From Nitrospirota bacterium (GTDB taxonomy: Bacteria; Nitrospinota_A; UBA7883): a DNA stretch of 41,704 bases. A program made the translations under genes and the position numbers. The number at the start of each line of letters is the position of its first letter. Positions within the stretch are counted from its first letter, which is position 1. Shown piece by piece: positions 1 through 41,704 of the stretch. The notes under the pieces were generated by a model, which ran no database searches, had not been told where the DNA came from, and saw only the letters and a list, made by a program, of their open reading frames with translations. The stretch is from contig JAJRZK010000018.1 in assembly GCA_024275315.1 (NCBI GenBank), forward strand, positions 1 through 41,704, given 5' to 3'.

Positions 1-270
1 AAAGGGACGCTCAGCCCCTGGTGTGTTGGGCGGTGAGCTGATGATATTCGCGTTCCCCTGCGCTTTCTACCCGTCGGCAGGATCCGCCCGGTGGGCGGTG
101 GTTAAAAGGGACGCTCAGCCCCTGGTGTGTTGGGCGGTGAGCTGATGATATTCGCGTTTCCCTGCGCTTTCTACCCGTCGGCAGGGAGCCACCCGGTGGG
201 CGGTGGTTAAAAGGGACGCTCAGCCCCTGGTGTTGAGCAGGGAGCCGATGATATTCGCGTTCCCCTGCAG
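1..270. repeat. Tandem 104-105 bp repeat derived from the flagellin 3' end
   Basis: Two full copies (1-104 and 105-209) are followed by a partial third (210-270) that is the real 3' end of the flagellin gene. Each unit, read on the minus strand, holds about 50 bp matching the flagellin C-terminal codons through the stop, then a GC-rich stem-loop. The two extra copies carry a 2-bp insertion just before the stop position (AACACACC instead of AACACC) and several substitutions. They are therefore out of frame and cannot encode an intact flagellin tail. The two copies are nearly identical to each other, differing mainly near 186-191. The array starts at the window edge, so more copies may lie to the left. 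Confidence 0.9.
189..203 (-). terminator. Stem-loop just downstream of flagellin (possible terminator or 3' end stabiliser)
   Basis: On the minus strand, CCGCCC and GGGTGG form a 6-bp stem (one G-U pair) around an ACC loop, 16 nt after the flagellin stop. The equivalent stem in the next repeat copy (84-98) is a perfect CCGCCC/GGGCGG. No U-tract follows, so this is not a classical intrinsic terminator. Its conservation in both repeat copies is the main support. Confidence 0.35.
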
Positions 271-1083
271 GCTCTGCCCCAGCGTTTTCACTGCGGCCTC
301 GACCAGAATCTGGTTTTTCCGGTTGTTGGAGACCTCCGAGGCGTAATCCAGATCACCGATAGCCGATTTGGCCGCCGTAAGGTTTTCGGTGGAGACGCTC
401 AGGTTCGACGCCGCCGCGTCCAGACGGTTCTGCAACGCTCCGATTCCAGCCCGGTTGCTGGCCACCTTGCCGATGGCGTTGTCAAAACTCGCCAGTGCGT
501 TCTGGGCGCCCTGCTGTGTGCTTATATCGACACTGTCCACGCCGAGCGCCGCGGTGGAAGAGCTTTCGATTTCGTTGAGGCTGATCCGGTCCGACGCGGT
601 GTTCTGGACTCCAGCCTGCACCGCGACCTGGTTGGAAGACCCGGGAGCCAAAGAGCCATCGAGCACCTTTTGTCCGTTAAACTCGGTCACATTCGAGATA
701 CGGTTTATTTCATCTTTTATAGCCGTAATTTCGTTGTTGAGCGTGGAACGCTGCTCGTCCGACAAGGTTCCGTTCGCCGCCTGGACGCTAAGTTCGCGAC
801 CACGGGAAAGCAGGCCGGAAATCTCGCTCAGGCCGCCCTCGGCGACCCTTGTCAAAGCCGCTCCATCAGAGATATTCCGTTGCGCCTGGTTGGCGGACCT
901 GATGTCAGCCTCAAGTTGCTGCATGATCGCAAGTCCTGCGGCGTCGTCCTTGGCTTGGTTGATCCTCAGGCCGGAGGATAGCTTGTTTAAACTATTGCCA
1001 AGCTTGGCTCCGCTGACGCCCGCCTGGCGCTTGGCTATAATCGAAGAAATCGAGTTCGCACTGATCGGTTGAATCGCCATCAC
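220..1083 (-). CDS. fliC: Flagellin (small, mostly D0/D1)
   Basis: Filament subunit of the bacterial flagellum, exported by the flagellar type III system. The protein is 287 aa. Its N-terminal D0/D1 helices are typical: NSLNKLSSGLRINQAKDDAA at about residues 28-47, then an AGLAI segment. The C-terminal helix ends in QSLQGNANIIGSLL, the usual flagellin tail. Only about 60 residues lie between the conserved ends, so the variable D2/D3 region is nearly absent and the filament surface should be thin. Two ATGs lie in tandem. The first (1081-1083) sits 8 nt after GGGAG, and the family normally begins at MAIQ, the second. The coding end is duplicated downstream (1-270). No convincing sigma-28 promoter in the right orientation is visible; a weak TTGACA-17-TAACTT lies upstream with -35 at 1146-1151. 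aroE is divergent. Confidence 0.97.
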   Translation of the reverse strand: MMAIQPISANSISSIIAKRQAGVSGAKLGNSLNKLSSGLRINQAKDDAAGLAIMQQLEADIRSANQAQRNISDGAALTRVAEGGLSEISGLLSRGRELSVQAANGTLSDEQRSTLNNEITAIKDEINRISNVTEFNGQKVLDGSLAPGSSNQVAVQAGVQNTASDRISLNEIESSSTAALGVDSVDISTQQGAQNALASFDNAIGKVASNRAGIGALQNRLDAAASNLSVSTENLTAAKSAIGDLDYASEVSNNRKNQILVEAAVKTLGQSLQGNANIIGSLLNTRG

Positions 1084-1200
1084 ACTAGCTCCCTAGTAAC
1101 AGGGTCCTCTCCACTTGGTATTAAGTTAACCCCTTAATTTGCCGATGTCAATGGCCATGTGTCCCGGGGGTGGCGGCCCGGTTTTGCCCCCTACTCAGGT

Positions 1201-1217
1201 ATCGGCGATTCGCCGAT
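1201..1217. promoter_or_regulatory. Perfect 17-nt palindrome between flagellin and aroE
   Basis: ATCGGCGA-T-TCGCCGAT is a perfect inverted repeat with 8-bp arms and one central base. It lies 16 bp upstream of the aroE -35 box and 117 bp upstream of flagellin in the divergent intergenic space. Such a site could be an operator for either gene. On the minus strand its edge reads GCCGATAC, resembling a sigma-28 -10 element, but no matching -35 lies at the expected distance. Confidence 0.45.
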
Positions 1218-1232
1218 GACAAACAGAACAAT

Positions 1233-1260
1233 TTGAAAATCGGGCCGATCCATATACAAT
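1233..1260 (+). promoter_or_regulatory. Sigma-70-type promoter for aroE
   Basis: TTGAAA (1233-1238) and TACAAT (1255-1260) are each one base off consensus and separated by 16 bp. Transcription would begin near 1267, giving a short leader of about 30 nt before the TTG start of aroE. Confidence 0.65.
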
Positions 1261-1298
1261 AAACCTCTTGTCAAATCCAGCGTGAAGGATAGGTCTCA

Positions 1299-2153
1299 TT
1301 GAAGCGTAAAACAATGGTTCTTGGCGTCATAGGCCACCCCGTCAGCCACTCACTGTCGCCGGTGATGCACTCGGCGGCCGCAAAAAGCCTTGGGCTTGAT
1401 CTGACCTACGACACCTATGACGTGCCACCGGATGAGCTGGAAGATTTAATGGACCGGTTCCGTAATGGTGATATGGACGGCTTGAACGTCACAGTTCCCC
1501 ACAAGGTCGCCGTGATGGAATATATGAACGAGCTGATGGACAACGCCGAAAAAGTTGGCGCGGTAAACACCATATGTCGAAAGGGCGACAAACTGATCGG
1601 AGCAAACACCGACGTATATGGATTCATAACGTCGGTTGAGAAAAACGCCGGGGAAATCGCGGCCCGCGGGAGAATCCTGGTTTATGGCGCCGGCGGAGCC
1701 GCGCGGGCCGTTTGTCACGCGTTTGCCGACCGCAACGTCGAACGGTTATTAATAGCAAACCGGACAAGACACAAGGCCGAAGCGCTGGCCGATTCATTAA
1801 CAGGAGTGGGCTGCGCGATTGACGTTCTGGATTATGAATCAAACAATTTGGTTGATTCGGTTCGTTCGGCCGATATAATCGTTAATACTACTTCGGTAGG
1901 TATGGAAAGCGTTTCAGAGAAATTTCTTCCCGGAAGCGAAAACATACACCAGGGCCAGCTTGTAGTGGATATTGTCTATCGACCGCTGGAAACGCCGCTA
2001 TTACGCCAGGCCAAGCGGGCGGGCGCTATGACTCTGGACGGGCTCTGGATGCTGATCCATCAAGGGGCGAGATCGTTTACACTCTGGACGGGAGCGGAAT
2101 TTCCCGTGGAACTGGCGCGTGTGTCGCTGTTGAAGGCACTGAACGAAGACTAA
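1299..2153 (+). CDS. aroE: Shikimate dehydrogenase
   Basis: Reduces 3-dehydroshikimate to shikimate with NADPH in the cytoplasm, the fourth step of the shikimate pathway to aromatic amino acids. The 284 aa is a normal family length. Visible motifs are the substrate-binding SHSLSP (16-21), GLNVTVPHK with catalytic Lys69, GAVNT (87-91), NTD with Asp105, the Rossmann loop GAGGAARA (130-137) and NRT (154-156), whose Arg suits NADP. The start is TTG: AGGATAGG ends 5 nt before it. The in-frame ATG at 1314 has no ribosome-binding site and would trim the first beta strand. pilT follows after 16 bp, so aroE, pilT and nrnA probably form one transcript. Confidence 0.97.
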   Translation: MKRKTMVLGVIGHPVSHSLSPVMHSAAAKSLGLDLTYDTYDVPPDELEDLMDRFRNGDMDGLNVTVPHKVAVMEYMNELMDNAEKVGAVNTICRKGDKLIGANTDVYGFITSVEKNAGEIAARGRILVYGAGGAARAVCHAFADRNVERLLIANRTRHKAEALADSLTGVGCAIDVLDYESNNLVDSVRSADIIVNTTSVGMESVSEKFLPGSENIHQGQLVVDIVYRPLETPLLRQAKRAGAMTLDGLWMLIHQGARSFTLWTGAEFPVELARVSLLKALNED

Positions 2154-2169
2154 CTGAGGGAATCGGACA

Positions 2170-3246
2170 ATGGCGAAAATAGACGCATTCTTCAAGCTCA
2201 TGCACGAGCAGAGCGCTTCGGATTTGCACATGATTTCTGGTCAGCAACCGATCCTGCGTATCCATGGCGATCTCGAACGGGTAAAGTATAAAAACCTCGA
2301 GGCCGAAGAGCTCAAGGCGATGCTTTATGAAATCTGCGCCGAAGAAAAGATCAAGGAGTTTGAAGAGTCTGGCGACATCGACTTTGGATACGAAATCCCC
2401 GGTCTGGCTCGATACCGGTGCAACTTTTTCATGCAAAAATATGGCATAGGCGCGGTTTTCCGTGAAATTCCCTCGGACATACTCACCTGCGAACAACTTG
2501 GACTGCCGCCGATCTTTCAGAAGCTTGCCACGCTTGAGAAGGGCTTGGTGCTTGTCACCGGTCCCACCGGATCGGGCAAATCGACAACGCTGGCGGCGAT
2601 CATGGATCATGCCAACAAGGTCCGCAAAGACCATATTCTCACGGTGGAGGACCCGATAGAGTTCGTGCACAAATCCCAGGGTTGCATAGTGAACCACCGT
2701 GAGGTAGGCACCCACACGAAATCCTTCTCCGCCGCCCTCCGGGGAGCGTTGCGCGAAGATCCGGACATCATCCTTGTCGGCGAAATGCGTGACCTCGAAA
2801 CCATCGCGCTGGCGCTGGAGGCGGCCTCCACAGGACACCTGGTGTTTGGAACGTTGCACACCCAATCCGCCGCCAAAACCGTGGACCGTGTCATCGACGT
2901 GTTCCCCTCCAACCAGCAGGCGCAGGTGCGCACCACCCTTTCTGAAACGCTCAAGGCGGTGGTGGCGCAGAACCTGTTCAAGCGAATCGACAAAAAGGGA
3001 AGATGCGCTGCGCTGGAAATCCTGATCTGCATCCCCGCCGTGGGCAACCTGATCCGCGAATCAAAGACTTTCCAGCTTCCGTCGACCATCCAGACCGGCA
3101 AAAAATTCGGGATGCAGTCCCTGGATGACGCCATCCTGGAGCTTATCCAGAAAGGATGGATCAGCGCGGAGGAGGCCTATAACAAGTCGGTGGAAAAGGC
3201 CAGGTTTGTGCACTTCCTCAAAGAGCCGCCCGACGTGTTCGGCTAG
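2170..3246 (+). CDS. pilT: Type IV pilus retraction ATPase PilT
   Basis: Hexameric cytoplasmic motor that powers pilus retraction in twitching motility and DNA uptake. At 358 aa it has the usual length. Motifs in order are Walker A GPTGSGKST (131-139), Asp box TVEDPIEF (158-165), Walker B ILVGEMRD (201-208) and the His box with GTLHTQSAAKT (227-237). The C-terminal GNLIRE (292-297) corresponds to the AIRNLIRE motif required for retraction and separates PilT from PilB. No other pil genes lie nearby, which is common for pilT. A GAGGGAAT ribosome-binding site precedes the ATG. PilU is the main alternative, but the C-terminal motif favours PilT. Confidence 0.96.
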   Translation: MAKIDAFFKLMHEQSASDLHMISGQQPILRIHGDLERVKYKNLEAEELKAMLYEICAEEKIKEFEESGDIDFGYEIPGLARYRCNFFMQKYGIGAVFREIPSDILTCEQLGLPPIFQKLATLEKGLVLVTGPTGSGKSTTLAAIMDHANKVRKDHILTVEDPIEFVHKSQGCIVNHREVGTHTKSFSAALRGALREDPDIILVGEMRDLETIALALEAASTGHLVFGTLHTQSAAKTVDRVIDVFPSNQQAQVRTTLSETLKAVVAQNLFKRIDKKGRCAALEILICIPAVGNLIRESKTFQLPSTIQTGKKFGMQSLDDAILELIQKGWISAEEAYNKSVEKARFVHFLKEPPDVFG

Positions 3247-3265
3247 ACAACCGGGGAAAATTAAA

Positions 3266-4258
3266 ATGGCTATTTCCGAAACAGAAGCGTTCATCCGCGA
3301 TAATGAACGGTTTCTGGTTTCGACCCACCTGAACCCGGACGGAGACGGTATAGGAGCCGCCATGGCCATGAAATGGCTATTGGTCAAGCTTAGCAAGAAA
3401 GCCGAAATCGTGCTGGAGTCTGACGCCCCCGAATCGCTCGATTTTTTCCAGGATTACCAGTGGGTGCTGAAATATGGAAAAGAGACGGAGGGAATGGAAA
3501 AGTTTTCCAGCGTCATTATGGTAGACGCTCCAAGCATGGAGAGGGCGGGAGACGCGGCCAACCTGATCGAAGACGGCGCCGGTATATTGAATGTAGACCA
3601 TCATGTTTCCAACGAGAGGTTCGGTACTGTAAACCTGATCGACCTGGAGGCGGCCTCCTCGACACAGATTGTGCACGAGATCATCAGGGAGCTTGGGGTG
3701 TTTGTTGACCCGGCCTGCGCGGAGTACCTGTTTACGGGGCTGGTTATCGATACCGGGAGGTTCCGGTTTTCAAACACGACGGCGGATACGTTCCGGTCAG
3801 CTTCGGAGCTGGTCGCGGCGGGGGCGGTTCCGTCCAGGATAACGGAGAGGCTCTTTTATTACAAGACACTGGAAACCACTCGTGCGCTGGGGAAATTTAT
3901 CAATTCAATCGATATCCATCTCAACGGCCTGGTGGCCACCGCCCAGTTCGATCATGATTATATTCTATCCGACGAATGGAGGAACACAAACTCCGAAGGG
4001 TTTGTAAACCACGCCCTGTCGATACAGGGTGTGGAAGTGGCGATGTTCCTGCGTGAGGTCGAAAAGGGTGTGACAAGGGCCAGCCTTCGAGCGAAAAATG
4101 ATTTTGATGTCAACAGGCTAGCCGGGGTTTTTGGTGGAGGCGGGCACGCCAAGGCGGCGGGATGCACCATCCGGTCTCCTCTGGCGCAAGCCAAGGCAAA
4201 GCTATTGGACTCCGCCGCGGCCCAAATGGAAGTTGCCCGCTCAGAAAAAATCAGCTAA
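3266..4258 (+). CDS. nrnA: DHH-family nanoRNase / pAp phosphatase, NrnA type
   Basis: Expected to degrade short RNA oligonucleotides (2-5 nt, including pGpG) and to dephosphorylate 3'-phosphoadenosine 5'-phosphate. The 330 aa protein has the DHH domain motifs HLNPDGDGIG (21-30), Asp87 in VDAPS, the signature DHH at 111-113 and DTGRFRF (162-168), which bind two metals. The C-terminal DHHA1 domain has GGGGHAKAAG (290-299), which binds RNA. Start: the reading frame is open 141 bp further upstream into pilT, but homology begins at this ATG, 19 bp after the pilT stop, with GGGG about 9 nt upstream. If it acts on pGpG, it would close the c-di-GMP pathway sensed by the PilZ proteins encoded in this window (inference). 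Confidence 0.92.
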   Translation: MAISETEAFIRDNERFLVSTHLNPDGDGIGAAMAMKWLLVKLSKKAEIVLESDAPESLDFFQDYQWVLKYGKETEGMEKFSSVIMVDAPSMERAGDAANLIEDGAGILNVDHHVSNERFGTVNLIDLEAASSTQIVHEIIRELGVFVDPACAEYLFTGLVIDTGRFRFSNTTADTFRSASELVAAGAVPSRITERLFYYKTLETTRALGKFINSIDIHLNGLVATAQFDHDYILSDEWRNTNSEGFVNHALSIQGVEVAMFLREVEKGVTRASLRAKNDFDVNRLAGVFGGGGHAKAAGCTIRSPLAQAKAKLLDSAAAQMEVARSEKIS

Positions 4259-4336
4259 GGCTATCCCCGGCTCACACAACCCCCGAAAGTCTATGCCAGG
4301 AGCGGCTGGTAAAACCGCGATCCCGGTTTCGTGAAA

Positions 4337-4828
4337 TTACGACGTGGGCCTGGCGCCAAGCGACACCAGCGCCATGGCTATTTCCTTGGTCCTCTCCAGG
4401 TCGGTAAACCAGTAAGTGATTTTCCCCTCGCTACCCTCGATATCCGGATCCGTGCTGATGGTAAGAGCGAAAGGATTACCTTCGGACTCGCTGGGGGGAG
4501 GGTTATACTGCCTGATGGTCACATAAAGCCCTTTGTAGGGAAAATGTTTTTTGTGCTCGTATTTGTACCCGAGCGTTTTTTGCCTGACCCATCCACCCTC
4601 GCGGGCGTAGAGGAGTATGCCATCCTTGGAGGCTCCGGGCAGGTGCGCTATCACATAGGGCAGGGCCGATTCCTGTGGAAGCAGGTAACCTTCGTTGACG
4701 GGAAAGGTGTGTCTTTTAACAGACGCCGCGCAACCGGCGCTGACGATCGCGAAAATCGCCAAAATCGGCAATATCAAGAATATCCGAACATTACCATCAA
4801 AAAACCTGACTAATGAACTAGTGACCAT
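4337..4828 (-). CDS. Small outer-membrane-type lipoprotein, unknown function
   Basis: I do not recognise this family. The 163 aa protein has a basic N-terminus, a hydrophobic stretch (about 15-29) and a lipobox SAGC with Cys33. It should therefore be cleaved by signal peptidase II and lipidated. Asp is absent at +2 (Ala follows), which allows outer-membrane sorting. The mature part is about 130 residues with many aromatic residues and no recognisable motif. The ATG has GGGGTAGG just upstream. It is convergent with nrnA and lies about 100 bp downstream of the kinase gene on the same strand, so it may be the last gene of that transcript. Confidence 0.7.
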   Translation of the reverse strand: MVTSSLVRFFDGNVRIFLILPILAIFAIVSAGCAASVKRHTFPVNEGYLLPQESALPYVIAHLPGASKDGILLYAREGGWVRQKTLGYKYEHKKHFPYKGLYVTIRQYNPPPSESEGNPFALTISTDPDIEGSEGKITYWFTDLERTKEIAMALVSLGARPTS

Positions 4829-4926
4829 TTCCTACCCCACAATAATAAACCCTCGCCGTTCAAAACTGACAGACGCAAAATACATATCCTTTTATCATAC
4901 TGCAAAATATAGCATTCATGGTCAAT

Positions 4927-7020
4927 CTATTTTACCACCTTAAGACCCGGGGAAATCCCCTCCACACCGCCAGAGGGAATCGCGGAAGCTTTGTCTCCAT
5001 GGATTTTCTTGATGTTAAGAACACGTTGTCTGCCATGGTCGTCCGTGAGTGTCAGCTTGTCCCCGGGCTCAAGATGTGACTCTCTGTTTACATGCACCAC
5101 AACAAAACCCCATTTATCGTTTACCGAATCCACCACACCCACTTGCCGGTTTGAAGATTTCGGTTGTGCCTGTGTTGTTTTTGCCGGTTGCGCTGGTTTA
5201 GCCTTTATTTTGCCCAGCTTGGCGCGAACAGCGGCCACTTTTTTGCTATTGGGGCTGATTTCATCGGCCTTGTCAAGAAACTCCCCGGCTTTGGCTGTAT
5301 CGCCGATCGCCAGCGCGTTTTCCGCAAGCTCGACATATCGGTTAAACGCTCCTTGCTTCTTATCACCCCGACCGGTTTCTTTAATATCCTTAGTATCCTG
5401 GCCGGCGGTATTTGCGACCTGTTCAGGGGGGGGTTGCTGGGCCACCGGCGCCGGTGGCGCCTGCGCCCGGGACTTGGCGGTTTTCAGTTTCGCCCGGGCG
5501 GTCTTTACCTGTCCTGCGTCCGGGAGGACGCTTTCGGCTTTTTCAATATACTCCCCGGCTTCATCAAAGTTACCCTCGCCAATGGCTTTATCGGCCATTT
5601 TAAGGTATCGATCCATTATGTTTTCCATGCCTTTTTTGGCTTCATCGGAGCCGGGATCGAGCACCAGCGCGGCCTTGTATTTTTCCAGCGCGTTTTTTCC
5701 TTCCGGAGCAGTCAGACGATTGGCGCTCAAATCCTCCCTGGCCTCGGAAAGCAACAAGTTCACTTCCTCATTTTTCCTGTCCGCGACTTTTGATGATTGA
5801 TCCGGTTTTGGTTTGGCGGGCGTCGCCTCTGGCTTCCGCGCTTCGGTCCTGGCTTGCGCGGCGGCTTTGGGTGTAGTCGCCACCTGCGTTGAGTGTCGCT
5901 CGGTGTTGTTGCCCGTAAGCCCCCATATAATAGCGCCTGATACTATCAGAACCACCGCGGCGATAGAGATAACGGCTACCTTTGGAACACCACCGATTGT
6001 TTTGGCGTTTTTCAGACTATCATAGTAAGACGCTGAAGCCTCCATCGTGGCGCCGTTTTTGGCTTCGGCCGCCTCCTGCTCTAATTGGAGCTTGATTTCC
6101 AAGGCGGAGGAGAATCTGTTTTCCTGGTCCTTTTCCAGGCATTTCATTATGATTGCGTTAAGCTTTTCGGGAATATACCTGTTGTCCGTTATCAGCGGCG
6201 GGGGAGATTCCGCGATGTGCTTGTGCATAAAACCCCACGGTGTGTCCGACCTGAAAGGCAACTGGCCGGAGAGCATCTGGTAAAAAATGACACCAAGCGA
6301 ATAAATATCTGTCCGGTAGTCTATTTTATCCGTTTCACCCTTGGCCTGTTCCGGAGACATATACGCAGGAGTCCCCAACACTCTTCCTCTTAAAGTCAGC
6401 TCCGACTCGTTGTTCGTAGCTTCGTCATACTGGATTGCCTTGGCCAGTCCGAAATCGAGAATCTTCACGACCCGCTGATGACCGACTGTGGCTACGATAA
6501 TATTGTCCCCTTTCAGGTCGCGATGGATTATCCCCTTGTGATGGGCGTATTCCAGCCCGTCGCATATCTGCGGAGCCAGGATACGAAAATTCCGCAACGA
6601 CACCTTACCTTCATTCAAAACCAGGTTGCGCAGGGAATGTCCCTCCACGTACTCCATCACGAAGTAATATTGCCCGGTTGGGGATTTTGAAAAATCGATC
6701 ACACTAACGATATTGGGATGAGAAAGCTTGGTCTGTAACCTCACCTCGCGCTGAAACCTGCGTACAGTGGCCGGATTTTCCGTCAACCTGTCGGAAACAA
6801 CCTTGATGGCGACCGCTTTATCCGTGCTCAACTGGGTAGCCTTGTAAACGGCTCCCATGCCGCCTTCGCCGAGCTTGTGCTCTATTCTGTAGCGGCCGTC
6901 GAACACCTGCCCGGCCATGGAATCTTCAGAGCGTATTACAAGCTCTGATCCGTCGTAGGGGCACAGCTTGAAACCTTCATCGAAAGTCTTGCCGCATTGT
7001 CGGCAGAATGGCTGTTCCAT
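4927..7020 (-). CDS. Transmembrane Ser/Thr protein kinase with N-terminal zinc ribbon and C-terminal repeat region
   Basis: A Hanks-type protein kinase of 697 aa. Domains in order: a short zinc-ribbon-like start (C6, C9, C20, then PYDG), a kinase domain (about 44-312), one transmembrane helix (347-368), an Ala/Pro/Lys-rich linker, two repeats of a TPR-like alpha hairpin (roughly 430-510 and 560-610), and a C-terminal beta-rich domain of about 60 residues. Catalytic features are all present: glycine loop GEGGMGAVYK (51-60), Lys73, HRDLKGDN (166-173), DFG (189-191) and GTPAYMSPEQ (216-225). The kinase faces the cytoplasm and the repeats face the periplasm, so it could sense an envelope signal. 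The ribosome-binding site is weak. A TATAAT on this strand (7093-7098) and the half-site cluster at 7120-7220 lie upstream. Confidence 0.93.
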   Translation of the reverse strand: MEQPFCRQCGKTFDEGFKLCPYDGSELVIRSEDSMAGQVFDGRYRIEHKLGEGGMGAVYKATQLSTDKAVAIKVVSDRLTENPATVRRFQREVRLQTKLSHPNIVSVIDFSKSPTGQYYFVMEYVEGHSLRNLVLNEGKVSLRNFRILAPQICDGLEYAHHKGIIHRDLKGDNIIVATVGHQRVVKILDFGLAKAIQYDEATNNESELTLRGRVLGTPAYMSPEQAKGETDKIDYRTDIYSLGVIFYQMLSGQLPFRSDTPWGFMHKHIAESPPPLITDNRYIPEKLNAIIMKCLEKDQENRFSSALEIKLQLEQEAAEAKNGATMEASASYYDSLKNAKTIGGVPKVAVISIAAVVLIVSGAIIWGLTGNNTERHSTQVATTPKAAAQARTEARKPEATPAKPKPDQSSKVADRKNEEVNLLLSEAREDLSANRLTAPEGKNALEKYKAALVLDPGSDEAKKGMENIMDRYLKMADKAIGEGNFDEAGEYIEKAESVLPDAGQVKTARAKLKTAKSRAQAPPAPVAQQPPPEQVANTAGQDTKDIKETGRGDKKQGAFNRYVELAENALAIGDTAKAGEFLDKADEISPNSKKVAAVRAKLGKIKAKPAQPAKTTQAQPKSSNRQVGVVDSVNDKWGFVVVHVNRESHLEPGDKLTLTDDHGRQRVLNIKKIHGDKASAIPSGGVEGISPGLKVVK

Positions 7021-7393
7021 TTAACGTAATAAACCTGCCGGGACTATTTCCCTGGATATGAAATGGTTACAAATAGCATTGGAAATAATACCATTATACC
7101 CGCCCGTCTGCAATTTGTTGTATCTGGATACGCGTATCAAGATACGCTGTATCAAGTATACTCGCCGTCTGTGCGATGGGCGTATCCCTTAAGCGGCGCA
7201 AACGGGGTTATGCTCGATACGTATATGGGTTAACATTGCGACATGACACTCCACACCAGCTATATGCTGTGGCGGATGCGAACAAATTGCTTTAACAAGC
7301 TGATGGATCTGCTGACATTTGTCGCCGGCGATTCGAGCGAAAATCGGCCCGGCGTGTGTTTATGAAATCGGGAGTTATTGAGGGGATGTCCGC
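7021..7393. other. Non-coding region between the kinase and GH114-like genes
   Basis: This 373-bp divergent intergenic space has no credible gene. It contains a minus-strand TATAAT (complement of ATTATA, 7093-7098) that could serve the kinase. It also holds the GATAC/GTATC cluster at 7120-7220, and a strong GAGGGG ribosome-binding site for the plus-strand gene about 8 nt before its ATG. Confidence 0.7.
7120..7220. promoter_or_regulatory. Cluster of GATAC/GTATC half-sites
   Basis: Seven copies of the pentamer GATAC or its complement GTATC start at 7120, 7127, 7134, 7141, 7149, 7182 and 7216. The core forms nested inverted repeats: GATACGCGTATC (7127-7138, perfect) and GATACGCTGTATC (7141-7153), with AA spacers, followed by the palindrome GTATAC (7156-7161). 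Less than one copy is expected by chance in 100 bp. The cluster lies just upstream of the likely kinase promoter and fits multiple operator sites for a dimeric regulator. The regulator is unknown. Confidence 0.6.
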
Positions 7394-8290
7394 ATGATTA
7401 AAATCCGCTTTATTGCGATCGGTCTGACGCTTGTGTCTGTCGCCTGGTTTATTTTGCCGAACGTCGTGATGGCGCGCAACAGCCGCTTTTGGCCGGGTGT
7501 GAAAAGCTGGGCTTACCAACTGGAAAAAATAGATGTCGACAAGATCGCCCGATCAAAAGCGGACCTCGTTGTGATCGATTATTCCTCCGACGGATCCGAC
7601 ACTGCCGCTTTTACACGGTCCGAAGTGAATGCGATGAAGCGAAAGCCTGACGGATCACGCAGGTATGTGGTGGCCTACATGAGCGTCGGAGAAGCCGAAG
7701 ACTACAGGTTTTACTGGCGGGATGGATGGAAAAACCGTAAACCGGATTGGCTGGACAGGGAGAACCCCGATTGGGAGGGCAATTACAAGGTCAGGTATTG
7801 GGATGTTCGGTGGCGCCGGATAATATTCAGTTATCTGGACAAGATTGTAAACGCAGGATTTGACGGTGTGTATCTCGATATCATCGATGCGTTTGAGTAT
7901 TACGAGGATGACAGGCCATCCGCCGCAATGGAAATGATAGACTTTGTCCGGGCTATCAGGAAACGGGCGAAACAGATGAAGGGAAACAGCGACTTCGCCA
8001 TAATCGCCCAGAACGGTGAGAGATTGCTTGAATATCCCGAATATGTAAAAACCATAGACGCGATAGCCAAGGAGGACCTCTTTTTCGGTATGGACCGCGA
8101 CGCATCCAGAAATCCCGCCGGCGAAATTCTCGAGGCCCGGAACGATCTTGATATCGCGGTGAAAAACTCCCTGCTGGTGCTGGTGGTCGAATACGGGCTG
8201 GACGAAAAACAGCGGGAAGAAATTATCGACCACGCAAAATCCAAGGGATACATTCCCCTGGTGGCCGTCAGGGAGCTCGACAGATTGTAA
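7394..8290 (+). CDS. Secreted GH114 / TM1410-type putative glycoside hydrolase
   Basis: The 298 aa protein has a signal peptide (about 1-27, ending VMA). The mature part matches the TM1410 / endo-alpha-1,4-polygalactosaminidase (GH114) TIM-barrel pattern. Recognisable features are WAYQL near the start, ADLVVIDYSSDG (strand with Asp), VAYMSVGEAEDYR, the core strand GVYLDIIDAFEYY with the likely catalytic Asp, and IIAQNGERL. Known members hydrolyse alpha-1,4-linked galactosamine polymers, and some act on the Pel exopolysaccharide. The substrate here is not shown by context, since no polysaccharide operon is adjacent. GAGGGG lies 8 nt before the ATG. It is divergent from the kinase gene, with the half-site cluster between them. 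Confidence 0.8.
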   Translation: MIKIRFIAIGLTLVSVAWFILPNVVMARNSRFWPGVKSWAYQLEKIDVDKIARSKADLVVIDYSSDGSDTAAFTRSEVNAMKRKPDGSRRYVVAYMSVGEAEDYRFYWRDGWKNRKPDWLDRENPDWEGNYKVRYWDVRWRRIIFSYLDKIVNAGFDGVYLDIIDAFEYYEDDRPSAAMEMIDFVRAIRKRAKQMKGNSDFAIIAQNGERLLEYPEYVKTIDAIAKEDLFFGMDRDASRNPAGEILEARNDLDIAVKNSLLVLVVEYGLDEKQREEIIDHAKSKGYIPLVAVRELDRL

Positions 8291-8480
8291 AGAGCCGGAC
8301 AGGTCGGCGATAGGGCGGAAAAGTTCTGGCCAGGTCGTATTTTCAGGCTCGGTGGCCGCTGTGGATCCAGGCGCAAGGGGAGGTTTTCATTACCGCGGAT
8401 CGCTCTTGAATGGCTTGGTTAGTTTATCCCTCTTAGCGGGGGCAAACGCGATACAAGGCCGGTATCACCATTCCGGCTGT

Positions 8481-8511
8481 CAGCGACGCTTGTTGCGCTT
8501 CTGACTTTTTT
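8481..8511 (+). terminator. Possible terminator downstream of the GH114-like gene
   Basis: An imperfect hairpin (outer CAG/CTG and inner CGC/GCG pairs around TTGTT, with a 3x3 internal loop) is followed by a run of six T. It is weak and lies 190 bp beyond the stop, so only the T-run and its position between convergent genes support it. Confidence 0.3.
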
Positions 8512-8530
8512 ACATTTCTCATAATCGGTG

Positions 8531-9631
8531 TTAAAGACGCTCCAGGACAGAATTCAGAAGTGGCCAATGTCTGTCGCTGGCTCTAATCTTGCCCGATGAG
8601 CGTTTCAGCCATCCTTCTGATACCAGGGCGTCCAATTCCGGACTGGGTGATATATCACGCTCCAAAACGCCATCTTTGAGCCGGAGCCCGAGCATCAATT
8701 TTTCATACCTTGTCGTTTCTGGTAAAAGCGTTTCAGAGCGATACACGGCTTTGCCGCTTTTTGCGATTCGGGTCATATAGCCCCCGATTGATTTAACGTT
8801 CGCCCACCTCCGACTCGATATCTTGGAGTGCGCCCCCGCGCCGACACCGAGGTAATCGCGATACAGCCAGTACCCAAGGTTGTGGACACATTCCCCGCCG
8901 GGGATGGCGTAGTTGGATATTTCGTAATGCGAGAACCCGTGTTTGCCGAGGGTCTTCTCTGTCGCCTTGAAAAACTCCAGGTTATCGCCCCGGGGTGTTA
9001 TTTCCCCGCTCGAAACCATTCCGGCAAGCCTGGTCGAAGGCCCCACCGTCAACTCGTAGCAGGATAAATGGACCAGGTTCCAGGTCACCACTTCCTCGAG
9101 CTGTGTTATCCACTTGTCCAAAGACTGGCCCGGCAAGGCGAACATGAGATCGGCCGAAACATTGGCAAAGCCGGTGTTGAATATCACATCGACCGACCGC
9201 CTGGCCTTGTCGGCCGTGTGTATCCTGCCGAGCAGGGCCAGTGAATCGTCGTCCAAAGACTGTATCCCGACAGACACCCGGTTGACCCCGGCTTTTTTAT
9301 ACCCCCGGAACCTGGGAACCGTCACGCTTTCAGGATTGGCTTCGATCGATATTTCCATGCTCGAGGCGCAATGAAAATATCGGGCGCAGGCGTCCAGTAT
9401 ACGTCCCACATGGCGCGGCTCGAGAAGCGACGGTGTCCCCCCGCCGAAAAAGAGAGAGACAACCTCTTTGCCCTTCAACAGCCCCGCGTTTTCACGTATC
9501 TCCCCTATGACCGAGTCGACATAATCTCCGATCACCGTCTCCCGCCCGGGTACGGAATGAAAATCGCAATAAACACATTTTCGACGGCAAAAGGGGATGT
9601 GTATATAAACCCCCGCTGAAGACTTGCCCAT
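8531..9631 (-). CDS. hemW: Radical SAM heme chaperone HemW (HemN-like)
   Basis: A 366 aa radical-SAM protein of the coproporphyrinogen-III-oxidase-like family. The cluster motif CRRKCVYC supplies Cys15, Cys19 and Cys22, followed by the FFGGGTPSLL glycine-rich SAM-binding segment (about 62-71), as in HemW. HemW proteins bind and transfer heme to respiratory enzymes and lack oxidase activity. True HemN is longer (about 450 aa) and has an N-terminal extension that is missing here. The start lies 6 bp after the tgt stop, so it is probably translationally coupled, with GGAGG in the end of tgt as a distant ribosome-binding site. Confidence 0.9.
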   Translation of the reverse strand: MGKSSAGVYIHIPFCRRKCVYCDFHSVPGRETVIGDYVDSVIGEIRENAGLLKGKEVVSLFFGGGTPSLLEPRHVGRILDACARYFHCASSMEISIEANPESVTVPRFRGYKKAGVNRVSVGIQSLDDDSLALLGRIHTADKARRSVDVIFNTGFANVSADLMFALPGQSLDKWITQLEEVVTWNLVHLSCYELTVGPSTRLAGMVSSGEITPRGDNLEFFKATEKTLGKHGFSHYEISNYAIPGGECVHNLGYWLYRDYLGVGAGAHSKISSRRWANVKSIGGYMTRIAKSGKAVYRSETLLPETTRYEKLMLGLRLKDGVLERDISPSPELDALVSEGWLKRSSGKIRASDRHWPLLNSVLERL

Positions 9632-9637
9632 AAGCGA

Positions 9638-12338
<2,701 letters not shown>

Positions 12339-12354
12339 GTATAATACCCCCTTG

Positions 12355-14589
12355 CTAAAGTTTTCTGCCCGCGATTGGTCTTCTGGTCTCCCCCAGCACA
12401 TCGCCGACGCCGGTCAGGACTATCTGGAACAGGAATTTCTCCTCATCCTCCACCAGGTCGTTCCCGGACGAGTCGGTAGTGTTGATTTTGCGTTTTGACC
12501 AGCTCAGGATCACACCCCAGCATCCTGGCATATATTTCAACCTCAGGAGGCTGTCGTATATTTCCTGATCCTCCTCCTTGTACACCACGGAATAATCCAA
12601 CGTGGTGTTCCATGGCAGGCCAAGCTCGAAATAGGCCGTGTCCCACGCGGTCGTCGGATATGTATATCCCCTGTCCAGGGAAAAATGGAATATCTGCTTG
12701 TAGCGGAACCCTATCTCCAGGTTGGATGTCTGCCAGATGTAATCATACTGATTATAGGTCGTATTGTAGTTTACCATCAGCCAATTGAAAAATCGCGTGT
12801 CCAGATCGAACAGGACTGCGGAAAACGGACGCAGTTCATCATCGTCTCCGGTCTTCTCGCGGTTCGCCTCGGTTATGTCGTAAGTCTGGGAGATTACGAA
12901 CTTGACCATTTGCAGGGTGTTGGATTGCTCTTCTGTCACGACCTCTTTGACATAGAGCCAGTTTGTGAGTTTGTACGTCACCTTGTTGCCGGGGTCGGAG
13001 CTGTCAATGCCGTCGATATGTTTGACCTTGAGCCGGTCCTCCCCGTCGACTTCGTAACCGGGGACAAAGTTCCATGAAAGCGACGGGGTGACAAGATGCT
13101 TCAGTTTGGGTCTTTTGGGCGAAGACGTGTTAAACACCCTGAAAAACTTCGGACCCGACAGCGACAGTGAGGCGGTATAATACTCCCGGCTGAAACTTTC
13201 GTTTGTCACTTCGCCATTGCTCTCCCCGTTCGAATACCATGTGTACCGAACCCCCGCGGCTGGAGTCAGGGTCAGCCATGGGGCGACCGTGATGGGGAGC
13301 GAGAGTTTCGGATAAATATCGAGCCTGTCAACGTCGAACGGCCATGAGTCGTCGCCCTGGGTGGCTTTTGTGCGATAGGATGTGAAGCTGGACTGCAACG
13401 ACCCGTAAACCGGTGAGCCCCAAATCTTTTCAGCCTGGTTGGTGAACTTGATGTCGGGAAGGGTGTTCACCTCGTCCTCAGAGTCGGAAAGGGTGGATTT
13501 GCGCTGGCGAACAGTCAGGTTCAGGTTGCGTGTGGCCCAGTTTTTGGCGAACGTGGTATAGCTGTCCGCGTATCGCCTGGTTCTGTCTGTCACATTGTCG
13601 TTATACTCGCGGGAGATGCTGTTTTCGCTTTCGATATCCAGGAACGTGATATTGTTCACACCGAAGGGCAATCCGTGCCTGTGGTTGAACTTGAGCTTCC
13701 AGAAGTTCCGGTCCGCCTCTTTGTTCGGATCGGTTTCGATAAGATACTCGGCGTTGAGTTTTCCGAAAGTTCCGGGACCGAATATATATCTGTACTCCAG
13801 GCCGAACCGGTTGCCCGCCACTCCCATATACTCGTGGGTGAGGGTTGTGTCCATGTTTTCCGCGATGGCCCAGAAAAACGAATTCTTCAGCATGAACCCG
13901 CGTTCCGTAGAGTATGCTATGCCGGGCAAAAGGAACCCTGTCGATCTTTTGGTCTTGGCGGGGGCGATAAAAAAGGGCGAATACAGAACGGGGAAATCGC
14001 CGATACGGAACACCATGTGTTTCAGATAGGCGTACCCCTCCAATGTCAGGTTTATCTCCTTTGCGTCGAGGCGCCAGTCCTGGTCAGGGTGTGGACAGGT
14101 GGAGCATGTCCCCTTGTATATCTGGAAATGAGTGTCGTCTATTCTTTGAATCCGCTCCCCCGTAAAAAAATATTTCATCTCTGAATTGCCGATCGCGTTA
14201 TACAGCGTGCCTGCGCCGGTTTTTGTATTGAAATCGGCCCGGTCGGCCCTGATATCGGATTTTTTGTCGGTGAAATGGACATTCCCCTTTATGAACCCGT
14301 CGCCGGTGTCATTGTTGACCGCGCTTTCATCACCCGTGACTTTCTTGCCGTCGAAGATAATCTCTACATCGCCGATGGCCTGTGTGAACGCACTGTCTCC
14401 CTGATAGATAATACGGTCTGCGGTAACGTTGACCGGGGTGGTCTCCTCCGTGGTTTGCTCGTCGCCGGTGTTCGCCTGCTGGGCCGCGACGGTTTTGCCC
14501 GACGCGACTGTTATGAAAATCAGGATAAACGTCAATGTCAAACCGGACAGGTGCGATCCGTGACCGAGGCGTTCAATATTACGTGTCAT
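12355..14589 (-). CDS. lptD: LPS-assembly protein LptD
   Basis: Outer-membrane beta-barrel that inserts lipopolysaccharide into the outer leaflet together with LptE. The protein is about 744 aa. It has a signal peptide (about 1-35, ending VAA), then an N-terminal OstA/LptA-like beta-jellyroll (VNVTADRIIYQG onward, about 50-150). A CSTC motif follows near residue 165 and may take part in the disulfides used in LptD maturation. Then come FPVLYSPFF and STGFLLPG, the typical entry to the barrel, and a long barrel rich in alternating aromatic residues. The start chosen is the ATG at 14589, directly before the signal peptide, with GGA upstream. Longer in-frame starts at 14613, 14661 and 14682 add a non-hydrophobic tail. 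Its presence shows the cell has an LPS-containing outer membrane. Confidence 0.9.
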   Translation of the reverse strand: MTRNIERLGHGSHLSGLTLTFILIFITVASGKTVAAQQANTGDEQTTEETTPVNVTADRIIYQGDSAFTQAIGDVEIIFDGKKVTGDESAVNNDTGDGFIKGNVHFTDKKSDIRADRADFNTKTGAGTLYNAIGNSEMKYFFTGERIQRIDDTHFQIYKGTCSTCPHPDQDWRLDAKEINLTLEGYAYLKHMVFRIGDFPVLYSPFFIAPAKTKRSTGFLLPGIAYSTERGFMLKNSFFWAIAENMDTTLTHEYMGVAGNRFGLEYRYIFGPGTFGKLNAEYLIETDPNKEADRNFWKLKFNHRHGLPFGVNNITFLDIESENSISREYNDNVTDRTRRYADSYTTFAKNWATRNLNLTVRQRKSTLSDSEDEVNTLPDIKFTNQAEKIWGSPVYGSLQSSFTSYRTKATQGDDSWPFDVDRLDIYPKLSLPITVAPWLTLTPAAGVRYTWYSNGESNGEVTNESFSREYYTASLSLSGPKFFRVFNTSSPKRPKLKHLVTPSLSWNFVPGYEVDGEDRLKVKHIDGIDSSDPGNKVTYKLTNWLYVKEVVTEEQSNTLQMVKFVISQTYDITEANREKTGDDDELRPFSAVLFDLDTRFFNWLMVNYNTTYNQYDYIWQTSNLEIGFRYKQIFHFSLDRGYTYPTTAWDTAYFELGLPWNTTLDYSVVYKEEDQEIYDSLLRLKYMPGCWGVILSWSKRKINTTDSSGNDLVEDEEKFLFQIVLTGVGDVLGETRRPIAGRKL

Positions 14590-15104
14590 GCGTATCCAGT
14601 TTCCGTTTTGCATATAAATAGAGACAGGCCGGAAATAGGGTCTCAATACTATCGCTGGCATTTTCCATGCGATGCGGCGCAAGAACTGTGGTCGACGAAA
14701 AAAACAGCCAATTCAAGGAAACCCCGGTTGAACGCATTGTATCTGTGGAAGATGGCCAAGTCAATGAACCGAACGGTTCCTTTTGTTACAGCGGGCGGCC
14801 CCGCCGATCGCCCGGTCTTCGCGCATGAACTCCGTTTCACACAAATCCTGCCGGCCGGGACATCTGCCACGCCTGTGGAAAACTTATGGATAAACTGCGG
14901 TTTGAAAACGCCCCGCCGCGCCCGTATCATCGCAGAAACGCCCTGTTTGACGAAGCCAGGGTTATCTGGCTGTTTAATAAAGATATAAACTTTGTCCCAC
15001 GGGTCGGAAATTAATTCCCCCGACACTATTAATTGATTATTGTTATCAACAACGACAGAACAAAGCCCTTTAAACAGCGGTTTAAACAGCCATACCGCCT
15101 CTGT
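14590..15104. other. Non-coding region between lptD and gltA
   Basis: In 515 bp I see no gene with supported start and recognisable protein; a 125-codon minus-strand open frame (14649-15026) looks like chance. An AT-rich patch at 15010-15060 is followed by a direct repeat TTTAAACAGC at 15069-15078 and 15081-15090, just downstream of the gltA stop. Part of that repeat can pair weakly with GGCGGT near 15094, but no convincing terminator forms. Confidence 0.5.
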
Positions 15105-16397
15105 TTATCGCTGGTCCATGGGAACATAGTCCCGTTTCGCCTCGCCAATATATAGCTGACGCGGCCGGCCGATACGCTGGACTTTTTCAGTGATCATCTC
15201 GCCCCACTGGCTTATCCAGCCGATGGTGCGTCCTATGGTGAAAATTACCGTAAACATGCTCGTCGGGATACGCAGAGCCCGCTGGATGATGCCGGAGTAA
15301 AAATCGACATTCGGGTAGAGCTTTTTCTCGATGAAATATTCATCCTTAAGCGCGATCTCCTCCAGCCTCATGGCGATTTCAAACAGGGGATCGTCGACTT
15401 TCAACTCCTCCAAAACTTCCAGGCAGGCTTTACGTATGATTTTGGCTCTCGGATCATAGTTCTTGTATACCCTGTGCCCAAATCCCATCAGCCGGAAAGG
15501 ATCGTTGTGATCCTTCGCCTTGGCCACATATTTGTCTATGTTTTTGACGTCCTCAATCTGTTCCAGCATTTTGATAACAGCCTCGTTGGCCCCCCCGTGC
15601 GCGGGTCCCCAGAGGGTGCCCACACCCGCCGACACACACGCAAACGGGTTCGCCTGGGAGGAGCCGGCCAGCCTTACGGTGGAAGTCGACGCGTTTTGCT
15701 CGTGGTCGGCGTGCAGGAGAAATATCAGGTCGAGCGCTTTTGCGGTGACCGGTTTGATCGTGTAATCCTCCGATGGATAGCTGAACATCATGTGGAGAAA
15801 GTTTTCTGCGTATCCTAAGTTGTTGCGCGGATATGGCAAGGGCTCCCCGCGCGAATAGCGATACGCCCAGGCGGCTATTGTGGGCATTTTCGCGATGAGC
15901 CGGTGGGCGGATATCTCTCTGCTTCTCTCGTCCCTTATATCCAGCGAATCATGATAAAACGCCGACAAGGCTCCGACCACTCCCACCATCACCGCCATAG
16001 GGTGGGCGTCGCGCCTGAAGCCGCTGTAGAACTCGCGCAAGCCTTCATGCACCATAGTGTGGTGCGATATTATCCATCTGAATTTTTCAAACTGGTCTTT
16101 TGTGGGCAAGGCTCCGTACCAGAGCAGGTAGCACACCTCCAGGAACGAGCTGTGCTCGGCCAACTGTTCTATGGGGTACCCGCGATACAAAAGAACGCCC
16201 TTTCCCCCGTCGATAAAGGTTATATCGCTTTCACATGACGCCGTGCTCAAAAATCCGGGATCGTAAGTGAATATCCCCAGGTTCTTGTACAGACCGCTGA
16301 CATCCATGACCGCCGGGCCGTGGGTGCCGCGGCGAATGGGGATTTCTATGGTTTTGCCTGTGGAGTTATCGGTAATTGTCACACTATCTTTTGGCAT
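15105..16397 (-). CDS. gltA: Citrate synthase (type II, GltA-like)
   Basis: Condenses acetyl-CoA and oxaloacetate to citrate at the entry of the TCA cycle. The protein is 430 aa, close to the 427 aa of the E. coli enzyme. The catalytic triad is visible: His267 in GPAHGGAN, His308 in [14 protein letters not shown] and Asp365 in [18 protein letters not shown] (229-237) and the N-terminal beta-rich extension (about 1-60) mark the hexameric, NADH-sensitive GltA class rather than the short archaeal or methylcitrate type. The start is the ATG preceded by AAGGA 9 nt away; an in-frame upstream extension of 13 codons lacks homology. A TATAAT on this strand (complement of 16460-16465) lies upstream, without a clear -35. 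Confidence 0.96.
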
Positions 16398-16593
16398 GTC
16401 GGACAATCCTTTCTGTAAAGTTGAAGCCGGTGTCAAAATAGCTTACCAATGTTGCGCCTATTATACCCACTATTTGTTCTCTGGTGTTGCTTTGAAGGGG
16501 GGGAATGGACTAAATTGCTCTTGGCTCCGGGCGCTGCGCGGAGAGGGCGGGACCTCTTCCCGGAAGCTGTTTACGATAGCCGGAAATATATCT

Positions 16594-17127
16594 ATGAAAG
16601 GTGAAAGGTTGCTTAAGCTTGCGGGGGTTCTTGGCGGAATAAGCGAATGGACAGGCAGGGTGGTGTCATGGCTGACTTTCGTTCTTGTCCTCATTACCAC
16701 CTGGGATGTGCTGGCGAGGTATGTGTTCCGGTCCGGGTCGGTGGCGTTGCAGGAGCTTGAGTGGCATATCTTTTCGGTGATATTCCTGACGGCGGCGGCG
16801 TTCACCCTGCAACGGGACGGGCATGTCCGCGTGGATATCTTTTACGCCAGACTTGGGCGCAGAGGCAAGGCGATCATAGACTTTACCGGGACGCTGATTT
16901 TTCTCCTCCCTTTTTGCGCGATGATTATCTACACTTCGGCGGGGTTCGTGGAGAGTTCATGGAAGTTCGGTGAGGCCTCCGGCGATCCTGGTGGATTGCC
17001 TGCGCGATACGTTCTGAAAGCTATGATCCCGTTCGGTTTTGCACTGCTGTCCGTCCAGGGGGTCTGCCTTGCTATCCGTAGTTTTGTCACCATCATCAAC
17101 CCTTCCCCTGAAGACGTGAAAGAGTGA
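16594..17127 (+). CDS. dctQ: TRAP transporter small membrane subunit DctQ
   Basis: The small integral-membrane subunit of a tripartite ATP-independent periplasmic transporter, which uses a sodium or proton gradient to import organic acids. The 177 aa protein has four hydrophobic segments (about 22-42, 52-76, 94-117 and 142-163). It carries the family pattern around WDVLARYVF and LQELEWHIFS. The start is the ATG at 16594 with a weak GGA upstream. A much longer open frame overlaps the gltA 5' end but lacks homology. The stop codon shares one base with the dctM ATG, so the two are coupled. The cognate binding proteins are encoded convergently at 18502-19578 and 20644-21726. Confidence 0.9.
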   Translation: MKGERLLKLAGVLGGISEWTGRVVSWLTFVLVLITTWDVLARYVFRSGSVALQELEWHIFSVIFLTAAAFTLQRDGHVRVDIFYARLGRRGKAIIDFTGTLIFLLPFCAMIIYTSAGFVESSWKFGEASGDPGGLPARYVLKAMIPFGFALLSVQGVCLAIRSFVTIINPSPEDVKE

Positions 17128-18455
17128 TGGAATACCTCTCCATCTGGATGATCGGCGCCCTGTTCGTGTGCCTGATGGCGGGGTATCCGGTCGCTTTTAC
17201 GTTAGGTGGTGTGGCGATCATATTCGGCTACATTGGGTTCGGTCTCGATTTTTTCAACCTGTTGCCTCTGCGTATCTGGGGGGTGATGACCAACTTTACC
17301 CTGCTGGCGGTTCCGCTGTTCGTATTCATGGGTGTGTTGCTGGAGAGAAGCGGGCTGGCGGAGGATTTGCTAGAGACTATGGCTCTGCTGTTTGGCAGGG
17401 TGCGCGGCGGACTGGCGGTGTCTGTGGTGGTGGTTGGCGCGTTGCTGGCCGCGTCTACAGGGATAGTCGGGGCCACGGTGGTGACCATGGGATTGCTGGC
17501 GTTGCCCACCATGTTGCGGCGCAAATACCAGCCGGAGCTTGCGACCGGGGTCATAGCGTCGGCTGGCACGTTGGGGCAGATAATTCCCCCGTCCATCGTG
17601 CTTGTACTGCTCGGGGACATCATGAACATCAGCGTGGGAGACCTGTTCATCGCGGCGGTCATACCGGGGCTGATGCTGGTGGGGATGTATATAATCTGGA
17701 TTCTTCTGGTGGCCATATTTCGCCCGAACCTGGCTCCGGCCATACCGGAGGAGGAAAGAGCTCTGCTGACACCCGTGCGGCTTTTCATCCGTGTCATGAG
17801 AGCGTTGGCGCCACCTGCGTTTTTGATCCTTGCGGTGTTGGGGTCCATATTTTTCGGTGTCGCCAGTCCCACTGAATCCGCCGCCATGGGTGGATCGGGG
17901 GCGATATTGCTGACGATCATAAACGGCAGGTTCAGCCTGAAAATTTTGCGCAAAACCGTGGAGACAACCACACGGCTGACCTCGATGATATTCATAATTT
18001 TTATCGGCGCAACCACGTTCGGGCTGGTTTTCCGGGGGTTGGAGGGGGATTTTCTTGTCCGCGATTTCATGGAGACCGCGCCGGGGGGGCCGACAGGGGC
18101 TCTGATCATGGTGATGGGGGTTTTGTTTACCCTTGGTTTTTTTCTCGATTTTATAGAGATAACCTTCATCGTAATCCCTATCATCGCGCCGATCATGACC
18201 GACCTGGGGTTCGACCCGATCTGGTTTGCGATCCTGGTGGCGATGAATTTGCAAACCAGCTTTTTAACGCCCCCGTTCGGCTTCTCGCTTTTTTATCTGA
18301 AAGGCGTCTCTCCACCGGCGATCACCACGTACCATCTTTACAGAGGCATTATCCCGTTCGTGGTAATACAGGTCATCGCCATCGTCGCCCTGATCGCCTT
18401 TCCAAAACTCGCCACATGGCTCCCGGACGTTGTGCGGGCATGGATGTTCGGATGA
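17127..18455 (+). CDS. dctM: TRAP transporter large permease DctM
   Basis: The large permease subunit with about 12 transmembrane segments that carries the translocation pathway. The 442 aa is the normal length. Family marks include LAVPLFVFMG (near 60), AASTGIVGATVVTMG in the conserved core, GTLGQIIPPSIVLVLLG (the discontinuous-helix signature), FGVASPTESAAMG, and LQTSFLTPPFGFSLFYLKG near the C-terminus. Start: ATG at 17127 gives a one-base overlap with the dctQ stop; a GTG three bases earlier would give a GTGA overlap. The downstream neighbour is convergent, with a 46-bp gap. Confidence 0.95.
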   Translation: MEYLSIWMIGALFVCLMAGYPVAFTLGGVAIIFGYIGFGLDFFNLLPLRIWGVMTNFTLLAVPLFVFMGVLLERSGLAEDLLETMALLFGRVRGGLAVSVVVVGALLAASTGIVGATVVTMGLLALPTMLRRKYQPELATGVIASAGTLGQIIPPSIVLVLLGDIMNISVGDLFIAAVIPGLMLVGMYIIWILLVAIFRPNLAPAIPEEERALLTPVRLFIRVMRALAPPAFLILAVLGSIFFGVASPTESAAMGGSGAILLTIINGRFSLKILRKTVETTTRLTSMIFIIFIGATTFGLVFRGLEGDFLVRDFMETAPGGPTGALIMVMGVLFTLGFFLDFIEITFIVIPIIAPIMTDLGFDPIWFAILVAMNLQTSFLTPPFGFSLFYLKGVSPPAITTYHLYRGIIPFVVIQVIAIVALIAFPKLATWLPDVVRAWMFG

Positions 18456-18501
18456 GGGTGGCTTGGCGAACAGGGCGAAAAACCATCCCATGATATCCGC
18501 T

Positions 18502-19578
18502 CTATCCTCCCGGCGCCTCCATATACGCCTTCTCCCCGATCTCGGTCCACGCGTCAATTTTTCCGGCGAAGGTTTTGAACGACGAGTAAACCTTGGAGAA
18601 CATGGGGTCTTGCGCGGCGATTTGTTCCAATGTTTCGGCGGACAGCTTGTGAAGGGCGCGGATAATCTCGGCCGGGAATTGCAAAACCCGCACATTGTAC
18701 TTTGTGACCAGGTCGTTTAGCGCGAGCCCGTTTTTCGCGTCAAACTCCGATAAACCCAGAAGGTTGCTTTGCGCCGCCGCTACGCTCACGATCGTCTGCA
18801 AATCTTTGGGCAGACTCTCCCACGCCTTGCGATTTACAAGAAGCTCGATGGCCGAACCGGGCTCGTGCCAGCCCGGGTAATAATAATACCTTGCGGCGCG
18901 ATGAAACCCGATTTGCAGGTCGTGATACGGCCCGGCCCATTCTACCGCGTCGATCACGCCCCGCTCCAGCGCCATGTAAAGCTCGCCCGCGGGCAACAAC
19001 ACCACGTTCACCCCGACTTTGCTGAGCACCTTGCCCCCAAGGCCGGGTATCCGCATTTTCAGCCCTCCAAAATCGGCCATGGCTCCTATTTTTTTGTTGA
19101 ACCATCCCCCCATCTGCACACCGGTGTTGCATGCCGGAAACACGACAATGTTGAAAGGCGCGTACACCTCGTTCCAGAGCTCAAGTCCGCCGCCATAATA
19201 TAGCCACGCGTTCATCTGCTGGCCGGTCATACCGAAAGGAATGGATGAGAAAAACTGGGTGGCCGGAGCCTTGCCAGCCCAGAACACGGCGCCGGAATGC
19301 CCCATCTGCATCCCTCCCTGGCTGACCGCGTCGAACACACCTAGCGGAGGAACCAGCTCGCCGCCGGCAAAGACCTTGATGGACAACCGTCCCCCGCTCA
19401 TGGCGTATACCTGTTTGGCGAACCGCTCGGCGCCTGTCTGGAACACCGGGAAATTCGGCGGCCATGACGTTACCATTCTCCAACGGAACTTTTTGGAGGC
19501 AAGCACGGCGGGCGCGCCCGCTATGGCGCCCACCGAACAGGCGATAGCGCCACCAAGAAGTAAATCGCGCCGTCTCAT
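18502..19578 (-). CDS. TRAP transporter substrate-binding protein (TakP/DctP type), copy 1
   Basis: A periplasmic solute-binding protein of 358 aa with a twin-arginine signal (MRRRDLLLGG, cleavage near VLA at about 26-28). The fold is the DctP two-lobe binding protein. Its sequence falls in the TakP-like group that binds 2-keto acids or lactate, as shown by SGGRLSIKVFAGGEL, FDAVSQG, KMRIPGLGGKVL, AVEWAGPYHDLQ and YYYYPGWHEPGS. It is clearly paralogous to the protein at 20644-21726, sharing most of these motifs. The start is 13 bp after the ZntB-like gene, with a weak ribosome-binding site. It is convergent with dctQM, its probable membrane partners. The ligand cannot be named from sequence. 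Confidence 0.92.
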   Translation of the reverse strand: MRRRDLLLGGAIACSVGAIAGAPAVLASKKFRWRMVTSWPPNFPVFQTGAERFAKQVYAMSGGRLSIKVFAGGELVPPLGVFDAVSQGGMQMGHSGAVFWAGKAPATQFFSSIPFGMTGQQMNAWLYYGGGLELWNEVYAPFNIVVFPACNTGVQMGGWFNKKIGAMADFGGLKMRIPGLGGKVLSKVGVNVVLLPAGELYMALERGVIDAVEWAGPYHDLQIGFHRAARYYYYPGWHEPGSAIELLVNRKAWESLPKDLQTIVSVAAAQSNLLGLSEFDAKNGLALNDLVTKYNVRVLQFPAEIIRALHKLSAETLEQIAAQDPMFSKVYSSFKTFAGKIDAWTEIGEKAYMEAPGG

Positions 19579-19591
19579 GAAAATCGCCGGC

Positions 19592-20575
19592 CTATATCCA
19601 CTTGAGTTTTCTTAATAGGATATATTCCACCAGAAGCAGGGCCGACAAAACCAGGCAAAGCTCCCAAAACGCCCAGGCGTTGTCTGTGCCGGGCATGCCG
19701 GCCATGTTAACGCCCAGCAACCCCGTGATGAATCCCAGGGGCAAAAACAGACTCGCCACAAGAGAAAGCAGATACATGTTCCTGTTCATATTCGCGGAAA
19801 TCCTGGTGGTAAGCTCGTCCTGGATAAGCGCCGCCCGATCCCGGATGGCGTCCATATCCTCCACATAGCGGGCGACCCTGTCATACGATTCCCGAAGCTT
19901 GAATTGGTGCCGGTCGAAAAGCATCGGTGACTGGTCCATATACATCCTTAACATGGTTTCGCGTTGCGGAGACAGGTATCGGCGCAGACGTATGACCTGA
20001 CGCCGCAACTCACCTAAGTCCTTGCGCAGTCTTTCCTGCTTTTCCTCTATGAGCTCGTGTTCGAGCTGGTCAAGCTTATCGTCCAAGGCTACCAGCACCG
20101 GGCTCATCCTGTTGACCAGCAGAAGCGAGATTTCCGCCACAAACCCGCCCGCCGTTGTTGGCCCTCTACCGTCCTCAAGTTTTTTGCGCATATCTTCAAC
20201 CGCCTTGAGATGGCGCGGGCGGATCGTTATTATGCGGTTTTTCTCTATCCAGATTCGGATAGATATCATATCGTGCGGGTTGGCTCCCGGATTTAAATTC
20301 ACACCTCGCAGGATTACAACCATGCCATCGCTGGTCTCAAAATAACGAGGCCGGGTTTCATCGGCCAGCAGGGCGAGACAAACTATAGGTTCCAGCCCGC
20401 TTTTGGCGCGTAACCACTCTCCTGTCTCCTTGCGGGAAAGATCAAAATGAAGCCACAACACCCCGTCGCTTCGGTCCGGCGACCATTTTTCCGCGATGTC
20501 CATACCGACAGGGGTCGCTCCCCCTTTCCCATCGAGCAGGTGTCCGCGGACCAGGAAATTGTCATTACCCGCCAT
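19592..20575 (-). CDS. CorA-superfamily metal transporter, ZntB-like
   Basis: A 327 aa protein of the CorA family with a long soluble N-terminal domain, a charged helical stalk (about 150-250) and two C-terminal transmembrane helices (about 262-287 and 300-320). The pore motif after the first helix is GVN followed by MAGMPG. This matches the zinc exporter/importer ZntB (GxN with GGxPG) more than the CorA GMN. The length equals that of E. coli ZntB. The start is the ATG at 20575. A TTG start 15 codons upstream is possible but adds a segment without family similarity. It lies between two paralogous TRAP binding-protein genes, an unusual place for a metal channel. Zinc as substrate is by family only. 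Confidence 0.85.
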   Translation of the reverse strand: MAGNDNFLVRGHLLDGKGGATPVGMDIAEKWSPDRSDGVLWLHFDLSRKETGEWLRAKSGLEPIVCLALLADETRPRYFETSDGMVVILRGVNLNPGANPHDMISIRIWIEKNRIITIRPRHLKAVEDMRKKLEDGRGPTTAGGFVAEISLLLVNRMSPVLVALDDKLDQLEHELIEEKQERLRKDLGELRRQVIRLRRYLSPQRETMLRMYMDQSPMLFDRHQFKLRESYDRVARYVEDMDAIRDRAALIQDELTTRISANMNRNMYLLSLVASLFLPLGFITGLLGVNMAGMPGTDNAWAFWELCLVLSALLLVEYILLRKLKWI

Positions 20576-20643
20576 TTCCGGTTTCCGCAGAAAGATCCAG
20601 AAGAGTTGAAAGTGGCGCAAATCCCGCCGGCGAGGTCATGTCA

Positions 20644-21726
20644 CTAAAGCCCCTTGGCGGTCATAAAAGCGCCCTCGGACATGCGGGACCATGGCTCCAC
20701 CTGGGCGGCGAACTTTTGAAAGGCCTCGTATACTTTGCGTGTTTTTGCGCTTTTGCCGGCTTCTTCCTCCAGCGTTTCCCTGGTCAGTTTATGCAGTCCT
20801 TTCATCACATCATCCGGGAACCGGGTCAGTTTCACTTTGTACTTTGTGACCAATTCGTTTAGCGCGGCCCCGTTTTTCGCGTCGAACTCCGCCAGGCCCA
20901 GGATGTTGCTTTGGGCCGCGGCGGCTTCAACGATGGCTTGCAAGTCGGCGGGGAGTTTTTCCCACGCCTTCCGGTTTATCATAAGCTCCAGCGTGGATCC
21001 GGGCTCGTGCCATCCCGGGTAATAGTAATAATTAGCCGCGCGATAGAACCCGAGTTTAAGGTCATGATACGGCCCCACCCATTCCAGGGCGTCTATGGTT
21101 CCCCGCTCCAGGGCGGTATAAAGCTCCCCCGCCGGCAGTAGCACCACGTTGCCGCCCGCCCTGGCCACGACCTTGCCGCCGAGGCCGGGTATGCGCATTT
21201 TAAGGCCCTTGTAATCGGCCATGCTCTCTATTTTTTTGTTGAACCATCCACCCATCTGCACCCCTGTGTTCATGGCGGGAAAGGTGATGATGTTAAATGG
21301 ACTGTACATCTCGTGCAACAGCTCGATCCCGCCGCCGTAATAGAACCACGCGTTGATCTGTTGCGCCGTGAACCCGAAAGGGGCTGTTGTGAAAAATTGC
21401 AACTCCGGCGCTTTGCCCGCCCAGTAGTACGATCCGCTGTGCCCCATTTCCACGGTGCCCTGGCTGACCGCGTCGAATACGCCGAGAGGCGGCGCCAGCT
21501 CACCTCCTGCGTACACACGGATAGACAACCTGCCGCCGCTCATGGATCGCACTCTTTTGGCGAACTGCTCCATGCCTGTGTGAAACACGGGAAACCTTGG
21601 CGGCCACGATGTTATCATTTTCCATCTGAATTTCTGTTGCGCATGGACCGCTGGCGCTCCGGCGATAAATCCCGCCCCGGCAACGGCGCAGACCCCGGCA
21701 CCTTTGATAAACTCTCTTCGTTTCAT
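20644..21726 (-). CDS. TRAP transporter substrate-binding protein (TakP/DctP type), copy 2
   Basis: A paralogue of the binding protein at 18502-19578, 360 aa long. It has a well-formed twin-arginine signal (KRREFIKG, cleavage near VHA at about 27-29). Conserved blocks are SGGRLSIRVYAGGEL, FDAVSQG, MRIPGLGGKVV, ALEWVGPYHDLK and YYYYPGWHEPGS. Both copies keep the ligand-contact region, so both are probably functional, perhaps with different ligands or affinities. AAGGAG lies 4 nt before the ATG. It lies 42 bp downstream of the response-regulator gene and may be co-transcribed with it. The adjacent ZntB-like gene starts 68 bp after its stop. Confidence 0.92.
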   Translation of the reverse strand: MKRREFIKGAGVCAVAGAGFIAGAPAVHAQQKFRWKMITSWPPRFPVFHTGMEQFAKRVRSMSGGRLSIRVYAGGELAPPLGVFDAVSQGTVEMGHSGSYYWAGKAPELQFFTTAPFGFTAQQINAWFYYGGGIELLHEMYSPFNIITFPAMNTGVQMGGWFNKKIESMADYKGLKMRIPGLGGKVVARAGGNVVLLPAGELYTALERGTIDALEWVGPYHDLKLGFYRAANYYYYPGWHEPGSTLELMINRKAWEKLPADLQAIVEAAAAQSNILGLAEFDAKNGAALNELVTKYKVKLTRFPDDVMKGLHKLTRETLEEEAGKSAKTRKVYEAFQKFAAQVEPWSRMSEGAFMTAKGL

Positions 21727-21768
21727 AAAACTCCTTAAACGATACGCTCTGCAGGTTTAGCTCTTCAC

Positions 21769-22452
21769 CTAATCCAGGCCAGATTCATTCGGTTTGGATG
21801 ATTTGTTGATGTCTATCATTTCATTCATGCCGACATAGGTTGTGGAGATGATTCGGCTGACCTTGCTCATCTGCTTGATTATTTCTTTTATTCTCATGGA
21901 GGAATGATGGATATTCTCCGCTATTTCGTCTATATCTTTTTCGCTCAGATTCTCCCGGTCCATCAGCAGTTCCGCGTTTCCTATGACCCCCGTAAGTGGA
22001 TTGTTGATCTCGTGCTGAAGCGTCACGGACATTTTCAGAACCGCTTCAAGCTCCTTTCTGGAGGCCACTTCCTCCTCCAGCGCCTTGATGCGCAGATGGG
22101 CGCGCACCCTGGCCATCAACTCGTCGGGGTTGAAAGGTTTTGTTATATAGTCATTCGCGCCGGTGTTCATGCCCTGTATCATATCCGACGCCTCCCGTTT
22201 TGCGGTCAGCATGATGATGGGTATGTATTTCGTTGTCTTGTCCGACTTTAAGATCCTGCAAATCTCCATGCCTCCTATCCCGGGCATCATCAGGTCGAGG
22301 AGCAAGAGGTCTGGCGGGTTTTGTTCGATTTTTTTCAGCGCTTCGGCGCCGTCGCTCGCTATCTCGATGTTATAATCTTTATTTTCAGAAAGAGTCATCT
22401 TGACAAGCAAAGCGACGTTGGGGTCATCATCCACGACCAGGAGATTTGTCAT
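21769..22452 (-). CDS. Response regulator with receiver domain and a histidine-kinase dimerisation segment, no ATPase domain
   Basis: A 227 aa protein. Residues 1-120 form a REC domain with acidic Asp8-Asp9-Asp10, phospho-acceptor Asp53, Thr83 and Lys105 all present. After a short coiled coil, residues 140-205 resemble a HisKA dimerisation domain with LQHEINNPL (His147). The protein ends there, with no HATPase_c domain. It cannot autophosphorylate by itself, so it could act as a phosphotransfer hub with another kinase. The start is the ATG with GGTGAA just upstream; a TTG 15 bp earlier is less likely. It is divergent from the PilZ-like gene and lies upstream of the TRAP binding-protein genes on the same strand, which suggests it could regulate uptake. 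Confidence 0.88.
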   Translation of the reverse strand: MTNLLVVDDDPNVALLVKMTLSENKDYNIEIASDGAEALKKIEQNPPDLLLLDLMMPGIGGMEICRILKSDKTTKYIPIIMLTAKREASDMIQGMNTGANDYITKPFNPDELMARVRAHLRIKALEEEVASRKELEAVLKMSVTLQHEINNPLTGVIGNAELLMDRENLSEKDIDEIAENIHHSSMRIKEIIKQMSKVSRIISTTYVGMNEMIDINKSSKPNESGLD

Positions 22453-22542
22453 TTCACCAGCTTTCAATATTATGAATTTGTTTTATAAGATACTAACATT
22501 TTTCAATATTCTTTTTAAGGGGGATCGAACCAGAATCGCCTG

Positions 22543-23166
22543 ATGAACATACACAACGAACGCCGGCTGTATGACCGGATCAGTCTGAACGTGAAGATCA
22601 TTGGTTCACTTAAGGTGGGTGGCAAAGTTATTGATTTTACAGGTATCACCGTAACTCTTTCCGAAAGCGGGCTGTTGGCGAGCCTGACGGGGGAAGCGGC
22701 CTACCGCCTCCGGGAGATAGTAGAAAAGGAAGTGAATCTGGTTGGAGCCCCGGTGAATGTGAAAATTATCAGTTATGTCGAGGATAATATTATAATCGCC
22801 GCTAAAGTGGCGCGTGTGGTGACGGCTAAAACCGGGCTGGAGCTGGGGCTGGAGTTTGTTGACTTGTCCAAATCCGCAAAAAACGCTTTGGCCAAACTAC
22901 CGGACCTTGGTCAGGAAAATAACGTAAAGAGCGAGGAATATCGCTTCGACTCCATCGAGGAATTCATCAGCGAAGTGACCACGTTTACACTGCTGGTGGA
23001 CAAAACCGAGCGATTCTGGATAAAAAACGAACAGTTCATCTTTGCGGGAATGCACCAGTCCGACTCGGGCGAGGTGCATCCCGATTGCATCACCAGTGTT
23101 ACCAGGCCAAAACGGATTTACTGTCCGGATTGCAGAGATTACATCGATCCTATATCGTTACTTTAA
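22543..23166 (+). CDS. Degenerate PilZ-domain protein with C-terminal CxxC segment
   Basis: The 207 aa protein has an N-terminal domain (about 1-120) of PilZ type. It carries the RxxxR motif (Arg8 to Arg12), while the second motif reads TLSESG where [D/N]xSxxG is expected, so c-di-GMP binding is uncertain. The C-terminal half (about 120-207) is separate, ending with a CPDC motif near residue 197, possibly part of a small metal site. Similarity to PilZ is by motif and strand pattern only. GGGGG lies about 20 nt before the ATG, too far to be an ideal ribosome-binding site. Its last 9 bp overlap the end of the convergent BshC-like gene. Confidence 0.65.
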   Translation: MNIHNERRLYDRISLNVKIIGSLKVGGKVIDFTGITVTLSESGLLASLTGEAAYRLREIVEKEVNLVGAPVNVKIISYVEDNIIIAAKVARVVTAKTGLELGLEFVDLSKSAKNALAKLPDLGQENNVKSEEYRFDSIEEFISEVTTFTLLVDKTERFWIKNEQFIFAGMHQSDSGEVHPDCITSVTRPKRIYCPDCRDYIDPISLL

Positions 23167-24678
23167 CAAACCGGCCACCCTTTCAGGGTCGAACAGGAAA
23201 TAGGGATAGTCCCTCGCCCGGGCCGCCTGTTTTTCCTTTTCCTGTTCGCGCAGGATTTCAAGCTCCCTTTCCAGCTTCGACCGGAGCGGAGCGAGATGAG
23301 CGGCCATCTGTTCGTTCAGAGCGGATATTCTTCGCCCAAGAGCTTTTCGGTCGACTCCGGGTCGCTGGATCATCGCCACTATTCTGGTTTTTTCATCCAC
23401 CAACTTGCGGATGCGGCCATCCTCTCCGCCCGTTTTTTCCGGGTGATGCTCGATATCTCTCAACGCCTGTTTGACAGATTCCATCCTGTCTGCGGGATCG
23501 TGTACATCTATGTCCAGCAGGGCGGTGCAGGACACGCAGGCCCGTATCGGCGGTTCGATTCCATAGAATCGCTCGATGATGCGGTCGGTGACTGTGTCAT
23601 ATTTGGACCCGCCGACTCCATGGATAAAAAGGTCGCATATGAAAAGACGCACGTATATAGAGAGGGTGATAGCTTTCGGCCTGATATTGACCTGGCCCGA
23701 CGCAAGCTCCGCCATCGTCCATACGCCGCCTGTGGCGCTCTCCAGTACACCGTCTCCGGCGCTATCGCGCCGGACAAATAGCGGCTCTCTCGCTCCGGAG
23801 TTGATCACCCAGAAAGGAGTCTCTGTGGCGCCACGGCCCACCTCCAGGTCGGGAAACGGATTGGCAGGGTATCGAAGCTTATGATCTTTTCTATAACGGG
23901 CGAGTTGTCCGTTGTAAACATCCCTGAAATCGTCGATCCTCTCTATCAGGTCCCTCGCGTATCGCAAAAAAGGTTTTTGGACGCAAAGTCCTGAAACAGG
24001 GAATTCCATGCATCCCCCCAACAAGTAGCCGCACCATGCGCGACGCAGAACAACAGCCGACGACGTGTAATCGTCCATGGGCTGATGAATGTTTTCAATT
24101 CGCGCAAGAAAAGCGGACAAAGCCGCCGCCGGAGCGGCAAAGCCCGATTTCGACAATTTTTCATCCAAACGGGCAAGATTTTTTTTAAGCTGATCCATTG
24201 ATATGGCAGGAGCGGTTTCATACAACAGGTCACGTCCACCAGGAAAAAGTGACAGCTCCTTTTTCACCAGCCCTTTCTCCATAACCGGCGCGAAGATTGT
24301 CTCCGCCTTGAACTGATCCGAATCGACGCTGAAAAAGATCGCCGCCGCGCCAAGCTCCCTGGCCTGACGGGTCAGTGCGAAGCTTTTTATCGCGACACCC
24401 GGATGAAAGAATGTCGGCTGGTGGCCGGAGGCGATAATGGCCCCTCCGGAATCCAGGAAGCTCCCCGGGTTTTGCCCCAACTTTTTGGTGTAATTCGCCG
24501 CGTATTCAACAGCCGACCTGCGCGCCTGTCCGGCCAGGGTTTCAAACGGCAGGCCGTCTACCATAATATCGCGCCGCAAATTGCGGTTATGGTCTACAAG
24601 TCGGCCATATTCGGCCAGCTCCGGCAGTGTCAGGGTCTGGTCGTTTCGCGCAGGTATCTGGAGATGTTCGAAATTCAA
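23158..24678 (-). CDS. BshC-like conserved protein (putative cysteine-adding enzyme of a thiol pathway)
   Basis: A 506 aa protein that I place as a distant relative of BshC, the bacillithiol enzyme that adds cysteine to glucosaminyl-malate. Support: a GHQPTFFHPG motif (85-94) where BshC has GQQAG and a Gly-Pro loop, then an acidic FSVDSDQF segment (116-123) matching the BshC E-D-H-D strand. RLFICDLFIHGVGGSKYD (344-361) parallels the BshC segment ending in a glycine pair and Tyr. A charged coiled coil follows at about 440-490. Similar conserved hypotheticals occur, by memory, in planctomycetes. The start is TTG at 24678 with AAGG 8 nt upstream; no ATG is closer. An open frame continues upstream into the PIG-L gene without homology. 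The gene upstream in the same operon is a PIG-L deacetylase, which is also the BshB fold. Confidence 0.6.
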   Translation of the reverse strand: MNFEHLQIPARNDQTLTLPELAEYGRLVDHNRNLRRDIMVDGLPFETLAGQARRSAVEYAANYTKKLGQNPGSFLDSGGAIIASGHQPTFFHPGVAIKSFALTRQARELGAAAIFFSVDSDQFKAETIFAPVMEKGLVKKELSLFPGGRDLLYETAPAISMDQLKKNLARLDEKLSKSGFAAPAAALSAFLARIENIHQPMDDYTSSAVVLRRAWCGYLLGGCMEFPVSGLCVQKPFLRYARDLIERIDDFRDVYNGQLARYRKDHKLRYPANPFPDLEVGRGATETPFWVINSGAREPLFVRRDSAGDGVLESATGGVWTMAELASGQVNIRPKAITLSIYVRLFICDLFIHGVGGSKYDTVTDRIIERFYGIEPPIRACVSCTALLDIDVHDPADRMESVKQALRDIEHHPEKTGGEDGRIRKLVDEKTRIVAMIQRPGVDRKALGRRISALNEQMAAHLAPLRSKLERELEILREQEKEKQAARARDYPYFLFDPERVAGLLK

Positions 24679-24740
24679 CGGCTCGACCTTTGGTTGTGAG
24701 CGGATACTATACAGCAAGCGCGTTGCTGGGAAAATGGGAA

Positions 24741-25427
24741 TTATATCAGGATGTCCCGAATATCCTTCATGCCAACCTCCTCTTTTAGCATGACCGGCTC
24801 TCCATACTTTACACCTATCAGCTGGCCGTACCAGGCGCCTATGCTCCGCAACTTTTTCATAGCCACCTCCTCCCTGTCCGCGGCTTTGAACTGGGACTGA
24901 TAAACCCTGACGCACTCCAGTTTTTTTTCAAAAGTATCGGACACGTCCAGGATAAACGAGGGCTTGACATGGAGCCTCAGATGAGAAGCCAGGTAGTGAA
25001 AAACCTTTAACGGATACCATGGCTCACCCCTGATTTGCGATTTGGTGAGCTTCGCGTCGAACCGGGCCTTCTCCGCCAAAACGGATCCTTCCACATGGTC
25101 CGGATGAGCGTCCACACCCCATTGCAGGAAAATCCGCGCAGGCCGAAGTTCCCTGTAAACTTCTGCAACCTTGTGGCGGTTTTCGACCGAATCGGTCATC
25201 TCGCGGTTTGGGATGTCCAGGGTGACCCTTGTTTTCACACCCAGCACCCCAGCCGCTTTTGACGCTTCGGCCGCCCGGGTAGTCGGGTTTCCGAAAGGGG
25301 TGGGCTCTCCGTTTGTAAGGTCGAGCATGGCCACCTCGTAGCCCAGTTCCACCAGCTTGGCGACAGAGCCGCCAAAACCCATTTCTATATCGTCTGGATG
25401 AGCGCCGACGACCAGGACATCGACCAT
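24741..25427 (-). CDS. PIG-L family N-acetylglucosamine deacetylase, BshB1-like
   Basis: A 228 aa zinc-dependent deacetylase. It has the family signature AHPDD (residues 9-13, with the metal ligands) at the start and the second metal and catalytic site HPDH (near 117-120). The segment NGEPTPFGNPTTRAAEA resembles the BshB1 group, which removes acetyl from GlcNAc-malate in bacillithiol synthesis. Related groups act on mycothiol precursors, lipid-linked GlcNAc or antibiotics. The start ATG lies 43 bp inside the end of the upstream glycosyltransferase gene, so the two are translationally coupled. The BshC-like gene starts 62 bp after its stop. The cassette order supports modification of an amino sugar attached to something by the glycosyltransferase. 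Confidence 0.85.
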   Translation of the reverse strand: MVDVLVVGAHPDDIEMGFGGSVAKLVELGYEVAMLDLTNGEPTPFGNPTTRAAEASKAAGVLGVKTRVTLDIPNREMTDSVENRHKVAEVYRELRPARIFLQWGVDAHPDHVEGSVLAEKARFDAKLTKSQIRGEPWYPLKVFHYLASHLRLHVKPSFILDVSDTFEKKLECVRVYQSQFKAADREEVAMKKLRSIGAWYGQLIGVKYGEPVMLKEEVGMKDIRDILI

Positions 25428-26113
25428 TTGCGTATCTCTTTGTTCATGATACGTTTATAATATTCCAGCCGCCGCCGCGGGTCATCTAGCTCGCCGCCGA
25501 ATTTGCGGTCCAGGTTCTTGTATATCCTGGGGACAGGTATTTCCATGACAGACAGCTCAAAATGCTTCGCCTGAATCCAGAACTGGACCGGCTGGGCGTA
25601 ACCAGGCTCGTCCAGCTTCAGCCTGGACAGCGATGAGACACGATAGCATTTGAATCCGCAAAAAGAATCGGTCAGGTTGTATCCGGTGACCTGGTTTATT
25701 GCCTCCGTCATAATCATGTTTATTCTTTTCCGGTCGGGCGGGGTGGCGCCGCTGTCTGCGCTACGATCCAGGTAGCGGCTACCGGAGAGAACGTCATAAG
25801 AGCCGATACCAGCAAACATCTCCGGGATCATGCTTGGTTCATGTTGCTCGTCACAATCGATCGTGGTCAAAAGCTGGTAACCGTTGGCTACAGAATAATT
25901 GAACCCGTCTATAAGCGATTGGCCGTACCCGAGGTTTTTGCCGTGGCTGATGACTTTCAGGCCTTTTATGCTGGAGATTATGCGGTCTGAACCGTCGGTG
26001 GAGCCGTCGTCGATAACGACGATATCGCCCGAATGGAATTTTTTGATTTCGTGAAGAATCCGCTTCAGGGTTGGCGCCTCGTTGTAAACGGGAACCGCGA
26101 CAAGCCTTTTCAT
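25385..26113 (-). CDS. Family-2 glycosyltransferase (DPM1-like)
   Basis: A 242 aa soluble GT-A-fold glycosyltransferase. It starts with VAVPVYNEAPTL, followed by VVIDDGSTDGS (about 32-42), then GYGQSLIDGF and TTIDCDEQHEP with the metal-binding DxD-like Asp pair near residue 88-90. This is the pattern of dolichyl- or polyprenyl-phosphate sugar transferases. It has no transmembrane anchor. Known BshA enzymes are GT4 family, so this is not BshA. It may make a sugar donor or glycosylate a different acceptor. Its end overlaps the PIG-L gene by 43 bp. The ATG has AGGT about 11 nt upstream. No clear promoter is seen in the 137 bp before it. Confidence 0.88.
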   Translation of the reverse strand: MKRLVAVPVYNEAPTLKRILHEIKKFHSGDIVVIDDGSTDGSDRIISSIKGLKVISHGKNLGYGQSLIDGFNYSVANGYQLLTTIDCDEQHEPSMIPEMFAGIGSYDVLSGSRYLDRSADSGATPPDRKRINMIMTEAINQVTGYNLTDSFCGFKCYRVSSLSRLKLDEPGYAQPVQFWIQAKHFELSVMEIPVPRIYKNLDRKFGGELDDPRRRLEYYKRIMNKEIRKWSMSWSSALIQTI

Positions 26114-26249
26114 AAATGGGTCATACCTGCTAAACCGACATATGTATATGATATCAGACGCGGGTCAGAAAAATATAGATGTATAGCTGTCAAAGACGCC
26201 TGCATGATCACAAGAACCGGTATCGCGCGGATACCCGCATTTGTCAGGC

Positions 26250-26711
26250 TCAGCTTTCAAACGAAGCCTCCACGACAAATTCGTGACCCTCGACCTTGTA
26301 TGGGATGGCGATAACGGGCCCTTTTGTGATCGCCTCTATTTCGTGACCTGGACCGGAGACGATCGTGGGCAGGCCGGCTTCGAAATTATGCCCTATTTGA
26401 GCGAGTTGCCGGCGGGCGTCGCCGCTTATCATGTTGGTAAGCTCCCCCACGGCGTCGGAAATTTCTGCGTTAAGCTCCGTAAACACCTCGCCAAGCATCG
26501 CGCCGACAATCTTGCAGGCGGCCCCGGTGGAAAACGACACCACCACGACTCCTTTCATTTCACCTGTGAGACCAATCACGCCCGAAATATCCCCCATGGC
26601 TTTTTTGTCCTTTTTCAGAAACGGTTTTCCCGGTTCCGGGGTTAGCATGGCCATCATGGAAATAACGTTTAGCGCGGCTTGCAGGAATGGGTTGATCATT
26701 TCGGATTTCAA
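26250..26711 (-). CDS. cheX: CheX-type chemotaxis phosphatase
   Basis: A 153 aa protein of the CheX/CheC/FliY phosphatase family, which speeds dephosphorylation of CheY-P. The diagnostic pair is the Glu and Asn in DAVGELTNMISG (about residues 86-97), where CheX has ExxN. The flanking pattern (KGVVVVSFS, AKITKGPVIAIPY) fits the beta-sheet of the family. CheX has one such site where CheC has two. The start is TTG at 26711, supported by GGAGAG 6 nt upstream; an ATG four codons later is 18 nt from that site. It lies 25 bp after the MarR-type gene on the same strand and no other chemotaxis genes lie near, so the partner receiver is unknown. Confidence 0.85.
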   Translation of the reverse strand: MKSEMINPFLQAALNVISMMAMLTPEPGKPFLKKDKKAMGDISGVIGLTGEMKGVVVVSFSTGAACKIVGAMLGEVFTELNAEISDAVGELTNMISGDARRQLAQIGHNFEAGLPTIVSGPGHEIEAITKGPVIAIPYKVEGHEFVVEASFES

Positions 26712-26736
26712 ATTCTGCTCTCCATTTCTGAATCGG

Positions 26737-27186
26737 TTATTTAAATGATCCTGCGCTGTCTATCTTATGCAAGGCCTTATCGACCAGCCCGACAAACGTG
26801 TGGCGTTGCTCCGGCTCCAGCTTGTACAGCAGGTCCGCCGCGATGCGGTCCGGTATGCGCTCCATCAACCCGGCCAGGGCGGCTCCCTTTTCTGACAGGC
26901 TGATCCAGGTTTTGCGCCGGTCGACACTGTCCCGCTGGCGTGTGAATATCTCTCTTTTCACCAGGTTATTGACAAGCCAGGTGGTGGTGCTGGCCGGCAT
27001 AAGTAGCGATGAGCCTATGGAGCTGATTGTCATCCTCCTCGCGTTTGCCACCAGCTTGACCGCTTTTCGCTCCGAGCCGGACAGTTCACGGCTGAGCAGG
27101 GGCAAAGTGGCCTCGATTTGCTGATACCGGTCTATGATAAGGTCAATTAACCTGCCAACACGTTCAGATTCTTTTGATGGCTGCAT
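26737..27186 (-). CDS. MarR-family transcriptional regulator
   Basis: A 149 aa winged-helix regulator. The recognition helix segment lies at about 52-75 (TISSIGSSLLMPASTTTWLVNNLV), followed by the wing with RQRDSVDRRKTWISLSEKG, the typical DxRxxxxxLT-like MarR wing. MarR proteins bind palindromes and often respond to small phenolic ligands or oxidants. It probably regulates its own operon, including the downstream cheX gene. The ligand is unknown. The 66 bp upstream of its ATG contain no obvious palindrome. Confidence 0.88.
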   Translation of the reverse strand: MQPSKESERVGRLIDLIIDRYQQIEATLPLLSRELSGSERKAVKLVANARRMTISSIGSSLLMPASTTTWLVNNLVKREIFTRQRDSVDRRKTWISLSEKGAALAGLMERIPDRIAADLLYKLEPEQRHTFVGLVDKALHKIDSAGSFK

Positions 27187-27252
27187 GGCTGAAAGGAATA
27201 TTTCAATGTTCGGATGATAACTTCCTTGGAAATGCTCGTCAAGGGTTGTTGT

Positions 27253-28629
27253 TTACGCGGATTCAGTTTTACCCTGGACCAGCTCGATATGCGGCCCAGG
27301 GACCCCCCCCTCCAGTTCAAGGCGGTTGGTGAGGTCCAGCAGGCTCATCGAGTCCGATCCGGATTCTATCGAACTTTTTATGGAGGTGAATATCTTGTCC
27401 AAAACGCTCCGGTCGGCGTCCAGAGGCTCCGGTGAGGCTTTGAGCATCTCACCGGCCAGGTGGAACAGCAGGTCGGCGATCATGATATTTCCCAGCGGCT
27501 TTTTAATCAGGAATTTTTCGTTCGATTCGTCTATGAACTCTATCAGGTCGAGTCTTTTGAGTTTTAAGAGGATATCGTTGTAAAACTCTCCGGTGATCTC
27601 CAGTTTTTTCTGTATTTCCCTGGGGTTGACAGACCCCTTGCCGCTGGAATAAGAGCGCGCCGCCTCCACCATCACGCGAAGCGTGTAATAGTTAAGGTAC
27701 CTGGTCCTGTCAAAACCCTCGTGCTTGGTCGAGTGTATTTCTTTCGGGTATTGGATCGCGTATGCGATAACCGACCCAAGTAGCACAATCAGCCAGGTGA
27801 CGTACAGCCAGAAAAGAAATATCGGTATTACCGCAAGAGCGCCGTATATAACCGTGTAGGAGGCCCAGTTGAGTATGTACCAGTCGAAAAACCACTTGGC
27901 CGCCTCGAACATGGTGCCCGCGATTATCGCCCCCCAGAGAGCGGGGACAAAGTGGACGTTGGTAAAGGGGATGAGTTTATATACCAGGAAGAAGGCGATC
28001 CAGGTGAGGATGTATGGGATTATCTTCAGGGTGAAGCTTTGCAGATAGGTATATTCCACCCAGTCCTCGCTGAGTACCAGCGCTTCTATTTGCGCGGTAA
28101 TAATGATGGAAACCGCTATCAGGATCGGGGTGAAGGTAAGTGAGCTCCAGTAGGCCACGAACTGGTTTATGACGGGCCTATGCTTGTCCACCTTCCATAT
28201 CATGTTGAACGCCGATTCGATAGTGCTCATGACCCATACGCTGAAAAGCACCAAAGCGACCACGCCGAACATGGACACCGACGCGGCGTTGACGGCGAAT
28301 GTGTCTATGTTCTGCTCGATAATGGCCGCCAGCTTCTCGTTGGGGAGAAGCCGGTTGAAAACGAACGTGAGCACGGTTGTTTTTGAAAAATCGAACGAAG
28401 TTAGAATCGACAGGGAAACCGCCGCAAGGGGAGCGAGAGCCAGAAGCGTTGTATAGGCCAGGGAGGCCGCGAAGGTGAAACAGTTGTCCCACCAGAACTT
28501 TTCCACTATCTCGTACACAAGCTTCAGCCGCCAGGCGATCCACCTGATGATAACCGATTTCTCCTCGAGGTCGGTCCTCAGGACGCTGACAATCCTGTCG
28601 TAGAGGCTGTCTTGAGCTTGCGTTTGCAT
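27253..28629 (-). CDS. YihY/BrkB-family inner membrane protein with C-terminal winged-helix-like domain
   Basis: A 458 aa protein. The membrane part (about 45-300) has six hydrophobic segments and YihY-family marks such as FTFAASLAYTTLLALAPLAA, SVWVMSTIESAFNMIWKV and FFLVYKLIPFTNVHF. A soluble C-terminal region (about 310-458) includes a predicted helix-turn-helix-like stretch, IQKKLEITGEFYNDILLKLK, resembling a winged helix. The short members lack this domain. YihY was once annotated as RNase BN, which was later shown to be ElaC, so no RNase activity should be assumed. The start lies 16 bp after tRNA-Cys on the same strand and has no evident ribosome-binding site. It may be transcribed with the tRNA. 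Confidence 0.85.
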   Translation of the reverse strand: MQTQAQDSLYDRIVSVLRTDLEEKSVIIRWIAWRLKLVYEIVEKFWWDNCFTFAASLAYTTLLALAPLAAVSLSILTSFDFSKTTVLTFVFNRLLPNEKLAAIIEQNIDTFAVNAASVSMFGVVALVLFSVWVMSTIESAFNMIWKVDKHRPVINQFVAYWSSLTFTPILIAVSIIITAQIEALVLSEDWVEYTYLQSFTLKIIPYILTWIAFFLVYKLIPFTNVHFVPALWGAIIAGTMFEAAKWFFDWYILNWASYTVIYGALAVIPIFLFWLYVTWLIVLLGSVIAYAIQYPKEIHSTKHEGFDRTRYLNYYTLRVMVEAARSYSSGKGSVNPREIQKKLEITGEFYNDILLKLKRLDLIEFIDESNEKFLIKKPLGNIMIADLLFHLAGEMLKASPEPLDADRSVLDKIFTSIKSSIESGSDSMSLLDLTNRLELEGGVPGPHIELVQGKTESA

Positions 28630-28645
28630 ACGTTTTTAATAGAAC

Positions 28646-28720
<75 letters not shown>

Positions 28721-28835
28721 GCAATTGGTAAAAAATTGTTTCAATTGTTCCCTGATTTTCCATTTTAACATGAAAATGTTCAAATGGTACCAGGGGAGCC
28801 GCGCTCCTGACATTAAACCTTGTCACTTGTGCGGT

Positions 28836-28864
28836 TTGACATAGTTACCTGCCGCTAATATTAT
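28836..28864 (+). promoter_or_regulatory. Sigma-70 promoter for the M16 peptidase operon
   Basis: TTGACA (28836-28841) is a perfect -35, and TATTAT (28859-28864) is a -10 with one mismatch. They are 17 bp apart. The predicted start near 28871 leaves a leader of about 50 nt before the ATG at 28920. Confidence 0.75.
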
Positions 28865-28919
28865 ATGGAAGTCGATAACAAGCAAATTTATTTTGAAGGG
28901 AAGCTGACTTAAGCGCCAG

Positions 28920-30430
28920 ATGGAAGATTCGTCCTCAGACACTTTTTACCACAGAAAAATTTTACCTGTTTTAATTGTCGCGTTTCTCACGCTCAACCTG
29001 CCCGGGCATGTCTTCGCGTTCGACCTGGAATCGAGGGTAAAAGAGTTTACCCTTCCCAACGGATTGAGAACCATTGTCCTGGAGCGGGAAGGCTCTCCTA
29101 CGTTCGCGGCGCACATAGCTTTCAAGGTCGGCTCTGTAGAGGAGACCTCCGGCTACACGGGTGCGGCGCATATGCTGGAGCATATGCTGTTCAAGGGAAC
29201 CACGACCATAGGAACCCTGGATTGGGATAAGGAAAAACCACTGCTGGAAAAGATTTATCGGATCGGTGACCAGCTCGACACCGCCAGGCGGGAAAACCGT
29301 GACGAAACCATTGTCAAAGACCTCGCCACCAGACTGAAAAACGCCCAGGCGGAGCACAAGAAATACGTTGTGTCGGAAGGGTATTCCAAGCTCTATTCCG
29401 CCGAGGGGGGGGTGGGGTTCAACGCTGGCACCAGCAAGGATATGACCACGTATATCATACGCCTGCCATCGAACAAGCTCGAGCTTTGGGCCTGGATCGA
29501 AAGCGACCGGATGAAAAATCCGGTGTTCCGCGAGTATTACGCCGAAAGAAGCGTCGTGGGTGAGGAGAGAAGGCTCCGCTATGAAAACGACGCCGAGGGC
29601 AAGTTGTACGAGCGATACCTCGCCGCATCGTTTATGGCGCATCCTTATGGCCAGCCCATTATCGGGTGGGAGTCGGACTTGTCCGGTTTGCCCTACCGCG
29701 TGGTGAAAAAATTCTATGACACCTGGTATGTGCCCAATAACGCGGTTATAGCCATTGTCGGGGCCGTAGATTTCGAAAAGGTAAAATCTGTCGTCACCAG
29801 ATATTTCGGTGATCTGAAAAAAAGGAGTTGCCGCCCAGGATAGTCACCGTCGAACCCCCCCAGTCCGGGGAGCGCCGCATTACCCTGGAATTCGACGCCA
29901 ACCCCACCTTTTACATGGGATTTCACAAGCCGACGATTCCGCATGAGGACGATTATGTGTTCGACGTGATAGACTCGCTGTTGTCAGCAGGCCGCACGAG
30001 CAGGCTGACGCGTGATGTCGTCATGAAAAACAAAATTGCAGTATCCGTCGGCACGTTCACGGTTCCCGGTTCAAGGTACCCGAACATGTTCACCATCAGC
30101 GGCATTCCCAGGGCTCCGCATACCATCTCCGATTTGGAGCGGGCGATATGGGTTGAGCTTGAGCGGCTAAAAACCGAGCCGGTCAGCCAAAAAGAGCTTC
30201 ACAAAGTGATAAACAATCTCGAAGCCTCCCAGATACGGGAGCTCGAGTCGGACTATATGATGGCCAGAAACCTGACCTATTACCAGCAGGTCGCGGGCGA
30301 CTGGCGGTATTTGACCAGGTCTGTTGAAAAGATCAAAGCCGTCACCGCAGATGATATCCAGCGGGTGGCGCGAAAATATTTCACCAGGAGCAACATGACC
30401 GTAGCCACACTGGTACAAAAGAAGAAATGA
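28920..30430 (+). CDS. M16 zinc peptidase, catalytic subunit, interrupted by a one-base frameshift at an A7 run
   Basis: A periplasmic M16B (pitrilysin-type) peptidase with signal peptide (about 1-33). The catalytic HxxEH is HMLEH (84-88) and the distal Glu lies in ERSVVGEE (209-216). The frame-0 reading stops after 307 codons at 29843 (TAG). Homology resumes in the -1 frame from about 29822 and runs to 30430. The join lies in the seven-A run 29817-29823 followed by GGAG. With one extra A the product is a normal 503 aa, reading ...DLKKKELPPRIVTVEPP. The HxxEH half and the C-terminal M16 domain (including RTSRL) are both well preserved, so decay is recent or the base is a sequencing or assembly loss. 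Its stop overlaps the next gene by ATGA. Confidence 0.9.
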
Positions 30431-31917
30431 ACAAGCTCACACCTGCTCTGGCGATAGTTATCATGGTCACACTGACCTCGTGCGCAAGCTCCCCTTCCTG
30501 GGTGTGTCCCTGTGATGATGACAACGGTTTCAAACGGCCCAGGCTGGCCGATCTGAAATATGAGCCTATCGACTCCGCCATCCCCAAAACGAAAAGGGTC
30601 ACGCTGACCAACGGCATGGTCGTGCATCTGTTGCCGGATCACATGCTTCCACTGTTCAAGGTGACTTCCATGATACGGACCGGATCGATATGGGAGCCTG
30701 GGGATAAAGCGGGTCTGGCGTCATTGACCGGGGCCACCATGCGCTCCGGCGGCACAACCACGCGCTCTCCGGAAGAGTTGGACGAGACGCTGGAGTTTAT
30801 CGCCGGATCGGTGGAGACTTCCATCGGTTCTGAAAGTGGAACCGCTTCTCTGTCTGTTCTCGCCAAAGACACAGACTTGGGGCTCGAGATCCTGGCCGAT
30901 GTCATACGACACCCCCGCTTCGATCCGGACCGGTTCGATTTGGCCAAAGCGAGGATGCTGGAGGGCATCCGGAGGGAAAACGACGACCCGACAAACACCG
31001 CCGGCAGGGAGTTGAAAAAGCTTATATACGCCGGATCGCCCTACGGGGGAACACCCACCATCGAAAGCGTGGAACGGATAACCCGTGAGGATGTGATCAG
31101 GTTTCACGCAAAATACTTCGTCCCGCAAAACATCATGCTGGGTGTCACCGGCGACTTTGACGAGAAGACCATAATCTCAAAACTCGAAAAGGTTTTTGGC
31201 GACTTCAGGGGAGCCGACACAGTGTTTCCCCGAGTCGCCCCTGTCGAGCGGAAATTCGAAGGTGGCGTATATTTCGTCAAGAAATCGATACCGCAATCCG
31301 TGATCCGCATGGGTCATCTGGCCGGCAGGAAGACCGACCCGGATTACCACGCTCTTAGGGTCATGGACAATATTCTTGGGGGGTCCGGGTTTACGTCCAG
31401 GCTCGTGCAAAGTGTCCGGACAGATCGTGGCCTGGCCTATTCGGTATGGTCGTACACCATGGCCGGAAGATGGGAAAGGGGCCAGTTCATGGCGGGGGCG
31501 GAAACAAAGGCCGCCAGCACCGTCGAGGTTGTCCGGCTTATCAAAAATGAAATCAAGCGGATCAGAACCGAGCCGGTCACGCAGACGGAGCTTGACGAAG
31601 CGCGCGATTCGATAGTTAACCGCTTTATCTTCATTTTCGACAAACCCTTTAGAATATTAAAGGAGCGGATGATTGTCGAATACTATGGTCTTCCGGACGA
31701 TTATCTCGAATCGTTCCGGGGCAAAATCATGGCTGTCACGGCGGATGACATTCTTAAAGCCGCGCAGGCGGGTCTCCATCCAGACGGTTTAAAGATCGTG
31801 GTGGTTGGCGATTCGGACAAGTTTGAAGGCGACCTGAGCGAGTACGGCAATGTCGTCGAGCTCGAACTAGGAGAGCGTAAAACCGAGAATGGACCGAACA
31901 CCCCCGTCCGGCGGTAA
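30427..31917 (+). CDS. M16-family lipoprotein, non-catalytic partner subunit
   Basis: A 496 aa paralogue with a lipobox LTSC (Cys19), so it is membrane anchored. The M16 fold is clear, but the position of HxxEH reads GLASLTGATM and has no zinc ligands. It keeps the C-terminal R/Y pair region (SRLVQSV, then GLAYSVWS) that contributes to substrate binding. M16B enzymes are often obligate heterodimers of an HxxEH subunit and an R/Y subunit, and in the upstream gene the Tyr of the pair is replaced. The two overlapping genes therefore probably encode such a split peptidase. Start: the ATG overlapping the upstream stop (ATGA). CorC genes follow after 63 bp. Confidence 0.88.
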   Translation: MNKLTPALAIVIMVTLTSCASSPSWVCPCDDDNGFKRPRLADLKYEPIDSAIPKTKRVTLTNGMVVHLLPDHMLPLFKVTSMIRTGSIWEPGDKAGLASLTGATMRSGGTTTRSPEELDETLEFIAGSVETSIGSESGTASLSVLAKDTDLGLEILADVIRHPRFDPDRFDLAKARMLEGIRRENDDPTNTAGRELKKLIYAGSPYGGTPTIESVERITREDVIRFHAKYFVPQNIMLGVTGDFDEKTIISKLEKVFGDFRGADTVFPRVAPVERKFEGGVYFVKKSIPQSVIRMGHLAGRKTDPDYHALRVMDNILGGSGFTSRLVQSVRTDRGLAYSVWSYTMAGRWERGQFMAGAETKAASTVEVVRLIKNEIKRIRTEPVTQTELDEARDSIVNRFIFIFDKPFRILKERMIVEYYGLPDDYLESFRGKIMAVTADDILKAAQAGLHPDGLKIVVVGDSDKFEGDLSEYGNVVELELGERKTENGPNTPVRR

Positions 31918-31980
31918 TCCCAACTTGAGACCTGATGTTTTTCCAAACGAACGTAATTGCCTGAGGCCTGATCGGAAACC

Positions 31981-33270
31981 ATGGACGACTGGTTGATTTT
32001 CCGTCTGGTGTTGCTGGTCCTGCTTTTGGGAGGCTCCGCGTTTTTCGCGGGGTGCGATATCGCCTTTTTTTCGCTGACCAGCGCGGAAGTGGTTCGCCTG
32101 AAAGCAAACCACGGCAAGCTCGGCGCCAGGGTTTCGGCGTTGCTGGCCTATCCCCAGCGGTTGCTCGTCACCATTTATGTCGGCAACGAGCTTATCAACG
32201 TCGCCATATCCGCCATCGCCACGGTCGTTGCGTTCGATTTGTTCTCGGACATGGGTGTTGCCCTGTTTTTGGGCGCCGGTGTCCTTTTGTTGCTGGCCCT
32301 GGGCGAGATCACGCCCAAAGCTTTCGCGCACAGCAACAACGAAAAGTGGGCGCTTGCGGCCTCTTATCCCCTTACCATTTTCATGTACGCCATATATCCG
32401 GCGCAGGTTGTGGTGACAGAGATAACGAACTGGCTGGCCAGGGTGTTTGGCGGTGAAACGGACACCGAAGCGACGCTGGTTACAGAGGAGGAGTTGAAGA
32501 CCCTTATGGATGACAGCGCCGACGAGGGGATCATCGGTGAGGAGGAAAAAGAGATGATCCGGGGCGTGTTCGATCTTGGCGATGTCACCGTCTCCGAGAT
32601 CATGACACCCAGAACGGACATTCTGGCGCTGGAGTTGGGCATCGATCTTGTCGAGGCGTGGGACAAAATGGCGTTTTCATATTTTGCCAGGGCTCCTGTG
32701 TATGACGGGACCATAGACAACGTAGCCGGTGTGCTTTTCAAAAAGGACCTGCTCAAGCTCGACTATCCGCCCCCGAAGGATATGACGTTAAAGGACATAA
32801 TAAAAGAGCCGTTCATAGTCCCCGAGTCCCTGATGATCAAGGAGCTGTTGCGCGAGTTCAAGAAACGAAAGTCGCACATGGCGGTGGTCATGGATGAATA
32901 TGGCGGAGTCCAGGGGGTGGTCACGCTTGACGACATTCTAGAAGAGCTTGTGGGCGAATCTGCGGGTCAGCAACGCAACGGAGACGAGATAACGAAGCTG
33001 GGTGGGGGCTGTTTCCGGATCAAGGCGTCGCTTTCTCTTGAGAATTTCAACAATGAATTCAGCGCGGATTTCAAACAGGGCGAAATCGAAACTATCGGCG
33101 GGCTGGTGTTCCATCTTTTTGGCAAAGCGCCCAAGTGGGGCGAGTCGATAGTGAGTGGCGGTTTCCAGTTTACCGTGGAAAAGGTCAAAGGCCACAGGGT
33201 GACCGAGCTTCGGGTAAGAAACCTCTCGTCATCCCCGGGAAACTGTTCGAACAAAGGGGAGGCTGGATAA
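31981..33270 (+). CDS. CNNM/CorC-family transporter-like protein (DUF21-CBS-CorC), copy 1
   Basis: A 429 aa membrane protein. It has an N-terminal DUF21 region with about three to four transmembrane helices (1-130; SAFFAGCDIAFFSL, then LGEITPKAFA). Two CBS domains follow (about 195-330; VSEIMTPRTDI and HMAVVMDEYGGVQGVVTLDDILEELVGE) and then a C-terminal CorC/HlyC domain (about 345-425). Relatives take part in magnesium or cobalt efflux and are often annotated as hemolysins without direct evidence. The CBS pair probably binds adenine nucleotides. The start ATG has GGA five bases upstream. The next gene begins directly at the base after its stop. Confidence 0.9.
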   Translation: MDDWLIFRLVLLVLLLGGSAFFAGCDIAFFSLTSAEVVRLKANHGKLGARVSALLAYPQRLLVTIYVGNELINVAISAIATVVAFDLFSDMGVALFLGAGVLLLLALGEITPKAFAHSNNEKWALAASYPLTIFMYAIYPAQVVVTEITNWLARVFGGETDTEATLVTEEELKTLMDDSADEGIIGEEEKEMIRGVFDLGDVTVSEIMTPRTDILALELGIDLVEAWDKMAFSYFARAPVYDGTIDNVAGVLFKKDLLKLDYPPPKDMTLKDIIKEPFIVPESLMIKELLREFKKRKSHMAVVMDEYGGVQGVVTLDDILEELVGESAGQQRNGDEITKLGGGCFRIKASLSLENFNNEFSADFKQGEIETIGGLVFHLFGKAPKWGESIVSGGFQFTVEKVKGHRVTELRVRNLSSSPGNCSNKGEAG

Positions 33271-34560
33271 TTGGACCTTTCGTCTACGATTGTTCTCGTG
33301 GTTTTTTTGTTGCTCGCGGAAGGCTTTTTCTCTGGCTCCGAGCTGGCTATTGTGTCCATAAGCAGGATAAAGCTTAAACACCTGGGAGAAAACGGCGTCA
33401 AATACGCCCTGACTCTGGAAAAACTTTTGCAACATCCGGAGCGCGTGTTCGGAGCCACCTCCGTCGGCACCAACCTGTGCGTGTTCGCCGCGTCTGCGGT
33501 CGTTACCGCCCATATGGTCAATGCCATAGGCGACGGGGCGGATTTCTATTCATTTCTAATTATGGGACCGCTGACGCTTATCCTGGGCGAGATCGTGCCG
33601 AAGATGATATTCCGCAACAACACCGAAGCCGTAGTCCCGTATATCACAAGGCCGTTGTCTTTTTCCCTGTGGCTGTTCAGGCCGATTCTCATTGTCACAA
33701 CAGCCATATCCCGCATCGTGCTCAAGTTCGTCCTGCGCCAGACGGAAATACCGGCCAGCATAATATCGCGGGAGGAGATACTTCTGCTTACAAAGATGAG
33801 CGAAAAAAAGCTGGAGCTCGATCATGACGAGAAAAAGATGATCCACCGTATTTTCGAGTTTAAAACCAGCGATGTGGAGTCCGCCATGCAGCCATTGATC
33901 AACATCGTGGCTGTGTCCAGCAATTCGACGCTGGAACAGGCCAGGGAGCGGATAGCGGAAACCGGATATTCACGCCTGCCGGTTTTCCACGAGAGGATAT
34001 ACAACATCGTGGGGATAATAAGCGCGTTTGATATCATGCGCCAGGGCGACCTGACAAACCCCGTGTCCAAGGTCATGAGCCCGGCCTACTATGTGCCGAC
34101 CACGAAGAAAAATTCTCAGTTGCTAAAAGAGATGCAGGACACCGGGGTAGCCATGTCCATCGTGGTGGACGAGTATGGCGCGGCGACCGGGCTTGTGACT
34201 CTCGAGGATTTGCTGGAGGAGATCGTCGGCGAGATAGAGGACGAGTATGACAAACCGGTTAAATCGTATGAGTCGCTAGGTGGTGGCAAATACATAATCG
34301 ACGCGGCGATGGAGATCGATGGTATCAACGATGAGCTTGGCCTCGACCTGCCCACCGGCGATTATGAGACGCTTGGCGGGTTTTTGAATGAATCGCTGGA
34401 GCGCATCCCCAGAAAGAGAGAGAGGCTGGGCATTGGAAAATACCTGATAACAATCCTCGACGCCACAGCCAGGAAGGTCAAGTCTGTCGAGCTTATCGAC
34501 CTGGAGCGCAAGGGAGACGAAACAAAACCGGCGCCTGAAAACGGGGGATCATCATCGTAA
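33271..34560 (+). CDS. CNNM/CorC-family transporter-like protein (DUF21-CBS-CorC), copy 2
   Basis: A second member with the same 429 aa length and domain order: DUF21 (1-140; SGSELAIVSISR, LGEIVPKMIF), CBS pair (about 195-330; VESAMQPLINI and MSIVVDEYGAATGLVTLEDLLEEIVGE) and CorC domain (about 345-410). The start is TTG immediately after the TAA of copy 1, with GGAGG 8 nt upstream, so the two are co-translated. Tandem paralogues of this family are common and may form heteromers. The acidic IEDEYD segment after the second CBS is typical. Confidence 0.9.
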   Translation: MDLSSTIVLVVFLLLAEGFFSGSELAIVSISRIKLKHLGENGVKYALTLEKLLQHPERVFGATSVGTNLCVFAASAVVTAHMVNAIGDGADFYSFLIMGPLTLILGEIVPKMIFRNNTEAVVPYITRPLSFSLWLFRPILIVTTAISRIVLKFVLRQTEIPASIISREEILLLTKMSEKKLELDHDEKKMIHRIFEFKTSDVESAMQPLINIVAVSSNSTLEQARERIAETGYSRLPVFHERIYNIVGIISAFDIMRQGDLTNPVSKVMSPAYYVPTTKKNSQLLKEMQDTGVAMSIVVDEYGAATGLVTLEDLLEEIVGEIEDEYDKPVKSYESLGGGKYIIDAAMEIDGINDELGLDLPTGDYETLGGFLNESLERIPRKRERLGIGKYLITILDATARKVKSVELIDLERKGDETKPAPENGGSSS

Positions 34561-34601
34561 AATCCTCGGAACGGATCAACCGAATCCTGTCTCTGGCGAA
34601 C

Positions 34602-35630
34602 GTGGGCGCAAGGCTCGGGGATGATGATGCTCTCGCCCTTTTTGAGTCGTCCTGTCTTCTGCCCATCGGCCAGGCGGCTTCGGCCATGCGCTACAGGAAA
34701 AACCCAGAACCGGCCGTTACATACATAATCGACAGGAATATCAACTATACGAACTATTGTGTGTCCCGATGCCTGTTTTGCGCGTTCTACAGGTCGAAAA
34801 ACGATGAAGACAGGTATACCCTGGACACCGACTCCATCGACAGGAAGATATCAGAAACCAAAGAACTGGGAGGGGCCCAGATACTGATGCAGGGAGGGCT
34901 CAGCCCGGAGCTGGATATAGAGTGGTACGAGGCGACGCTCCGTGATATCAAACGGAAACATGATATACACATACACGCTTTTTCACCTCCGGAAATATGC
35001 CACATAGCGGGGTTGAGCGGCTTGTCCATATCAGAAACCATACGCCGCCTTAACCAGGCGGGGCTCGATTCCATACCGGGCGGCGGGGCGGAGATATTGT
35101 CGCGCCGTGTCCGCGATGAGCTAAGCCCGAACAAATGCTCTGCCGATGAATGGATAGAAGTCATGCGGCAGGCGCATTTGCAGGGTATGCCGACGACCGC
35201 GACCATGATGTTCGGCCATATCGAGACTTTTGAAGAAAGAGTGGAGAGCTTGCGAAGAATACGCGATCTCCAGGACGAAACCGGGGGGTTCACCGCGTTT
35301 ATCCCCTGGCCGTTTCAGCCGGAGAACACCGCCCTTTCCGGCGTAAAACCGAGCGGCGGATTCGATTATCTTAAAACCGTCGCCATCAGCCGGCTTTACC
35401 TGGACAACGTGGACAACATCCAGGCGTCATGGGTCACCCAGGGGCCGAAGGTGGCCCAGCTCGCTCTTCTTTTCGGGGCGAACGATATGGGATCGACCAT
35501 GATAGAGGAAAATGTCGTCAAGGCGGCCGGTGTAAGCTTTCGCCTGTCGGAAAAAGAGATTCGCTCGATCGTAGAAGACCTCGGCATGGAGCCCAGAAAA
35601 AGGAACATGTATTACCAGCCGGTGGATTGA
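34602..35630 (+). CDS. mqnC: Cyclic dehypoxanthine futalosine synthase
   Basis: A radical SAM enzyme that cyclises dehypoxanthine futalosine in the futalosine pathway to menaquinone. The cluster motif is CVSRCLFC (Cys53, Cys57, Cys60), followed by FYR, as in MqnC and MqnE. Other family segments are LMQGGLSPEL, SPPEI near 128-132, GGGAEIL and TATMMFGHIET. The GTG used here gives 342 aa and has no clear ribosome-binding site. The frame stays open upstream to 34548 with helix-like codons, and GGGGG (34543-34547) lies near ATC codons. The true start may lie upstream with a non-standard codon. No other mqn genes are in the window. Confidence 0.92.
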   Translation: MGARLGDDDALALFESSCLLPIGQAASAMRYRKNPEPAVTYIIDRNINYTNYCVSRCLFCAFYRSKNDEDRYTLDTDSIDRKISETKELGGAQILMQGGLSPELDIEWYEATLRDIKRKHDIHIHAFSPPEICHIAGLSGLSISETIRRLNQAGLDSIPGGGAEILSRRVRDELSPNKCSADEWIEVMRQAHLQGMPTTATMMFGHIETFEERVESLRRIRDLQDETGGFTAFIPWPFQPENTALSGVKPSGGFDYLKTVAISRLYLDNVDNIQASWVTQGPKVAQLALLFGANDMGSTMIEENVVKAAGVSFRLSEKEIRSIVEDLGMEPRKRNMYYQPVD

Positions 35631-35656
35631 TGCGTCATCGATATTAAAGGTGAGCT

Positions 35657-35685
35657 TTGCCTTTCCACAATTTGTTTCGTACAAT
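35657..35685 (+). promoter_or_regulatory. Sigma-70-type promoter for the PilZ gene
   Basis: TTGCCT (35657-35662) and TACAAT (35680-35685) lie 17 bp apart. The -10 has one mismatch and the -35 two. The start would be near 35692, leaving a leader of about 23 nt. Confidence 0.55.
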
Positions 35686-35714
35686 GACAACAGGGACAAC
35701 CTGACGGGGTATCA

Positions 35715-36047
35715 ATGATGAACCAGCCTGGCAACCTTCGAAAACATCCTCGGGTGGATAAGCTCTGCTTTACTATCATCAAATCGTTCGACGAGCGGGG
35801 GGAATCGAATGTGTCCCATTACGGCCGCACGCTCAACCTGTCTGAGGGGGGAATGCTTCTGGATGTGTCCAGAGGTGTGCCTTTCGTGATCAACGTAAAC
35901 GTCAGCCTTGGGCTTGGTGACGACGTGGTAAACATAAAAGGGGAGGTCGTCCATCTGAGGAAAAACGAGGTGGGGGACACGGAGCTTGGGATAAAGTTTG
36001 TTGACACGCCGGAGGACCAGCTCGAATTGATCAGGAGTATCTTGTAA
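35715..36047 (+). CDS. PilZ-domain c-di-GMP receptor protein
   Basis: A single-domain PilZ protein of 110 aa. Both c-di-GMP contacts are present: RKHPR (9-13, RxxxR) and NLSEGG (41-46, matching [D/N]xSxxG). A further strand pattern ends in ELGIKFVD (about 92-99). Small PilZ proteins relay c-di-GMP levels to flagella, pili or exopolysaccharide systems. Two tandem ATGs are possible; the first (35715) has GGGG five bases upstream. It has its own promoter and is convergent with the flagellar operon at 36072-38504, so a flagellar or pilus target is plausible but not shown. Confidence 0.92.
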   Translation: MMNQPGNLRKHPRVDKLCFTIIKSFDERGESNVSHYGRTLNLSEGGMLLDVSRGVPFVINVNVSLGLGDDVVNIKGEVVHLRKNEVGDTELGIKFVDTPEDQLELIRSIL

Positions 36048-36071
36048 ATATCCCCGGGTTGGGGACGCTCC

Positions 36072-36368
36072 TTACGAAGGGCCGACACCCGCTCCGTATT
36101 CTTTGTTGACGTTATAGACCCACGCGAGAACCTCGGCTATCACGTGGTACAGCTCCGGGGGTATCTCGTGGTTGATGTCGAGCTGGCTCAACGTCTCCAC
36201 CAGGTCGGCGTCCTCCTTGATGGGGATGTTATGCTCCCTGGCGATTTGCAGAATCCTTTCCGCTATGACACCCGCCCCCTTGGCCACCAGTTTCGGGGCG
36301 GATTGCTCCAGGGGTTTGTATTTCAGCGCCACGGCTTTTTTGGGGGAGAATGGTTTTTTTCTCTTCAC
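36072..36368 (-). CDS. FlhB C-terminal-domain-like protein (FlhB2/FhlB type)
   Basis: A 98 aa stand-alone copy of the cytoplasmic domain of the flagellar export switch FlhB. It matches the region after the autocleavage site: AVALKYKP, then APKLVAKGAGVIAERILQIAREHNIPI, then LSQLDINHEIPPELYHVIAEVLAWVY. It lacks the NPTH autocleavage motif and all transmembrane helices. In other bacteria such proteins can replace the cleaved FlhB C-terminal domain. The start is GTG four bases after the fliK stop, with GAGGG inside the end of fliK. It belongs to the same operon. Confidence 0.88.
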   Translation of the reverse strand: MKRKKPFSPKKAVALKYKPLEQSAPKLVAKGAGVIAERILQIAREHNIPIKEDADLVETLSQLDINHEIPPELYHVIAEVLAWVYNVNKEYGAGVGPS

Positions 36369-36372
36369 GTTG

Positions 36373-37689
36373 TTACGCCCTCATGTCCACTATGCCTTGC
36401 GCAGAGACCTGGGTATAGTTTTCCATCTCTTCGGTTATATGTTTCATGTCAGAGGAGGCAACCTCGAACCGGGCTGTGTACCCCGCCACTTCCAACGGTT
36501 TTATAAGCTCGGGCAACTTGTCCGAGACATAACGGGCGACTGTGTCATTAAGGACATAAACAGAACCGGTCACCTTGTCGTCGGTCACGTTCACATCCAC
36601 CCGCACAGGTCCCAGCTTGCTCATGTTCAGCATGAACACCACCGTGCTTTTATTTTCGTTTCGCATGTTCGCCTGGGCCTGTTCATCCGCCCGGGGGCGG
36701 ATATATACCCGCGCGGTCTCGTGGTTCATTCCACTGATAAACGGCAGTTGGTAAAGGGCCTGGGCGGTTCCTCCCTTCTCCTTTGCGGTGGCGTTTAAAA
36801 GCTGGTTCAGTTCGATATTGTTGACCGCGTCACGAAGCTGTTTGGCGGTGTCGTTAAGCTTGACCAGTTCGACAAAAGCCGGATCTGAAGCCTGCCGGGC
36901 GCTTGCCGCGGTGTCCTGCGGCGGGAGAACGCCGGTGTGCCGGGTCACGCCGGGCGGTCCCGCCCCCTTCCTGTTAATCGGGAATCTGGTCTCATGAGCG
37001 GGGTTATCCGGTCCTGCGCTCCTGGTCTGTGGTTGAGATTTGTCCCCGATCTGTTTTGCCAGCCTGGCCATCCTCTCCTCTACCATGGCCAGTGTTTTGC
37101 CGATCATGGCTTTGACATCCAGTTCAATCGCCGCTCGGATGGATTGTGGCGACGCCTTCCCCTGGGCGGCTTCTTTCAGAGTCGATTCCAGAAACAGGCC
37201 GGAGCGTTTGATGGTCTCCTTTAATTTGTCTGGCGTGATCTCCCCAAGGTCTGTCATCGCGACTTTCGCCAGCGTGGCGGACAGGTTTTTGAGCGCCTGT
37301 TCCATTTTCGTCGGGAGCCCGGGCTGTTGGGCGGCTTCGGCCACTTTCGACAGGACCTCCCCCATGGGAGCCTTGGTTGGCAACAGCAACCTCATGAGCG
37401 CGGTGGTTTTCAGCTCCTTGGCGGACTCCGCCTTTAGCAGGCTTATGGTAATGTTTGGTGTCACAGCTTCGATTTTGCCGACTATGTTCTGGCCAGTCGT
37501 CATCCTTGATTGTGTAAGCGCGACCATCTCGATTCCAGACAGGCGCACAAGGGCCTGGTTTTTGGATATGACCTGCAAAACTTTCCCCTCTACCAGGTCG
37601 CCTTTGTGGAACAGGCTTTTCTGGTCGCCAGAGCCCATGATTTTCATAGCCGCCTGGAATATCGAAGGAGGTACGGACCCTGTGAACAT
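36373..37689 (-). CDS. fliK: Flagellar hook-length control protein FliK
   Basis: A 438 aa secreted ruler protein that measures hook length and then triggers the FlhB specificity switch. The C-terminal Flg_hook domain (about 330-425) is recognisable: LNMSKLGPVRVDVNV, then VTGSVYVLNDTVARYVSDKLPEL and AGYTARFEV. The long N-terminal part is Ala/Lys-rich with low complexity, and includes a Pro- and Gln-rich linker near 225-270, typical of FliK. The start is the ATG at 37689, 7 bp after the upstream stop. An ATG at 37731 would overlap the upstream gene by 35 bp and has no better ribosome-binding site. The FlhB-like gene follows directly, the expected partner in the switch. Confidence 0.85.
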   Translation of the reverse strand: MFTGSVPPSIFQAAMKIMGSGDQKSLFHKGDLVEGKVLQVISKNQALVRLSGIEMVALTQSRMTTGQNIVGKIEAVTPNITISLLKAESAKELKTTALMRLLLPTKAPMGEVLSKVAEAAQQPGLPTKMEQALKNLSATLAKVAMTDLGEITPDKLKETIKRSGLFLESTLKEAAQGKASPQSIRAAIELDVKAMIGKTLAMVEERMARLAKQIGDKSQPQTRSAGPDNPAHETRFPINRKGAGPPGVTRHTGVLPPQDTAASARQASDPAFVELVKLNDTAKQLRDAVNNIELNQLLNATAKEKGGTAQALYQLPFISGMNHETARVYIRPRADEQAQANMRNENKSTVVFMLNMSKLGPVRVDVNVTDDKVTGSVYVLNDTVARYVSDKLPELIKPLEVAGYTARFEVASSDMKHITEEMENYTQVSAQGIVDMRA

Positions 37690-37696
37690 CTTGAGA

Positions 37697-38143
37697 TTAT
37701 GTCGCCAGGTTCCGGATGAGGCTGATTTCATGAGCCGGGAGGCCGATCTTCCCGCTGATCTCCTCGTCTGGCAATCCCTTTTTTATGAGCCTGACCGCTT
37801 TTTCATATAACTCGGACCCGGGATCCGGGCCGACGGCCGATTTCCGACCGGACGGAGGCTGGCTTGTCGGCGCCGCTTTTCGCTTATCCCCACCGGTGGC
37901 GGCATTCGTGGCGCTGGAGGCTTTTTCTATCCGTTCGGCTACCTTCTCGGCGCGAATAACCAGCTTGGCCAGCTCGTCCATAAGCGATTCTAGCTGATGT
38001 ATATCGACCTGCTCATGCGTCTTCTGGTCGTCATCACCGAAATTCTCCAGGTCGGGGGTTTTGCTTTCACGCACTATGTAAAATACGACAAGCGCGAAAA
38101 GGGCGACATCCACCAGCAGTTGGAAGAACATCCAGTTGTTCAT
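37697..38143 (-). CDS. DUF2802-like flagellar-cluster protein
   Basis: A 148 aa protein with one N-terminal transmembrane helix (about 6-24), an acidic coiled-coil segment (about 45-75), a Lys/Pro-rich linker (75-105) and a C-terminal domain of about 40 residues. That last domain reads YEKAVRLIKKGLPDEEISGKIGLPAHEISLIRNL, a helix-turn-helix-like unit seen in DUF2802/DUF6115 proteins of flagellar gene clusters. I place it there from memory of that pattern. Function is unknown. It precedes fliK with a 7-bp gap and follows a small soluble gene. Confidence 0.7.
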   Translation of the reverse strand: MNNWMFFQLLVDVALFALVVFYIVRESKTPDLENFGDDDQKTHEQVDIHQLESLMDELAKLVIRAEKVAERIEKASSATNAATGGDKRKAAPTSQPPSGRKSAVGPDPGSELYEKAVRLIKKGLPDEEISGKIGLPAHEISLIRNLAT

Positions 38144-38183
38144 GTTTTTAGCTTAACCAAACAAGCTTTCCCGGTCCGACCAG

Positions 38184-38504
38184 TCAGGCCACTACGTTTA
38201 TAAGATTGCCTTGATCGGTCTCTGAGGCAGGGCTGGTCGGCTCTTCGCTCTCCTCCTCTTTCCCGGTGTCTTGCTGTTGGGGGCGGGCGTATTGCTTTTG
38301 CTGGCGCTGGTCTTCTTCACGAATTTTGGCGTTTTCTATTTCCTTGGTTTCCTGCGCCTGGTCCCGCTGATGCTCCACAATTTTTTCCAATTCCCTGTCA
38401 AACCCTCTGGCCACCTCGGCGCCTTGGGACTGCTGGGCCATCTGAACTCGCTCAACCGTGCTACTCAGCTGAAGAACTTGTTGCAATCCGATAGATTCGA
38501 CCAT
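38184..38504 (-). CDS. Small Gln/Glu-rich coiled-coil protein at the head of the flagellar operon
   Basis: I do not recognise a family. The 106 aa protein has an amphipathic N-terminal half (VLQLSSTVERVQMAQQ) and a highly charged coiled-coil middle (about 40-75). Its tail is rich in Gln, Glu, Ser and Pro. It has no signal or membrane segment. The ATG at 38504 has AGGAG about 11 nt upstream; an ATG at 38537 lies 11 codons earlier but within the likely leader. It is the first gene after a consensus promoter and precedes the DUF2802-like, fliK and FlhB-like genes. Confidence 0.6.
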   Translation of the reverse strand: MVESIGLQQVLQLSSTVERVQMAQQSQGAEVARGFDRELEKIVEHQRDQAQETKEIENAKIREEDQRQQKQYARPQQQDTGKEEESEEPTSPASETDQGNLINVVA

Positions 38505-38550
38505 TTTGTCTTCTCTCCTGTCAGGAGCGGACAACACTTATCTAACTTGA

Positions 38551-38578
38551 ATTATATCAAGTTATTAGACGCTGTCAA
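38551..38578 (-). promoter_or_regulatory. Consensus sigma-70 promoter for the fliK operon
   Basis: On the minus strand TTGACA (38578-38573) and TATAAT (38556-38551) are both perfect and 16 bp apart. Transcription would start near 38544, about 40 nt before the first ATG. Confidence 0.8.
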
Positions 38579-38627
38579 GGTTCCTTCCGTATCTCCTCGA
38601 CCCTCCACGCCAGTACCTTTCAATTCT

Positions 38628-38655
38628 ATATCGGCATATCTGATTGAAAACTATA
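38628..38655 (-). promoter_or_regulatory. fliK: Sigma-28-like promoter for the flagellar operon
   Basis: On the minus strand TATAGTTT (38655-38648) and GCCGATAT (38635-38628) each differ by one base from the sigma-28 (FliA) consensus TAAAGTTT / GCCGATAA. The spacer is 12 bp rather than 11. Its place upstream of a flagellar operon strengthens the call. The gene symbol here refers to the controlled operon. Confidence 0.5.
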
Positions 38656-38771
38656 AAAATTCAACACACTCCACCATGTAGCCAGGCTCTCCAGCGGCTT
38701 GCATGGACCCCTATTTAATCCACAAGATTATTTTTCCTAAACGTCGGTGCTCGTCCAGATTGAAATAGTAT

Positions 38772-38810
38772 CCGGACTGTGCCAATATTAAGCTTCATGG
38801 CACAATCCGG
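38772..38810. promoter_or_regulatory. Long inverted repeat upstream of the EF-G2-like gene
   Basis: CCGGACTGTGCC (38772-38783) and GGCACAATCCGG (38799-38810) form 12-bp arms with one mismatch around a 15-nt loop, 69 bp before the ATG at 38879. No T-run follows on either strand, so a terminator is unlikely. It could be an operator or a 5'-leader hairpin. Confidence 0.5.
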
Positions 38811-38878
38811 TAACCAAGTCATTCACGGGATGGGAGGGGGAATGGCTCGTTCGCCCCTGTCACCGGTAAGGAGAAAAG

Positions 38879-40966
38879 ATGAAGACTTTCGCGCCTGACA
38901 AAATCAGAAATGTGGGTATTGCCGCTCATAGCGGCGCCGGTAAAACCTCGCTTGCAGAGGCTATGATGTATGATTCCGGCGCTGTCAACCGTCTTGGCTC
39001 CGTGGATAACGGGACATCAGTTATGGATTTCGATCCCGAAGAGATCAAGCGCAAAATTTCCATTTCCACATCCATAGCCACGTGCGAATGGAAAAATCAC
39101 AAAATTAACATTCTGGACACGCCGGGCGACCAGAACTTCATCCCCGACGCCCTGGCCTCCATGGAGGTTATGGATTCTGTAATCATCATGGTTCCCGCAG
39201 ACACCGGGATAAAAGTCCAGACTGAAAAGGTGTGGAACTGGGTGAAAGACAGAAACCTCGCCCGTGTTATTTTCATCAACAAAATGGATGTTGAGCGCGC
39301 CTCCTACGACGACATGATCGAGCAAATCCATCAGGTGTTCAAGCATAAGATCATCCGGCTGACCCTGCCGATAGGAGCAGGGGAGAATTTCAAGGGTGTG
39401 GTCGATTTGCTGTACATGAAAGCGTATGTATACAAAAAAGACGGCGACGGACAATTCGAAACCACCGATGTTCCGGAAGACCTGCTGGAAAACGCGGAAA
39501 AGGAGCGGCAGGAGCTGGTGGAGACGGTAGCGGAAACCGACGAGGACTTGCTGGAAAAATTCATGGAACACGGCACACTTGAGGACGAGGACCTTTACGC
39601 CGGTTTCAGAAAAGCCATAATCTCCGGCGATGTGGCGCCAGTGGTTTGCGGGTCGGCGACGTTAAATATCGTCGTGCGCAAGACGCTGGATCTTGTCGTC
39701 AACTTCCTTCCGTCTCCTGTTGATGTTCCCCCGCGCAAGGCCAGCGACGGCGAAGGCGCCGAAATCGAGATCACCCCCGACGCCGAGGGGGCTCCGGTGG
39801 GGCTTGTGTTCAAAACCATCGCGGATCCATACGCGGGAAAGCTCAGCGTTTTTCGGGTATACTCCGGCTCTTTCAGCTCCGACAGCAACGTGTTCAACAG
39901 CACGCGCAATGAAAAGGAGCATATGGGGTCGTTGCTGGGGCTTCAAGGCAAAAAACAGACCCCGGTCACCAAAGCGGTGCTGGGGGACATTGCCGCTGTG
40001 GCCAAGCTTAAAACCGTGGTTACGGGGGATACCCTGTGCGGAACGAAATCCAGGGTGGTTTTTTCCACTCCTGAAATGCCGGCGCCGGTCATATCATTTG
40101 CCGTATCTCCAAAATCCAAAGGGGACGAGGAAAAGGTCTCCGTAGCGTTGTCGCGCATGATGGAGGAGGATCCCACCCTTCGGATGGGTCTTGACAGGCA
40201 GACCAAAGAGATGATCGTTTCCGGCATGGGCCAGGTGCACATCGAGGTGGTCATCAGCAAGCTCAAGGAAAAGTTTGGCGTGGAGGTGGAGATAAAACCG
40301 CCGCGCATCGCCTACAAGGAGACCATCAGGGGGTCCGCCAAGGGGCATGGCCGGCTCAAGAAACAATCGGGTGGCCGGGGCCAGTTCGCCGATTGCCACC
40401 TGGAGATAAGCCCGGCGGACGACTCCAAGGAGTTTGAGTTTGTCGACGCCATCGTGGGGGGCGCCATACCGAAACAGTACATACCCGGGGTTGAAAAGGG
40501 TGTGCTGGAAGTTATGTCGCATGGCGTCCTGGCCGGATATCCGGTCACCGCCTGCAAGGTGAAACTGTTCGACGGAAAATTCCATGATGTGGACTCGTCG
40601 GAGCTAGCTTTCAAGATCGCGGCGTCGATGGCTTTCAAGGAGGCGTTCATGAACGCCAAGCCTGTGCTTTTAGAGCCAATCATGGAGATTCAGATCGAGG
40701 CGCCCGAAGAGTGTATCGGTGATGTCATGGGAGACCTGAACCAGAGGCGTGGCCGCGTGCTGGGCGTGGATACAACAGGTAGCATGCAGAAAATCAACGC
40801 CCTTGTTCCTATGGCCGAATCGCTTACGTACGCCCCGGACCTGCGTTCCATAACAGGCGGGCGCGGGCAGTTTGCCATGCATTTCTCATCGTATGAAGAA
40901 GTCCCGTCCAATATCGCGGCGAAGGTCATAGAAAGCGCGAACGGGGACAAGGAGGGGAGCAAATAG
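38879..40966 (+). CDS. EF-G-like translational GTPase (EF-G2 / FusA2 type)
   Basis: A 695 aa protein with the five-domain EF-G layout. Its G domain differs from housekeeping EF-G. The P-loop is AHSGAGKTS (16-24, where EF-G has AHIDAGKT). The switch-II motif is DTPGD (80-84), so the catalytic His of DTPGH is Asp. NKMD (134-137) is intact. The segments GMGQVHIEVV and GRGQFADCHLE, and GRVLGVDTTGSMQKINALVPMAE near the C-terminus, match domains III to V. EF-G2 of Thermus shows a similar P-loop. Such proteins can act in ribosome recycling or have low GTPase activity. A good GGAG lies 5 nt before the ATG. The next gene starts 16 bp after its stop. Confidence 0.9.
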   Translation: MKTFAPDKIRNVGIAAHSGAGKTSLAEAMMYDSGAVNRLGSVDNGTSVMDFDPEEIKRKISISTSIATCEWKNHKINILDTPGDQNFIPDALASMEVMDSVIIMVPADTGIKVQTEKVWNWVKDRNLARVIFINKMDVERASYDDMIEQIHQVFKHKIIRLTLPIGAGENFKGVVDLLYMKAYVYKKDGDGQFETTDVPEDLLENAEKERQELVETVAETDEDLLEKFMEHGTLEDEDLYAGFRKAIISGDVAPVVCGSATLNIVVRKTLDLVVNFLPSPVDVPPRKASDGEGAEIEITPDAEGAPVGLVFKTIADPYAGKLSVFRVYSGSFSSDSNVFNSTRNEKEHMGSLLGLQGKKQTPVTKAVLGDIAAVAKLKTVVTGDTLCGTKSRVVFSTPEMPAPVISFAVSPKSKGDEEKVSVALSRMMEEDPTLRMGLDRQTKEMIVSGMGQVHIEVVISKLKEKFGVEVEIKPPRIAYKETIRGSAKGHGRLKKQSGGRGQFADCHLEISPADDSKEFEFVDAIVGGAIPKQYIPGVEKGVLEVMSHGVLAGYPVTACKVKLFDGKFHDVDSSELAFKIAASMAFKEAFMNAKPVLLEPIMEIQIEAPEECIGDVMGDLNQRRGRVLGVDTTGSMQKINALVPMAESLTYAPDLRSITGGRGQFAMHFSSYEEVPSNIAAKVIESANGDKEGSK

Positions 40967-40982
40967 CTGGGCGGATCGATAG

Positions 40983-41585
40983 ATGCGGAAATTCAACCTC
41001 CTCCACGAGCTGAATAATATCCGCAACACGATCACGCCTGACACACCACTGCCCGGCGAGCGCGCCCCGGTTGGGGGGAAACGGGGATTGCTGTTAGGTC
41101 TATTCCTTGTTGCCGTGTTGGCCGTGGGTGGCGCTTTGTGGAGCCAGAAGTCGCAAACCGACGCTCCGCGCATGGCCGACACGGGACCAGACGAATCCAG
41201 TCCGGCGCCCGCCGCTGATTCGCTTTTGGCGGATGACGGGTCCGGGTTGGCCCGGGATGAGCGCTCACCACTTCTGGCCGACGCAAACACCCCCGCTCCT
41301 GACGAAGTTGAACCTGTAAAAAAACCGTCATCGGCAGGGCCGCATCCGAAGAGGATGGCGGCTGTGCCTTCCACGAAACCGCCAGGGTATGAACCGGCGC
41401 AAGAACCGATAAAACCGATTATGTCGCGTCCCGTCGCAAAAGGGGCCGCCCCGGCGAAGAAACCTCCCGCAATAGCCAGGCGCAAGGCGAAGACCGGGGG
41501 GAAAGGTGACGTCTGGTCTGTCAGGTTCGCTTTGTGCGTTATGAAGCGGAGCTGTGAGGAAATTGTCGGAAAGCTTAAACAGTAG
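40983..41585 (+). CDS. Membrane protein with SPOR-like C-terminal domain, cut by an in-frame amber codon
   Basis: As read to the first stop it is 200 aa: a cytoplasmic start (1-34), one transmembrane helix (35-53), a Pro/Ala/Lys-rich periplasmic linker (54-170), and the first part of a SPOR-like domain (WSVRFALCV...EEIVGKLKQ, from about 177). The stop is TAG at 41583-41585. The same frame stays open after it (41586 to the window end) and continues the second half of a SPOR domain. SPOR domains bind denuded peptidoglycan at septa. The start is ATG 16 bp after the EF-G2-like stop, with a weak GGAT about 10 nt upstream. Its truth as a short protein, a nonsense allele or a readthrough gene is open. 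Confidence 0.65.
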   Translation: MRKFNLLHELNNIRNTITPDTPLPGERAPVGGKRGLLLGLFLVAVLAVGGALWSQKSQTDAPRMADTGPDESSPAPAADSLLADDGSGLARDERSPLLADANTPAPDEVEPVKKPSSAGPHPKRMAAVPSTKPPGYEPAQEPIKPIMSRPVAKGAAPAKKPPAIARRKAKTGGKGDVWSVRFALCVMKRSCEEIVGKLKQ

Positions 41586-41704
41586 GGGATTCACGCGTTT
41601 ATGGTCGAGGGGCGGGCGGTTTTGAGCATGCGTGAAATTGTGATCGGCCACTGGCAGACCGCCGCCCAGGCGAAGGTCGCCAGGAAGGAGTTGTCAAAAT
41701 CGGC
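41586..41704 (+). other. In-frame continuation of the SPOR-like domain beyond the TAG, off the window edge
   Basis: 39 codons continue without a stop: GIHAFMVEGRAVL, then REIVIGHWQTAAQAKVARKEL. This matches the second half of a SPOR domain, with its hydrophobic strand followed by a Gly-aromatic turn (GHW) and a helix ending in KEL. An ATG at 41601 could restart translation but lacks a good ribosome-binding site. The 3' end is outside the window. Confidence 0.55.

Follow-up and report, generated by a model that had tools for sequence, protein, structure and literature searches.

Introduction

The closest described counterparts of the genes analysed here are the pathways for mycothiol (MshA-MshB-MshC) and bacillithiol (BshA-BshB-BshC) and polyprenyl-phosphate sugar pairs such as ArnC/ArnD. 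Mycothiol synthesis follows the logic of a transferase, an LmbE deacetylase and an ATP-dependent cysteine ligase, MshC being a CysRS-type ligase, and bacillithiol synthesis has a three-step logic in which BshA is a GT4 enzyme. In ArnC/ArnD and other such pairs, a DPM1-type GT2 acts first and an enzyme that deacylates the sugar amine comes next; ArnD is not a PIG-L protein. A 2018 survey placed the Planctomycetes among the lineages without a documented or predicted low-molecular-weight thiol (PMC6282198).

Here we analyse three minus-strand genes, encoding a GT2 glycosyltransferase, a PIG-L deacetylase and a 506-aa protein (P506), within a contig of 41,704 nucleotides from a Nitrospirota bacterium (JAJRZK010000018.1, the window). 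Searches of the open-licence literature brought up no account of this cassette. On balance, we lean slightly towards reading it as a variant sugar-thiol pathway leading from HexNAc-X to Cys-HexN-X, X being the acceptor. The cassette shares with the bacillithiol pathway the three-step logic, a BshB1-type deacetylase and a BshC-fold protein as the presumed last step. It differs in having a GT2 rather than the GT4 BshA, in a deacetylase that lacks Arg109, in the arrangement of its genes as one overlapping unit, and in its absence, across the panels searched, from genomes with canonical BshC.

Organization and distribution of the cassette

The GT2 gene (26113-25385, minus strand, 242 aa) overlaps the PIG-L/LmbE gene (25427-24741, minus strand, 228 aa) by 43 bp (25385-25427), and a gap of 62 bp separates the latter from the P506 gene (24678-23158, minus strand, TTG start). 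An earlier sequence-only reading of the window had described just such a tight same-strand cassette, and its open reading frame positions were confirmed. The overlap, which probably brings about translational coupling, recurs in Nitrospinota relatives: among the 19 other genomes of the group it measures exactly 43 bp in 13 and 49 bp in four, and 1 and 4 bp in the remaining two. Each gene has homologues at 28-65% identity, in the same order, in these 19 genomes, and all three are therefore real coding genes. The start of P506 is uncertain; there is an in-frame TTG at 24717, the frame is open to 24927, and most relatives start inside PIG-L or within about 40 bp of it. Sigma-70-like promoters did not exceed chance level, and terminator-like sites were no more than slightly above the shuffle mean.

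A search for the same three-gene order elsewhere, which the sequence-only reading had put forward as a check, found GT2-PIG-L-P506 in all 20 Nitrospinota genomes with P506 and at 25 non-Nitrospinota loci. The outcome that would have refuted that reading, P506 homologues lying mostly apart from PIG-L genes, did not come about, with one qualification. The Planctomycetes depart from this order in that their PIG-L is not adjacent: GT2 and P506 are kept together there, and the matching PIG-L lies elsewhere in the genome. In the cultured Lacipirellula limnantheis I41, for instance, GT2-P506 and a cassette-type PIG-L occupy different loci. GT2 adjoins P506 at 65 of the 80 loci, and nine of the ten genomes without PIG-L beside P506 carry a cassette-type PIG-L at another location. 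Judged by gene content and order, the cassette is conserved and its three genes are inherited together. Besides Nitrospinota, relatives of P506 occur in Planctomycetes, anammox bacteria among them, and in Coriobacteriia, Atribacterota and further lineages. A further conserved gene beside GT2-P506 was sought in Planctomycetes and not found, nor could the cassette be linked to a partner gene for a thiol reductase.

P506 and canonical BshC were mutually exclusive in the panels searched. Of 294 planctomycete-phylum genomes, 54 carry P506, 150 carry canonical BshC and none carries both; in a panel of 145 genomes the corresponding numbers are 23, 24 and none. This exclusion, which runs partly along clade lines (12 families with P506 vs 46 with BshC, none common to the two), suggests that the proteins have the same physiological role.

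Predicted fold of P506 and its relation to BshC

An AlphaFold2 model of P506 generated from an 18-row alignment reached a pLDDT of 90.5 (the single sequence alone gave 40), and its best PDB match in Foldseek was B. subtilis BshC, entry 4wbd, over the full length (E 8.2e-16, 549 columns, TM 0.51/0.48). Only 4wbd fell far below E 1e-3, with class I tRNA synthetases next at about 1e-3. Comparison with the BshC profile in hhalign gave Prob 94 and E 1.3e-7 over 430 collinear columns, with a score of 69.6 vs 23 for the reversed decoy; a second pair of alignments gave Prob 90 and E 1.5e-6, and control comparisons against GT2 and PIG-L gave E 0.3-0.6. Fifty-eight of 60 column-shuffle controls scored 25.4 or less. 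The other two, at 133 and 140, are an edge artefact, both ending at the last template column and one having just 4 aligned columns; an outlier of 141.5 was also present among the block-shuffle controls. Searching PDB sequences with P506 by phmmer and hmmsearch did not recover BshC, so it takes profile-profile and fold comparison to reveal the relation. P506 itself matches no family in Pfam or NCBIfam; the 40 P506 members scanned have none in common, and none of them matched the PF10079 model at E 0.01.

By the predicted structure and these alignments, P506 shares its fold and superfamily with BshC, as a distant homologue. The sequence-only reading had made this call by eye and was correct to that extent: the structure prediction it proposed returned the BshC fold, its landmarks are exact (GHQPTFFHPG at 85-94, FSVDSDQF at 116-123 and FIHGVGGSKY at 351-360), and the C-terminal coiled coil corresponds to helices 421-486 of the model. 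Like B. subtilis BshC (4wbd, PF10079), P506 has the full-length fold with a C-terminal helical coiled region and keeps the G-x-Q loop, K, D-x-D, R, G-x5-Y and C-terminal R positions. Conserved columns common to both families number 11 and are spread along the whole length (G85, Q87, K98, D119, D121, R297, P334, G354, Y360, P377 and R489, P506 numbering). In contrast, P506 has GHQPxxxHPG where BshC has GQQxGLxxGP and HGxGG-K-YD where BshC has GPGE-Y, and shows about 10% identity with BshC when the profiles are aligned; no BshC model matches it. The BshC invariants Q94 and E347 are replaced by H86 and G357, and N256, R263, P274, W290, H353 and D361 are invariants specific to P506. As of 2015, no in vitro activity had been shown for BshC, even for bacillithiol (PMC4360819), and as a result the function of P506 cannot be read off its fold.

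The deacetylase and the glycosyltransferase

The resemblance of the PIG-L protein to BshB1, pointed out in the sequence-only reading, holds at the level of the equivalog model TIGR04001 (198 bits, cut-off 182.5), and this is the sole TIGR04001 BshB1 copy in its genome. Unlike a mycothiol deacetylase, it fails the MshB equivalog (30.8 bits, cut-off 224.35), and nothing pointed to inositol. The protein keeps H10, D12, D13, H108, D110, H111 and R51, and its aglycone-site residues are altered: BshB Arg53 is retained as R51, Arg109 is replaced by A107, and further shifts relative to BshB are D74N, G126K and R138Y. At the Arg109 position all 41 cassette-type PIG-Ls have Ala, Ser, Thr or Asp, and 16 of 19 canonical ones have Arg. 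Arg53 and Arg109 were proposed as GlcNAc-malate contacts from docking only (PMC4101496). The acceptor X is probably a compound other than malate.

The GT2 matches PF00535 (E 1.8e-23) and is DPM1/PpgS/ArnC-like. Its best NCBIfam model is PpgS, a polyprenyl-phospho-GalNAc synthase, at 72 bits and below the cut-off of 370, its best PDB match is DPMS 5mlz (8e-19), and its closest relatives of solved structure are DPMS and ArnC. In the DCDEQH donor/metal motif (D-x-D-x-Q-H), D86, C87, D88, Q90 and H91 are invariant in 20 genomes and the E varies; R113, R128 and N132 are likewise invariant. The Dol-P phosphate ligands of PfDPMS are Arg117, Arg131 and Ser135 (PMC5526996), the two arginines corresponding to R113 and R128 and the serine to Asn132, so that two of the three are kept. 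A phosphate-bearing acceptor X would fit this site. The GT2 has no membrane segment of its own (maximum 19-residue hydropathy 0.58).

A putative sugar-thiol pathway and its alternatives

In the variant sugar-thiol pathway, the soluble GT2, in place of the GT4 BshA, would move an N-acetylhexosamine, probably GlcNAc from UDP-GlcNAc, onto acceptor X, with the anomeric centre expected to be inverted by an enzyme of the GT2 type. The BshB1-type PIG-L would then take the acetyl group off HexNAc-X, and P506, as a putative ATP-dependent ligase, would couple the amine so freed to an amino acid, most probably cysteine. This scheme, HexNAc-X to HexN-X to Cys-HexN-X, would parallel bacillithiol and mycothiol synthesis and yield a candidate redox thiol. 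Points against it are the limit on reading function from the BshC fold, the BshC invariants replaced in P506, the docking-only basis of the Arg109 contact, the partial agreement of the BshC exclusion with clade lines and the failure to link a thiol-reductase gene to the cassette.

The sequence-only reading had offered two products, a cysteinyl amino-sugar other than bacillithiol or bacillithiol finished with a BshA encoded elsewhere. For the former, a GT2 in the sugar step and the missing counterpart of Arg109 favour a product that is not bacillithiol, and cysteine would be its most likely amino acid. The latter was not upheld. Ordinary bacillithiol, made through an unrecognised BshA or through the GT2 acting on malate, would account for a PIG-L above the BshB1 cut-off and for the BshC fold of P506. 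However, the best BshA-like GT4 of the genome reaches 139.7 bits against the TIGR03999 cut-off of 273.7, none of the 23 genomes with P506 in the 145-genome panel has a BshA above cut-off, Arg109 is lost throughout the cassette-type PIG-Ls, and P506 is distinct from PF10079. We consider this route highly improbable and, with no BshA over cut-off, rejected bacillithiol as the cassette product.

The kinship of the GT2 with DPMS and ArnC, which act on polyprenyl phosphates, counts against the sugar-thiol reading and, together with the best match to PpgS and the two invariant phosphate-ligand arginines, would suit an envelope route modelled on the ArnC/ArnD pair. The GT2 would make polyprenyl-phosphate-HexNAc, PIG-L would deacetylate it and P506 would add cysteine or another amino acid, the lipid-linked amino-sugar later decorating a surface polymer. 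Against this, the third phosphate ligand differs, a membrane segment is absent from all three cassette proteins (a separate anchor protein may serve the GT2), and across the 80 loci, whose clusters were read by sequence only, flippase, GT-C and polymer genes did not turn up as consistent neighbours. The BshC-like third enzyme has no counterpart in ArnC/ArnD, and an envelope route leaves the exclusion of cytosolic BshC unexplained; we regard it as unlikely, although it is the chief competitor of the sugar-thiol reading. The same steps might instead yield a soluble amino-sugar conjugate with a non-cysteine amino acid and no thiol, for use as an osmolyte, cofactor or signalling molecule. A fold closest to BshC and then to class I synthetases predicts amino-acid or nucleotide handling without fixing the amino acid, and several BshC invariants differ in P506. 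Such a conjugate, which we think unlikely as well, is at odds with the shared role suggested by the exclusion of BshC and with a genome in which no BshA, PF10079 BshC or glutathione synthetase (GshB) was found over cut-off.

Read as a variant sugar-thiol pathway, the cassette links genes to a metabolite in a specific and testable prediction that covers Nitrospinota, Coriobacteriia and Planctomycetes, with the anammox bacteria among the last. If true, Nitrospinota and other P506-bearing groups would have a protective thiol that has never yet been measured. We tentatively suggest, as a possibility slightly short of an even chance, that a sugar thiol beyond mycothiol and bacillithiol (including N-methyl-bacillithiol), the product of a GT2, a deacetylase resembling BshB1 and a second family of BshC, replaces bacillithiol in Nitrospinota, in Planctomycetes with the anammox bacteria among them, and in Coriobacteriia, Atribacterota and further lineages. 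A second BshC family also indicates which residues survive divergence, namely K98, D119, D121, R297, Y360 and R489, and the residues kept between P506 and BshC bear on the mechanism of BshC.

Conservation of the three-gene cassette

The cassette consists of three genes on the minus strand: a GT2 gene (26113-25385) encoding a DPM1-type transferase in the place of BshA, a PIG-L deacetylase gene (25427-24741), and a gene (24678-23158) encoding a 506-aa protein, here called P506. The 43-bp overlap, the 62-bp gap and the P506 landmark positions given by a sequence-only reading all proved exact when we checked the sequence.

Of 24 Nitrospinota genomes searched, 20 carry P506, its own among them; all 20 have the order GT2-PIG-L-P506, and in 13 of the 19 other carriers the GT2/PIG-L overlap is likewise 43 bp. 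The four genomes with no P506 match are fragmented assemblies (410-600 contigs), and in two of these a contig encodes a BshB1-type PIG-L. GTDB representatives hold at least 479 loci with P506 relatives, and the best 80 of these reach, by their record titles, beyond Nitrospinota into Coriobacteriia and other Actinomycetota, Bacillota, Atribacterota, Armatimonadota, ANGP1, and Planctomycetota (including Brocadia, Kuenenia, and Scalindua). Among these best 80, the complete trio occurs at 37 loci, 25 of them from outside Nitrospinota, and 28, mostly from Planctomycetes, have only GT2 with P506. The remaining 15 show neither gene alongside, some being cut by contig ends. Nine of ten genomes without PIG-L beside P506 encode a cassette-type PIG-L elsewhere (217-319 bits), and an independent 385-genome panel yielded 11 more P506 carriers, with GT2 alongside in eight of the nine best. 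The three genes are inherited together.

P506 as a distant BshC homologue

P506 has no family match in the Pfam/NCBIfam scan. Thirty-nine of its relatives, drawn from several phyla, were likewise unmatched, save for single weak chance hits. The proposed likeness of P506 to BshC was borne out by the predicted structure and by profile comparison. An AlphaFold2 model built from an alignment of 18 Nitrospinota sequences (pLDDT 90.5, pTM 0.86) has a BshC fold, retrieving Bacillus subtilis BshC (4wbd) over its full length in a Foldseek search of the PDB at E 8.2e-16; the next hits were class I tRNA synthetases at E ~1e-3. TM-scores reach a moderate 0.51/0.48 (rmsd 10.6), which a possible rotation of domains would explain. 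Independently of Foldseek, a profile of 96 P506 sequences aligned with one of 24 BshC sequences over 430 collinear columns (Prob 94, E 1.3e-7), while GT2, PIG-L, and reversed BshC controls gave no score; a second alignment pair gave E 1.5e-6. At eleven positions conserved in each family the two have the same residue, and these positions are spread from 85 to 489. In contrast to BshC, P506 fails PF10079, has H86 for BshC Q94 and G357 for BshC E347, and has invariant residues of its own. Distant BshC though it is, P506 forms a separate family. Weak P506 matches in 12 panel genomes (G396, G427, G488, G504, G565, G624, G634, G663, G671, G077, G112, and G380), with E values between about 1e-7 and 1e-18 and lying in open frames of 340-507 aa, are perhaps a third BshC-like branch.

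No co-occurrence of P506 and BshC in the panels searched

A search of the genome found no BshC and neither BshA nor GshB over cut-off. With no BshA over cut-off, the possibility that bacillithiol is finished with a BshA encoded elsewhere was not upheld. Across a 145-genome panel, BshC occurs in 24 genomes, BshA in 23, and P506 in 23, and P506 never co-occurs with either. Another panel consists of 294 genomes from one phylum, that of genome G158, taken as planctomycetes from its closest P506 relatives (Schlesneria). Here P506 occurs in 54 and canonical BshC (PF10079, over cut-off) in 150, never together, with a chance probability of 3e-20 if genomes were independent, which they are not. They fall into 12 taxonomic families with P506 and 46 with BshC, none shared; on the assumption of independent families the probability becomes about 1e-4, with the number of families in the panel put at 91 from the handle numbering. 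Of the 54 P506 matches, 11 are both weak and divergent, and the overlap stays zero without them. The cassette would stand in for BshC. The 150 BshC genomes suggest that many planctomycetes may make bacillithiol, contrary to a 2018 statement that no thiol was predicted for Planctomycetes (PMC6282198).

Predicted product of the cassette

PIG-L exceeds the cut-off of the NCBIfam BshB1 (bacillithiol deacetylase) equivalog (198 against 182.5 bits) and has intact metal and catalytic sites (H10, D12, D13, H108, D110, and H111). Docking in BshB led to Arg53 and Arg109 being proposed as GlcNAc-malate contacts (PMC4101496). Arg53 is retained as R51, whereas at the Arg109 position the 41 cassette-type proteins compared all carry Ala, Ser, Thr, or Asp, and 16 of 19 canonical BshB1s carry Arg. 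Three further positions change along with it: 74 (D to N), 126 (G to K), and 138 (R to Y or others). Together with the use of a GT2 where bacillithiol synthesis begins with a GT4, these replacements point to an aglycone other than malate.

The GT2 protein matches PF00535, its top NCBIfam hit being PpgS at 72 bits, far under the cut-off of 370. In dolichyl-phosphate mannose synthase, Arg117 and Arg131 hold the acceptor phosphate (PMC5526996). Their equivalents are invariant in GT2 (that of Ser135 is Asn), which would fit a phosphate-bearing acceptor, be it a small molecule or a polyprenyl phosphate. The nature of GT2 makes an envelope route through a polyprenyl-phosphate-linked amino-sugar a possible alternative; a search for membrane segments found none in GT2, PIG-L, or P506. 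The transferase, BshB1-like deacetylase, and BshC-fold protein form a conserved unit never found alongside BshC in the panels searched, and we infer that it makes a sugar thiol, Cys-HexN-X, where X is the acceptor. Since canonical BshC was without an in vitro assay as of a 2015 review (PMC4360819), the cysteine step is proposed by analogy.

Neighboring genes

Upstream of the cassette on the same strand lie CheX, MarR, and BrkB genes, kept there in several related genomes; the BrkB/YihY-type membrane protein (27253-28629, minus strand) has a C-terminal extension with weak likeness to Rrf2 (E 0.0016). Downstream, a convergent gene for a PilZ-domain protein with a C-terminal CPDC motif (22543-23166, plus strand) overlaps the 3' end of the P506 gene by 9 bp and adjoins the cassette in several Nitrospinota relatives. 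Also kept next to the cassette in several relatives is a gene (21769-22467, minus strand) for a 232-aa protein in which a HisKA match, without an ATPase domain, comes after a response-regulator receiver domain. Elsewhere in the window, downstream of two M16 peptidase genes, two directly abutting plus-strand ORFs (31981-33270 and 33271-34560, together 31981-34560) are exactly 429 aa each.

Follow-up and report, generated by a model that had tools for sequence, protein, structure and literature searches.

Gene content at the end of the contig

The window, by which we mean the whole stretch of DNA analysed, is contig C7 in its entirety (41,704 bases). It comes from a genome assembled into 63 contigs, and the end of the window is the physical end of the contig. 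At the other end of C7 (positions 1-268) there is a tandem repeat with a unit of 104 bases (2.6 copies, 93% matches), which is probably why the contig breaks there. The same repeat is found, in opposite orientation, at the start of contig C32.

The gene considered here encodes a SPOR-domain protein and starts 16 bases past a gene of the elongation factor G (EF-G) type (Table 1). Near the EF-G gene, the protein encoded at positions 36373-37731 has a flagellar hook-length control domain of the FliK type (Flg_hook, PF02120; E = 2.3e-7), and a small gene (37697-38143) with a weak match to DUF2802 adjoins it. Read by eye, the SPOR-domain protein has a hydrophobic stretch at about residues 35-54, followed by a Pro/Ala/Lys-rich linker and the start of a first SPOR-like repeat. 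The frame is then interrupted by a TAG. As an earlier note on this DNA had described, the TAG is in frame with the ATG-started open reading frame (ORF) and is followed by 39 stop-free codons (41586-41702), which run to the end of the window.

Table 1. Features at the right-hand end of contig C7 and the overlap with contig C53
Feature	Position	Strand	Remarks
Elongation factor G type gene	38879..40966	+	Pfam; synteny; directly upstream
SPOR-domain protein gene, 5' part as in C7	40983..41585	+	ATG to apparent TAG, 200 aa; homologous ORFs in relatives
Apparent in-frame TAG	41583..41585	+	121 bases from contig tip; CAG in C53
First SPOR-like repeat, continued	41586..41704	+	Open to contig end; gene carries on in C53
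Dovetail overlap of C7 and C53	C7 41381..41704; C53 71187-71510	Opposite	324 bases, 322/324 identical

Continuation of the gene on a second contig

A search of the genome with this DNA returned two places only, C7 and contig C53. The two contigs form a dovetail, and the match runs precisely to the tip of each, as it does between neighbouring contigs. They differ at two positions, 91 bases apart. At 41492, C7 has AAG and C53 has AAA, both of which encode Lys. At 41583, C7 has TAG and C53 has CAG, which bears out the earlier remark that the stop codon lies one C/T difference from CAG. A C at 41583, named beforehand as the observation that would speak against a nonsense mutation, is seen at the contig level in C53.

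On C53 the frame runs for 192 codons before it meets a stop, and a gene for a MerR-type regulator follows (MerR_1, PF13411; E = 5.8e-19). Residues 117-188 of the 192-residue C53 piece, beyond the window, match the SPOR family (PF05036; Pfam, E = 1.6e-8) with 35.2 bits, above the gathering cut-off of 21, and the same family is matched by all 12 aligned members (E up to 0.01). The proposal that this is a SPOR-type gene whose frame goes on past the TAG as the expected second half is upheld by C53, where the frame is open through the Pfam SPOR domain. The N-terminal SPOR-like repeat was not recognised in the Pfam search. A comparison of profiles nevertheless pairs it with the C-terminal SPOR repeat (hhalign probability 96, E = 2.2e-9), so that a SPOR-like domain split by the stop is a fair picture, with the refinement that the stop falls inside the N-terminal of two SPOR-like repeats.

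In a typical SPOR protein, a membrane anchor at the N-terminus is accompanied by a low-complexity linker and by a SPOR domain, which recognises peptide-stripped glycan strands at the division site (PMC6895207, in the part of that article available to us). Judging from the Pfam family and this published layout, the gene product is probably a membrane-anchored protein with SPOR-like repeats that bind peptidoglycan at the division site.

Conservation of the locus in relatives

A search for homologues in 40 genomes, including the window's own (E up to 0.001), gave 20 matches in 18 of the 39 other genomes and none in the remaining 21. All 20 matches span the site of the TAG, and none has an internal stop. 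In the 11 aligned ORFs, the residue at the site is Lys in seven and Arg, Met, Glu, or Thr in one each; in none does the protein end there. A natural short protein, which the earlier note had offered as an alternative, was rejected on these two counts. A scan of genome contigs with the protein found no relative, and a plasmid search gave no match.

The order EF-G, SPOR gene, MerR on one contig is found in 10 of the relatives' 12 neighbourhoods (E up to 1e-4). These 10 include L053, where EF-G is cut by a contig end. At the same threshold, L055 has the SPOR gene and MerR, and L056 has MerR only. EF-G and the beginning of the SPOR gene are on C7; C53 carries the remainder and MerR. Given the conserved gene order, we take C7 and C53 to be two sides of one locus rather than two copies. 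Gene duplication was rejected for the same reason, together with the ending of the overlap at both contig tips.

The four closest EF-G loci (69, 66, 55, and 55% identity) are labelled Nitrospinaceae or Nitrospinota, which probably places the organism in that group. In two of them (L163 and L164) the SPOR gene and MerR follow EF-G. In L162 (Nitrospinaceae UBA7883), MerR follows without a SPOR gene in between (EF-G match to 6049, MerR match from 6185); at this EF-G/MerR locus (6050-6185) the SPOR gene has been lost or was never gained. In L165, neither a SPOR gene nor MerR was found after EF-G (E up to 0.001). The homologue search also gave no match to the gene in G004, a genome of the same family. 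Because the gene is not universal (the 21 genomes without a match, and L162), a real loss allele would be tolerable.

A common signature at contig tips

The 126 contig ends of the assembly were compared as 600-base pieces, eight of which, from four contigs, consist entirely of N. Scanning for ungapped dovetails of at least 100 bases with at most 3% differences yielded 20: ten exact overlaps of 141 bases, four with a two-difference signature, and six others that are shorter and have zero to two differences (for example C58/C21, one in 185 bases). The four signature pairs, with two differences each, are C7/C53 (324 bases), C39/C42 (343), C40/C49 (317), and C1/C39 (349). BLAST added a fifth, C23/C24 (337 bases), with a mismatch and a gap. 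The two differences of each of the four ungapped pairs lie 79-107 bases apart and 111-124 bases from the overlap edges; reading the C23/C24 alignment gives a spacing of about 102 bases and distances of 121 and 113 from the edges. Since the edges of the overlaps are the tips of the contigs, each member of a pair has one of the two differences 111-124 bases in from its own tip. For the window, the T at 41583 is that difference, at a distance of 121 bases. The overlapping contig disagrees with C7 near its tip, as an assembly-tip artefact predicts, and five dovetails share the signature.

In a separate case, contig C15 closes with 600 bases (L114, 67113-67712) that are identical to its first 600 (L019, 1-600) in reverse complement, which is either a long inverted terminal repeat or an effect of assembly.

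Which form is odd at the ten differences

By effect on the predicted proteins, the ten differences of the five pairs comprise three synonymous changes, five missense changes, one stop, and one frameshift. For five of them it can be said which form is odd. In all five, the contig with the nearer tip carries the odd form, and the predicted protein is altered each time. The first is the stop in C7 (CAG in C53). C40 has a Val at a site that is Gly in C49 and in the matches of 13 of 13 relatives. At one site of a gene of the Bac_transf family, C1 encodes Leu and C39 encodes Trp, as do the six closest of 13 relatives (the more distant relatives have Leu in five cases and Phe and Arg in one each). 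Towards the end of a P-II gene, C39 differs by a base from C42, and it is C42 that agrees with six of six aligned relatives, as deduced from the residues (two further rows are gapped there). Finally, C24 lacks one base, which disrupts a frame that is open in C23; here the reading frame was the only guide.

The other five differences were not polarised. Three are synonymous according to the translations: that at 41492, one in C40/C49, and one in C23/C24. The remaining two lie close to the start of an ammonium-transporter gene (Ala/Thr) and in a sugar-transferase gene (Val/Leu), and at both sites the relatives have both residues. One of the C39/C42 differences is upstream of the likely start of the transporter, in the end of the P-II gene (Pfam P-II). 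The gene fragment shared by C40 and C49 had no match in Pfam; we take it to be FwdA-like. At L077, L138, and L148 (contigs C39 and C49), the contig tips make P-II, sugar-transferase, and FwdA-like genes appear altered at conserved sites relative to the contigs that overlap them.

Odd forms that sit on the contig with the nearer tip and change the protein fit erroneous terminal arms of contigs, although the numbers are small and do not amount to proof. Alleles of different strains are expected to be mostly silent and not to be tied to a tip, and the pattern observed speaks against them.

Interpretation of the apparent stop codon

We conclude that the gene is, in all likelihood, intact in the organism and that the TAG is most probably an artefact of the contig tip. 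The T would be an error in the terminal arm of C7, or at most a rare allele of some strain; of these two, we infer that an error is much the likelier. The ten exact 141-base overlaps suggest that the assembler used a de Bruijn graph and words of 141 bases. At a weak spot in such an assembly graph, a branch with an erroneous or very rare read most likely survived as a dead end that now terminates C7. C53 would have grown towards it from the opposite direction on a branch of its own, with CAG and the remainder of the gene. The odd base 121 bases before the tip of C7 would then merely happen to create a stop.

The alternative that survives best, although an improbable one, is a true nonsense allele segregating in a wild, Nitrospinota-like population of TAG and CAG strains, one of which was retained by the assembler at either contig end. 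Two haplotypes could account for two differences at a spacing of 91 bases in a 324-base overlap, and some members of the group seem able to do without the gene, judging from the lack of a match in G004 and of a SPOR gene at the L162 locus. If this were the case, the TAG would truncate an envelope protein that is absent at the locus in at least one relative, and the gene would be on its way to loss. However, all five polarisable odd forms (a stop, a frameshift, and three missense changes) are on the contig with the nearer tip, and only three of the ten differences are synonymous, whereas haplotypes under selection would be expected to differ mostly silently (small numbers in both cases).

A recent nonsense mutation of the organism, which the earlier note had regarded as the simplest explanation, is very hard to sustain as a fixed change, whether it affects a second gene copy or the sole one. 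The frame after the stop is undecayed, and the two contigs differ there by the one C/T change from CAG. Against this, the stop is within the last 122 bases of its contig and absent from the overlapping one; the overlap halts at both tips, with each contig being one side of a single syntenic locus; the genome search found just two places for this DNA; and the same tip signature recurs at four other contig joins of the assembly. Classification as a pseudogene is likewise not supported: the stop is seen only at a contig tip, and C53, of the same assembly, has CAG.

Programmed readthrough, or the reading of TAG as an amino acid, can draw on the frame being open past the TAG but is exceedingly unlikely: readthrough is unneeded, neither C53 nor any of the 20 homologous matches has a stop at the site, and TAG is not avoided as a terminator, closing 11 of the 33 mechanically chosen long ORFs in the window, including EF-G.

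With a tip artefact as the preferred reading of the TAG, this case illustrates how a comparison of contig tips with one another, which needs nothing beyond the assembly, can expose a seemingly broken gene at the end of a contig as an effect of assembly. In assemblies like this one, the last approximately 120 bases of a contig are unfit for calling pseudogenes, recoding, or frameshifts.

Comparison with known systems

Fragmented assemblies result when microdiversity and sequencing errors complicate de Bruijn graphs (PMC11443906, in the part of that article available to us). In the portions of the literature on contig ends and premature stops that were accessible, we found no description of a two-difference signature about 111-124 bases from contig tips. 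The exact 141-base overlaps at ten pairs of contig ends fit the contig ends of short-read metagenomes assembled with a de Bruijn graph; what sets the present ends apart from error- or variant-bearing short-read contig ends in general is the two-difference tip signature measured here.

The protein itself shares a C-terminal SPOR domain (PF05036) with proteins such as FtsN, DamX, DedD, and RlpA. An apparent membrane anchor (by eye) and a low-complexity linker, parts of the usual layout as given in the available text of PMC6895207, are present here also. Unlike those proteins, it has two SPOR-like repeats, the first of which is too divergent for Pfam.
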